Below, piece after piece: positions 1 to 64,000 of a DNA stretch of 64,000 bases. The translations under genes were made by a program, and so were the position numbers. The DNA comes from Nymphaea colorata (Eukaryota; Streptophyta; Magnoliopsida; Nymphaeales; Nymphaeaceae). How positions within the stretch are numbered: the first letter of the stretch is position 1; each line of letters opens with the position of its first letter. The DNA lies in NCBI RefSeq assembly GCF_008831285.2, contig NC_045138.2, positions 15,285,934 to 15,349,933 on the forward strand, given 5' to 3'. Below the pieces are notes generated by a model that saw only the letters and a program-made list of their open reading frames with translations, did not search any database and was not told the DNA's origin.

Positions 1-1079
1 CAAACACTGGAAAAACTTGTCCAACCCAAGTGTTTACATTGATCAGTTCTTCGTTTGCCAGTTTTTTTTAATGCATAACTCCGAATGCTAAGCGTTTAAT
101 AATACTTAAGGTATACTTCGTACATGCGAGGGAGCTGAACATACCATAGTAGTCCACAAGTTTCGTTTGCTAAGAAAAAATGGTGGGCCATGAAACTAAG
201 CTGGCCTTTACCTATAATATGCACTTAGTCTGATGTTGATTATTTTTCTATAAAAGCTTGATATAAAAGTCATGCTTTACCCTCCGGAAATCGACTACTA
301 ATCTCGAGCGAAAGGCCTTACTAGAATTTGGATCGGTATAGACTGCCTATGTCTCATAATTGAATTATACCCAATCCAAATCCAGGACGGACTTCCAAGA
401 GTTGGATATCTGAGCTCAAGTAACTGGAGATATTGTATATGGATTTCATAACCTTCGAATTCTGGCATTTTAGATCGCTGTGTTCCGTTGTCTTTAAGAC
501 ATCCTATTTAGTAAAAATCTGAATAATTTACTTAGGAATTACATTTACATTGGGCGATTTTTGTACAATATTCGTATATTCTAGAATGAATGCATCCGGG
601 AACATAGTAGCATTCTTCATCCGATCTATCTATTTCTATTAATTAATAGTAAAAACCGGTCAAGTTCAGTCCACGTCTAGGAATGACTACATCCGACTAG
701 TAAGAATGATAAAGTGGTCAGCAATCAATCTTCTTTCCTTAGCCAAATCCAACCACCAAAAAATTGGATTGAGATCGGACGTCGAATTCATTGGCATACC
801 TTCCAACTAATCCAAACCGGGTTTTGATCGGAGATCGATCCAAATCGGATCTGGCGTCGTTGTTTTCAAAATTAGGATCGGGTATCAAGCTAATTTGACC
901 CGTTTGAATCTATAGTGGATTGACGCGGACGTCTGAGGCGAGGTAGGTCACCCGTCCTCCTGGGGTCTCCGGCCCTCGGCCCATAAGAGTCATACCCACT
1001 TCTCCGACCACTGCGCCCCTTTCCTCTGTCCGCTACCACCACCTTCTCTCCTCCACCTCTGCCACAGAGTTCCGCCGCC
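1..1079. other. Upstream intergenic region of the first NHL gene
   Basis: No gene is recognised here. The last 350 bases hold many short GATCGG/CCAAATCGGAT-type words like those in front of the other NHL genes of this window. The stretch just before the start codon is pyrimidine-rich (CTCC/CCTCC), as in a plant 5' leader. I see no convincing TATA box within 200 bases of the ATG. Confidence 0.5.
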
Positions 1080-1700
1080 ATGACGAAGGCAGACTGCGGC
1101 CAGCACGACGACGAGAAGAAGAAGCTCTACCGCCGCATCATTTGGGTAGTCCTCATCTTCCTAGGCCTTGTCCTCCTCACCATCCTGATCATCTACCTCG
1201 TCCTCCTCCCATCGAAGCCGTCCTTCGTGCTCCAGGACGCCTCCGTCGTGCAGATGAAGGCCACCGGCCCCGGCCTCATCACCTCCGCCATTCAGGCGAC
1301 AATCGTGGCTCACAACCCCAACAACCGCATCGGCATCTTCTACGACCGCATCGAGACCAACGTCGCCTACCTCAACCAGCAGATCACCCCGTCGGTGATG
1401 CTCCCTCAGACCTACCAGTCCCCCGACGAGTCCTGCGTCTGGACGCCGCTCATCTGCGGAACCGACGTGCCCGCCGCCCCGTACGTCATCGCCTCCATCC
1501 AGCAGGCGCCCAACTACGCCTCCGGCTCGTTCTCCGTCCGCATCGCAGGCAAGCTCCGGTGGCAGGTCGGCAGCTGGACGTCCAGCCACTACGGCTTCTA
1601 CGTCCAGTGCGACGCCTACCTCCCCCTCTCCGGCGGTCGGGGGCCCCACAACTTTCTCCCATCTTACCCCTGCCGCACCGATGTGTGGTCGCAGCCATGA
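1080..1700 (+). CDS. NDR1/HIN1-like (NHL) LEA_2 membrane protein, NHL1/NHL12 type
   Basis: The single-exon gene encodes 206 residues. A short basic N terminus (KKK at 13-15, RR at 18-19) is followed by one membrane segment at about residues 20-43. A LEA_2 domain starts near 60, and the family NPN motif is present as NPNNRIGI at 79-86. NHL proteins are plasma-membrane proteins linked to pathogen response, hypersensitive-response signalling and callose or stress phenotypes. The C-terminal half (WKVG-like WQVGSW, then a Cys-containing tail) resembles NHL1/NHL12 as I remember that subgroup. The gene is markedly GC-rich, unlike the other NHL genes in the window, so it has long open frames on other strands that are shadows. 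An AATAAA lies at 1836-1841. The family call is firm; the subgroup is inferred. Confidence 0.92.
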   Translation: MTKADCGQHDDEKKKLYRRIIWVVLIFLGLVLLTILIIYLVLLPSKPSFVLQDASVVQMKATGPGLITSAIQATIVAHNPNNRIGIFYDRIETNVAYLNQQITPSVMLPQTYQSPDESCVWTPLICGTDVPAAPYVIASIQQAPNYASGSFSVRIAGKLRWQVGSWTSSHYGFYVQCDAYLPLSGGRGPHNFLPSYPCRTDVWSQP

Positions 1701-1835
1701 CATCTCCCCCTAAAAGTATAGAAGGTGGTGGATGAAGGTAAATGAAGAATATATAGTCTGCTTTTGCTTGTTCCATGTAATCTGTAAAACTCTTTCTCAC
1801 CTTTCAAGTTCTGTTCTAGAACACCAATGATTCTT

Positions 1836-1841
1836 AATAAA
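1836..1841 (+). terminator. Candidate poly(A) signal of the first NHL gene
   Basis: AATAAA about 135 bases after the stop codon, in an AT-rich context. Confidence 0.5.
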
Positions 1842-4739
1842 TTTTATAGGGAAATTTCTAATGGTCCTTTGTTTATGTTCTTTCTAACTTCATCTTCCTT
1901 TTTCATTTTCCATGATTTTGATTACTTTGTCCGGTCTCCAAGTTTTGAAATGTGGGATTTAGGCAAATTGATCGTCCAACATTTTCTTTCTCCCTTGTTC
2001 CCCTGAAACAGTTCTTGACCTCGAGGGCAAGAAAAAAGAGGAAAGAACTTTGACCTCTTGAACATATCACCTCAAATTGAGAGACTTGGTCGATCACTCA
2101 ACCGTATGAAACCCTGAATCTGTTCCCCTGTTCCCAAAGTCCTAACACACAAGCAAAAGGTCGACGTCCACTAAGACTTAAACTAATAACTGGTTGTTCA
2201 CCGGTTGCTGACCCACCTAAGTTCGCCAAACACCTCGGGATATCCATTTTCTTTTACTTGGCAGTCATGTTCTCTTTTCACTTGGAAAAAAGTTTACTAT
2301 AAAGAAACAAATGAAACATTTCGTTATCTTATATAATCTCTTTTAGTGGCGGCTTTACTGAGCACCAACGACAATATGCCTATCGTTTCGCGAGAAACAA
2401 GGTGCTGGCGACCAATTGTAAGGCAACTTTCTCTCTCTATCTCTCCTGATCGGGATCATAGTTGTCCGGCTCTTAGTTTTCGGCGACACAAATACCTAAC
2501 TTTTGACCTCTAATTTGAAAGTCTCGACTTCAGATTACCAAAGCAAAAGAACAGCGCCGTGAGGTGAGAAGAAATGGAAGATGGCGAAGTGAATTTGAAG
2601 GAGTGATTAATTTGAGAAGAGAATAAGAGGGAGGTTACCCGCTAATGACGCCTTAATTAAGAGAAGCATTTCGTGGTCATAATTTTAGTCGGCTTTCGTA
2701 TTCCAAACGCTAAAATTGGTCCCACTTTCGCAAGGATGGATTCTTTTGTCCTATTGAAACCGGCAGATGGTTCCTTCCAAGTCCCACTTTCCTCGATCTT
2801 TTCTATCCCCCGACGTAGAAAAGAGGTTGAACTTTTCATTTTCAGGAACCGCTTTTCAGAAACAAGCCTCACACGCCTTTTAAATTTCCGAGAAGGCGCG
2901 TCACTTTGTTGATAATTGCCAAATAATGAAGAAATCCCTGAACGGAGCGACAAATGCACGTTATTTATCATATCCCACGATTTTATTAAAAGATGTTGAC
3001 TTGTGGTAAACTTTTAAATTTCTTGCTCTTTTATGATGCAACTACTCAAATTCTGGTGTGCCCCTCCCCCGTTTGAAGAAGAAGTGGGGAGGGAGGTTCA
3101 TAAAAATGTATAGCCCTTCAGTAAAAGTAAACATTCCAATTAAAGGCTTGATTGTTACTTGTAACTGCGAACAGAGCCTCCTTTTTCTTGAAGCGTTTGA
3201 TACACGCAAAAAGTTTCCGAGAATGCAGCCAGAAGATTCTGAATATAGTATTTGCCCCCGATAAGAAAACCGTTTCAACGTTTTTGCCAAAATTTTTTAC
3301 CATACGCTTAAAATAATAGTTGTGCAGGTTTCAGTTTGTTAAAAATAAGTATTTTGTTTCCAGCGGTCCATTGCAGATTGCCTTGAATGTGGGGCACACG
3401 CAATGGGTAGTTGTCATGGAATATTAAATAAATGGTAGGTGTAAGTACTAAAACTACTTATAAAAAAAAAAATTCATCCATAAAGAAAAGTCATCCTCTG
3501 CTGTTATTTATGTATATATACTAAAGTTATTACTAAAGAAAAGTCATCCATGAAAAAAAAAGTCAATCATATATATATATATATATGCTCCCATCTCTAC
3601 CGGCAGCCGTATGGGCTCTTTTTGCCCCGTCACGAAAGGCCCTAAGTGCCGGCAATGGGAGAAAGGAACCGTCAAGGATCCCCTTTCTCCTCCATCCAAG
3701 ATCAAGAGATGAAAATGGAGAAAAATGGAAGGAGTGAGAGAGAGAGCTCGGAATTTGCAGGAGGAAAGATCCACAAACAGCTTAAGTTTGATGTTTCCTA
3801 GTGTGCATAATTTATGAAGTCATCATTCAGCTTCGGTTTGATGTTTTTTGCTTTCTATGTTTTAGAAAGTCATCATTTAGTTTATATATATAAAAGATAA
3901 ATTAAAGTTTAATTAGGAGGAGGTTACTTAACTTCAGGGCCGTTAATGATATTAAAGTTTAGGTGGCTTTTTATTATTACCAAATTTGCGGGCATGACGT
4001 GTTCGGAAAAAATTGTCTAACACGTAAAGCAGTGTTTCTGTCTTCGTCCTCACGCAATAACTTTTCACAGCAAGATTAAGAGGAAGAAAATTTCAATATC
4101 CACCTCGGTATTAAGGCGGTGTTGTTAGGGAGATTCCGGCATTAACTGTTTCGGCCAATGAGGAGGCGGGGAGGGTGGAGTCCACTCTTCGTGGGTTTCT
4201 TTGACCTGGAAATTGGACAAGTGGGGCCGTGACGGCGACGGCGCACCTGTTGTTTAGTTCCCGTCGATTTCCTTCCAGCCGGCGCTGTGTCTTGTCGGTG
4301 ATCCTTATCCCTTGATTGATCATCACATTCCGTCGCCCACGTTTTCGTCTGGATGCGACGGAAAATGCCATGTTCCTTTTCCAGTAGGAACTTCTAAAGT
4401 CCAGGAAGTTTTGGAGTTCCTGGTTTTCTCAGGATGCGCTTGGAACTTGTTCGTATCGATATCCTTTTCTACCTCAAATGAAATTGTTAGAAAGATGTTT
4501 TAGGAATTGTTTGGTCCCTTCTCCCAAACAACTCCTTAAGAGATGACTAATTTCTTATGTGAATCTAATCCGGTACGAAGCTCGGATCAAGGCACTAACT
4601 GGGGCTCTCATGTTCCAAATGCAGTTGTTGTTAAAAGAAGGAAAAAAAAAAAGAAGTCTCCCACCCTGAATTTGATTTTATATCAAAATAAGAATCTAGA
4701 AACAGTGATTACCATAATGGAAAGTGGTAAATAGCTTTA
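1842..4739. other. Intergenic, no recognised gene
   Basis: I find only short open frames (under about 105 codons) that resemble no family I know. A (TA)n run lies at about 3570-3587. A small near-palindrome sits at about 4502-4541 (GGAATTGTTTGG facing CCAAACAACTCC), which could be a scrap of a foldback MITE. Pairs of opposite-strand ORFs at 2657-2971 and 3042-3303 look like chance frames. Confidence 0.5.
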
Positions 4740-5497
4740 ATTTTGACCTCATGCAGTAATAAAGTGTCCAAACTCTTATAGAACTTAAAGTGGCTCGAGT
4801 GGTGACAGGGTATGTCACTTCATGGGATTGGTTGTGTTTGTCCTGGACGATCAGGTTGCACTCCACATTATACCAAAAAGCATTATGAGAATAACGAAGT
4901 GAAAAGCAATCAATGGAAAGAGTACTTCTTGCGAGAAAGACAAGGTAAGGCGAGGAAGTGGAAAAAGTAAAGATTGAATAAGCGATAAGGTTTCAAAATA
5001 AAGTGCTTGGCAGTCAATTCTTGGAATATAGAACGAACGCCATGTGTCTCAAGGGTGGTGGATTGCAGCTGATGTTTGCGATAACATATTCTCTTCCAAG
5101 ATAAAGTTACACAATCAGGGGACGGTTGGCAATAGTAACAATACGTTATTATATTCATGTATTCACCAGAAAAAATAAAACATATTCATGAAACACTTTT
5201 TAAAATGTTTCATAAATCTATCCTATTTTGTAAAATTGGCAAAGGCCCATCTCGTTGACTAATCTATGCTGATGAAATTGCATTTTTTCTTGCATGTATG
5301 TTTTGTGTGATCATGAGCATATGCTCTAATACTACTCACAAAGCTCCAATGTTATGTGACTTCCGATTTAACTTTGCTGGAGACTGGGAGATGGGGTTCC
5401 CTACTATTTATTGTTCTTGCTACCATTTATTGCTTAGGTGTTTGTAGCTCACATAGAAATTCAGATTCTTTATCCTTTTGTAATGAAATAGTAGGAA

Positions 5498-5630
5498 GTA
5501 CTTTCTTGAACTTATTCCTACTAATCAACCTATGTGAGCTATACGTAGTAGGAATAAGTTCAACTTATGTGAGCTACTAATCAACTTATTCCCCACAGGT
5601 TGATTAGTAGGAATAAGTTCAAGAAAGTAC
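5498..5630. repeat. Perfect 34-bp inverted repeat with 65-bp loop
   Basis: Arms 5498-5531 and 5597-5630 are exact reverse complements over 34 bases. The 65-base loop holds partial extra copies of the same sequence: GTAGTAGGAATAAGTTCAAC near 5545 and AACTTATTCC near 5584. A word of the type TATGTGAGCTA occurs at about 5531 and 5566 and inverted at about 5446. The whole is a compact nested foldback. It could be a MITE-like foldback or a replication-slippage product; no coding function is seen. Confidence 0.85.
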
Positions 5631-7059
5631 CTACTACGAGGAAAGAGAATTTGACATAAAAAACTTACTGAAGCAATCATTTTAGCAAAAAGTTCACCTG
5701 AAATTTTTTTTTTCAAGACCATCAAACGGCGCCTGTAAGACCCATTGATTAAGCTATTTTAAAAAAACGATATTAAAGGCAGCCACGCAACACTGATGCA
5801 ATGCAAATCGGCTGACTCGGACCGATTGTGACATCAACGCTTTTCCTTCGACACAAATAGGGGGGAAAACTTTGTCACTCGACTTCTTGTCAATGGCTCC
5901 ATGGTATAGACAAATCCAGGAAATTATTCCAATTTTTTTTCCAGAGATAATAGACTTCTTTTGACTCTCTTGACATTTTTTTTTTCTTTTTGAAAGACAT
6001 GTTTTCAGTTGCTGACCAAACTTTATTTCCAATTTACTGGTGTCGGGCTTAAAATTTTTGGAAACTATAAGAAGGACGACTTTTCTTACCACTATCCTAT
6101 AGTTTAGTTGAAGTCTGTGGTCATTTCTAGCAATCAAACTCTCGAAATATTGGGCTTGAAATTGAATCAATTTGAAAAGAAAATCTACGCGTGACTAACA
6201 ATCAAATTCAAATGGATATAAGTTTTTTAATTGAATGCCACAGATAGACAATGAATATGCAGGACAGTCATGAATCATGATGGCACACGTAGAAGGCCTC
6301 CATATGTGCAACGAGAATTCCTGCAACTGCTTCAATGGTGTTTGATAAGAAATTCGTGTTTTAGGAACATACATAAATGATTAAAACAGATATTTAAGAA
6401 ACTTTATATGCTTCTTTCAGGAAACATGATTCAATCACGTAGCGTTGAATGAATCCACATCTGGGTTTGTGTGGGCAATTGCCCCCACAATCCCACAAAA
6501 TTCAGTCATTTCAATATTGGTTACCTCCAACCATTTGCTTGCGCTGCAACGCATACGAAAACGATAGAAAGTGAAGGTTATGAATGAGGACAAGTTATAA
6601 AGGTAAACCACTGAAGCGAGATTGCCACAAAAGAAGGAAACAAACCACCGACGAAATGGGGAAAGGTATTGCCTTCTTTTTTATGGAATACTTTATCACT
6701 TTGATGGTCGATTCCGTCTGCAGCTTTGTTCAACTTTTTCATGTTCCAATTGCAGAACAGTGTGGCTCGCTTATTAAAACAAAATACATCAAATTAAATA
6801 GAATCGGACTCCAGCAACGGTTCAGCCCAAACATTCAAAAACGGCAAATGTTCATTCTCCAAAGGGCTAGCTAGTTAATTTGTATGAGATAGTTGGAGTT
6901 GTGAAACTAGTTTATTTTGTAATCAAGATGAAAAAGATCTGTTATGTTTATTAAGTGGTAATAAATACAAAAGTCGTTGCATGCTGCTACCAAATTCAAA
7001 ATATCAACTGACTTTTAGGGTGTATTAGAATGCATACAAGTGCTGAGAGTAGCACTATC

Positions 7060-7480
7060 AGCGTTTCGGATTCAAATCATATGTACTTTGAATCTATCTG
7101 TTTTTTTTTCTTTGGGGGATATTCATACACTTGGATTCAAACTTTGATTTGATCTCGAATGAAAAAAACGTATCCAAATCCGAATCGAAATCTCATCTCA
7201 CAATCTGAACCTTTCCAGAATCCAATTTTTACATTAATATCCGACTCTGCATCTGAATTTTGAACTAAATCCGACTGATTTTCAAAACTTAAGAGTATTG
7301 AATAAATAATATTTATTTAAAACTGAATCTGAAATTTGATCAGATGTTTATGTACATCCTAATCCAATCTGATGTCTAAATCCCAATCCAATCTGACTTG
7401 TTAATTGGGTATTAATTTTTTTCATGTCCAATTTTGTCGGAACAGTTCTGTTGGATTATTCAATTCAAATTGGATATGTT
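7060..7480. repeat. Quasi-periodic ATCCGAATC-rich block
   Basis: The block is dominated by imperfect words such as AATCCGAATC, AATCTGAATT and CCAATCTGA at irregular spacing. Similar blocks occur at about 15600-15900, 16480-16830 and 45850-46080, in both orientations. They look like degenerate dispersed repeats; I cannot assign a family. Confidence 0.5.
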
Positions 7481-8159
7481 AACTTACCCTAGCAGAGAGA
7501 GAAGGGGACTAGGGGGGGCAATGGCACCCCCCTCAAGTTTTGAAATTAAATAAATTTTTTTTAAAAAAAACAAAATCTCAGTTCGACCCATGTAAAACCA
7601 TTGAAATATAAAGCATTTCCCATGTTAAAAATTTCCCAAATTTTATTTAATGGTTGTACAATTATTCAGCCCTGTTAAAGATAAAATCCTGTTTGGAAGT
7701 CCCTGCGTCCTTATGTACACCCCCCCTATCAAACACAATTGCAAAAGTCCCGGATGATTTTAACATGTTTGGTATACGTTTTTCCAGTTGAATTTCAAGG
7801 ATGCGACTAGCAATCGATTACTTTTGCTTCCTGATTTTCACACCCGATACAAGCGTTTGGGACGATCAAATATGTTCTTAGATGTTTGGTAAACTCACTT
7901 GGTGCTTGGTGGGGAGGAGTACATTATACGATCTAACACGTTTATACCAATTCTAAGATTTTCCTTTTTTTAAATCTAGCGAGTCAAGATATGTAAGAGC
8001 AAAGAAGACTTAAAAGAGTCTTTAAAAAACGATATACATGTTGACTAGACCAAATTACAGCGCCAATTCCCTAGCACCATTTGAACTTCCTTAGATGTTC
8101 AATCCATGCATGCTTGTGGTCAGATCTATGACAACTAATAGATTTGGTAGAAAAAAAGG

Positions 8160-8569
8160 TTAACAGGACCGTAGATCCAAATCGGGCCCTCTTCAGCTCT
8201 AATCTGGCTGCAGAATGAGGCTGGATCCGAGTATTCGAATAGAAACGATTAAAAATCGATTTGATTCACCGGCCCGTTCAAAATGAAGCCGGACCCGACC
8301 CGACGACCGAGTAACTGAGCATTTTCCATGGCATGACAGAAACTGCAGAGAACTATCCCAAATCGACGGCATGAAAATTTTCCAACGTCCACAGGTTGGA
8401 AGCTTCCGTTCTCTCCTGCCGATTCCCCGTTTCTCCCCCACATCTCCAACTACTATATATTGAGCTTCTCGATCTTCCCTGCTCTTCATCTTTCTCCTTC
8501 TTGTTCTCTCTGTTTTTCCTGAGCCTCAACAGCTCTTCCAGTTTTACACAAATTGGCTTCCTCGCCCAC
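8160..8569 (+). promoter_or_regulatory. NHL-type promoter and leader before the repeat gene
   Basis: This region aligns by eye with the upstream regions of the intact NHL genes at 20245 and 25494. Shared words include CCAAATCGG..CCC..CTTCAG, ATCGATTTGATTCACC, GACCCGACC, GAAAATTTTCCAA and TTGGAAGCTTCC. A TATA box, TATATATT, is at 8454-8461, 116 bases before the ATG; the 20245 gene has the same box 117 bases before its ATG. The following leader (TGAGCTTCTCGATCTTCCCT and onward) is also shared. Expression of the downstream ORF is therefore plausible. Confidence 0.75.
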
Positions 8570-9064
8570 ATGGCTAACAACAACAAGAAGCCGGCGGGCA
8601 GGCTCAATAAGCCGGCGCTCAACCCCAACAAGCAGGCAGATAAGCTGGCTCTCAACCTCTACAAACAGAGAGATAAAATGGCACTCGACCTCTACAATCA
8701 GGCAAATAACCTGGCGCTCAACCTCTACAAACTGGCAGATAAAATGGCATTCAACCTCTACAAACAGGCAGATAACCTCAACAAGCCGGTATTCGATTAC
8801 CTCAACAAGCAAAACAACCTGGCAGCTAACTTCAACAAGCCGGGGGCCAACAGGATGAAAGCCGTCAACCGGGTGGCCAACGTCGACAAGCCAGCAGCGA
8901 ACCTCAACCAGCAGGCGGCCCGCCCGGTTGGCCGGGGCCATCCAATTGGCCGCCGGCTTGTTGACGTTGGCCACCCGGTTGGCCGCCCGCTTGTTGTGGT
9001 CGGGGGGCCGGCTGGCCGGGCATTCAATCGGGTTGCCAAACTCAAGAAGAAAAACCAAATGTGA
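8570..9064 (+). CDS. Novel 11-mer repeat protein inside an NHL regulatory shell
   Basis: The ATG at 8570 aligns with the start codons of the neighbouring NHL genes and opens a 164-residue frame with no LEA_2 domain and no membrane segment. Residues 23-66 are four gapless 11-mers (ADKLALNLYKQ, RDKMALDLYNQ, ANNLALNLYKL, ADKMAFNLYKQ), basic and amphipathic, in the manner of 11-mer LEA repeats but with a different consensus. Residues 67-118 are Asn/Lys/Ala-rich. Residues 123-155 form three further 11-mers (GHPIGRRLVDV, GHPVGRPLVVV, GGPAGRAFNRV). The stop lies in CCAAATGTGATGTGAAC, which in intact NHL genes encodes TKCDVD, here in a shifted frame. The 3' UTR with AATAAA at 9195-9200 is also NHL-like. 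The NHL core has thus been replaced by a repeat array. It may be a young functional protein, a non-coding hairpin transcript or a decaying chimera. Confidence 0.6.
   Translation: MANNNKKPAGRLNKPALNPNKQADKLALNLYKQRDKMALDLYNQANNLALNLYKLADKMAFNLYKQADNLNKPVFDYLNKQNNLAANFNKPGANRMKAVNRVANVDKPAANLNQQAARPVGRGHPIGRRLVDVGHPVGRPLVVVGGPAGRAFNRVAKLKKKNQM
8866..8981. repeat. Inverted repeat within the 11-mer gene
   Basis: Arm 8866-8895 and arm 8952-8981 are reverse complements over 30 bases with two mismatches, separated by 56 bases. The minus strand across the second arm therefore encodes almost the same peptide (NRVANVNKPAAN) as the plus strand across the first (NRVANVDKPAAN). The 33-base repeat unit thus occurs in both orientations, and the RNA could fold into a hairpin. 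Confidence 0.85.
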
Positions 9065-9290
9065 TGTGAACCACTATTAAGTTTTGAGCTTTTCTTTTTT
9101 TTCAGTCTTTGTTGTGTCCATAAGATCATCTTACTATGTTTATTAAAGATGTGTTTGGTGATCGAGATTCTTTTGTTTTTTCTTTTTCTCATATAATAAA
9201 GCTCATTTTCTCTGAGGGGGACACATGTATTTATATTTTTCTTTGTATTGTTATTTTTATTGTAGCTGAGCTTTTGGTTGGAAGTTAGGT
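9065..9290 (+). terminator. NHL-type 3' UTR and poly(A) signal after the repeat gene
   Basis: The order TTGTGTCCA, ATCTTACT, GTGTTTGGTGATCGAGATTC, AATAAA (9195-9200), GCTCATTTTCTCT, ACATGTATTTAT matches the 3' flanks of the NHL genes ending at 20955 and 26204. Confidence 0.7.
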
Positions 9291-9299
9291 TATTCAGCC

Positions 9300-9427
9300 G
9301 TTGAGCTCATGCAGTTGTTGTAAAGCGTGCAAACTCTCATAGAACTTAAAGTGCCACAAGAGGTGAAGGGGTATGTCACTTCATGGGATTGGTGGTGTTT
9401 GTTCAGGTCGCACTTTATGAGGCCTGC
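9300..9427 (+). repeat. Duplicated NHL flank, copy 2, part left of the transposon
   Basis: This stretch aligns with 4750-4870 (shared words include CATAGAACTTAAAGTG and TATGTCACTTCATGGGATTG). It breaks off exactly at the target-site duplication of the hAT-like element, and the alignment resumes at 14724. Confidence 0.75.
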
Positions 9428-9657
9428 ATTGCACCTAGGGCTGCATAACGAACTCGTCTATATAAGTTTGACTCAAACTCAACTTGTTTATAAACGAGCC
9501 GAGTTTGAGCTCTAACTTAAGCTCGCTCAATGTTGATTGGAGGAACTCAACTCAAGCATGGCCTTTAATCAACGACTCCAGTATGCAAATGAGCTGGTTA
9601 AAACTTAAAAGTCCAGCAAAACTCATCCTCTCACCTCAAAATATTTGTGGGGTTCAA

Positions 9658-9660
<3 letters not shown>

Positions 9661-9701
<41 letters not shown>
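9661..9701. repeat. (TC)n microsatellite
   Basis: About 41 bases of uninterrupted TC dinucleotides inside the hAT-like element. Confidence 0.95.
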
Positions 9702-9702
<1 letters not shown>

Positions 9703-10810
9703 GGTTAGCATGTTAGGATTTCTCTTTCGTTCATCCATTGGAGTTAAGGTTTTCTCCTTCGTCTTCTTCACGAGAGAGAGAGATAGAGAGATGTTGGGCT
9801 TCAAAGCAAGGAGGCTCTAAGACTTGTCAGCGGCAATGAGGTTCTTCCTTCAATCCATGGAACGTTGGCTCCTTCAACAAAAATGTCCCTGCTTGCAGCA
9901 ATGTCTTGAAGCTTCAAATCAAGGTCAATAAACAGTCCAGCAAGATCGTAGGTGCCTGTTTATTGTGTCATTTTCCCTCTAGTATGGCGGCTTTTCTATC
10001 GACATTTTCCTTTCAATAAGATCGTTCATGTTTGCACCAATACATTTGGGCATATTTGGGTATGAATATGCTACCGCCTCATTTTTGCTCAGTATGGCTA
10101 ATCTTCTATCAAAATCTAAAGATCTGCCTTTACTTTTTGCTTTTCAAATGGCCAATGGGCTAGGATTTGGCTTTTCTAGGATGCTGACAAGATGCAAGTT
10201 GAGACATCTAAAGTGCAAGCTCATTGGATTTCTATAGAGGTGAAGCACCAAAGTTTTGGGAGATTTTTCTTTGTTCTAGGGGTGTATCTCCATTCGGATT
10301 TTCACATCCGTAGGTTTCAGTATGATGAGCTTAATGAGGAGCTTTCTAGCCTATGTAAGCCCAATGTATGCTTTGGCCAACCAGTTTGTGAAAATTTGTG
10401 ACCCTGACACCAAGTTCTCTTGGTCTAACAAGAGAGAGGGGCCTGCTAATGTGCAAAGTTTAATTGATCACTGCCTTGTCTCTCATGACTAGTGGGACTG
10501 CCGGGAGTGGATTTTCAGTCTTCGAATTCTTCCTCTTACTTCTTCTGATCATAGTCCTATTGTTATGGAGGTTGAGAGAAACCATATCTTCACCTATGGC
10601 AAATCGATCTTCCATTATTTCAATTACTGGGAACAATTTCTCCAGTGCACCAAACTCATTGCAGACTATTGGTCTCATCATGTTGTTGGCTGCCCCATGG
10701 TTAGGCTTGTTTCTAAACTTCAACTTACTAGAGATAAGCTTCGGGAGTGGTCTAAGCAAGGCCCTAATGATCTGAACAGAATTATTGAGAGACTCGGAGT
10801 GTAGGTAGGA

Positions 10811-12277
10811 GTGGCTCAGAACCTTATGGAGCGGGGTGATTTGTTGGTTTCCTCTCGTGAGATTAAGCTCCACCACAGTCTCCTTAAGCTTATCAAGATG
10901 GATGAGGAGCGGTTAAGGCCAAAGGCTCATGTGAGGTGGATGAGGGAGGGCGATTCTAACTCAAATTTTTTTCATGCCATTGCTAAAGGCAGACAACAGA
11001 GAAACCATATCCGCACTATCAAGGATGGAGAGAGGGTTCTCTCTGACATGGATGAAATTTTTGCATCTTGCACTACTTACTTCAAAGACCTATTGACTGA
11101 CAATGCGGGTTCGGGGCTCCTTCCTTTCAATGTCTGTCCAGATCTAAGGGTGACAGAAGAAGAAAATGAGCTTTTGGTGAGTCCTATTCGCGATGAAGAA
11201 ATACAATGGACAATATTAAGGGCGAATAAGGATTCAGCTGTTGGACCAGATAGATTCAACAATCACTTTGATCAAGCATACTGGTTCATCATTGGGCCCG
11301 ATGTGAGCCTCGCAATTAAGGAGTTTTTCCGGTCTGAACGCATGGTAAAAGGGACCAACAAAACACATGTTGTTTTTCTTCCCAAAGAAGAGGGTGCATG
11401 CACTATGAACAAGTTTTGGCCTACCTCTCTTTGCAATAGCATTTTACGCATGAAACCCATTTTGAGTAGCATTCTTCACCGGAATCAGGCAGTATTTTTT
11501 ATGGGACGCAGCATCCAGGACAGCTTTTTACTCAGTCAAGAGGTGATTCAATCACTTGCTCACAAGAAGTCTAAAGCTTCGTGCATTAAAATCAACCTTA
11601 GCAAAGCTTATGATGGAGTGAATTGGCGGTTCCTAGAGAGTAGCCTTAAGCTGCAAGGCTTTTGCTCCAACTGGACTAGGCGATTTATGGTTGTTGTTTC
11701 TACTGTCTCCTCTGCACTGCTCATTAACGATAAGGAAGGATCATGGTCCTTCACCTCAAAGGGGTTGCGGCAAGGAGATCCCTTATCCCCCTACTTGTTC
11801 ATCATTATGATGGAAATACTTAATCGCAGCATGTTGGCTTATATGCAATTGGGTAAGATCCGTTGCCTAAAGGTTAGCGCTCTAAGCTCTATTCATTCCT
11901 CCTTCTATGTTGATGATGTCTTTGTTTTCATTGAAGGTAGGAAAAAATTCCTTTTAAGCCTTAGAGATTGTTTCTTTGAGTTTGAGGCTTGTTCGAAGCT
12001 CAAAGTTAATCCCAACAAGACCTCTATTTTTTTCTTTAATATTTCTGACGTCGAGTGTAGTAGACTATGTGCTATCACGGGCTGGAAAAGAGGTATCTTT
12101 CCAGTTATGCATTTGGCTCTGCCTCTCCAAGGACATGCCATCACGGAGAGCCAATGTGAGCACATAGTGATTAAAGTTAATCAGAAGTTGACTGGCTGGA
12201 AGCAGAAGCTGCTTTTTTATGTTGGAAAACTCTGCTTGGTTAAGCATGCTTTGACATCTATCCTAGCTATTGGATGA
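10811..12277 (+). pseudogene. LINE reverse transcriptase ORF (open segment, frameshifted at its end)
   Basis: This 488-codon open stretch carries the core of a non-LTR reverse transcriptase. Landmarks are the HVVFLPKEEGA segment, the INLSKAYDGVNW palm motif, the GLRQGDPLSPYLF motif and the catalytic FYVDD box (residues 367-371), where plant L1 elements usually have an FADD or YADD type. Upstream residues WMREGDSNSNFFHA are typical of plant LINE ORF2. The reading frame breaks near 12265 and continues in another frame at 12274-12549 (the conserved WIPPSTCHQIEKLCSGFIWRD region). The piece is therefore part of a dead ORF2, not a cellular gene. Confidence 0.9.
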
Positions 12278-13890
12278 TGCTCTTGTGGATTCCTCCATCA
12301 ACGTGCCACCAAATCGAAAAATTGTGTTCGGGTTTCATTTGGAGGGATGATCTGGAGGCCAAAGGGGCACACCTTATCAGCTGGAATACTCTTTGCAGAC
12401 CGAAGGTGGAGGGTGGAGTAGGGCTTCGACGCATGGTAGACATCAATCGGGCTAATTTCTGTTTTCTCGGGGTCAAAGCTATCACGCAGGACTCACTCTG
12501 GGCTGATCTTGTCAGGGCCAAGTATCTAACCAAAAAGAGTCTGTGGTAGTACACAAACTTAGTGGGAGTGAATCTAGCTCAAGGAAAAGGGTGATCTAAT
12601 GTTGGCAGTTAATTGAATCTCAAGTTCATTGGAGAGTCAACAATGGCCCAAGAGTCTAATTTTGGCGTGACCGGTGGAATGTTGTCATCATCTCCAATAT
12701 GATCTCACCTACTATTTTTCCGCTAATTCAAGATACCATGAATTGCACTTTTAAGGAGTTGTTTGCCGAGCAGGATACCTATGTCCATATGTTCCTTGAT
12801 TCTATGAGCATTTCCGTGCACCTCCCGATGCTTGATGATAGTCGATAGGATGTACTTGAATGGGTAGACTGCGGTTCCCGGCCACTGTCAAGACATCATC
12901 TTTGGGACATGCTGCGTGATAGTAATCCCACTCAGCAGTGGATGAATGCCATTTGGAATGTTGGAGCCCCTCTCCATGCTGCATGGACGACCTACCTGGC
13001 AGTTGAAGGTCGTCTCCATGTTGATGCTAGAACTTAGAAGCATGGACTCTACCTTGCCTCCAGATGTTATATTTGCAAAATGGCTTAAGAAGATATCAAC
13101 CATGTGTTCATCCATTGTAAAGAAGCTAAAAAACCTGTGAGAGTTAGTTATCAAGAAGTTCAGGCAGAGTAATTTCCAACCAGAAACGGTCAAAGACGCT
13201 CCCGTTTGGTGGACTTCGTGCAAATTTAAAAATAAAGTCCTCTTCAAGTGCTGGAAGAATTTGCTGCACATAATCCTCTGGTATATATGGAAATAGTGCA
13301 ACAGTTGCAAGCACGGGGATAAAGCTGCTATGAACCATAGTGGTAAGGCACTATGGAACTAGCGCAGTGACTTTATGATCTCTAGAGATTGGAAGTAGAC
13401 AAGCTATCCAAGCTTGGTTTCAAGTTGGGATTCCTTGGAGAGGTTGGAGGTGGGAACATGAAACTTCCCATAATATTTACATTGCAGTGTGCCAAAACAA
13501 GGATAGCAGGGATGTGGCTGCTCTTGTTAGGGAGAGTAGTGGGCGTCATGTTTTTGGTATTGCCTACTAGAGTGATGCAGCCAGAGCCACTGATGAAGCT
13601 TGGGTTCTTGAGCAAAGTCTTCTAGCAGTTCAGGAAATTGATAGGAGTGCGGGCAATATCAAAGTCATTTGTAATAATGGGTTTTTCATCAGCCGCTGCT
13701 GCAAGTGCTTCAGAGATGATTCAGTTCAGCAGATTTTGAGGGGCGTTGTAAGTCGACTATATAACAAACTAGTTTTTATTAGAGATGACCCTGCTTCCAA
13801 GGTGTTTCATCTTCCTATAAGAGGTGACAATGCCACTATTTGCAAGGTATGGCATCAGCCATCTCCAGACTGGAGGCTATCCAAGGATAT
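12274..13890 (+). pseudogene. LINE ORF2 C-terminal remnants (zf-RVT and RNase H)
   Basis: The segment continues the reverse-transcriptase ORF after a frameshift. 12274-12549 encodes the thumb or connection segment with CSGFIWRD. About 12990-13140 resembles the zf-RVT region (CYIC..INHVFIHC), seen across broken frames. About 13630-13890 resembles the end of the L1 RNase H domain (GDNATICKVWHQ). Multiple stops in all frames make it non-functional. Confidence 0.7.
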
Positions 13891-14002
13891 TTTGTAAATC
13901 ATTAGGATCTCACAGATCCCATTTTTGCTATAAATACTCTCACATTTTTTGTCAGTAAATTCTAGGGCAACCCCCTAATATCAGTTCACCTAAAAAAAAA
14001 GT

Positions 14003-14121
14003 TGTTCTCTCCCTCTCTCCCTTTTTCTTTCTCTCTCCCTCTCCCTCTTTTCTCTCTCTCTCTCCCTCTCCCCCTCCCTCTTTTTTCTCTCTCTCTCCCT
14101 CTCCCTCTCTCTCTCTCTCTC
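14003..14121. repeat. CT-rich imperfect microsatellite
   Basis: An imperfect (CT)n/(CCCTCT)n tract directly after the LINE A-tract and inside the hAT-like element. Confidence 0.9.
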
Positions 14122-15599
14122 TGAGCGACAGTCCGCTAGCGACAAATCAGTGGACGAATTCCCGAAGTAATAAGTTTTCTCTATCTTAATCTCAAGTTTA
14201 TTGCTATCAATTTCCTGTTTTGCATTCTTTTGCTTTACCACATTTCTTTATCGTTTCTCTGGACTAATAAGTTTATTCTTTTCCATGTTTTAAATTCTGT
14301 TGTCTCTTGTTCCTCAATGCATCTGTTGTCTTTTGGTTTGTTTCTCAATCTCATTTTTTGGTTTGTTTCTCAATCTCGTTTTTTGTTTTGTTCTTTTTCA
14401 GGATTGTTGCATGTGTTGGTTGGGATACTTTACCGTCTTAATTTTTTTTTTCTAGGATGTGTTCTTTTTGAGTTTCTAGAATTTGGATGTTTCTGCATTG
14501 AGTCCTGAACTTGGGAGATGAAAAAGTTGTGGAATTTTTAGTTTAGGCTTTTTGGAAAAAACGTACAAGATAAACTAGTTTAAACGAGCCAACGAGTCTA
14601 GATCGAGTCTCTTGAGTCAAATTCTAGTTGGAGTTGTGAAAGCTCGTGTCGAGTGTCTAGTTCGAGCTGACTAAACGTGAGTCGAGCCAAGCTCGAGTTC
14701 GACTCAGCTCGTGTGCAGCCCTAATTGCACCCAAAGCAAAAAGCAATCAATGTTGGGGGTATTCTTGGACTGTGGAGCTCAAAGCACTTCTTGGGAGAGA
14801 CAAGGTAAGGTGCGGAAGAGGAAAAAATAAAACATGAAATATAGTCTGACTTTTTTCTTCGAGGGGCGTTTGATGGCCTTATGACAGCAATGCTTTTCCT
14901 TCGTCATAAAACGGAGGAAAACTTTGTCACACTGATTACTATCATTGGTTCGTCGACATAGACAAATCTAGGAAATTATTCCAATGTCTTTCCATAAATA
15001 ATAGACAATTTTTTACTATTTTAACTTTTTTTTTCTTTTTGAAAAAACATGTTTTTAGTTGCTGACCAATTTTTATTTCTAATCTCAAACATAACACTCA
15101 TGCCTTCTAACTTCCTGGTGTCGAGCTTCAAATTTGTGGAAACTGTAAAAAGGACGACTTTTCTTACCATTATCCTTTACGTTAGTTGAAGTGTATCGTG
15201 GTTTCTAGCGATCAAACTCTCGAAACATTACCCTCTCCTTTCCTATGAGGTGAAATGGACATCTTTCATTCCTAGAACGTCGTATCTGGAGACAAAAAGT
15301 AGTTATTTTCGCAGTTCAATTGATAGGACCCAATGTTTAAAATTTACAAATGCTCGTTTTGGTTGGCACTAACTGCATTAATAAATTGTTTTGATTAAAC
15401 AGTATATACGCGATGTCTAAGCGTATGAGTCGTTCGAATACTATCCAATCTTGGACTTGAAATGGATCCAATTGATAAGAAAATTTAACATGATTAGCAA
15501 TCAAAATTCGAACGGATATAAAACTATTAATTGAATGCCACGACATGCAATGAGTGCGCAGGACAGTCATGATGGTACACTGATGGCCTCCCGGATGTC

Positions 15600-15900
15600 A
15601 ATATATTCAATTTGAATTGGATATCCGATTGAACTAATTGGAAGAAAACAGACATGCAAAATAAATTATAATATCGGATGAAGAAATCAAATCAGATTCA
15701 GGATTAAGAAATGACATTTGACCGGATTCAGATCAGAATCGGATATACATAGATTTCTGATCGGATTTATTTTAGAAAAATATCATGTCTAATGCTCATT
15801 TTGAAAATTGGCAAAATTCAGTTCAAAATTCGGATTCAGATATGAATATAAAAATGAGATTCAGATCATATTTAGATTGTAAAATCGGATTTCTGAAAAC
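15600..15900. repeat. Quasi-periodic GGATTCAGAT-rich block
   Basis: Same kind of degenerate GGATTC/ATCCGA word repeat as 7060-7480, in the opposite orientation. Confidence 0.45.
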
Positions 15901-16479
15901 TTGATTCAGTCATGGAGGGGTGAAGACACATTTGAGCTTGTGTGGGCAATTGCCTCCAACCATTGGTGTGCATCGATTATTTTCTCAATGACCCTAGTAC
16001 CTATTTGAAGGGCCCAATATTTTTGAATTAGTGCCCTTCACCTTAAAATTTTTTGCTCTACCAATGCAATTATGTGCTACATTTGAATATTTTGTGATAA
16101 TATTTCATAATCGTGTCACATTTTCTTCACAAGAACATGGAATTCTTGGATCATGGGTTTTTAGAAGCATGGTTTAACAAGTTAAAATGCATTTTTCAGA
16201 TATCATGGGTCATTCTTTTCATTAGAAAGTTTGGGCACTATCATTAGTCAGTGCTCCTCAAACAACATCTCTAGGGTTTCTTATGACGACCTTTTCATTG
16301 CAGGAAAAGCACATGCCACAACACATACGAAAATGAAGCTTATGAATGAGAACAACTGATAAAGGTAAGCCACTGAAGCTAAATTGCTATAAAAGAAGCG
16401 AACAAGCCACCGACGAATGGGGAAGGTATCAAATTCTAAATAAAAATGGACTTTTAGGGGTATCTGCTTTGTCAATATT

Positions 16480-16830
16480 CATATATATGGGATCAAATTT
16501 GGATTTGGATTTGAATGTGAATGAAGAAGAGATGTATTTAAATCTGAGTTTGAATCCAATTTCACTATCCAAATCTGATTCACATTGAGATCCGAATCCG
16601 AACCTGAATTTTGAATATAAACCAGCTGATTTTCAAAACGTAAGTGCATTGGTGAATATATGACAATATATATATATAGATATATATGTGTGTGTGAGAG
16701 AGAGAGAGAGAGAGAATATGATCAGATGTCATTCTTAAATGCGAAGTCGAATCCGATTTTTTAATATTAAATATTTCTTCATATTCAATTTTTTCAAAAT
16801 GGTTTCGGTTGAATTATCAATTCAAATGGG
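16480..16830. repeat. Quasi-periodic ATCCGAATC-rich block with (TA)n/(GA)n
   Basis: Contains the same degenerate words as 7060-7480 in the same orientation (shared GCTGATTTTCAAAAC-like segment). It is interrupted by a TATATA..TGTGTGAGAGAG tract at about 16668-16715. Confidence 0.5.
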
Positions 16831-17483
16831 ATTAGGGCAGTGAGGAGGGCCATGCAAACAGGCCAAGTTTTTAAAGTTTAAAATTTTAGTCTGGCCCATG
16901 TAAAATTTTTGAAAAAAAAAAAAAGAAGAAGAAGCAATGCCCATGTTAAACATTACCAAAATATTTATTTGATGGTTACAACCATTCAGCCTGTTAAACA
17001 TAAAATCCCGGCATGGACAATGTGTTTGGAAGTCCGTACGCCCTTCTGTACATCCTCTGATCAAACACAGTTGCAAAAGTCCCGGATGGTTTTAACATTT
17101 TTCGTATACGTTTTTTAACTTGAATATAAAGGATCTGACTAGCAATCGACTACTTTTGCTTCCCGATCTTCACACCCGATACAAATATTTGGGACGATCA
17201 AACATGCCCCGAGCGTTTAGGTAAACTCACTTGGTGCCTGGTCGGGGCTACATTATATGATCTAACAAGTTTATATCAATTCTAAGATTTTCCTTTTTCT
17301 TTTTTAATATTAATGAGTTATATGTACGCCGGCGGCCGCATAGAAGTTTCTTAGGCGAAAGCCAGCTTAGGTCTAAATCATGATACAATAAAAAGTCTAA
17401 AAATCTAGACCAACCACATGAGCTCAACATTTAGTACATAAATAATTAATCGAATGTCAAATCAGATCAACCAAAGAAGACTT

Positions 17484-17711
17484 TAAGGTTGTGTTTGTTT
17501 GGCTGCAGATTTGAGATCCGCGGTGATCTGAAATCCTTCCAGCTCAAATTCATAGATTTAAAATCAGATTACCCTTCCATCTGACCTTAAATTCATGGTA
17601 CATGTAACTTGATTTAAAATCCACGCTACTAAAATAAACATAGGATCTACCAAAACACACCTTTTTATGAAGCCTCAAATCTTAAATCCGAAGCTACCAA
17701 GCGCAACCTAA
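17484..17711. mobile_element. Tourist-like MITE with TAA target-site duplication
   Basis: The element occupies 17487-17708 (222 bases). It begins GGTTGTGTTTG and ends CAAGCGCAACC, an imperfect terminal inverted repeat, flanked by TAA at 17484-17486 and 17709-17711. A 3-bp TAA/TTA duplication and a GG(T/G)TGTGTTTG end fit PIF/Harbinger-type (Tourist) MITEs. The paralogous blocks near 8010-8030 and 19188-19210 lack it, so they act as empty sites. Confidence 0.8.
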
Positions 17712-17889
17712 AGAAACTTTAAATGTGATATAAATGTTGACCGGACCAGATTATCGCGCCAATTCCCTATTAATGCACGAACTTCCTTAGACCGATAAAT
17801 GGCCCAAACAAATAAAATAGTTACTGTTCAAACTAGGTTTGCATCAGATATATGACAACTAAATGGGTCGGCCCCAGGTCAGATGTAGA

Positions 17890-18176
17890 TTTGGCAGAAA
17901 AAAGGTTGGCAGGACCCAAGATCCAAATCGGACCCGCTTCAGGTCTAATCTGCCAGATGGTGGCTGGATCTGACTATTCGAATAGAATAGGTAGAAAAAT
18001 CAATTTGATTCAGTTTCCAGCACTCGACCGGACCAAACTCAAACCAGAAACAGACCTGAACCCAACCGAAGGACAGGGTCCAATATTTAAATCCAAATCC
18101 GTCAGCAGTATATTTAGTTTTTTTTTTTTTTTTTCCTTATAGATACCCATCATGAAAGATAGTTATATTTAACTAT
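17890..18176 (+). promoter_or_regulatory. Orphaned NHL distal promoter block
   Basis: The block matches 8150-8260 and 19320-19450 (AGGACCCAAGATCCAAATCGG). It continues into a T-rich tract and GTGGAATTTTCGTGAACCC, equivalent to 19790-19820. The proximal promoter with the TATA box found in the sister copies is missing because of the deletion described for the pseudogene. Confidence 0.65.
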
Positions 18177-18545
18177 ATGTGGAATTTTCGTGAACCCTTT
18201 TCCCGCTATTTGTATCAGGGGCATAAGAACACCACCATACTGCAGCCTGCTTTCATGGGGGAAGCTTTGTTGGTTCCTGGGAACTCCGTTGCTGGCTTCC
18301 TCGATGCTCAGAAAGCCAGTGTGTTTTACAATGTAGATGTGAAGATGAAACCCAAGATTGGGCATTTGAAGACAACCAAGTATAGTCCAAACGTCTGGTG
18401 CTTCTACTTGCAGGTTCCGTTGAACTCCATGAGCTCATCATCTTCTGCCACTGGTGGGTTCACATGGATCAAATGTGATGTGAACAGATCTTTGTTGTGT
18501 CCACATGATCTGCGTTCTACTTGCACAGATCTTACTGTGTTTTGA
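18177..18545 (+). pseudogene. NHL pseudogene lacking promoter core and 5' half
   Basis: From the codons YQGHKNTTILQ (about 18212 on), the sequence follows the C-terminal half of the neighbouring NHL proteins: GHKNT..LQPAF, SVAGFLDAQKAS, IGHLKTTKYSPNVW, SSSSATGGF and KCDVN. The start, the Cys-rich juxtamembrane region, the membrane segment and the NPN motif are absent. Comparison with the 20245 gene shows that sequence equivalent to about 19830-20668 was deleted, fusing distal upstream DNA to the middle of the coding region. The methionine that opens the frame (18177) lies in former upstream DNA. The C terminus reads past the usual CDVDYF end. It is a broken copy; production of a short protein is unlikely. 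Confidence 0.85.
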
Positions 18546-18689
18546 ATTTAAATATAAAAAACAAACAAGCTTTAATGATTAAAACTATGGTTAAGAGTTT
18601 GGAGAATGTTTTAGTGTATGTCTGTTCTTCCACGTATCTTACACCAAACGTGGTTTCTTTATTATGCAAACAAATGTTTGCATTTTCCT

Positions 18690-20244
18690 TGAAAAGTTTC
18701 ATTATGTATGAATTGGAAAATACCCATCTCATGGACTAATCTATGCTGATGAAATTGCATTTTTCTAGCATATTTTTTGGAAGTCCATGTGTCTATGTGC
18801 ATCCCCGTTTCAAACACAATTGCAAAAGTCGCGGATGGTTGTACATTTGTGGTCTACGTTTTTTCAGTTGAATCTAAAGGATCTGACTAGCAATCGATGA
18901 CTTCTGCTTCCGCAATACGTTATGTGACGTAACCAGTGGGTGCCACATGTGCCAGTCTCACAAAATTTATTTATTTTTATCTTAATAATTTATATACTTT
19001 ATTGTTTATATATATAACTGCTCTTAAAATCATTAAATTAATGCCTCCATCAACCAAAATTTCTATAACAGTTATATATGTATATATATAGAACCATCCG
19101 CGACTTTTGCTGAACACTTAGTATATAAATAATTAATTGGAATTATGGCCGAACCAAATCTAGCGAGTCAAGTTATGTAAGACAAAAGAAGCCGTAGAGT
19201 CTTTAAAGAGCGATTTAAATGTTGGCCTGACCAAATTATAGCGCCAAGTACCTAATGCCGGAAGTATGCATATGGGTCAGATCTAAGATAATTAAATGGG
19301 TCGTGGCCCCATGTCAGACTGAAATTTGGTAGAAAAAAAGGTTAACAGGACCCCAGATCCAAATCGGACCCGCTTACAGCTCTAATCTGGCTGAATGAGG
19401 CTGAATCCGACTATTCAAATAGAATCGGTAGAAAATCGATTTGATTCACCAATCCATTCATGGATGCCACATATAGTAACGTTTTGTTATTCAAAAATAT
19501 TTTAAAGGCTTCTATTTTTATTCATTTAAATATATCTTGTCCTTGTCTTTGAGAAAAGATTGATATAATAATAATTTTTTTCTGATTCAAAATTTCAATT
19601 ACTTAATCGGCCTATTCAATAGATATTTGATTCAGTTTCCGACCTTTACAACACTCGAGTGGACCCAACTCAAACCTGAACCCAAATGAAGAGACAGGGT
19701 CCAATATTTAGAGCCAAAGCCATCAGCTGATTCTTATTATAATTAGTTTTTTTTTTTTTTTCTTATAGAAACACCTCATATTTTACTATATATGGAATTT
19801 CTTTGAACCTTTTTTCCTGATATTTCCTCCAATTTTCATGGGCTCCCCAAATCGGATCCTAGATCATTAGCAGCCCGAACTTTCCTAGAAACTGGTCTCC
19901 CCAACTCGGACCCGACCCGTCGACGGACCATTCCCTTCCCTTTGGACTAACATCCTTTTCAGTTTTGGAAGCTTCCATGACATAACAGAAAGAAAACTGC
20001 ACAAACTTCCAATCGCCGCCACGACGAAAATTTTCCAATGTCCACACATTGGAATCTTCCGTTCTCTCCTATCGGTTCCCGCGTTTCCCCCCTACATACA
20101 CAACGCGTCGCGCGTGTTTCCAACTGCTATATATTGAGCTTCTCAATCTTCCCTTCTCTTCATCTTTCTCCTCTCGATCTATCTCCTTCTTCCTGGGCCT
20201 CAACAACGCTTCAAGTTTCAGACCAATTAACTTCCTTTGCTCTC
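18690..20244 (+). repeat. Duplicated NHL flank, copy 3
   Basis: Repeats the copy 1 and copy 2 blocks: ACTAATCTATGCTGATGAAA at 18735 (also 5258), GCAAAAGTCGCGGATGG at 18822, and the promoter block at 19330-19450. It leads into the intact NHL gene at 20245. Confidence 0.75.
20128..20135 (+). promoter_or_regulatory. TATA box of the 20245 NHL gene
   Basis: TATATATT, 117 bases before the ATG. It lies in a block (CAACTGCTATATATTGAGCTTC) shared with the genes at 8570 and 25494. Confidence 0.75.
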
Positions 20245-20955
20245 ATGGCCGAGTCCAAGCCGGCCAATCCCAATGGAGCCTACTATGGTGGTGCTCAAGG
20301 GATCCCAACCCCTCCCCAGAACCCCCCACAGGCCTACTACAGCCACGGCCGCGGCCACCGCTCCTGCGGCTGCTGCTGCATCATAGGCACCTTACTCAAG
20401 CTCATCGTCTCCATTGTTGTCATTCTTGGCATCGCCGCTCTCATCATCTGGCTCGTGCTCCGGCCATCGGCAGTCAAGTTCTACGTAGAAGATGTATCGC
20501 TGACGCAATTCAACCTGGCGAACACGAGCACTCTGCACTACGATCTCAAACTGAATGTTAGCATCAGGAACCCCAACAGGAAGATCGGGATCGACTACGA
20601 CAAGCTCGAGGTGGCGGCGTACTACGCCGATGAGCGTTTCGGATGGGTTCAGCTGCCTGGTTTCTATCAGGGGCATAAGAACACCTCCATACTGCAGACT
20701 GCCTTCAAGGGGCAATCTTTGATGGTTCCTGGTGACTCCATTGCTAATATCTTCAATGAACAGAAAGCAAGCGGATCTTACTATGTAGACGTGAAGATTA
20801 AGCCCAAGATGAGGTTCAAGATTGGGCAATTGAAGACAACCAAGTATAGCCCAAATGTTTGGTGCTACCTGGAGGTTCCGTTGAACTCCGTGAACTCATC
20901 ATCACCTGCCACTGGTGGGTTCACAAGGACCAAATGTGATGTGGACTACTTTTAG
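20245..20955 (+). CDS. NDR1/HIN1-like (NHL) LEA_2 membrane protein, HIN1/YLS9 type
   Basis: The single-exon gene encodes 236 residues. The start chosen gives MAESKP, parallel to MADSKP in the sister gene of identical length. The N terminus is Pro/Tyr/Gln-rich (residues 10-38). A CGCCC cluster at 41-45 may be lipidated. One membrane helix spans about 46-72. The LEA_2 domain covers about 93-205, with NPNRKIGI at 109-116 and the YYADERFGW and YQGHKNT blocks typical of the HIN1/NHL3/NHL10 group. The family acts at the plasma membrane in defence and stress signalling. Its TATA box is at 20128 and a poly(A) signal AATAAA at 21111-21116. It faces the minus-strand NHL gene ending at 22799. It is roughly four-fifths identical by eye to the 25494 gene. 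Confidence 0.94.
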   Translation: MAESKPANPNGAYYGGAQGIPTPPQNPPQAYYSHGRGHRSCGCCCIIGTLLKLIVSIVVILGIAALIIWLVLRPSAVKFYVEDVSLTQFNLANTSTLHYDLKLNVSIRNPNRKIGIDYDKLEVAAYYADERFGWVQLPGFYQGHKNTSILQTAFKGQSLMVPGDSIANIFNEQKASGSYYVDVKIKPKMRFKIGQLKTTKYSPNVWCYLEVPLNSVNSSSPATGGFTRTKCDVDYF

Positions 20956-21110
20956 GTTTTTGGGTTTTTTTTTTTTTCTTTTCATTCTTTTTTATGTCCA
21001 CATTTGTTCTTGTTATGTGCTTTTGGACAGATCTTGCTGTGTTCATTAGATGCGTTTAGTGATTAAGATTCTTCTCTTTTTTTGGTCTTTTTGTGTGTAT
21101 ATCAGTATGT

Positions 21111-21116
21111 AATAAA
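21111..21116 (+). terminator. Poly(A) signal of the 20245 NHL gene
   Basis: AATAAA in the 3' flank. The same context, GTAATAAAA(C/G)TC, occurs after the sister gene at 26350. Confidence 0.6.
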
Positions 21117-21179
21117 ACTCATTTTCTTTACAGAGGATACATATATTTATGTTTTGCTTGGAAGTTAAGGCATTCTGCA

Positions 21180-22798
21180 GTTGACCATTGATTTTTCCCA
21201 TTTATTCGGCTGGTGTGTTTACATGAGGAGCTGTATGACTAAGTGAAAGCACTTTTCTTAGTTGTTAAGGTAGTCATTGTCCACCAAAACCTGTGTGTGT
21301 GCACGCATATATGTGCTCATAGTCGGTCAGATTCGTTCGACATAGCAATACCAATTTTTTTTTCTTATTGCTTAAGAATAGCAAAGACTAAGTTAAAGAT
21401 GTCTGTTTCTGTTTCAAAATTTAAATTTGATTAGACACTACTACTGAACTTAAATCTAAAATCAAACTAGTTATAATGTTTAAAAGTTGATCTACAGCGT
21501 ATTTTCTTAATTGGAAATAGAGATTTCAGAAAGAATGAACATTATATGAAAAAGATAAACAAATCAGATAGCAGAAGGCCCAACCGCCGAAGGACATTAG
21601 ACAGAGATAGAGACTGCGGACTTGATTAGTCCTTCTCTGAATTAATAAAAGCCCAGTTCGACCCTGTGACTAATTTAATCGTGTCATGTTGACCAAGCTT
21701 AAATCCTACCACTCTGTAACCTGAGCTTCTTCATGTCGGCTCACCAGAAATTTTACTTGATACAGACGAGATCTAGTAAGTGGTCTAATCCTCAAAGGGC
21801 TCTTGTTATGCTCATAATCAGGCAATGGCCAAACTTGAGTTAGAGCCAACCTGATTCACGAAAACTATGTTAAATTTATACTGTTCATCATGTAATAAAT
21901 AATTCTTGCAGAATACTAGATATGTACGACCAATATAATTTGGTGGCCCCGTGTCAGAGGACCCACATGCATATAAAATAGGAGGAATATTCGCATGCCA
22001 ACCACATACGTGCATGTTGAAAAACTTGACAAGTTCAGTAAAAGCACTAAGATTCCCAAGTTCCACTTGAAGGATACAAATCACCAATGATGACATTGTG
22101 GCAGAATGAGACAAGAAAAATATCAAGCATATAACATTGTCAGGAAGGTAAATTTTATACCTGAACAACGACATCAAAGCTACATGCAAGATATGCGCCT
22201 TAAATGGTTATCCATGAAGAAAATTGTTGGTCTAATAGTTCCACATAAAACTGGTGTACTCAATACTGTGCTTGAGTTATACTGTGAAGACATGCCTGGC
22301 TTTGAGAACCATGTGGTGCATTCTGCTATAAGGGAATAATGTTAAGAGCTGATACATCCAGAAAATTGAGTCCAAGATGAGAGTTTACATTTGAGTTTCC
22401 ACCGAGTTACATGGAACTTTGCCCTCAGGAACCAGAGATACATGTATATCTGATCCTCTGAAGTAAATAATAAACTAGCCAAGGTAAAATTTTATATTGG
22501 AACATGAGATTGATTGCTCGAATGCGTCTCATATTTGCTTTCCTGAACTTCTCTGAGTTAGCTTCAACAGCGAAAGGGAAAAAGAGGAAAAAAGTTAATT
22601 TTCTGCCGATATGCATGATTCATCTGAGATTCTGAACTCGGCACAAGCAGTTGAAGTTTTCGAGTTACAGAAAATTTCTTGCCTTCAATCTCAATGATCT
22701 CTATATGTGATGTAATAATAAATCAAGGCCGAAAATCTCACGATAGTTTGAACTTAGATGAAATGAGTAATTTATATTATTCTTTCCATACAAAATAG
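21180..22798. other. Region between convergent NHL genes (duplicated)
   Basis: No gene is seen. The stretch is alignable with 26440-27749: shared segments include AGATAAACAAATCAG, CTTAAATCCTACCACT and TCACCAGAAATTT. This shows that the whole convergent gene pair was duplicated as one unit. Confidence 0.7.
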
Positions 22799-23548
22799 TC
22801 ATACATTAACAATCACACTGGAGTCCATGAAGGGATTAAAAGGAAATAACCAATTTAGGAATTCCACTTTACATTCCGTTCTTGTAAATTCACCAATTCT
22901 TGAGGCGCCAGAGTTATTTGAAGGCACCAGGGGAACCATCAATTCACACCAAATCTTCTGAGAGAACTTGTGTGTCATCATCGCCCCAATTTTAAGCATC
23001 ATCTTCGCATGAATCTCAACATCGATACTGTAAATACCATCTGCTCTATGCTCCATGAAGTCAACCACACTCGATTCACTAAAGACAATCACAGACTGAC
23101 CACCAAAAGCAGGGTGAATCATGACCGCCTCTTTGCGCCTCAGATAGAAGCCAGGCAGTAAAACCCAGCCAATCAATTTTTCATGATAATAAGCAGACGT
23201 GTCGAGCTTCTGGTAGTAGACGCCGAAGTTGTCGTGCGGATTCGTTATATTAACATCCAAATTGAGATGGTATCGCAGGGTGTGTTTGCTGGTTAAGTTG
23301 AACTCTGTTAAATACGCATTCTCTACGTAGTAAGTCACAGGACGAGACCGCAGAACATACAGGGTGAGGAAAACAGCTGCGCCAACGATGGCCAGAATGA
23401 TGGTTGTGCAGTACATGAGCACAACAAAAGTCCGGCAATGGCCGGCGGATCGGCCGGCCTTGTGTCCGGAATACTGTGGCAGGAGTGGGATATCATGGTG
23501 AGCAGCTGGGTGGGTTCTGTTAAAATGGTTTGGCTCCGAATGAGCCAT
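22799..23548 (-). CDS. NDR1/HIN1-like (NHL) LEA_2 membrane protein, diverged
   Basis: The single-exon minus-strand gene encodes 249 residues. A His/Pro-rich N terminus is followed by a membrane helix at about 41-66. The LEA_2 domain has NPHDNFGV at 103-110 in place of the usual NPN..IG(I/V), then YYQKLD, the GFYLRRKE block and a conserved C-terminal FTRTECKVEF. It is clearly related to the 27750-28478 gene and more distantly to the plus-strand pair, which share TEFNLTS/TQFNL and FTRTKCDV. A TATA-like CTATATAAT lies at about 23632-23640 on the minus strand, some 85 bases upstream of the start. The altered NPN motif may change function; the frame is intact. Confidence 0.92.
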   Translation of the reverse strand: MAHSEPNHFNRTHPAAHHDIPLLPQYSGHKAGRSAGHCRTFVVLMYCTTIILAIVGAAVFLTLYVLRSRPVTYYVENAYLTEFNLTSKHTLRYHLNLDVNITNPHDNFGVYYQKLDTSAYYHEKLIGWVLLPGFYLRRKEAVMIHPAFGGQSVIVFSESSVVDFMEHRADGIYSIDVEIHAKMMLKIGAMMTHKFSQKIWCELMVPLVPSNNSGASRIGEFTRTECKVEFLNWLFPFNPFMDSSVIVNV

Positions 23549-23631
23549 TCTCTAGGAAGAAATCTGAACACTTGAAGGGAAAATAGAGAGTGGTAAGAAG
23601 GAACTAATGAGAAAGGCAGGCGGACAATTTG

Positions 23632-23640
23632 ATTATATAG
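23632..23640 (-). promoter_or_regulatory. TATA box of the 22799-23548 NHL gene
   Basis: CTATATAAT on the minus strand. The equivalent position in the sister gene (about 28581-28588) reads CAATATAGT, a weaker box. Confidence 0.6.
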
Positions 23641-23849
23641 CCGTTGAAAATATGCGACTGGCTTCTAGTTGCAGAGGAGGGGCAGCCTTTGTGTTTTTTT
23701 CTCCTTTGTGAAGCTGACAGACTTTCCGTTGCTCCGATCACAACATCATTCAGATATAATAAGATGCTTCTTAGAAAAAGTAAAAAAACATAACGAATTC
23801 CGGTTGAGTTCTTCTCTTGTTTAATTGATCTAGTCAACATCGCTAGTCA

Positions 23850-24719
23850 ATCTCCTATTTTCTCTGTAACAGTGAGTAGCAAGAACGATTGTCAGCTTGA
23901 ATAGGTTTCAAGATTACTGTCATCTGATACGAGAATATTCTTCAACAGTGAAGATCACGATAAGAAGACAGGAGATGAAGATAAGGATAAACTACGATCC
24001 GTTACAACAGATTCATTCTAACTGTAGAACACACAGATTTACGAAATCTGATTTATCTTCATTAACTAGAATATTTCAAGTGCAAGGTATCAAGGATCAT
24101 GGCAGACTTGGTGTTTCTTCTGAACCATATCAAAATCTGGTTTTTCTTCTGTTTTATCTCTATTTTGACCCTCACTTCGTAAGAGCAACTTAAATAGTCA
24201 GGCCTGAGTAGGGTGGCCCAAGTAGTTGGTGCAAAGATGAGGTAAGGGTTGGTAGATGGTTAATATCCATTTCCTATATCAATTTTATGTGCTACAAAAT
24301 GGACGACACCAATGTGTAGATTAAAGCATAACAGGGACATCATCCGAGGCAACACGAGAGGAAGGGTGGAAGCTGCGCCTCTTTGATTGAGCATGAGATT
24401 AAATATTTTTCATGCTCACCCATAAAGGAGCAACAGGTTTTAGTTCAGACGTATAATTTAGGGCAATTACATACATCATGTATGCAGTTTTACTTAAAGG
24501 CGTTGGCTTAAGAGATTCCAGTTTATCGGGTTCATTGATGCTAGATGTGCAGCATGACCACCAACTTTTTAAAAAAAAAAAAAAAAATCTTCGTTTCGAT
24601 TCTTAATCATCTCATAATTTTGGATCCACTGCCGCTAACAAATCAATTCAGTTGCTTTCATCCACCCTAAAATGAGAATTTGCTAGAAATTAGAAAAAAA
24701 AAAAGAGGCAAACAGTGAT
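23850..24719. other. Spacer between duplicated NHL units
   Basis: No gene is recognised. There is an A-tract at about 24571-24587 and only short frames. The next duplication copy begins near 24720. Confidence 0.5.
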
Positions 24720-25493
24720 ACATAGTCGCGTTTACGCAAACGTTTCTTATGCTAAAGACAGGTTTGAGTCCAAATCATGGTGCAATAGAACAGCAAAATC
24801 CAAACTAGATCAAATAGGTTTGAGTATTTTAGTATATAAATATTTAATTGCATGGCCGAATCAGGTCTAACCAGTCAAGTTTGGCAAGACCGAACGCTCT
24901 TTAGGGTCTTCATATTAAATGTTGAGCTGACCCACATCATTTATCAAATCATATCGAATTGTAGCCACGTCCCTAACCCCTTCTTAGACCGGAAAACCAT
25001 GGAGCCCAAACAAATTAAATGCCAAGTGTTCAAACTTGGGATGCATGTGTGGGTGGGATCTAATGTTTAGATCCAGGTCCATCTGCATATCCTTATTATC
25101 ATTCGTGTTTTTCCTGTTTCTCATAGGAATCATTGATGAGAAACAAGTATTTTCAAATGCTAATTATATGTGGACCGTCCACGATTTTTTTTTTTATGGG
25201 CTCCCAAAACCGGAACTTGGATCCAAATTAAGAAGTCAGAGACTTCCCGGAATCCGGTCAAGTCGGATCCGACCCGTCTCCATGGCTGACTTCCTTTTCA
25301 CCTCTGGCCAAGTTGGGAAGCTTCTATGAAATTCCTACTGACGGGAGGAGAAATTTACAACGTCCCCGCCGCACCACAAACAAACTTTCAACTGCTATAT
25401 ATTAAGGTTCTTGATCCTCCGTTATCTTCGTCTTCCTTTTCTGGTTCTGTCTCTTCTTCCTGAGCCTCAAGTATTCTTCAAGGTTTTGCTCTC
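24720..25493 (+). repeat. Duplicated NHL flank and promoter, copy 4
   Basis: AAATCATGGTGCAATAGAA and TTTAGTATATAAATATTTAATT match 17370-17450 and 19120-19140. The proximal part has the CGGATCCGACCCGTC word and a TATATATT box at 25396-25403, 98 bases before the ATG. The leader matches the other copies. Confidence 0.7.
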
Positions 25494-26204
25494 ATGGCCG
25501 ACTCCAAGCCAACCCACTTCAACGGAGCCTACTACGCCGGTCCACAAGGAGCCCCAACTGTCCCCCAACAGCCGCCACAGGCCTACTACCGCCCCGGCCG
25601 CGGCCACAGCTCCTGCGGTTTCTGCTGCATCATAGGCACCTTCCTCAAGATCATCATCACCATCGTTGTCATCATCGGCATCGCCGCTCTCGTTATCTGG
25701 CTCGTTCTCCGGCCGACGGCGATCAAATTCTACGTAGAAAACGCGTCCCTGACACAGTTCAACTTGACAAACACGAACACTCTGCACTATGATCTCAAAT
25801 TGAATGTTAGCATAACGAACCACAACAGGAAGATCGGGATCGACTACGACAATCTCGAGGCGGCGGCGTATTACGCCGGAGAGCGGTTCGGGTGGGATCA
25901 GCTGCCTGGCTTCTATCAGGGTCATAAGAACACCACCATACTGCAGACTGCCTTCAAGGGGCAGTCTTTGATTGTCCCTGCGGATTTCGTTGCCAATGTC
26001 TTCAATGATCAGAAAGCACGCGGGTTTTACTACGTAGATGTGAAGATTAAACCCAACATGAGGTTCAAGATTGGGCATTTGAAGACAACCAAGTATAGTC
26101 CAAAGATCTGGTGCTACTTTCAGGTTCCTTTGGACTCTAAGAACTCATCATCATCTGCCGCTGGTGGGTTCACTAGGACCAAATGTGATGTGGATTACTG
26201 GTAG
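25494..26204 (+). CDS. NDR1/HIN1-like (NHL) LEA_2 membrane protein, HIN1/YLS9 type
   Basis: The single-exon gene encodes 236 residues, collinear without gaps with the 20245 product. It has a Pro/Gln/Tyr-rich N terminus, a CGFCC cluster at 41-45, a membrane helix at about 46-72 and a LEA_2 domain at about 93-205. The signature NPN motif is altered to NHNRKIGI (109-116), which is unusual for the family. Other landmarks are YYAGERFGW, YQGHKNTTILQ and the C-terminal TKCDVDYW. The TATA box is at 25396 and AATAAA at 26352-26357. It converges on the minus-strand NHL gene at 27750-28478, repeating the arrangement 5 kb to the left. Confidence 0.94.
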   Translation: MADSKPTHFNGAYYAGPQGAPTVPQQPPQAYYRPGRGHSSCGFCCIIGTFLKIIITIVVIIGIAALVIWLVLRPTAIKFYVENASLTQFNLTNTNTLHYDLKLNVSITNHNRKIGIDYDNLEAAAYYAGERFGWDQLPGFYQGHKNTTILQTAFKGQSLIVPADFVANVFNDQKARGFYYVDVKIKPNMRFKIGHLKTTKYSPKIWCYFQVPLDSKNSSSSAAGGFTRTKCDVDYW

Positions 26205-26351
26205 CCTTGGGGTTTTTTCCTTCTTGTTTGTTTCCGTCTTTTTTCTCCATATGTTCGATTTGCACAGATCTTACCGTGTAAATTAGATCAAGATGTTGTT
26301 GGTGATTGAGATTCTTCATTGAATTTTTGGGATTTTTGTGTGTGTACATGT

Positions 26352-26357
26352 AATAAA
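26352..26357 (+). terminator. Poly(A) signal of the 25494 NHL gene
   Basis: AATAAA at the position equivalent to 21111-21116 of the sister gene. Confidence 0.6.
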
Positions 26358-26439
26358 AGTCAATCTCTCTATAGTGGATATGTTTTTTTTATGTTTGTAG
26401 TTTTATTTTATTCTGGCTGACCTTTTGCTTAGAATTTAA

Positions 26440-27749
26440 GGCATTCAGCGGTTCACTACGGATTTTTTCCTTTTTATTTGCCTCGCTGGTGGGTTTATAT
26501 AAGCTGCGTATGACTAAGTAAAACCTCTTCTCTTAGTTGTTAAGGTATTCAGACATTGACGTTGTGCTTATCTATCAAAGTATGTGTGTGTGTGCATGCA
26601 CGCGTGAGTGCTTACGATCGGTCAAATTCGGGTTCGACATAGCCATATCGATTTATTGCCTTGCGAAGGAAAAAACAAAGTCTTAAGTTGAAGGTGTCTG
26701 TTTATGTTTCGAAATTCAAAGTTGATTAAGTACCATCACTGAACTTAAATGTAAAATCAAGATAGATATGATGACTGCAGCAAATTTTCTTAGTTAAAAC
26801 GGAAGAGATTAAAGAGAGAATGAACAATACATGAAGAAGATAAACAAATCAGTTGGTAGGAAGCCCAAGAACTTACACAGAAAGAAAGACTGTAGACCCG
26901 GACCTTGCTCTGGATTAAGAAAAGTCCCGTTCGATCCTGCGACTAATTTAATAAAGATACAGCAAACTATCTTGTTGTATTGGTCAAGCTTAAATCCTAC
27001 CACTTTGCAACCTAAGCTTCTTCATGCTGTTCTCACCAGAAATTTACTTGTTACATAACAAATATAGTGAGTGGTCTGATCCTCGCTAGCCCTTGTTATT
27101 ACATTTGGCCAGACTGTACTAGAGGGTGCTGAAAGTTCAGGTTAAATTATGCTGTTTCCTTAATAAATACTTCATAAGGAATTGCAAGAAAATGCATATT
27201 AAGTGTCCAATATAATCTCATGGCCTGTCATTCACTAAAACTCCCTCTCATAGGATCCACAAACATGTTATAGAGAAACTTGGGCCAGATCATGGATGAA
27301 CATTGGGGTGCCAACCGAGTTGCAGATAGGGCTGGTCAACTGGTCGAACAGGCTGAGCCTCATGTATCTGCCTTGGTTTGTCCTATCACAAACTGGCCAA
27401 GGCGAAAAACTGTAGATTGGAATGCACTGGTTGCTCAAATGTGCTGCAAAAGGAATTGCCTCAAAAATCTGTACTTCATACTTCTAGAAATTCTTTGATT
27501 TTGCATCAACAGCAAAAGAAAAAAGGAAAATAGAAATCTCAACTGACATTCATAATTCACGAAAACTCCGCACAAGTGTTTTTGCTATCCTGGAATGGAA
27601 AATGTCATCCATTTAATCTCAACGATCTCCAGACGAGATGCACTAACAAATTCAAAGCGCAAAAATCTCATGATAGTCTGAACTTAGATAAACGAGTAAT
27701 TGATATTATTCTGTCCATACACAATAATCATACATTAGCAAGAATCACA
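26440..27749. other. Region between convergent NHL genes, second copy
   Basis: Alignable with 21180-22798 and without a gene. Short frames here (for example 27280-27498) resemble nothing I know. Confidence 0.65.
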
Positions 27750-28478
27750 CTAAAGTCCTTGAAGGGATTTAAAAGGAAAGAACCAATCCAGGTATTCCAC
27801 TTTACATTCGGTTCTTGTAAATTCACCATTTCTGAAGGCAGAGTTGCTCGATGGCATCAGGGGAACCATCAATTCACACCAAATTTTTTGACAGAACTTG
27901 TCTGTCATCAATGCCCCAAATTTAAGCCTCATCTTGGCATGAATCTCAATATCTATACTGTAAAAACCATCTGATCTCTGCTTCATGGAATCACTGACCC
28001 TCAAGCCATTGAGCCCGATTACAGACTGCCCACCGAAAACAGGGTGAATCGAGACCGTCCTGTTGCGTCCCAGATAGAAGGTAGGCAGGAAAACCCAGCC
28101 AATCAATTCTTCATCATAATATGCAGATGCGTCGAGCTTCTGGTAGTAGACGCCAAACATCATGTTCGGATTCGTTATACTTACATCCAGTTTGAGATTA
28201 CATTGCAGAGTGCCCTTGCTGGTTAAGTTGAACTCTGACAAATATGCATCCTCTACGAAGTAAGTCACGGCACGAGGCCGAAGAACGTACAGGGCGAGGA
28301 ATGCAGCTGCACCAAGGATGACAAAAATGACGACCACGCACATAAACATGGCGCAGATCCGGCAATGGCAACTGGGTCGGCTGGTCTTCTGATCGGAGTA
28401 CTGTGGCAGGACTGGGGGCACATCATGGGGAGCAGCAGGGTAGGTTCTGTTGAAATGGATTGGCTCGGAATCAGCCAT
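27750..28478 (-). CDS. NDR1/HIN1-like (NHL) LEA_2 membrane protein
   Basis: The single-exon minus-strand gene encodes 242 residues, parallel to the 22799-23548 product. The N terminus is Pro/His-rich, a Cys-containing juxtamembrane segment (SCHCRIC, 36-42) precedes a membrane helix at about 43-66, and the LEA_2 domain carries NPNMMFGV at 103-110, which keeps the NPN triplet lost in its sister. The C terminus is FTRTECKVEYLDW. The start is MADSEP, matching MAHSEP of the sister. A four-codon upstream ORF overlaps this start codon (28471-28485), and the TATA position is altered compared with the sister, so expression may differ. It probably acts at the plasma membrane, like the rest of the family. 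Confidence 0.93.
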   Translation of the reverse strand: MADSEPIHFNRTYPAAPHDVPPVLPQYSDQKTSRPSCHCRICAMFMCVVVIFVILGAAAFLALYVLRPRAVTYFVEDAYLSEFNLTSKGTLQCNLKLDVSITNPNMMFGVYYQKLDASAYYDEELIGWVFLPTFYLGRNRTVSIHPVFGGQSVIGLNGLRVSDSMKQRSDGFYSIDIEIHAKMRLKFGALMTDKFCQKIWCELMVPLMPSSNSAFRNGEFTRTECKVEYLDWFFPFKSLQGL

Positions 28479-28485
28479 TGGGCAT
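28471..28485 (-). promoter_or_regulatory. Overlapping upstream ORF at the NHL start codon
   Basis: On the minus strand, ATGCCCAATGGCTGA encodes Met-Pro-Asn-Gly-stop and overlaps the main ATG (28476-28478) in another frame. The sister gene at 23548 has no upstream ATG there. Such a uORF could reduce initiation at the main start; this is inference. Confidence 0.6.
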
Positions 28486-28694
28486 TGTCTTCAGGAAGAT
28501 GAAGGAAGAAATCTGGGCACTTGATGACCAAATAGACGGTGGTAAGAAGGAATAAATGAGAAGGGCAGGCAAAGAATTTGACTATATTGCCAGCCATTGG
28601 CTTTTTGGTTGCAGAGGATGGCAGCCTCTGGTTTTTCCCTCTTTTTTCTTCTGGTTGCAGCTCATGGTTTTCTTGCCCACCGCTGAGCTGATCA

Positions 28695-28702
28695 CGACGT
28701 CA
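28695..28702 (-). promoter_or_regulatory. Candidate bZIP/TGA-type motif upstream of the minus-strand NHL gene
   Basis: TGACGTCG on the minus strand, about 217 bases upstream of the start. The aligned site upstream of the sister gene reads TGATGTTG, without the ACGT core. Confidence 0.4.
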
Positions 28703-28799
28703 TTCAAGACATAGTCAGAAGTTGCTTATCGAATTCGAAAATTAATATATAAGATGACGAATTCCGTTGAGTGTCTCATTTTAAACCCACGAAGCCAAC

Positions 28800-29456
28800 A
28801 ACGCTGTCCATTTCTTATTTTCCCTCAGCAATTCAATGAATACCAATCAAACGGCTACTCTCTAAACTCTTCTTTTCTCTCTTGCGTTCTGTCCCCCTGA
28901 ACCAGAGGAACTCTGTCACGAGAACATGCACGCCCACAACCGGCTCACTTCAAAAGACCCTCCATTGCAGATCCCAAAGCACTCTGTTCCAATGTAAAAG
29001 TTTTATATATATATATATATATAGGAGCCTTTTGCCATCAATTGTTAGTGCAGTCTTAAGGTATTAAAAGTTTATTTTTCACCTTTTAGAAAAAATTTAG
29101 CAATGCATGCCCTCTAGTCTATAGTCTATACTGAGTAACCATGTTAAAATTTGTGTACATCATCAATTTAGATTGAGAGAAAACAAGCATATACCATGTT
29201 TTTCTGCTGCAGAATGAAACAGGCCTTAACCAAAAGGCACATGGATGACTGTATTCATCTCCTGACTAATTGGGTCTTTAAATATGTTAATTATGATTTT
29301 CCCTTGGTTTTTTTTACATAAGGTGTCGATTTGGCATCTTTATAATGGACTATTTTCATTGGCAAGAACTTGTCGATTTGGCATCTTTATAAGGGACTAT
29401 TTTCATTGGCAAGAACTTCTTTCCTCTTTGTTCATCTTCATTGATTTCACTGGCAG
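28800..29456. other. Spacer between the NHL cluster and the ethylene-receptor remnant
   Basis: Contains a (TA)n run at about 29003-29023. A direct tandem duplication of 47 bases lies at 29324-29370 and 29371-29417, with one difference visible. It ends in a pyrimidine-rich stretch and a splice-acceptor-like GGCAG at 29456. No receptor first exon (ethylene-binding membrane helices) is seen. Confidence 0.6.
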
Positions 29457-30807
29457 GTAGCTGTAGCCCTTTCCCATGCTGCAATATTGGAAGAATCAAT
29501 GCGTGCAAGGGATCAGCTCATGGAGCAAAATGTTGCACTAGATTTGGCACGCAGGGAAGCAGAAATGGCAATCCGTGCTAGAAATGACTTTTTGGCTGTT
29601 ATGAACCATGGAATGCGGACACCTATGCATGCAATGCAATTGTTGCTTTGTCTTCTCTACTTCTTGAAACTGAACTAACTCCTGAACAGCGTCTAATGGT
29701 GGAGACCATCCTCAAGAGTAGCAATCTTTTAGCTACACTTATAAATGATGTTTTGGATCTTTCAAGACTTGAAGATGGAAGTCTTGAACTTGAGATTGCA
29801 ACTTTCAATCTTCATTCTGTTTTCAGAGAGGTGCTTTATTTGTTCATAATTATGTAATCAGTGTTTTTTTGTTTATGATTAGACCTGAATCTCTTGTCTA
29901 GACAAGCATCAGGAAAAGCATAAATGCTTTGTTTTCTGATGGAGGTTGTTAATCTGATAAGGCCCATCGCTTCTGTGAAGAAGCTCTCAGTTTCACTGAG
30001 TTTGGCTTCAGATTTACTGTTGGTGATGAAAAACGCCTTATGCAGATTCTTCTTAATGTTATTGGTAACTCAGTTAAGTTCTCAATGGAAGGGAGCATGT
30101 CTGTTTCAACTGGTGTTGCAAAAGTAGAATCTCTAAAAGATGCACGATCCCTTGCACCATGAGTTCTATTTGCAAGTTCAGGTTGACATTTTGTTTTAAC
30201 TTTCACCAACACCACTATTTGTTGTTGCTTAATGCATGTGTTTTTTGTGTGTGTGTGTGTGTGTGCATATGACAAAGTGGTGTTTATGGCTGCAGGTTAA
30301 GGATTCTGGGATGGGAATTAGTCCTCAGGATATTCCACATATATTCACCAAATTTTTGCAGTCTCGTAACTCTGCAAATAGAGTTTCTGCCGGCACTGGT
30401 CTTGGGCTTGCTATCTGTAAAAGGCATTATAAAAAATGAAGTTGGTGCTCATTGACATAATATACTGTTCTTTTGGGCTGAGATGATTAATTCTTCTTGT
30501 TTTCCCCATTCCTTATCCAATTTGCATTTGGCAAACCAAATAATTTCTGCTCCTTGAATTCTTATGAACTTCTTCTTGGATGTATAGTGCTCCCCCAAAA
30601 TGCTGCATTTCAGGTTTGTGACTTTGATGGGAGGACAGATTTGGCTTGAAAGTGAGGGTGTGGGAAAGGGATCTGCTGCTATTTTCATTGTAAAATTAGG
30701 GATCTCTCAGAATTCAAATGAATGTCTATCGCAAATTGCTTCTAGAACTCCATTGAACTTCCGGCCAGACAAAGTTCTTGGAGCAGATGATAATGATGTG
30801 GTCCCAA

Positions 30808-30812
<5 letters not shown>
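29457..30812 (+). pseudogene. Truncated ethylene-receptor (ETR1/ERS1-type) histidine-kinase pseudogene
   Basis: Four exon-like blocks follow the receptor kinase. Block 1 (29457-29830) runs from [18 protein letters not shown] through the H-box ([10 protein letters not shown], where receptors have NHEMRTPMHA) to [13 protein letters not shown]. Block 2 (about 29945-30162) has the N-box [11 protein letters not shown]. Block 3 (30296-about 30428) has DSGMGI and [11 protein letters not shown], the G1 and G2 boxes. Block 4 (30614-30812) has [14 protein letters not shown] and enters what would be the receiver domain. Introns with AG acceptors remain, so it is a DNA-level duplicate, not a retrocopy. 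A 5-base insertion after the H-box (near 29628) and a frame break near 30014 destroy the frame. The ethylene-binding and GAF parts are missing, and the 3' end stops in a (TA)n tract. Confidence 0.88.

Positions 30813-30885
<73 letters not shown>
30812..30885. repeat. (TA)n microsatellite
   Basis: About 74 bases of alternating AT that cut off the ethylene-receptor remnant. Confidence 0.95.
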
Positions 30886-30889
<4 letters not shown>

Positions 30890-31800
30890 GAGAAAGTAAC
30901 TATGTGCATAATATTTGATGAACTATTAATTTAATCGATCAAATAAATAATAAACCTTTATCATATTTAATTAATATATTAAATAACATGGATCCGTTAA
31001 TTAAGTCTGTACGTGTGGGATTTTGACAGTTGATCAAATGTCTATCAGGTAATATTATTTAAAAAATTAAAAAATAACTTAAAAGTAATCTAAAAGTGAA
31101 ACAAATTAAAGATCAGATTTGTACAGGAAAAGAAAATCCATAAGGTGGGATGAAAGACGAGAACAAGAACCAAACCTCAAATGGAAAATTCGAAAATCTT
31201 TTGCATTAGAGTATCAAGCCTTGTTCTTGTTTCCATTATAAGGACCAGGACTCTTTTAAAGAACAACATATAACTGAACCTGGATCTAGTTTTTCCATTG
31301 ATGGATCTCAGAGAGCCTGGATCTGGATCTGGATCTGGGTTTGGACCATTCTCTTCTAGCAGCGGTTTGACCTGATTTCCGGCCCCAACCGAGATTACCC
31401 AGATCTAAACCATAAGCAAGAGCAGCCTCAACTTTCTTAAACCATGTTCATGTAAACGGGTTGTTACTTAGACATTTGAGCGTGTTGTATTCCCTTCATT
31501 GCCACCCTTGTTAAGTTTCTGCATGTTATGAACTCTCCAATTTAAGAGAATCCCACTAACCTACAAAGCAATGAGCCGCACTAACAGACCAATCCCTCAA
31601 CTTCCTAAACTGGATCTTTCTTCTCTTCCTTCCAAATTCCTTCACCATGCTGGTCTCGTCCACCTATACATCCCTGTTCAAGTTTCAATCTCCACGACTT
31701 GATCCGGACTCGATCGACTCGAGTTTGCAAGTAAAACCAGCACAGCCTGGTCTCCTACCCTGAAACTGACTTACTTTGGCAAATTTGAAGAAAAAAATCT
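30886..31800. other. Intergenic, no recognised gene
   Basis: AT-rich sequence with a short GGATCT tandem run at about 31317-31340. No family is recognised. Confidence 0.5.
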
Positions 31801-31814
31801 GTGGCCTATTTCCT

Positions 31815-32070
31815 CTCTTCCCAAACTATATGGGCACAATCTCAACCAACCTACTTCAATGGGCAGACTTGATCTCCAGTCGCTTTAACAAGGAGAGAGC
31901 AGAAGGTTTGTTCAGCATAGGGATCAAGATTCAGTCCAATATGAGGTTTAAGATTGGTTATTTGAAGACTACCAAGTTTTCTCCAACTAGTTCCGCTGGC
32001 TTCATCGACCAACTGGTCTTCTCCAAGCAATGGCTTTACAAGGACTCAATGTGATGTCGACCATCTCTAG
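31815..32070 (+). pseudogene. NHL gene fragment (C-terminal scrap)
   Basis: The translated stretch ADLISSRFNKERAEGLFSI, then IKIQSNMRFKIGYLKTTKFSP, corresponds to VPADFVANVFNDQKARGFY..VKIKPNMRFKIGHLKTTKYSP of the NHL proteins. Near the end, ACAAGGACTCAATGTGATGTCGACC corresponds to the family's FTRTKCDVD C terminus, but in a frame shifted relative to the upstream part. No start, membrane segment or NPN motif is present. It is an isolated remnant that marks the right edge of the NHL cluster. Confidence 0.7.
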
Positions 32071-32089
32071 ATCAGACTCTTCCTATCTG

Positions 32090-32761
32090 GTTCTCTTCAT
32101 ATAGTTTTTTGTTGTTTCATGTTTTGAATTACTATGTGAGTAAAGAAAAAGAATAACGTTCATGATGATTATAGTATACTGTTGCTGTTGTTATATTATC
32201 CTTTTGCCTTACCTAATGGGTGCAGGAAGAATTTCCCGGCATGTCAACGAAAAGGATGCAATTACTAATATGAATGTGAGTCTATCTAACAGGATCTTGT
32301 AAAGAAAACCGACCCTATCAGATTACTAATGCGATGCATATATATGTGGTCTCTAGATTCGGTGAAGATAGTATTCATTGCTTGGATCTTGTGCTGGACA
32401 GATCCGGACTCAGTTTTAGAATACAACATTAGAAACAACTAATTTGTTGTGTTACATGTATTTTTGTGGTATTATTGAAATTGTAAAAAAAAGATTTCTT
32501 TTAATAAAAAATAGTACTCACTATAAAAATGTGGTTGTCATGTTGAGAAACTGGCAAACAAGATTCGATCTATTTGCAGACCTTTTGGCACTCTGCCTGA
32601 ACCTGGGGTCCTGGACCGAGCCTTCTTCTGAGGTAGAACTTGGAAGAACTCGAAGTGTTGAGAAGATCCCGGACCAGCCAAACGCGATACTTGAAAAACC
32701 CTAAACACCGTGGACCTTCAGCAGGGCCTTTTCTCTTCTTCCCTCCCAAACCCCTCAGAGT

Positions 32762-32765
<4 letters not shown>
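32090..32765. other. Upstream region of the helicase gene
   Basis: No gene is recognised. The last 100 bases before the CT tract are the probable promoter or leader of the helicase gene. Confidence 0.45.

Positions 32766-32824
<59 letters not shown>
32766..32824 (+). promoter_or_regulatory. (TC)n tract in the helicase 5' leader
   Basis: About 59 bases of nearly pure CT dinucleotides ending 38 bases before the helicase ATG. CT (Y-patch or GAGA-type) tracts are common in plant core promoters and leaders of housekeeping genes; regulation by this one is inference. Confidence 0.6.
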
Positions 32825-32862
32825 GAGCTCGAAGAGAAGAGAAGAGAAGAAAAGAGAAGAAG

Positions 32863-35800
32863 ATGGATGATACAGAGACGGAGGGAGTGACTGTAATGGA
32901 GGACGATCGGGTGGTGAAGAGAAATAAGAAGAAGAAAAAGGCGAGTAAGAAGGCAAAGTCTGGAGGTTTCGAGTCCCTCTCTCTGAGCTATAATGTTTTT
33001 CGGGGGATTAAGCGAAAAGGGTACCGCGTTCCGACGCCCATCCAGCGCAAGACGATGCCCCTCATTCTCGCAGGCCTCGACGTCGTCGCCATGGCCAGAA
33101 CGGGGTCCGGCAAGACCGCGGCCTTTCTCGTGCCCATGCTGGAGAAGCTCAAGGAGCACGTTTCTCAGGGCGGAGTCAGAGCGCTTATCCTCTCGCCCAC
33201 GCGTGACCTCGCTCTTCAGACATTCAAATTCACCAAAGAGCTTGGCAGATACACAGGTCCCTCCTACTACCATCTTCGTGTCTTTTCCGTAATTTGGCTT
33301 TTACGATTGGATTCTCTATCACGAGTGTTGGACTGTGGTTAAACTATGTCGGCAGTTAGATCAGGGTATGATTAAATTTCGGTACGCCACCTTAGCATTT
33401 TTATCGGTTTTACTTCTGATGCGGATACAAATGATTATGCCATTATTTCGTTGGGTCTGGACCATGCTAGCAGTAATTGTGCAGATGAGGTATATGTGGA
33501 GCATTTCATTGCAGCGGACCTGTAAGTCCTAAAAAATTGGCCTGTTCGTCCTAAACCATTGAACTTTAATGTCGTAAATCAAGTATTTCATGGTAAGGGG
33601 GCTCTTGATTCCTGATTGTCCTATTTGGCTAATCTTTTAGTTGCATTTTGTTGGTAGTGAACATCAGTCCGAGTGTGGTAAGGTACATACTGGGACGATT
33701 TTGTCGATCATTCTCTTCAATAGGAACTACGTAAAACCGTGATTGGCCATTCTTTAAATTTCTGAGCTGTCTGCGTTGATGGCAATGCATAAGTACTACT
33801 TGTCTCTTCTTTGCGATTGTTCGGATCAGGAAATGACCACTCAGTCACTCGGTTATTTCTTTTTTCCAATTGTATTTTGGTTCCAGATTACATTGTGCTA
33901 GGTTCTTTCATCCTCTCTTTTGGATTGTAATGAGTACAACTCGAGTTTATTCTTCTTGTTTACATCCTCATTTTGCGGACTATGGATTCAAAGATTAAAT
34001 GAGAAACGAAGTGTTGGTATTTGGTTCAAGTAGACCGAAACCATAAGAAGGTGGATAGGAAATTTTGATATCCTTCGTGTTTTGGTTGTTCTATGTGCGC
34101 TCCATGCTTATTGTTTCACATATAGTCTATATTTCTTTTTCATTTGGTCTTTTCTTTCGATGGTGCAGACCTTCGTACTAGTGTATTGGTTGGTGGTGAT
34201 AGCATGGAGAGCCAGTTTGAAGAATTAGCACAGAACCCTGACATCATAATAGCAACCCCTGGTCGACTTATGCACCATTTAGATGAGATTGATGACATGT
34301 CCTTGCGCACAGTGCAATATGTTGTGTTTGATGAAGCTGACTGTCTGTTTGGGATGGGTTTTGCGGAGCAGTTGCATAAGATTCTTGGACACTTGAGTGA
34401 GACTCGCCAAACTCTGCTTTTCAGTGCAACTTTACCAAGTGCACTTGCTGAATTTGCCAAGGCTGGATTGCGTGACCCTCAACTTGTGCGGCTTGATCTA
34501 GAGACTAGGATAAGTCCTGACCTAAAGCTCATGTTCTTCACATTGCGTCAAGAAGAAAAATATGCTGCTCTTCTCTATTTAGTCAGAGAACGTATAAGCT
34601 CAGATCAGCAGACCTTGATATTTGTGTCAACAAAACATCATGTTGAATTTCTAAATGTTCTTTTCAAGAAGGAGGGTATAGATGCTTCTGTAGTTTATGG
34701 TGACATGGATCAAGATGCACGCAAAATCCATCTTTCTAGGTTTAGGTCAAGGAAGACAATGCTATTAGTGGTCACTGATGTTGCTGCACGAGGCATTGAT
34801 ATTCCTTTGCTTGATAACGTTATCAACTGGGACTTTCCTCCAAAGCCAAAGATTTTTGTCCATAGAGTGGGCCGAGCTGCTCGGGCTGGTCGTACCGGTA
34901 CTGCATATTCTCTTGTAACTTCAGAAGACATGCCTTACCTATTGGATCTTCATCTGTTTCTTTCTAAGCCTCTTAAGCCTGCACCCACTGAAGAAGAGCT
35001 TGCGAAGGATAAAGATGGAGTCCTTTCAGGAATTTTTAAAGCTATCGAGGGTGGAGAAACAGTTTATGGCCGCTTTCCCCAAAATGCTCTGGAACTGATT
35101 TCCGACAAAGTTCGGCAAATAGTTGATGGCTGTGCAGAACTAACTTCCTTAGAAAAGTCTTCCATAAATGGTTTCAAATTGTACTCAAAGACAAAGCCTT
35201 TACCTTCTAGAGAATCCATAAAAAGGGCAAAAGATTTACCTCGTGAAGGGTTGCATCCAGTTTTTAAGAATGAATTGGAAAACCAAGAGTTAGCAGCATT
35301 GGCATTTTCAGAACAGTTGAAAGCTTTTAGGTCAGTTTTTCTCCACAATCATCTGCCATTTTTATCCAAACTTGTTAGCATATATTTAAATAGAGTTGGA
35401 ATATTTCTCCTTTCTGATGACCTTTTCCATCGCTCAATGCAACTTGCTTCTTTTTTTCCCTGAATGCGTCACTGAAAACCAATTTTTTTCTTATCTATGT
35501 GCCAGGCCAAAGCAAACCATTTTGGAGTCTGAAGGTGAAGCTGCTAAATCAAAAAATTTGCAAGTAATGTTTTCTTGCTTTAGCAGTATCCTTACATTAT
35601 TAAGCATTTTGATTGATAGCGAGTTGTAATCAAGATAATTGCATTCAGGGTTGAACATCTGTTGCATTATCATGCATTATTTGTTTAGCACATGCGAGAA
35701 GACAATTTCTATTAATTTATGTTAAATAAACGTGCAATAATGTCACTCAGCAAAGCCTTTTTGATTGTATCATTGATAGTTTCATCCTTTAATCCTGTCA

Positions 35801-38800
35801 GATAGTTAAAATAATAACACAGGCCAGATGTTTTAGGACCTTGTTGGATAAAATTGCTAGAGTTTGGTTATACTGTTCTCTTGGTTGAATCTAACTATTG
35901 TGTCGAAATCCCTGTTTTCTGGTGACCAGCAATCCAAATTGCTTTAAAAGCTTCAGTGCAGGTTTTGTGATAAGTGCAGCTTCATAAACATTCTGGCATT
36001 TGATGTTTAGATCGCTGGTTTATTATCATCATATGTCAAACTCATCCAATGAGCATCTATATTTGCATGAATGATTGATTGCTGACCGCAGAAACCAGTC
36101 TGACAAGAGGACGATTCCAAGTGCAAATGTGCATTCAACTTAGGATAGCTTTGCATAAATAAAAGGTCTCCTGCAGTTGCATTTTCCTAAGCATCACACA
36201 CCAAGCAAAAGATATGTTTTTTGAATCTTTGTTCAAGAATGATGTAAAACCTTTCTGGAACTTTGTCTCCAGCAGTATGAAAGGTAAAAACTTCCTTTGT
36301 CTAGGTGGTCAGTCTATGAATCCATGCTCATTTGTTTCATAATTAATTCAATATGATTTATATCATCATTTGTTTTTATTCATTTAGGAAAGCAGAATGA
36401 ATGTGGCTTCTTATGTTACTGTCTTTGTGACTGGTCTCATATTCTAAAGCTTTTAAGCAATTGCAGGGCCCTGCCAGTCAATGGGTTGATGTGATGAAGA
36501 AGAAAAGAGCTGTGCATGAAGAAATCATAAATAAGGTTTATCAACAAAAGTCTAGTGGATTATCCTCTTCTCAGGTAAAAGATTTTTTTTTTTCTTTGGT
36601 ATTTGCATTTCTAGACTTTAACTATGTTTTATGCTTTATGTTTACTTGAATAGAACTCTGGGCCAGCGGCTATAATTTCGAAGAAGAGGAAGGCAAATGG
36701 TAAGTCTGATTCTGCACATATATGTAAAATGTTATGATTAGGCACACACACAGTCTTGTTTAGGAATTGATGGTGATATTGAGATGAAAGTGACCAGTGC
36801 TCTTCCTCATCAGCCTTTTTGTTTCTTCTTCCATCAACTTCCTGCAGGTCTTGATGGTTCTAAATTTGGAAAGACCTTCAAAGATGAGGAATACTACATA
36901 AGTCCTGTGCCGATGAATCAGGTTAAATCTTATACATGATACATCTTTTACTAGTTTCTTGTCTATAGGACATGCTCAATTACCTGGCACTGTGGTTGAT
37001 TTGGAATTTATATAAGCTTGTTTTGTTTTCAGCATCTAGAAGCAGGGTTATCAGTAAGAGGAGACCAAGGTTTTGAATCTAATAGGTAATATATGGTTTA
37101 TGCGAACTCTGCTACATATTCTTGTGTGCCACTTGGTTGGTGTTCTTTCTTTTGATGCTGCAAGTCTTCCAGAGATAAGGCTTGTCATTTATTGTTTTGC
37201 ATTTTCGACTGGATTTGGTATTATTACCCACTAGCTTCTTTATGCATACCGAGTATGTCTTAAGTGGCTGCGAGAAATGGTTACACACATATATAACTGT
37301 TATTGCTTGTTTATAAGTTTAGCTTCCACACTAACAAGGTAAGCACCGTGGCTGCCTGGGACAATATGTAAAGAAACATAGAGATAGGCATAATCAAGTA
37401 AAATGGTTGTGTTTCAAACTGTTTATTTTTATCGGCTACATAAGAATTATTTCATCTGCAATGATGTTTCCAAAACACGATGGTCGCATGTGATACAAAC
37501 GTATGTGCTGATACTGACTTCATATTTTCTTTGTGAGGAAGAAGCGTCATTTGAATCGAAGCTGTGAAATGCTTTACCATGGTCAAAAAAACAGTCTAAG
37601 ATGCTGAAAAAAAGCATCTTCATCTGCATTTTGATTTTTCAATAGTCTTCATTGAAATCGCAAGACATGTTTATAACCTGTTAAGAATTCTGTGAATCTC
37701 TCCAAATATGAGCATTTTATTCCTGTTTTTATTTGTGAAATTAGGAACTATGTTTTATGCTTGCAGGCTAGAATCTGCTGTTCTGGATTTGGTTGCAGAT
37801 GACAGTAGTGGCCTTGGAAAGCATAAGTCTGTGTATCACTGGGACAAGGTTTGCATAGTCATTAAGCATTGCATATAGTCATTATTGCATTACCTTTACA
37901 TTTTGAAATTTGTTTTTTGCAGAGGGGTAAAAAGTATGTGAAATTAAATAATGGGCAGCGCGTAATGGCATCTGGAAAGGTACTAATTCAAAGTTTCCCT
38001 ATTTCTCTTTCAATAATCAAGTTTTATTATGAACTCCTTAGAGTTGGAGTTCTTTCAACTGTCACGCCAAAGCTTATGGGAACTCAAATGTCTTTGGCTC
38101 TAAATGATGTTCTTTTGCTGTTTGAACATAGTCGTATGCACGGTTCTTGAGTTGAACACTGAACAATGTTAGAACACTTGAACATTTTCAATTAACTGAG
38201 CGTAGAGTTGCCTCTTCGGAGACATCAGATAAAATTGCAAGGGTACAGGCATAGCGTAGAGTTATTTTGTTTTTATGTTTGTTTCTTTTGTCTATGTGTT
38301 CATGTACTAGTCTTCATCTTGATGTTGATGTTGCATAGTGTTGTCTCTTAATAAGAGATGGGACAGTTGATCCAATTGCTGGTGAAAATGCAATCCTGGA
38401 TGTAAAAATGAACATAAAAGTGTTGAAGATGGTAATATTGACAAAAAATTGTGGATGTTCCCTTCTTTGCTTGTCCGACTCATACATTCCTATGGCTTGT
38501 GATTTCTCTGTAGAATTTGATAGTACTGGTGGTTGATGGTTCAAATATTTCATGAAGGCATGGTATCTTTTATTGCTGACACACAACTTGATAATTATTT
38601 GATGAACAGATTAAAAATGAGAGTGGGGCCAAAATTAAGAAGGGGAAAACAGGGATCTACCAGAAATGGAAACAGAAGTCACATTCAAAGATTTCACATA
38701 GTGGAGCGCAGGATGAAAGAACTCTTGACAATGAGCAAGTTTTAGAAGGTAAGCACATAAATATATCCTTTTGCTTGTTTTCGGATGCACGTGCATTTTC

Positions 38801-39260
38801 ATGTGTGTGGAATTTCCTACATCCTTGAAAAGTGTTATAGGATTCAACCATGGTATGATAGTTTCCTACTTTTGTTCACCGGTTAAATGTGAGAATCTGC
38901 ATAGAAGCTCATTTATAAGCATTGTCAACTAATTTTATTACGGGAGGTTCTTTAGATGAAGCAACGTAAGCTACTTCGATAACCAAAAGGCAAATCGAAT
39001 GTGCACCTCCAACTCATTTTATGCAGATTTTAACTGTACTTTTCAAAACCCCCCGATAAATTCTCAGAGACGTGAAGACATACATAGCCCCAGAAATTAG
39101 CGACCGTGCTTCGAAGTGTGAGCTGTAGTTAAATTTTGAAATTCTTCGAAGTGTGAGCTGCAGTTAAATTTTGAAATTCTTATCTGTACAGCATAGTCGT
39201 TGTGTGGTTGGCAACACTATGAGTTAGTTGTAAATTGTAATAGAGTTCTGTTGTCTCGTT

Positions 39261-39319
<59 letters not shown>

Positions 39320-39672
39320 TTTTAAATCTCTGATTCATTTCAGGGGGTAATAAGCATGGTCTGGGTAACAAGAGAGGCTTCAGAAGCCAGAAGAGTGGAA
39401 GGTTGATTCCCAACTCAAACTTGCGACCGGAGCTCCGAGATACAAAGCAAGTTCAGAAAGCACGGAAGCAACAGGGCGGAAGAAATTCATTCTCTAAAAG
39501 AAGTGGGAAGGGTGGGAGGCAAGAAAATTCATTCTCTAGAAGAAGTGGGAAGAGTGGGAGGCAAGAAAATTCATTCTCTGGAAGAAGTGGGAAGAGTGGG
39601 AGGCAAGAAAATTCATTCACTAAAAGAGGTGGGAAGGGTGGAAGGCAAGGAACAAAAAGGACAAGGAAGTGA
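32863..39672 (+). CDS. RH29: DEAD-box ATP-dependent RNA helicase, RH29/Dbp10/DDX54 type
   Basis: Eleven exons join in frame to 833 residues: 32863-33256, 34169-35330, 35506-35563, 36467-36574, 36654-36699, 36848-36921, 37033-37085, 37767-37848, 37923-37979, 38610-38748, 39344-39672. All junctions are GT-AG. The N terminus is lysine-rich (nuclear or nucleolar signal, 20-32). Helicase motifs follow in order: Q motif with Gln61, ARTGSGKT 78-85, PTRD 112-115, TPGRL 161-165, DEAD 186-189, [14 protein letters not shown] and [10 protein letters not shown]. The C-terminal part has [14 protein letters not shown] and a DBP10CT-like HWDK..KKYVKLN..ESG..YQKWK region. Yeast Dbp10 and human DDX54 act in nucleolar 60S ribosome assembly, and that role is inferred here. 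The tail holds four 14-residue Arg/Gly/Ser repeats. Length matches the roughly 845-residue Arabidopsis RH29. Confidence 0.93.
39109..39178 (+). repeat. 35-bp tandem duplication in the last helicase intron
   Basis: Two copies (39109-39143 and 39144-39178) of CTTCGAAGTGTGAGCTG and following bases, differing at one position. Confidence 0.9.
39262..39323. repeat. (TA)n followed by T tract in the last helicase intron
   Basis: About 40 bases of AT repeats and then about 21 T, shortly before the acceptor of the final exon. Confidence 0.9.
39484..39651 (+). repeat. 42-bp coding tandem repeat at the helicase C terminus
   Basis: Four in-frame units encode variants of [14 protein letters not shown] (14 residues each, 42 bases). 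The units are very similar at DNA level, which points to recent expansion. Confidence 0.9.
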
Positions 39673-41298
39673 GAGTTCTTTCCCTCAACAATTTTTGTTT
39701 TCGTTTTTTTTTTTTTTTTGGCAAACGAAGAGCATGTAAATTCTCTTCAGAAAAATTTTGTTTCTGATGATTTCCTATTTTTGTTTTTCTTGGATTTTAA
39801 TGTAGTTTGTATTTTCCATTAATGTCTCGATATTGATTTATCAAGAATGTAATACACAAAATTGTACCAAAATCAAGAAGGAAAATTGATCACTGTCCTC
39901 CAGATTCCGTTGCACGGCATTATGAACCTATGCAAGTTGAAAATTCGAAAAATTCCCGACATCGGATCGAGTCCTGTCGCTGTCATTTCCAGCTTCTTTC
40001 TATGGCGTTCTCGTTGGAAGACTTGGTAGTCGGGTCTCGCCCTTCTACAAAATTTCTTTTCATCAAATTGCAGCTTTATGGTTTAATATTCCAAGCGTCC
40101 GTCCTCTGCCTTGAAACTAAAGCAATGAAAACTTTTATAACGGGCAAGGGAGTAAAGAATTTCGCCGTAAGGGCCAAGTGAATAGGACTCTTTCCAGGCC
40201 GGCTGGCCCAACACGTCGGAGAACTCCGCTGTCCTCTTTTTTAGGAGGAAGATGCAACTTCGACAGATGAGCCATTTATCGTGCTTGAAAATTTTGAGGA
40301 AAAAAACGTTTGCTGCCAAGTCTGAAGTAGCAGTGTTCTCCTGAGGCGAAGCTGTTATATGTTCGACTCCATGCATGTTCGTATAACACAAATACTTAAA
40401 ATGTCCTCAAGGATAAGGAAAAGGAGCTTTCCCAATCAATACACAATAGAAAAATGAAAAGTAGTTTTTCCGTTGATTTTATCCTTACCTATTAAATTAG
40501 GATATTAATTGGGTATACACTCCCCTACTACCTGCCAGCCTCCGCGATGCATACTTTTCCTTCAGAGATATAACTGCACTTTGCTTTCCTGTTTGAAGCT
40601 TTGTATGAGAAAGAGATATGCATGCATATACATTTATTACAGTTTAAAAATATACAAAAGACTTGTACAAAGACTATGAAAGTTGAACTACCAACAGTAG
40701 CATGAAGTCAAGCCAAGTCAAGTCAAGAGGGCCCTTATAGGCGTGCCAACATGTAGGATGGAGTCGACAAGATCATCACAATCTTTGTTCTGAATAGTCT
40801 TTTGTTTTCTTGTCCTTCATGCAATATATTTATGACACAAATAAGTGAATGTCCTAAAAGTTGATCTCAGTCCACATATTTTGTCGCCTTGCAGACAGAT
40901 GGACTTGAGATATATATAACTTTAAAGAATATGAATCTGAAATGTTGCATGACACGATAGACAGAAAAATGAAAAAGGTCATGGACCACTTTCTCCAAAA
41001 TCCACACGAGAAATTTTTTTATATATGTGTATTTGATATACAATCTCCCTGTGTCTATGAGGTACTATTTCAATGAAAAGTTGCAACATCCCAACGACAC
41101 AGACGCAGATCTTGCTTGCCTATGGCATATCCCCAGCTTCTTTGGCTTAATTTCTAGTTTGAGATTGAGTGGTTCGTATCTGGATCTTAAATATATTTTT
41201 TTCTCTTGGATGAGCAATTTAGCTCAGTTTACAACTTCCAAGCAATTTTCAGCAAAATTATTTGTGGGGCTACAAAGGTCTGAACTCTGATGAGTATA

Positions 41299-41336
<38 letters not shown>

Positions 41337-42129
41337 GTATGAAAGGACGAAATCCTGCCAATAGTGTCCCAATAAATAACCGACCATAAGATAGCTTGTC
41401 TGTGAATGATAACGACCATGGAAAGTGACTGAAAAGAGCAAGTGGAGACGGATAAGAAGAAGCTGCTTCCTAGAAATTTCATGTGGACACCCGATTAAAT
41501 TTCAATTGTATCGAGAAAGAGATTGAGGAAAGGAAATAGAGATAGATAGGAGAAGCTGCTTCTAAGAAATTTCATGTGAACCACACGAGAAACTTTGCAG
41601 GATGTTCACAATTAAGTACCAATAGTTCCAACTCTCAATTGCCTTCACGAAATGAATAAAAAGTCCAAGACTCCACGGAAAGGGATGAAATGATATAGAG
41701 AAATGATAATGATGAAGATGATGACGACGACGACGATGATTGCTGTTGTTGTCATTATTATTATTATTATTATTATTATAGTTGAAGTGGACTTGGTCGT
41801 GACAATGGTAGCTGTAAAATGAAGCAGATTGGGTTTTCTAAAACCATTCAAATGTCTAATCTTGAGGGGTTTGGCATAACTAGTTGGCCTAACACCTGAT
41901 CGGCCGCCAGTTTGGCGGCAACCCTGCTGAGGAAGGAAGAAATTCTAACACCTTCTAGGCCACCAGTTGCTGCTTCAAATTTGAGTGGTACGATGCATGT
42001 CAAACTGGAGCAAGCAACGAAAATCTCAACTTGGGGCTGGGGTATGTAGTTTCTTAGGCAAGTAAAAAAAAAAACCATTCAGGTGCCTAAAATCACTATC
42101 ACAATATCTTAAATCCGTTACTCAAAGGA

Positions 42130-42165
<36 letters not shown>

Positions 42166-42573
42166 GAGTAGCTGTTAGACCTTATTATATAGAAATGGTT
42201 TGGGCCATTGATGTTAACAAGATCAAAGGTTTCTATTTTCTTCAACCAAATCTCCGTGAGAAGCAAAGTTACAATTCCCATAAAATCTGGTACACATACA
42301 TGTAGATGTTCATTTTTATCCAAATATTAGCTACTAAACAGATCAGATTAGCAGAATTATCGTGTGGGATCTTTTGCTTCACGAATTAAGGCTTCTTCTC
42401 AGATTATTGATTTCATTATTAACCAGAAATACTCCAAATACAAAAACAACTCAAAAGAACTTACTTTGGAACGAAAAGTTACGTACATGAGCAGATCCAG
42501 AATGGGAACTATACAAAGTCAAACTATTTACGTCCTAATCTTTGGAAGAGATCAAAGTTGGGAGTTAAAAATA
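39673..42573. other. Intergenic, no recognised gene
   Basis: Contains (CA)n(TA)n at about 41299-41336, a GAT/GAC and (ATT)n stretch at about 41707-41780 and (TA)n at about 42132-42162. Open frames at 39930-40391 and 41027-41482 are short and resemble no family I can support. Confidence 0.5.
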
Positions 42574-43371
42574 TTACCCAACGATGATCTTGACATGAGG
42601 CATCTCTTTGAACATAACCTTCTTAGGATAGAACCTCCCCACAACATCATGAGAACCTGGTAAGGAAGATGATGTGTGAAGATTAGATACCTCTTCTTCT
42701 ATTGTACCACGCTGGGGAGAGGACACAGGAGTATAGAAAGGCGGCGACACGGCCGGAGTTGTGAAGACAAGCTCAGTTGATGGCGGCCGGAAGAGGTTCC
42801 CGGCTGTGATTTGTGTCGCCGAAGATCCCGATCTTTCACCATCCTCAGGTACATCTTTTTCCGTGAACAAAGTCCCGTTCTCATTGGGGTAAATTTTATA
42901 TTGTAAGACGTTATAGCCTGGTCGAATTGGCGCTCGGTTGAGGTCTACATCCCTATCAGCCTGTCGCTTGGGTGGTAGGTCCATCCTTTCAGGGACAGAC
43001 GGCTTAGTTGGTGCTACAGGCGGCGACGGCGGCCGTGGTGGCGATGCTAGCGGCGGTGGATGCATGTCGATGCCAACAAAGGCTGGTGGTTCCTTATGCG
43101 TGGTGATGATGGCCGGTGGCTCCTTGTTGGTGCTGGCAGGACTCACTGGGACTCCAAGGGCTGCGACCTGGCTGCTGTTTTCCCAGCTCATGAAGTACAT
43201 CATTTCCTTGGAGGCCGTTGAATGCGTCGAGTGCCCAGTAACCGAACCCACGTCGTCGGAGTGTTCCTGACGGAATTTTCTAAGCCACCAGCGGACGTAG
43301 ATGATTGCCGACGATATAAGAACAAAAAATAAGACGCCGAGCAGCGTGAGCAAAATCAGGGGCCCGGTCAT
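42574..43371 (-). CDS. Proline-rich single-pass membrane protein, function unknown
   Basis: The single-exon minus-strand frame encodes 265 residues. A very short N terminus is followed at once by a membrane helix (about 5-27), then WWLRKF, a basic stop-transfer edge. The remainder is hydrophilic: a Ser/Thr/His segment (44-60), a Pro-rich region (about 75-140, with PPPLASPPRPPSPP at 105-118) and a conserved-looking block PGYNVLQYKIYPNENGTLFTEKD (about 150-172). This looks like a type III membrane protein with a cytosolic tail. I do not recognise a named family. The frame is long compared with its neighbours and codon use looks coding. A TATA-like TATATTATATA on the minus strand lies at about 43530-43542. 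Confidence 0.7.
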   Translation of the reverse strand: MTGPLILLTLLGVLFFVLISSAIIYVRWWLRKFRQEHSDDVGSVTGHSTHSTASKEMMYFMSWENSSQVAALGVPVSPASTNKEPPAIITTHKEPPAFVGIDMHPPPLASPPRPPSPPVAPTKPSVPERMDLPPKRQADRDVDLNRAPIRPGYNVLQYKIYPNENGTLFTEKDVPEDGERSGSSATQITAGNLFRPPSTELVFTTPAVSPPFYTPVSSPQRGTIEEEVSNLHTSSSLPGSHDVVGRFYPKKVMFKEMPHVKIIVG

Positions 43372-43559
43372 GGCGGCTTGCTGCCGAAACTCACAAGGGC
43401 CCTAAAGAGAGATTGAGGAGTGAGGGCCCTGAACCAGATTGTAAGTAGAACCAGTGCGACCAAATCTCCTACATGAGAGAGAGAGAGACGGGAGGAAGAG
43501 GGGCAGATGCAGACTGGAGAAGGGAGTAACGTATATAATATAGGCGTATCATATGCGCT

Positions 43560-44288
43560 ACTTTCGCTGTCATGAGGAGAAGAAAGAGGAAAAAAACTTT
43601 TCCAGATGTACCAAAAAAAAAAAAACTTTTCCAGATGAATACGCCAAATGTCTCTAAAATTAGAGAACACACCATATGTTCGTCATCATAATTTTTTTTT
43701 TTCATGCATTCCAATTAGGATGTACATCTATCTTCGGACAAGCGTGACCCTCCTCTTTCCCTTGTCTTCAAATTCTATAGTTGCAGATGTCTGGTGTAAA
43801 GACAATTAACCACCAACTAGGTGTTATACTTTAAGCCATAAGATTTAGAACCATTAAGCCCATGGAATGAAATTGGCAATACATTTTATCATATCCTACC
43901 AATCTAACCAATTATGCTATGCCCTAGGCTACATGTTATCTACCACAAACTTCCAAAGTGACTGTCATATATGAAGCTTATGCGGCAAGCTGGTTGAATC
44001 GGTTATGTAAAGTCGAAATGCATTTTTGAAACATTATGGAGCAAAGATGAATTTTGGAATTTGTCCTTCCTTGTAGCAAACTTCCAAAGAAATTTAGTTG
44101 ACACAGAGCATGTGGCGGTGGGTGGCAAATTGTAGTAGAAAATTCTTTAGGTGGTGGGAGCCTACCGAACTTGTAGCATTGACATACGATTCTTTCTTTT
44201 TCCACAAAACATGCAAGTATCGGGCGTGTATGTGCCCAATAGCACAATATTTTCATTGACTTTGACTTGGAAAAAATCAATTCTTATC
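43560..44288. other. Intergenic, no recognised gene
   Basis: A 15-base AAAAACTTTTCCAGA word is repeated at about 43595 and 43621. Nothing else is supported. Confidence 0.45.
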
Positions 44289-44543
44289 TTAGGTTGCGTT
44301 TGATTACTGCCTATCTCAAGTTCACAGTGATCTCATATCACTCCCGATTTGAAATCCGTGGTCTTCAATTTGATTCCCCTACATCTCATTTGAAATCTAT
44401 ACTTTTTACATTAGAGTGTTGATTTGGAATTCATGTTGGAGGTAGATGCTGAGATTTACAGTTTGATACAATTATGGATTTCAGCTATCATAGATTTGAG
44501 ATTTCATCGGATCTGAGATCTGTGGGGAATGAACACACCCTTA
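44289..44543. mobile_element. Tourist-like MITE with TTA target-site duplication
   Basis: The element spans about 44292-44540 (249 bases). It begins GGTTGCGTTTGATT and ends GAACACACCC, flanked by TTA at 44289-44291 and 44541-44543. Internal words (GATTTGAAATCC, GATTTGAGAT, GATCTGAGATC) resemble those of the MITE at 17487-17708, so the two probably belong to one family. Confidence 0.7.
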
Positions 44544-47500
44544 CTTCCTTCTTTCAAACCTCATTTAATGAACATCGGGTTCAGCGCACGAGAACGAGAG
44601 GTGAAATGTCATCCCCTTCTTCCGTTCTGAAGTTACTTGGAGATCTAAGAGAAGGTGATGATAATGGTGATTTTATAATGAACATTGACTTGACTTTGAG
44701 TAGGTCATGCAGTAGTACACTTTGACGTAACCTTGTTTTATTTCTCTACCGTGCTTCAAAATGCGACAAAAAATACGAAAAATCCAAACGTTTTCATGTC
44801 TTTTCTGGGAGGCCAAAAGGTGCCCAACTTTTCTTCCACATTCAAACAGCCAAACAGGTACACCTTTAAAATGAGGGTTTATATGATTATTCATAATCGA
44901 ACAGACTTTCAGTGTCCAAGAACGAAGTGATATGGGTTCCATGCAACGGGGAAGTTTTTTATCATAAGAATTTGAATCTGTTATTGTACTTTCAACATAG
45001 TCGACTGACTGAAGTTCGATCTGTTTTTCACCATAGATGAACTTTTACAGGCAAACAGACATGAAAACAATCTCAACTTACCATTTTGTGAATTGTAAAA
45101 CCAGCTTATAAGCGCGATTAATCGTAAAATCATGTTGCACACAAATTACGTAAATTTACTGATTAGTTTAATACTGAAACCAGGTTTCTAACATTGTTTT
45201 CTATATCTTCGCGCTGACAGGCCAAGTTGTAATTGCCAGGAAAGAAAAGAAAACATATAGATAGTCAGACAAGCAACAGTGCATTAAATAAATATAAGTA
45301 GGTTGATATTTGTTGCGGTCCTGGTTGAATGAGTTTCATTGGTGTGCATGAGAAAGTAGTTTAATGCAGGGTACACAGAATTAGGTAATCTGCTGTGTCA
45401 CTAGTGACTAGCTACGTATTCATTGTATGAAAAATAGATTAATTATTGCAATAACTTTCCTTTTCATATAGTTCTTAGTGGATATTCAAATCCCACTTGC
45501 ATGCTAGTTTGGCTAACTCCCACATCCGAGCCCCAAACTCCTGCCTCCCCACAAAACCACGCACCATGGGAGAGGATCCCTTCCCATTTCATGAGAAAAC
45601 AGGCCTTTTTCTCAGGGAAAAAGTGGAACTTTTGCACGGAACGTGTGAAAAGCAGTCGTGGGAAAAGCATGGAATTCCTATTTTCCTGGAAGAGGAAAAT
45701 CCTTTCCTGCTGCATAAGTCGCTTCTACAATTTCTTTGGGATCCTTTTCAAGGAAATGTTCAAGTGTTCCCTTGCAAGGCTTTGCAAGCTTTCAGGAAGG
45801 CCGCCTTCCTTGACGGTAGAGAAATTTACGCGACCCAGTCAATCTGAACCGGATAACTAGAGTTTCGGTTGGATTTGGATTAGTATTACTAACTGGATTT
45901 GGAACCAATATGCAGATTTAAATATAAGCAATCCAAATTTCTCTCTATATTCAATACGGCTTCACGTAAATATTATTGGATTTTAAACTAGTCGGAGTAA
46001 GTTTTAGACTTAGAAACTCATATTCGGGTTTGAATATGAACCGAAATCCGATTGAATCCCGGCTCTCGTGTGCCTTCGAAAAAGAGAGGGAGAGGGAGTT
46101 CTTCAATTATGAGACAATGGTGGATTTCAGGGGTCCATAGATCTTTGAAAGGAACAACACTTGAAAAAGAAAGAAACGAGAAATTGCTGGGGAAGTCCGC
46201 CAACAGTATAATTTCCACTGTTTCTGAAGCTATACTTTCTTCATTCGTTATGATTGGCATTCTCCCATCAGAAGAAAAGGGAAGAAATAGTTGGCACCAC
46301 CAATCACCACTGTTTCTGATGCCACAAACTTCACATCTCTGGGCAAAATCATATCCAATGACATGGAAACAACAAAAATGATATTGGGTAAACTATTCCT
46401 GTGTAACTCCTCAAAAGGATACTGCAAGGGACATGACATAAATTGTAAAGTTGTTCTTCAACTTGTCCACGACACGAATTCACCATTCGATTTGAATATC
46501 TGAGGATGCGTGATAGACTATGGTATAATGATTAGGTGAACCACTTTTGGAGCGAAGATAGTCTACTAAATTGTCATCTTCCTTCATTCGTTGGGAATAA
46601 AATTTGCAATATGGTCACTCTTTGGCAATATGAATCATTTGGAACATAATTGATGCATATTAGTTCCGCACTGGATCTATTACAGGATCAAGTGGGATTT
46701 GCATTGGTTAATCTGCTTGGAAAATGTGGCCGTAGCAATTCAGAATGAATTGATGGAACAATGGATGATAATTCGGTAACACCCACGACCGCTAAAAAGA
46801 ATTTTTTGTTTCTCATACTCCAACCACATTGGAGTTCTAAGCGAAAGGGGTGAAATATCGCAAGCAATTGGTGAAATAAATCAACAATATGTTCACAAGT
46901 AGGAGAACATAATACATTAATTTGGAAGTTTTTAACAGAACTAAATCCTGTTTTAATGAAGGTAGAGCTTGTGAGGTAGAAGAGATAAATTCAAGAAGTT
47001 GAATGGAAACTCATATGACTAAAGAACTCATGGAGAAACATGACCTTCTCGATGGTCATTAATGAATATTGGCAACGGTATTTGGGCAACAGCAGACAGG
47101 GTCAGACTTAGTTGTGCCTACTGTACCATCAAATGAAGCTTCTGATGTTTCAGGCTTTGCCAATATGTGTGTGTTGTAGAGGGGGAGAGAGAGAAAGAGA
47201 GAGGAAGCTTAGTGTGGGATGTATGAAGAACTTGTCAGATGATGACTTGATCCTTGTAGTTGAAAGAAAATGGGTTTAGTGTATTGAAAGATATGGGTTC
47301 ATGCCCTTATTAAAGAGCATCTTTTATAAAGTTATTTTTGAAATCTTCAATAATAAGTCTCCAGAAAGTGAATCACCAACATTGGTTTACCTTATAGTAG
47401 AAAAAAGCCCAAACTGCAAACTAGGATGATAGGTTGTGAACCGTTGGGTTCAAAGCAATGGAAAGGCTTATAATGTGAACAAGCTAAAGATGGAAACAGA

Positions 47501-50500
47501 ACGCAAGTAAAAGTTTTGAAACATTCTTTGCCGAAGAATAAACCACTGCCACTGTATATTTAACCAAACTCCACTGTGTATTTTGCAGAGAGAAGAAAGG
47601 CATACTGCAGAATTGAGGGTAGGCAGCCATGGAACCCTTCAAGGAACTGTTCTGGTTATATATAAAGCAGTTCCAACAATGAGTTCTGATATTTGGGAGA
47701 AAGTAGCATTGAAAATAAGTTGTGATACATTTCCATTCCCGAAACCATATTTCAACACCATCATATATTCATAAGTAGGCAGCCATTGGCTCTGGTGCAG
47801 CTTCATCGCTTTCTAACATGTTAGAGATGTTCTTCAGGTCGCCCTGTTGTAGGGCTTGAAACTCTGTAAATTTAGACCATCATGCTTTGTCAAAACATGG
47901 AAACCACATATATAACTACTATACATTTGATTCAGCCAAACTATCAGTATACTGATGATAGTACACAGGCAATCGTAAGGAGAGATTCTTTTGTGTTTGG
48001 GTGATACAGGAAGTAGAAACAGGCGACAACCTGATCTCAGTTCACTCAGACGTTCCAATAATGAAAAAAATATTTTTATCGCCGGAGTTGCTGGAACCAT
48101 GAAAGTTTAAGCCGATGCTGGTTTAGCAGAAGGAAACACTTGCCTCTGAAACCAATGAATGCTTGTGAGGACCAAAGCAGACTGGGAAATGCATGTGCAT
48201 CTGTTTTTTGGACAAGACATGTGCTTGAGGAACTGTATAGGATGAGAAGTAGTGATTCTGTGTGCGCGTTTTGGTCTCCACACAGAAATGTTGAAGGCAT
48301 GAAAAGGATGCACATGCTTCATTCTTACTGATCATGCTGCATCTGTCATTGTATAATAGACTATAGGCCTGTAAGCCATGGTGGTCGGGCTCATTCAGGG
48401 CTTCTCTTTTAAGAATTACTAGACTCATTAAGTACTGGTTCACTATCATGAATAAAATTAATGAAAATAATAACAATTAGACACATAAGACGCTGGATTT
48501 AGGTAATCAAACGTACGTAGGCAAGAGTCCTCATGCTTAAACAATTGAACACCAAGTCCAGGTCCGGGGTTGCACGGATCAGACACATATCAGCCATGTG
48601 CATCAAGACTCCTACAAAGTATTGTACAGCAAAAAATTGACAAGGATAATATCAGATCCTACCTGATTGCGACCCTAAATCCCATTAAGGGTGAAAAGGA
48701 TTGGTATTGATCAGATATATGGTCCATTATCTAGACATTCTCACCACATAATCTGATTGGAGTTAGATTGTTATTTAAACTAAGATTCATTTGGTGCCGA
48801 ATCAAAATCAGATTCCATTTTTTACATGTTAATTGTATGTGTGTCTACACCTTTTGTCATATCCAACAAAATTTTGGATTGGGATTTGGTAAGAGTTTGT
48901 CAGATTTCTCAAGTTTAAGTGATACCATTTGGGGACATAATTAGATTCAGACGCAACAGGATCTGTTTTCTTGATTCAGTATTCCTATGCATGTGGTGTC
49001 TTGAACAGAAGTTGCTAGAATTGCGACACCCACAGTCATCTTATCATTGTTTCTGATTATAAGCAGCTCCACTATTAACTTGACTAAAGCACTACCCATT
49101 ACAAACTACTTCATTTGAGACAAACGAGATTTGCATCATCCAAACAGGATTTTGATTGGATGCATCAATGAGACAACACCTAATTTTGTGTAAGATGAAC
49201 TCTTGGGAGCCTTTTGTCACAAAAGCTACCAAACCAAAAGTTGTTTCCAAGCTTGTTGAAACTTGAAAGAATAGGAAGCATATGTTTTACTAGATCATCC
49301 CGTCGAGTTTCCGCAGAACCTTAGCGGATCATGCGATGGTTCACGTTTCATATATTGAAATGAGATTCAATCTTTGCAAATCTTAAGTTCGATCTCGTAA
49401 CCTGGTGGATGGAGCTTTCATTAGCCCAAAGATGTCTATTTTAAGTACTAAATATGTCATCATACAACTCAAATATTTGATGAAAGTGCATGCCCCCCTT
49501 TGTATGTATATTCCTACTCATATGTCCCCACTGCTTCATCATTCCTTGTCATTTTCTCCAGCATCCCCTTCATTGTGTTCCGTGAACATTTTCCTCATTC
49601 CATAAAGGCAAACTTTTCACTTTTTCATTTTCCATTATTGTTTCTGCTTACTGCATATTGGACCAAGAAAAAGAATGCCCATAAAAGTTTATCAGGATAG
49701 GGTGAACCAGTGGTGCTCTTTCGCAGGAAATTACGGTTCAATTTTCATAGGTCTCACTCTTTGTGCAATTGCCGGACAACTCGGAGTCATCGAAAGCGAA
49801 TCCGAAGGGTTTACTGTTGCTCTCAAGAGGGTTTAACTCTAGATTCCTATCCAATCTCAGTTTAAACCAAAGGATTTCAAAAGAAATGTTGTCTGATAAA
49901 GAAGCAATGTGGACATAATTCCACTACCTTTAGATCTTAAGTAGGCTGTCAACTTGTCATTCTAAAGCTATGAACTTTTTCCAAAAGTTGGATAACCAAA
50001 CACTATTGACCTCTCCTTTATCACATGTTTCAAACATAGTGCTTTGGCCCACATGCCACCTAATATAAGAAAAAGTTGGATTTTGCAAATCAAACAATCT
50101 TCAATTCCCAAAGCTCTCATTTAAAAGTTAAAATCCCCATTTTAATTGACTTGTTAGATGTAAAAAAGGCAAATTGTGCTGTAGATGGGTCAGCAACAAT
50201 TGACTGATCGATGGATCGGATCCGTCGTTGCCGGAATCAAGATAAAAGTTGCTCCTATAAAACAGAAACGAGTGAGAAACTGCGATTGAATCCAAATTAA
50301 AAGGATTTATGGCATTAATGAATCAAATAACAGATGCCCAAAAAACTTTTACGTGTAAAAATCATATCCAGATCCCAAATGTAGTAAAAACAAAAAATGC
50401 CCAGCATTGGATGCCATAGTTAGGATCCTTATCCAGATAATGGCATGTAGAAAGGTATCAAATGCAACATATACAATCACATTATTGGAAGAACCAATAT

Positions 50501-53500
50501 AGAGGCTTCCTAGAGGCAAAGCTGTAAGAGAATCCAACTATATTTTGCATGTTCCTCTAAAGAGAATGATGTCAGGGGAAACAGGGGATGCCCCATATCG
50601 GTTTTACTTTATTTGGGACCCAACTCTTTGATCCATTCATCAGCAGATGATCATGTACATTCCTAAACTTGGGTTTCCCTTTTGTCCTAGAACATGCCTT
50701 TTTCTCCCTCTAGCTCTGGCTCTTGTGTCTTTTAAGTTATCAGACTGACGTCACCTTTTTGTGCGTGAAAGACCGGTCGGATCCAGTTTCGGTTCAAGAT
50801 CCAGAATCGGACAATGGTTCTTTCATCAGGTTCAGACCCGGATTCCATTGCCTCTGTGGATGGTCAGGACATGAGCTGGATCGGACCCCCCAGCACAGTT
50901 ATCATGAACCGGAAGGTTCAAAATCCATGGGTTTCGTCTCCGGGTTTCGAGGTGGTACACGCAATATAATCATGTAGATGAACCGAAGGAACTTTTTAAT
51001 CTTTAGATATTTAGAAAATATAATATACAAATCAGACTTTCGTGATTAGTTTTTCTTTAATCTAAAGTTGTGGACAGGATGAATTTCGGACAATTGGGTT
51101 CATAAAAAAACATATGTATTGAATAACGTGTTTGGATGCATAAGGAGAAAGCAAGACATAGGAAAACAATGTCACACCTTGCATCAAACTTTGTTGGCTT
51201 AGAAAATTATAACTTTTTCTTCAAAAGAGCATGTTGTAAAATATGTTTTTATGATCCATTTGCACTATCAAAATCAAGTGAAATTATGGCTTAGCAGCAT
51301 AAGGGGTACACCACAAAGTCTCTTTTTCAATACATACATGTACGCGTGCAATTGTGTCATCTTTGCGGGTTTACAAAGACACCCAGCTCACTTGTGAGGT
51401 TGTTTGATCTACTGTGATGGATGGCTAAGAGAAAAACAAGAATGAAAATGTGTGAACTAATACTAGATAACAAGAATTCTCATTATTTGTTTTTCTATCA
51501 ATAGTCCATCGTAATGGATAAGATGACTTTCATGAGCGAACCAGTGACTCTAGATAGTCCGAATCATCATTTAAACAAAGCTTTAAATTTTGTCCTTTCC
51601 CTTTTGTTTCTTTTAGACGGCAGTCACATTTGAATTGAGATATGATTCAATTGAATATGAATCAATCTAATGTTCCGAACTTTTTTTTCTTTTAAACTCT
51701 ATTCGATTCAAACAACAAAGTTAGCGCCAGCGATCGGTAAGATCAGTTGTGCAATAGTATAAAGCATTTAACGAATAGTTAAAGTTTAAGCTCAAAAAGG
51801 AACAGTTGTGTGACCGTTACGAGCAATGGAAAAGGCTTCAAGATAAATGCCTTTCTTCATTCCATCACTTCTTTTCCCATGAGTACTTTGGGTTATCAAT
51901 TCTTTTGGAGCTCACTTTTTGGTCTAACAAGATATCTATTACCTTTGACTGGCTCTCCAAAAGAAGAGAAGAAAACCAGAAAAAAAAAAGGAAAAGAAAA
52001 GCCCAAAAAAACATGATCAAAAGGGAAAAGGAAAAAGAAAATATGCCCACATACCTTGGTTTCTGAACCAGCTTCCTAAGGGCATTTCTGTCTTATCAAG
52101 CGTCATATTATTTCTTTTACCATGACTGTGGATAGTATTTGGTCGAAGGTATGGAACTAACGAGAAATGCGTCCTCTGCTTACATATTTTCTTGAATTTG
52201 TTCTGAAACTAAACCATATAATTGCGGTCATGCGTGCAAACGTGTCTTCAATTTAGTTTTTGCAAATAGAAGATCTAATATATATATATAAGAGAAAGAG
52301 AGAGAGAACTAAATGGTGTTGCGTATGTATCAGCTTGCAGTCGTCTCCTCAATTCTTAAAAATATAATGTCCTTCAATAGTTTCTAGATTCAATAAAACC
52401 CTTTTCGTTAAAAGTCATGTTTTAGATTACATTTTTATGAAACGAAATCATGATTTTTTAACTCGTCAAGTTTTGATATATTGGGAGCCACAGCTTTCTC
52501 AATGGTTTTCCTTAATGCACTTTCAAATCATGTTATTCAAAAGTTCTATCTTTGATCGCGTTATTTTAAGATAGGGGCATTAGAATACATGTATTTATGC
52601 ATGTATTATAATATTTTGGTAGTTCAAGACGTTGGGAAAGATGGGTTTTGGAAAAAAATAGTAAAAAGGACGCAGGCATGATGATTGAGGAATGAATAAA
52701 ATCTCTCTCGTTACTTGTGTAGGGCCATCCGCTGCCGTGTTTGTACAGGGAGCGTTAACCAATGGAGCTCCATTCTCCTAAGCATATGATCGACCACGCT
52801 CTCCACCGTGATTTCATGCGGTAGCAGAGGACACGAGATCCGACTCAAACAAGAAGAAACATAACGCATTGGTCGTATGTATATATATTAAAAATGAATC
52901 GCCCTCAATAGAATTGTGATCCACATCAGGTACCCTTGTCATGTTTTAGAACTGTTTTACAGCACAACGGGCGACCTAATTTGCCGGGTAAAGTTTCAAA
53001 TTCTAAGTATGTTGGCGCTTTTCTCTTCCAAGATTCAAAATCTTACTTTCTCCGATTCAAGACAAAGGATTTGAATCGATTCGGTCACTTTTTCGAACCC
53101 GATTTCTAACAAGACATCGGTTTCTGGCCCTACCCGCGGCCACTTTGGGGATTAATTATCTTCGGATCATATGCAAAATGTTGCTGCGCCTTTGGTGCGA
53201 AAAGAGAAAAACTTTTACCGGATTAAATTAATGAGAACGTATCTCCCTTTGTTGCACCATCAACAAGATATCCATGAGACGATCATTTCCCCTTTATTCC
53301 TTCTCCTTTTGGGGTACACACTTCCCGAACACCGTGACCGGACCTCCCAGCGCCCCTTTTCATGTACCTGACCAAATGGAAGTGGGTGAATATACCAAAA
53401 CAGCCCTCGCCTTTGCAGTCAAAGACATTTTTCAGATGGACGCACTGGAGTCCAGCCAGGACCATGGAAGCATGCTAACTGTCTCGGCTTTTGGGCTTTT

Positions 53501-54936
53501 GAAATTTGGGTGTTGGCCCACTGTCTTTGCGTTGCGGGTCCTCCTTTTCCTCTTTAAGATCAACGGTGTTCCGATAGAACACACTCTTAGGAGAGATTAA
53601 AGGTCAAGTTCCGATATAATGTCTTTAACCTTTTGGTTTATTTGGAGTAGTTTAGTTGCTTGATTAACTTGTCTATGAAGATGAGAAGTTTGTTCTCTAC
53701 AAAAGCTATTCAATTGTAGTAAAAGGATCTTGGAGAGCTTCGACATCAAGATTTTGATTGGATTTGGAGAGGTTCAACGGAATTTTTTTTTTAAAATTTT
53801 GCTTGTACATCATCCCTTTGAAATAAATATATAAAAAATCACCCCAAAGGGCGTAGCATAAATGACTGGACAGACAGACACTGCGTTTGAAGTGTGTCAT
53901 CGGTTTGATTTCTATAGGTGATATTTCTTAAATCCGTAAATGGTGGTGGGATTGAGATACTTTTTGATAAGTGTACCATACTTCACTCAAGTCGTGTTGG
54001 CTTGCGTGACCAATTGTTGCACACAAACCCATACGATTTGCTTATTGATACATTGTTGCTTCGTAGTGAATCATTTTCTTAATGTGCATACTGATGCCTC
54101 TTAAACGTCAAATATTTGATGTATTGATGGTCGTTAGTGAGAAATTTTTGGCTGATCTGCCACTGCTTCGGCGGCGTGTTTGCATGTTGATTGGATGTCA
54201 TGACAGACATGCTAGTCCCAGACTTACAGTCATGAAAAAAAGTTTCGCTTAAAGCACTCCTTCCGGACACCTATTTCTTGCCTTACCGTCATGAAAGTCA
54301 GTCTTGCATAACTGTCTCACTCTATAGCGACACTCCGTGGTGTTTGATTGTGGAGATGTACTTTTTGAGACAAAACGTCTCCAAAGTGCGTTACTAAACA
54401 CCTCCATCCACCCCCATCAAACATGCCCTTGCTCACACCTAATCATGTATTTTTGAAGTAGATGAATTGCGTCTAAGTGGGTAATTGCCTTAAAGCATAT
54501 AAACTAAAAGAAGATTAAAGCTCCGTAACTACGATATGCATCCGTTTCTTATAGTAAAGGAGGGGCAAAAACTATCGATCGGATTCACATCTATCGGTGT
54601 AAACGGTTTGAATATAGGTTAGACTTAAACTCAAGGCCTTTTCTTAAAAGATCGAATGTGAATCCAGCTAACACAAGATACCGACATTGTTAGGCAATTG
54701 GGTCAAATCTTTATAAAGTTATAGACTTATGCTTAGCTCGGATTTGAACTCAATTGTGAAATTGTGTGTCATACCTAATCAATAATCATACCTGGTTTTC
54801 AGATCTGCTAAATTATTTCATTCCAACTCATTCACAACCCTTATATTTCAACATTTAACAAGGAAATTCACCAAAAATGTCATTAAATTTCAGCACCGCC
54901 CTGTACGGCAATAGTGTGTGTATATATATATATATA
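44544..54936. other. Long gene-poor region
   Basis: I find no gene I can support in these 10 kb. There are only frames under about 120 codons without recognisable domains. Seen features are a degenerate GGATTTGGATT word block at about 45850-46080, a GA tract at about 47178-47206, a GGATCC/GAACCGG-rich stretch at 50770-50950, and a possible foldback near 54338-54428 with TGTTTGAT ends. Ends of old elements may be present but are too degraded to name. Confidence 0.5.
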
Positions 54937-54940
54937 TATA
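54917..54940. repeat. (TA)n microsatellite at the left edge of the TRIM-like element
   Basis: A TGTGTG then TATATA run that has replaced or invaded the expected TG start of the left terminal repeat. Confidence 0.85.
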
Positions 54941-55300
54941 ACACCCAAAACATTTAGTCTCGTATTGAACATTATGAGAGATCTTCAAGAGCTTATAGAG
55001 AGAGTTTCTGAATAGATGGTTGTCCTGATTCCTAACCTTTTTGAGGTTGGAGCCAAAACTGCTAGGAGACAGGTTGGGATCCGCCGAACCAAGCACCTAA
55101 GCCCAAGAGTGGGTCAAGTTGTTACTATGGTATCAGAGTCGGTTCAACACTCGGATCTAAGGTCTCACACATGCGGACGCGTGTGCCTTAAGGAGGGTGG
55201 ATTGTAACACCCCAAAAGTTTAGTCTCGTATTGAAGGTTGTAAGAAATCTTCAATATGGGATCAGGCGCCCGACCCCAGGAGTGGGTCGAGTTGTTATAT
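54937..55300 (+). mobile_element. TRIM-like miniature LTR retrotransposon remnant
   Basis: A left terminal repeat (about 54937-55127) is followed by TGGTATCAGAG (55128-55138), the usual primer-binding site matching initiator tRNA-Met in plant LTR elements. About 75 internal bases end in a purine-rich AAGGAGGGTGGA, like a polypurine tract. Immediately after comes the right repeat, beginning TGTAACACCCC (55203-about 55298). Both repeats share AACACCC(C)AAAA..TTTAGTCTCGTATTGAA and GAGTGGGTC(A/G)AGTTGTTA. The right repeat lacks about 90 internal bases present in the left. No protein is encoded. Tiny LTRs with PBS and PPT and no genes define TRIM elements. Confidence 0.75.
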
Positions 55301-56593
55301 TAGCTGGGTTCCTCATCATATAAAATAAATTAATCACCCTTAACTTGTCCCATCAGCAAACCATGGAAGAGCCACTGCGGCAACCATATGTACAAAATTA
55401 TCAACCTCATGTGGCCAATGCGGAGCAGTCTACAATCTGAACACCAACACACCAAATTAGAAAACTGGTGTTGGCAGAAAGTAACTTATGTTGATGTGAT
55501 ACTTATGAGAGATAGTCTATTCAAAGCAAATTCACTTTGGAAAAGCTTCAAAATTCATTTTAAACTGGTCATTATTTAACTTTTTAAAAGTAGAAATTTA
55601 TTAAAACCAGATGCCCTTGTCCTGTTATACATTAATGCTTGTCCTGTGGATATGCCCTAATGCATCCCAAGTGGGGGATGAGGAAATCAGGAAGGTGGAA
55701 GTCCCAAGTTCAATTGGCAAGAAAACAAAATGGCATATGCTTTCTTTTCTTTTATAATTTTTTTGTTCATATTAAACAAGAGATAGAGCCAACCGAAGAA
55801 GGACCCAAGCTCTCCCTCTTTCTCTTAGAGTTTAAGGCTGCTTCTAGACTTGGGTAGATGTGTGTGTAATATTTGCAATTTGAAGTAGTGTGCTAACAAG
55901 AAAGAAAGAGAGAAAGGGATAGAGAAAGAAGCAATGATTGGAATAGAGAAGAGTAGGAAGAGTACCAAGGAGACGAACCATCTCTTAAAACACTCTTCTT
56001 CATGCGCAGCAGAGCGAAAATCAAGCAAAGAATATAAACGATCATCTCAATCAATTAGAAAGAGATAATATCTCAGCTGGTCATAAAAACCTAGTAGATA
56101 TTGACAATTGCAACAGAAAATGTAAAAATTATTTGTGTTGTATAAATGAAGGTTCTGCGTCGCGAATTTCAAAATTTTCACCTTCATCATATTAAAACCT
56201 TAATCTTTGTTTCTTACTGTCACTTAATTTTAACACATTAAACGAGAGAGAGAGAGAGAGAGAGTAGATTTTTCACGTACATGCAAGTGCGTGTGTGGTG
56301 GAGGGAAGGAGGGTGGCCCAGCAACTAAGTGGCGCGTAAGAAGCCATGAAATGCGGTGGAAATTGCCACAACATTTCACTTGGAAGGCAATTGCAAGTTA
56401 AGTTCCTAAAGGGTGAAGGCTGAATGGAGCCACCAGCACATCCATCGTCACATTCCATCCTTGTGCCCATCAGGGAAAAAGATGGCGTACGTACTGTCCT
56501 CATCCTTTTAATGGGGTTATGGATTATGGAAGCCATGAGAAAGTCTATCGGAGTAGTTAACTACATAGCTTCTGTTGCAAAAAGCCATTTCTG

Positions 56594-56638
<45 letters not shown>

Positions 56639-56639
56639 C

Positions 56640-56705
<66 letters not shown>

Positions 56706-58421
56706 CATACCAAATTAAACGTAACATAGCTCTAGAAATTGAACAAATTTTCGACATTCATACATAACAAAATTTTGGAAATTTGACACAAAATTCAAGA
56801 GGTTTTAACCTTTCTGCTTTAGGAAATCAAGAGTATGGGTTTCTATTTGAGCGTCTGTCTGAGAAGATCCAGTATAATCTTTCAGCCCTTAATATTTCTT
56901 CAATCTCTGACCGTTTCTTTTTTTATGATGAGAAAAACCAGTAAGGCTGCCTTCTAGATGTATTGAAATACAAATCGAGTAAAACATGTTTAGCACAGTC
57001 CCGTCTGGTTGACTTCCCACGAACACAGACCTAATGCTCTTCAATATCGTCAAAGAAGTAGAAGACGAACAAGAAGAAGAAATAAAGGCTAAAAGATGAT
57101 GGAACTGTGAATTATACTGTTTATGGAAGACGAAAACGCACTAGGAATTATGGAATCAGGCAAGAATCAACTCCTCCTTTTTGTGAGAAGATTGCCTTCA
57201 GTGGTTTTCTCTAACATCATTGGGTGTTGATCACAACTTGAAACTTTCGAGATAATTTCAAAAGAAGGCGTGCTTTTTTGGCTAAACTCTAAACGCGGGC
57301 CTATTTTGAAAAGAAAATGAAGAACCTGGTTTGTTTCTTGTTTTCTACATCTCTTCAAGAAAGATCAACACGCTGGAGGCTGATGCTGATTCATGAAGTT
57401 GGTGAATTCTGTATGTATTACTCTTGCAGGTTAAACGTGCAAGGAATCCAAGAAAATAAGTCCCTTGTTTGAGAAGTCCCGCCTTCATTAGTTCTACCAA
57501 AATGAAATCACTTGCATGAATTAAGAACCAACTTGAGGTTTTTAATCATTTTCTGTCAGATTGTTCCGACGGGCTTTTTGACTGGCACAGCGTAATGCAG
57601 TAAATACAGGATCTTTTCCATTTTCATGATTAACAGGAGATGAGAGGCAGCACACAGTGCTTGAAAAGATTGAAGGTAAAGCCACCATCCAGGAGCTTCT
57701 TTGGATACTTTGAGTTTCAAACTGGTTTTCATGATAAGCAGGAAAAGTTTTTTCCATTTTTCCGCCTAATAATGGCCGAAATTTGCAGGTCATTTTTGAC
57801 AATTCAAGAAAGCCAAATTGCGGAAACTTTTTCCTTTGCATATCATCTGTCTTTGATAATTCTGTAGTTCAAAAGATGGCACGAGGGTACTTTTATTTGT
57901 ACCAAGATGCATAAATGTCATCATGTTTTTATGTCATAAATGCAACGCAAACCAGTGTGCAGATATCAGACACTTGAAATGCTAAAATTTTCAGGGAAAA
58001 CTTTCTGATACATAAAGATGAAATTTTCTTGATTAATAAGTAATAAAGAACCCAATGTCTTCTTAAATACATCATTTATGTTTTTCAAAAAGAAAACAAC
58101 AATATTTGTCACTATTCTAGAGAGAGAGAGAGAGAGAGAAAAGAGGGCAAAGAAGGCAAAGTAGCTTGTCCTCACATGCCTACCACTTTCCACTACAAAA
58201 TCAACTTTGGACCCACATTTTAAAGGAAAAATTGAAAAAGGCAAAAGATGAGAGGGGAAAAAAAAAGGTAGAATCCTTCTCCTCTCTGATGAAGAAAAGC
58301 ACACACTCCCACAAATCCAAAACCCACTTAAAAGCTCCTCCAACACCAACATCCTAGAAACCTTCAAACTCTCTCCCTCTCTCTCCATCTTCCATTTCCC
58401 TCACCTAGCTCATGTCTAGGC
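55301..58421. other. Intergenic upstream of the SMXL gene
   Basis: No gene is recognised. It contains (GA)n at about 56245-56263, a long TA/CATATA tract at 56594-56688 running into GA (56689-56705), and (GA)n at about 58119-58139. The last several hundred bases are the probable promoter and leader of the SMXL gene. Confidence 0.5.
56594..56705. repeat. Compound (TA)n/(CATATATATA)n/(GA)n microsatellite
   Basis: About 95 bases of TA interrupted by GTA and CATA units, then 16 bases of GA. The TA part is self-complementary. Confidence 0.95.
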
Positions 58422-58484
58422 GATACGCAGCCTGATCTCTCTCTTTCTCACATGTCCGAAGATCAGCAACAACAAAGACAGTGA
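58422..58484 (+). promoter_or_regulatory. Two upstream ORFs in the SMXL leader
   Basis: ATG at 58422 opens a 7-codon ORF (MSRRYAA) that ends at 58445. ATG at 58452 opens a 10-codon ORF (MSEDQQQQRQ) that ends at 58484, three bases before the main ATG and in the same frame. If the transcript includes them, they could dampen translation or allow reinitiation. Confidence 0.5.
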
Positions 58485-58487
58485 ACC

Positions 58488-61147
58488 ATGAGAGCAGGAG
58501 CAAGCAGCCTACAGCAGACGCTCACCCCGGAGGCCGCCTCCGTCGTGAAACAGTCGGTGATGCTGGCCAGGAGAAGGGGGCACGCCCAGGTCACCCCACT
58601 CCATGTGGCCAACACCATGCTCTCCTCCTCCACCGGCCTCCTCCGCACCGCCTGCATGCAGTCGCACTCCCACCCCCTACAATGCAAAGCCCTCGAGCTC
58701 TGCTTCAACGTCGCCCTCAATCGCCTCCCCGCCACTTCCTCCACCACCACCTCCACCACTTTCCACCACCACCACCCTTCTCTCTCTAACGCCTTGGTTG
58801 CTGCATTCAAGCGCGCTCAGGCCCACCAGAGGCGCGGCTCCATCGAGAACCAGCAGCAGCCGCTGCTTGCAGTGAAGGTAGAGGTAGAGCAACTCATAAT
58901 CTCCATCCTAGACGATCCTAGCGTCAGCAGGGTGATGAGGGAGGCGGGTTTCTCGAGTACCCAAGTGAAGAATAACGTGGAACTGGCTGTCTCTCTCGAG
59001 ATCAGTTCCCATCCTTCTCTCTCTAAGCCAAAAGAGCCAAATTTAGGGTTCCCCATTTTGAATTCTGGCCTTAAACAGACTCCTTTCTCTAGCTTGGACT
59101 CTGTGAATAATGAAGACGTACTTAGTCTTGTGGACGCACTCTTAAGTAGGAGAAGGAAGAGTACTGTTGTTATAGGGGAGTGTCTAGTGACAGCAGAGAG
59201 CGTAGTGAGAGGGCTTGTAGGAAAGATTGAAAAGGGTGAGATTCCTGACCCTCTGAAGAGCGCTCAGTTTCTATCTCTCCCACTTTGCTCCTTTAGTCAT
59301 CAGTGTAAGGATGACGTCGAGCAGAAGCTGGGAGAGCTGAGGTGTGTGTTGAATAGGTGCATAGCAAGAGGGATTATCTTGTATGTAGGGGACCTGAAGT
59401 GGACAGCAGAGGTTACAGAAAGTTATGATGATCAAAGAAGGAAATATTTTTGCCCCATAGAGCATATAGTCCTCGAGATCGGAAGATTGGTGTCTGATTT
59501 TGTGGAAAGCGGGAGATTTTGGCTACTGGGAGTTGCAAGTTATCATACTTTTACTAGATGTAAGATGGGTCATCCTTCTCTGGAAAGTTTGTGGGGACTT
59601 CACCCCCTTCTCATTCCTGCAGGAAGCTTGGGACTTAGTTTGAATTCAGAAAGGTACTGTTTATCCAAACATTCTGTAAAGAATTTTTGTTATTCCTATA
59701 CATGTTTTGTTTTCTTTTTAAATTTGTCTCAAGCCTTTGGTTTCCAGGTCTTAATTCTTTGAAGGGTTTGCTATTTTCTCAGGGACATGCTGGGTAAAGG
59801 ACATGATGCTGGTGCCGGGAAGCAGCTTACTTGCTGTGCTGACTGCCTCAATAAGTTTGAGATGGATGTACAAGCATTAGCTAGAACCATCCACGGCAAC
59901 CCTACCAACCTACCTTTATGGATGCAGCAATGCAAAGATCAGAAATTGGATCCCCTTAGCAATGATTTGGTGAGTACAGCTCCTTTCTTGAATTTGATGC
60001 TGCGGTTCAGTGGAATTATAAATTGAGTCTCATTGGTGTGAGTGTTGCGCTTTGGCAGGATCAGTTTCAAATAAGAGAGCTTTGCAGGAAATGGAACGGT
60101 ATATGCAATTCTTTGCATAAGCAGCATAAGCAGCAGGCAGAAAACACCATGAGCTTCTTTTTTTCCTCTCCATCCTCTTCCGTTAAATTCTCGAGCAGCT
60201 GGAACCATACTGAACTAACCTCAACAAATCACTCCTGGGAGCAACACTCCATCTGCATTCCAGGAAGGCAAGCTACCACCCTCTTGGATCTTCCCAGCTG
60301 CAACTCTAGCCCTAACTCAAGAAATCCTGACGCAGACACAATGAAATTCAAGCAGTTCAATGCCGAAAGCCTGAACAGCCTCTGCAGTGCCCTTGAGCAG
60401 AAAGTGCACAGGCAGAAGGTCATCATTCCTGAAATTGCAAGCGTGGTCTTGCAGTGCAGGTCAGGGATGGTTAGAAGGAAAGGGTTGAGAACAAGGGAAA
60501 GAAAGGAAGACACATGGCTGCTGTTTGAAGGTGGGGATACAGAAGGCAAGGAAATAATTGCAAGGGAGCTAGCAAACCAGATTTTCAGCTCGGAGAAAAG
60601 TTTTGTTTCCATTGGGTTGAGCAGCTTCTCCTCAGTAAGAGCAGACCCATCTGAAGATTTCAGAGGCAAACGATGCAGAGAGGAACAGGATGGTTTCAGT
60701 TACTTTGGGAAGCTCAGTGAAGCCATAAGGTACAACCCTCACAGGGTTGTATTCCTAGAAGACATAGAGCAGGTGGACTATCACAGCATGATCAACATAA
60801 AGAGATCCATAGAGAGGGGGATGGTGTTTGGACCCGACGGTGATGAGGTTAGTGTTGGGGATGCCATCGTCATCATGAGTTGTGAGAGCTTTAGGTCCAA
60901 GTCCAGAGCCTGCTCTCCCTGTGTTAAGCAGAAATCAGGGGGCAGCAGTGAGGAAGTAGAGGAGGAGAGACTTAGCAGCGTTGAGTCTGGTGAGAGGGAC
61001 AATGGTAGCAGTCCATGCATTTCGTTAGATTTGAATCTGTCTGTGGAGGATAATGAAAGCGTGGAGCAGTATTGTGAGGTAGAGCTGCCCAAGTGTGTGG
61101 ACAGAAGTTTTGTTTTTGAGGTTGAAAGAGCCGAGAGATTTGTATAG
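58488..61147 (+). CDS. SMAX1-LIKE (SMXL) transcriptional repressor, SMXL3/4/5 clade
   Basis: Three exons (58488-59653, 59783-59969, 60059-61147; GT-AG, in frame) encode 813 residues. The N-terminal double Clp-N domain (about 1-170) opens with the clade-typical LTPEAASVVKQS..RRRGHAQVTPLHVA and has a His-rich linker insertion near 89-95. A degenerate first nucleotide-binding domain follows (STVVIGE near 225-231), then a middle region with CCADC. A second AAA-like domain contains WLLFEGGDTEGKE and VVFLEDIE. The EAR repression motif LDLNL is at 774-778 and would recruit TOPLESS. SMXL6/7/8/D53 proteins carry RGKT, which is needed for strigolactone-triggered MAX2-dependent degradation. Here the nearest sequence is RGKR (653-656), fitting the MAX2-resistant SMXL3/4/5 clade that promotes phloem formation in Arabidopsis. 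Length is close to SMXL3. The clade is an inference from memory. Confidence 0.92.
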
Positions 61148-61226
61148 AAACGTTTTTTTTTTTGTGGGAATTGTGGATTGGTTTTTAATTAGTATGTAAA
61201 AATTGGAACTGGTTCATGGGATCTGG

Positions 61227-61228
<2 letters not shown>

Positions 61229-61271
<43 letters not shown>
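61229..61271. repeat. (TC)n microsatellite downstream of the SMXL gene
   Basis: About 43 bases of CT/TC dinucleotide, 80 bases after the stop codon, probably in the 3' UTR or just beyond it. Confidence 0.95.
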
Positions 61272-61276
<5 letters not shown>

Positions 61277-64000
61277 GCATGCAAGTAAAAGTTTGCAGGT
61301 AGGCAGACTAAGGTGGCTAAACAGATAGAGGGCCATGCAGATAGCAGAGCTGAGATGGGCTCATGATCACGGTCATGTCTCGATCTTGCTTTGTGTTCTA
61401 TTTTTTAATGTGGTTTTGGCAACGTCGCCATGAAAATTGGCTAATTACTATAAAAGGAAAGAGTAAATATTTGTTATTGTTTAAGCACACGTTAATATTG
61501 AAGCATATAATGAGTGTTTACCACACCAAAAGAAAAAAGATTGCTTAAAGAACCTACCAAACGAATTGAGATCATCTCTCTCTCTCTCTCTCTCTTTTTG
61601 TTTTCAAATGATGGGTAGCAACTGGTCAGGCCGGATGGCTTCATGTCCTAGTTCTTGTCTTTGGAACCTCATTTTTTGGTTTGAATAAATTTGGGGCAAT
61701 TCCCCAACAGGTGTTATCCTGAATGTTTTCCCCTTTTTTTTTCTCTCTCTCTCTCTCCACAGTCCCGGCATTTTAGTTCTCCTTCAAAGACATATGTCTT
61801 TACTTGATTAATTGACGCTAATTTGAATGTTCGTTCAATGCCAATTTATCATTGTGCAAACACGCAAATGAGTTATTTACATGAGAACCCAAAATAGGAT
61901 ATGCTTTTAATGCTCACATATATATGTATTTGTCCGTTTCTATGCTTTTCCATACCTACAATACTAATTTAATTTGAAAACCTAAAGATCTTGTCGATCG
62001 GACAGCACGTCTGTGACATTCAGCGTGTTTTGTTGAAAAGATGTATGGAATATCAAGTCATTCAAATGGAAAAGATGAATCAATGTCAACAATCAGATGG
62101 GAGAATATATGAGTTTAAAACCTTCAGAAAAGCATGTCTTCGGATCAGAAATTAGTTGTGTCACATTTAAAACACTTGAGCAAAAGAATGTAACAATATA
62201 TCAACAAAACAGTGGCAAATTCTTCCACGTCAGCCTGATTGCCTTGTTTGACAAAAATGTACACACGAGAATGAACAATCTTGTAACTAGTTAACAGTAC
62301 AATATGAGAACTTGTTCTCAACCACAACTGCATGTAGATGAAAATTGATCCGACGGCTAAGATATGATCTATAGTCCCAGTCGATGTCGATTAAAGTTTT
62401 GGCAATTATTTTGATGTTTATAAGCTACCTTCCATAGGTGCTGCAAGTCAAAAAGGATATCGGAATCACCGGTAGTATTGACCGGAATGTTGGTCGGCGA
62501 TAGTTGAGGAAGCACTCTCAATCCATACGTATTCTTTGTCTTCTTTACTGCTTGATACAACTTTGACGTTGTGTTCATTAAACAAGTACCTAAATGGAAT
62601 TTATGCTTGTCCTTAGTTCAACTTTAGCTGCCTTTATGCTTCCTCTTGCTTCGCTATATTCTTTCCTTCCGTCCTCCATTCGGCCGATCAATGATTCACT
62701 TTATGGCGATCTTTTTCATCGTCATAAAGTATATCAGCAACTCAGAGAGAGAGAGAGAGTGAGTAGCGACCATATGAACTAAAGTTAATCTATATCCAGG
62801 GATTGGTGCAGTGTGGCAATTATGTTCAGTTGTTATATGGTCAGTGATGTTCCTGGTTTTAAGTGTTCTGCTTTTAGCAAAAGTTCAAGCAAGGTACACC
62901 TGCTGCATCAAGGTGGTACTCCTGAAGGATTTTGCCACTGTTCCCAAGAGGGTTCTGGTTTCCCTTCAACTTGTGCAGAAAAGTGGACATAAAGAGACTA
63001 GCAAGTGAAGAGCCGTCTAAATCTTGCCTTAAAATTGCTTTAGTTGAAGCTGTGAACCTCTAAAGGAAGGAATTTGATCAGATAATCGATTTTAAGTCAT
63101 ATTGAAGGTCGCATATATCCCACATTCAATTTGGAATGATCAGTCTTCACTCATTATGTAATATGGTAAGAATACGTAATCTGCAATGTTTTTCTCGTTG
63201 GCTGTTTGCTTGCATGCCTCCACCTTATTCTAATTACAATTTATACTCTTGATTATATTGGGCGACCTCGACAAGGTGGCGTTGGAGATATGGGAGGACC
63301 TCAAGCCTGTGATATAAGTTGAGATCCCCTATTTTAAAATAGATTTCATCGGCCTCATTAGTTTGGGGTGCACAGAGAAACCCACAGCCTAACTGAAGGC
63401 CAAATTTGCTCACCTAACCCTCATCCTTTTAAAATATAAGGTCTGCTTGTAGTATCTTGAGATGCCGCCCCCACCATGCTGAACCCTGTAAAGTTGAATA
63501 TAATGTGTAGAGAAAAAGAATTCAACTTCATATCCGAATCTGAGATAGTCGGTGATCGAGATCACTCTAGCACCACAACCTCTTTCTAACCAGCTAGCTT
63601 GCATCAATCTTTTTCGAACAATTAACGCTTGTATTAATACGTCGCACAAGGCCTTTTCCTAATTAACCATTAGGAGCATATTCTTTATCTTTTATAGTTT
63701 TAAGTCCTTTCTTTCGTCTCGTTTAAAAAAGAAGGTCCTTTCTTTCAAATCATCAGGATGGAGCTCGACGACTTCATGTCCTATCGATGCTTTGCTTTCA
63801 CTGTTATGGATGCCATTAAAGAATTCTTAGTGGCCGATATGAAAGAAAGGGGGCGGCTCCTGGTCATGTCGCGGGGCATATGCATGGTGAGTGGCAGGCC
63901 CAAAATAGCTCGTATCAACGGGCTCTATGAACGGAGATGACTTTGAGGTCAGACAAATTCATAATATATAACTGCCTCTGTGTAGGCCAACCTGATATCC
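61272..64000. other. Right end of window, no recognised gene
   Basis: Short CT tracts at about 61575-61595 and 61740-61757. Frames such as 62811-63008 and 63758-63940 (60 codons) are open but match no family I know. The latter might be the start of an exon that extends out of the window; I cannot support that further. Confidence 0.45.

Follow-up and report, generated by a model that had tools for sequence, protein, structure and literature searches.

A repeat-built open reading frame in the duplicated regulatory shell of an NHL gene of Nymphaea colorata

In the 64,000-nucleotide stretch of the Nymphaea colorata genome analysed here (the window, in contig C1 of the 407.8-Mb, 783-contig assembly), one locus keeps the regulatory shell of an NHL gene, has lost the coding core of that gene, and carries in its place direct and inverted repeats of which no second copy was found in the genome. 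An open frame of 164 codons runs through these repeats, and on balance we consider it probable that the locus is an NHL duplicate whose core was replaced by repeat expansion in place, with a frame that is most likely translated. The sequence-only reading of the locus had announced a new gene; the replaced core within a duplicated shell is well supported by our results, while the coding part of that claim is more doubtful, with a pN/pS among the repeat units of about 1. The name NHL for the genes of the array is taken over from that reading and is presumably apt.

The NHL shell and its tandem array

The shell and the related NHL sequences of the window comprise the following features.

7611..8270, plus strand: upstream intergenic part of the duplication unit, shared upstream of the 18.2-kb remnant and the 20.2-kb gene
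8324..8569, plus strand: inherited NHL promoter and 5' leader, with TATATAT at 8454-8460, from alignment to the 20.2-kb, 25.5-kb and chromosome-2 genes
8570..9064, plus strand: open reading frame (ORF) of 164 codons and TGA (stop 9062-9064), starting at the ATG aligned with the NHL start codon
9043..9302, plus strand: inherited NHL 3' end, with the last coding bases (frame-shifted), the 3' UTR and AATAAA at 9195-9200, from alignment
18177..18545, plus strand: remnant of an NHL gene in the sister block of the duplication, with C-terminal coding sequence kept and the 5' shell and N-terminal part missing
20245..20955, plus strand: NHL paralogue, open coding sequence, LEA_2 E 6.4e-11
25494..26204, plus strand: NHL paralogue, open coding sequence, LEA_2 E 1.5e-9

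A duplicated NHL shell had been recognised at the locus before, and our alignments to the genes at 20245 and 25494 bear this out for promoter, TATA box, leader, ATG and 3' end alike. In the whole-window self-comparison the 5' flank 8324-8574 matches 19973-20249 at 74% (E 4.5e-43). Over 8454-8574 the identity to the 20.2-kb gene is 82%, and a Blast search of the window with 8000-9500 as query places 8447-8545 against 25389-25486 at 78%. At the other end, 9054-9243 matches 20929-21159 at 65% and 9128-9302 matches 26268-26453 at 69%. In these alignments the TATATAT, the leader, the ATG at 8570 and the AATAAA stand in register with the paralogues, as does the NHL 3' coding end ACCAAATGTGATGTG, which is common to the locus and the paralogues. 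The homology of the flanks ends at the ATG and restarts at the NHL 3' end. An NHL copy on chromosome 2 (C2:7943740-7944444) also aligns to the shell, more weakly. This copy belongs to an NHL pair at C2:7941950-7944444, which has the same relative order as in the window and one NHL per type where the window has several; the repeat ORF was not found in the 39.6 kb around the pair (best tblastn E 1.7).

Genome-wide, 17 of at least 42 NHL matches (E up to 1e-5) sit in the interval 15.110-15.318 Mb of C1. Upstream of the shell, 7611-7969 matches 16932-17298 at 81%, 7972-8270 matches 19156-19450 at 77% and 8139-8268 matches 17886-18012 at 82%, and all six matches found by a genome search with this upstream part lie inside the array, one of them being the query itself. 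Since both the shell and the upstream part 7611-8270 match the neighbouring NHL blocks, the locus is one unit of the tandem array. By descent it is an NHL gene, with homologous promoter, leader, start and 3' end within the same array. The shell of the locus differs by 28-34% from the 20.2-kb and 25.5-kb genes and by 34-41% from the chromosome-2 gene, and a four-taxon shell tree (support 56) does not settle the order of the array duplication and the chromosome-1/2 duplication. The remnant at 18.2 kb has 69% identity to residues 140-234 of the 25.5-kb NHL and on its own gives no Pfam match at E 0.001; the sister block is a mirror image of the locus, with the shell lost and the C-terminal coding part retained. 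Two further observations concern the surroundings. The flank downstream of the locus, 9301-9410, has an 83% copy at 4743-4849, perhaps the trace of another lost NHL copy, and between the two duplication blocks lies an ORF of 488 codons (10811-12277), which we take to be a LINE reverse transcriptase.

The ORF shares promoter, leader, start codon and 3' UTR with the NHL/LEA_2 genes of the array; unlike their proteins, it has no detectable LEA_2 sequence. In the Pfam search no LEA_2 domain (PF03168), the domain that defines the NHL/LEA_2 family, was found in the ORF up to E 1, whereas both paralogues (20245 and 25494) contain it. The loss of the LEA_2 core, as claimed earlier, also shows in the alignment of the locus to five NHL coding sequences (N20, N25, N18, R22 and R27), which falls within the range of shuffles, with 92, 153, 75, 18 and 20 of 200 shuffles respectively as good. 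The test for a residual core took in 19 of the 42 NHL places. For the GC-rich gene N1 (1080-1700) none of 200 shuffles was as good with loose gaps; under three other scorings 13, 22 and 44 of 1500 were, and 396 of 500 when proteins were compared, and we judge this similarity to be most probably an effect of composition. Three further places (L021, L027 and L030) scored somewhat high (4, 5 and 4 of 200 shuffles as good), and under stricter scorings L027 was equalled by 108-366 of 1500. For L013, L015, L016 and L023 the counts were 46 to 105 of 200.

Direct and inverted repeats and the predicted protein

Between the flanks the following features were found.

8578..8919, plus strand: direct repeats, in 21-nt (7-codon, core NKPA) and 33-nt (11-codon, DKMALNLYKQA-like) units
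8920..9018, minus strand: inverted copy of the repeat, read on the plus strand as the Gly/Pro/Arg/Val-rich part, best at 8946-8981 against 8866-8901
8818..9020, plus strand: strong predicted transcript hairpin, in which the two repeat orientations pair (264-nt fold)

The direct repeats comprise a 21-nt array (8584-8637, score 52) and a 33-nt array (8607-8775, score 205), and the main family has 11 members at spacings of 21, 21, 21, 33, 33, 33, 33, 54, 51 and 21. The description of the locus as an 11-mer repeat gene is therefore correct for only a part of it: four or five strict 11-residue units lie within 8607-8775, and elsewhere the units have 7 residues or irregular spacings. The clear units read ADKLALNLYKQ, RDKMALDLYNQ, ANNLALNLYKL and ADKMAFNLYKQ, and partial units flank them. 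Among four 33-nt units the difference is 18% (35 of 198 base comparisons).

The Gly/Pro/Arg/Val-rich part had been regarded as a second kind of repeat. It is in fact an inverted copy of the first, read antisense: reverse-complemented, 8946-8981 agrees with 8866-8901 at 32 of 36 bases and with 8815-8850 at 30 of 36. The inverted local alignment reaches a score of 52, where 1000 dinucleotide shuffles averaged 17.8 and did not go beyond 29; in direct orientation the same part scores 22, and its shuffles up to 28. The minus strand of the inverted part reads NKRAANRVANVNKPAANWMAPANRAG, which is of the same peptide family as the plus-strand NKPGANRMKAVNRVANVDKPAANLNQQA. As the inverted copy has diverged by 11% (4 of 36) and the 33-nt units by 18%, the inversion is probably the youngest step, though these are small numbers, and by the same measure the more diverged shells are older than the units. 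On the opposite strand, in the same codon phase, 190 codons are likewise open (8486-9058, minus, starting with TTG), which may be a second frame or may simply follow from the repeat.

The frame of 164 codons reported before runs from 8570 to 9061 and ends with TGA. Its inherited start codon sits in an ATGGC context. It likewise holds that the old NHL stop region is entered in a shifted frame, for the NHL end ..TTC ACA AGG ACC AAA TGT GAT GTG.. is read here as ..AAA AAC CAA ATG TGA, the stop codon being formed from the NHL codons TGT GAT. The predicted protein has 18.1 kDa and a pI of 10.75, with 26 Asn, 23 Ala, 19 Lys and no Glu. AlphaFold2, run on the single sequence with no alignment, predicts one helix over residues 19-115 at a mean pLDDT of 72.9; the values are 86-98 at residues 21-90 and drop over the following thirty residues, in blocks of ten, to 74, 61 and 53, and the remainder is of low confidence and contains a short helix at 147-161. 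Long helices are often predicted for repeat sequences, and for this reason we give little weight to the helix. The units had also been called amphipathic. The helical moment over residues 19-71 at 98 degrees is reached by only one of 2000 residue shuffles; such shuffles destroy the period, however, and permutation of unit columns, which keeps the unit composition, reaches the moment in 2897 of 20000 cases, so that the amphipathicity is not significant and this claim fails.

Coding signals and rival explanations

Three features suggest that the ORF codes: the repeat is spaced in multiples of three, the first part of the ORF has coding-like codon usage, and the start codon is an inherited one. 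All 10 of the main-family spacings are divisible by 3; among the gaps in the alignments of the shell (leading end gaps included), this is true of 2 of 13 with the 20.2-kb gene, 2 of 14 with the 25.5-kb gene and 5 of 19 with the chromosome-2 gene. As the spacings go back perhaps to three or four separate changes in length, we estimate that the chance of such a 3n pattern is roughly 1 to 4 in 100. By codon usage, 8570-8919 reaches +0.05 per codon when read in the ORF frame; nine training coding sequences of the window give -0.01 to +0.14, and the other five frames of 8570-8919 give -0.03 to -0.55, with -0.03 for the same-phase frame of the opposite strand. For the inverted part the ORF frame scores -0.5 per codon, which is unlike coding sequence, and no purifying selection is seen among the units: pN/pS is 1.15 in the ORF frame (few sites) and lower both in the plus 1 frame (0.47) and on the opposite strand in the same phase (0.52). 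The open frame is itself weak evidence of coding, because openness is cheap in 3n repeats. It stays open in 66 of 5000 dinucleotide shuffles; random 33-mers tiled at 5, 10 and 15% unit divergence stay open in 1063, 477 and 268 of 5000 cases, and 19-55% of neutral runs from the present sequence gain no stop. Altogether we consider it about as likely as not that the ORF yields a protein.

These numbers have to be weighed against several rival explanations, which overlap in part and are not fully exclusive. The most serious of them, for which we see a considerable though lesser chance, is that the locus is a decaying NHL duplicate, a pseudogene whose core was replaced by a non-functional minisatellite and whose open frame is a by-product of 3n units. 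The unit pN/pS near 1 fits such a pseudogene, as do the common openness of tiled repeats and the fully open opposite strand in the same phase; moreover truncation has left only a remnant in the 18.2-kb sister block, and the whole shell is as diverged as the intergenic DNA of the duplication, its identity (74%) being no higher than that of the aligned intergenic parts (77-81%), with 82% over 8454-8574. Against it speak the contrast between the repeat spacings and the shell gaps, the retention of the inherited ATG, TATA box and AATAAA together, and the coding-like codon usage of the first part. It is very improbable, on the other hand, that the locus works as a hairpin RNA, that is, a foldback cut into small RNAs (a young inverted-duplication MIRNA or siRNA locus) in which the ORF is incidental. 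The predicted foldback is a stable one, as for a plant MIRNA hairpin: 8800-9063 (264 nt) folds at -129.7 kcal/mol with a z of -5.0, none of 200 shuffles being as stable, 8868-8892 pairs with 8955-8979 over 25 consecutive bases, and Rfam gives weak sub-threshold miRNA matches at the hairpin. However, no Rfam family, and so no known miRNA family, reaches its cut-off (the best are 27.7 bits against 90 on the minus strand and 23.3 against 79 on the plus strand), and the 25-nt stem has no genome site at up to 3 mismatches beyond its own two arms, hence no trans target by this pattern. The arms, besides, come from the repeat of the locus itself, and no other source gene was found. If the transcript folds as predicted, the hairpin might hinder translation or supply small-RNA enzymes.

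Also unlikely, though slightly less so, is that an older repeat protein or a foreign segment entered the NHL shell through recombination or insertion and did not grow there. What favours such an insertion is that the NHL genes show no convincing seed for the repeat. The peptide KPALNPN or NKPALNPN of the ORF resembles by eye the NHL N-termini MAESKPANPN and MAESKPANFN. For the N20 N-terminus against the first 100 nt, 8 of 500 shuffles of the NHL codons and 3 of 500 of the ORF codons were as good, and against the whole ORF 59 and 28 of 500 respectively; the N-termini of N25, R22, R27 and N1 gave 73 to 493 of 500 over the first 100 nt. Background windows match as well, for over the first 68 nt 35 of 1343 were as good for N20 and C2N, and 306, 274 and 518 for N25, R22 and R27, and over the plus half 86 to 142 of 1343 were (N25, C2N and N20). 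With 35 of 1343 at best, an NHL N-terminus is not claimed as the seed. Opposed to an insertion are the varying lengths of the units, as local slippage and unequal copying would give, and the failure to find a source in the genome, PDB sequences, phages or prokaryotes. In the genome-wide searches, which cover the assembly of about 408 Mb, no second copy of the ORF body was found as DNA, a missing match not being a proof of rarity, nor was any found with the ORF as protein, where the two weak matches (E 3.6 and 6.7) presumably belong to a retrotransposon polyprotein. A 26-mer match with 3 mismatches lies in contig C601 inside a different gene and is judged to be chance; this is a short contig with CCCCAA-type repeats at its start, which we take to carry a glutamate dehydrogenase gene with an internal TAA and to be a telomere contig of a ciliate contaminant. 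The ORF had no match below E 0.36 among PDB sequences, none at E 0.01 among phages and, in a pattern search limited to the detection of close relatives, none confirmed among prokaryotic genomes. The ancient homologue that would have spoken against a local origin was therefore not found in any of these sets.

For the replacement of the core in place, which we prefer, we infer the order of events together with transcription, translation and any function. A tandem NHL (LEA_2) duplicate would have lost its transmembrane and LEA_2 coding core, and a short unit right behind the inherited start codon would have grown in place into the 21- and 33-nt repeats. Part of this array would next have been copied back inverted, and the frame would now pass into the former NHL end in another register. 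The inherited promoter, together with the poly(A) region, most likely still supports a transcript, whose ORF most likely gives an 18-kDa, very basic, helix-prone protein rich in Asn, Lys and Ala, with a loose, basic tail built from the antisense repeat. Such a protein, if made, may bind acidic surfaces, for example membranes or RNA, under NHL-type regulation.

Comparison with fish antifreeze genes and group 3 LEA proteins

According to PMC9122973, the flounder type I antifreeze protein (AFP) gene arose inside a Gig2 shell, its new coding part consists of an alpha-helical repeat of 11 residues, and the parent genes remain in the genome. The present locus is similar in having a repeat ORF inside a kept regulatory shell, with extant parent copies and with flank homology that extends to the start codon and returns beyond the coding part, but none in between. 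It differs in that its repeat is rich in Asn, Lys and Ala, basic, partly 11-mer and accompanied by an inverted copy, and in that its parents are plant NHL genes of the same array, whereas the flounder parent is at a second locus. The same source leaves open whether the gap was filled by a piece of the parent or by another GC-rich sequence, and its discussion favours a retained segment. If its ORF is translated, the locus would work like the Gig2-to-AFP gene birth. As a more tentative proposal, it would be an antifreeze-type route in a plant, in which a duplicated NHL gene was emptied and refilled by a 21/33-nt repeat, and the inversion of part of this array then supplied in a single step a second, unrelated protein segment, its antisense becoming a translated C-terminus. 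The Antarctic AFGP gene derived from trypsinogen, with its tripeptide repeat, is also described in PMC9122973 as an existing gene whose coding part was replaced by expansion of a short element; there an amplified 9-bp segment is reported, while here the seed is only a candidate.

Group 3 LEA (LEA_4) proteins have the 11-mer motif TAQAAKEKAGE, according to PMC6559209, and share with the ORF a partial 11-residue period, a hydrophilic character on average and a predicted helix. The ORF product, however, is basic, has another consensus and no Glu, and by eye its four or five units form no tandem motif of this kind; Pfam gives no LEA_4 match up to E 1, the single match being BUD31 at E 0.17, below the cut-off. 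By the tests made, it is not a group 3 LEA protein, which agrees with the doubt about this kinship expressed in the sequence-only reading.

No plant case of such a gene birth appears among the open-access literature matches listed, from which we do not claim that none is in print, and no open-access paper on LEA_2/NHL genes in Nymphaea was found. To our knowledge there are few cases in which a new coding sequence can be watched as it grows within a retained shell whose parent gene is named, and the fish antifreeze genes are the best known of them. In Nymphaea colorata the parent copies, a half-decayed sister copy and the chromosome-2 copy are present in one genome, so that the steps can be ordered. 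If the ORF is not translated, the locus would serve as a warning that 3n repeats yield long open frames cheaply. If it is, the inversion of a repeat may be proposed as a route to a wholly new protein segment, and one that can be tested.
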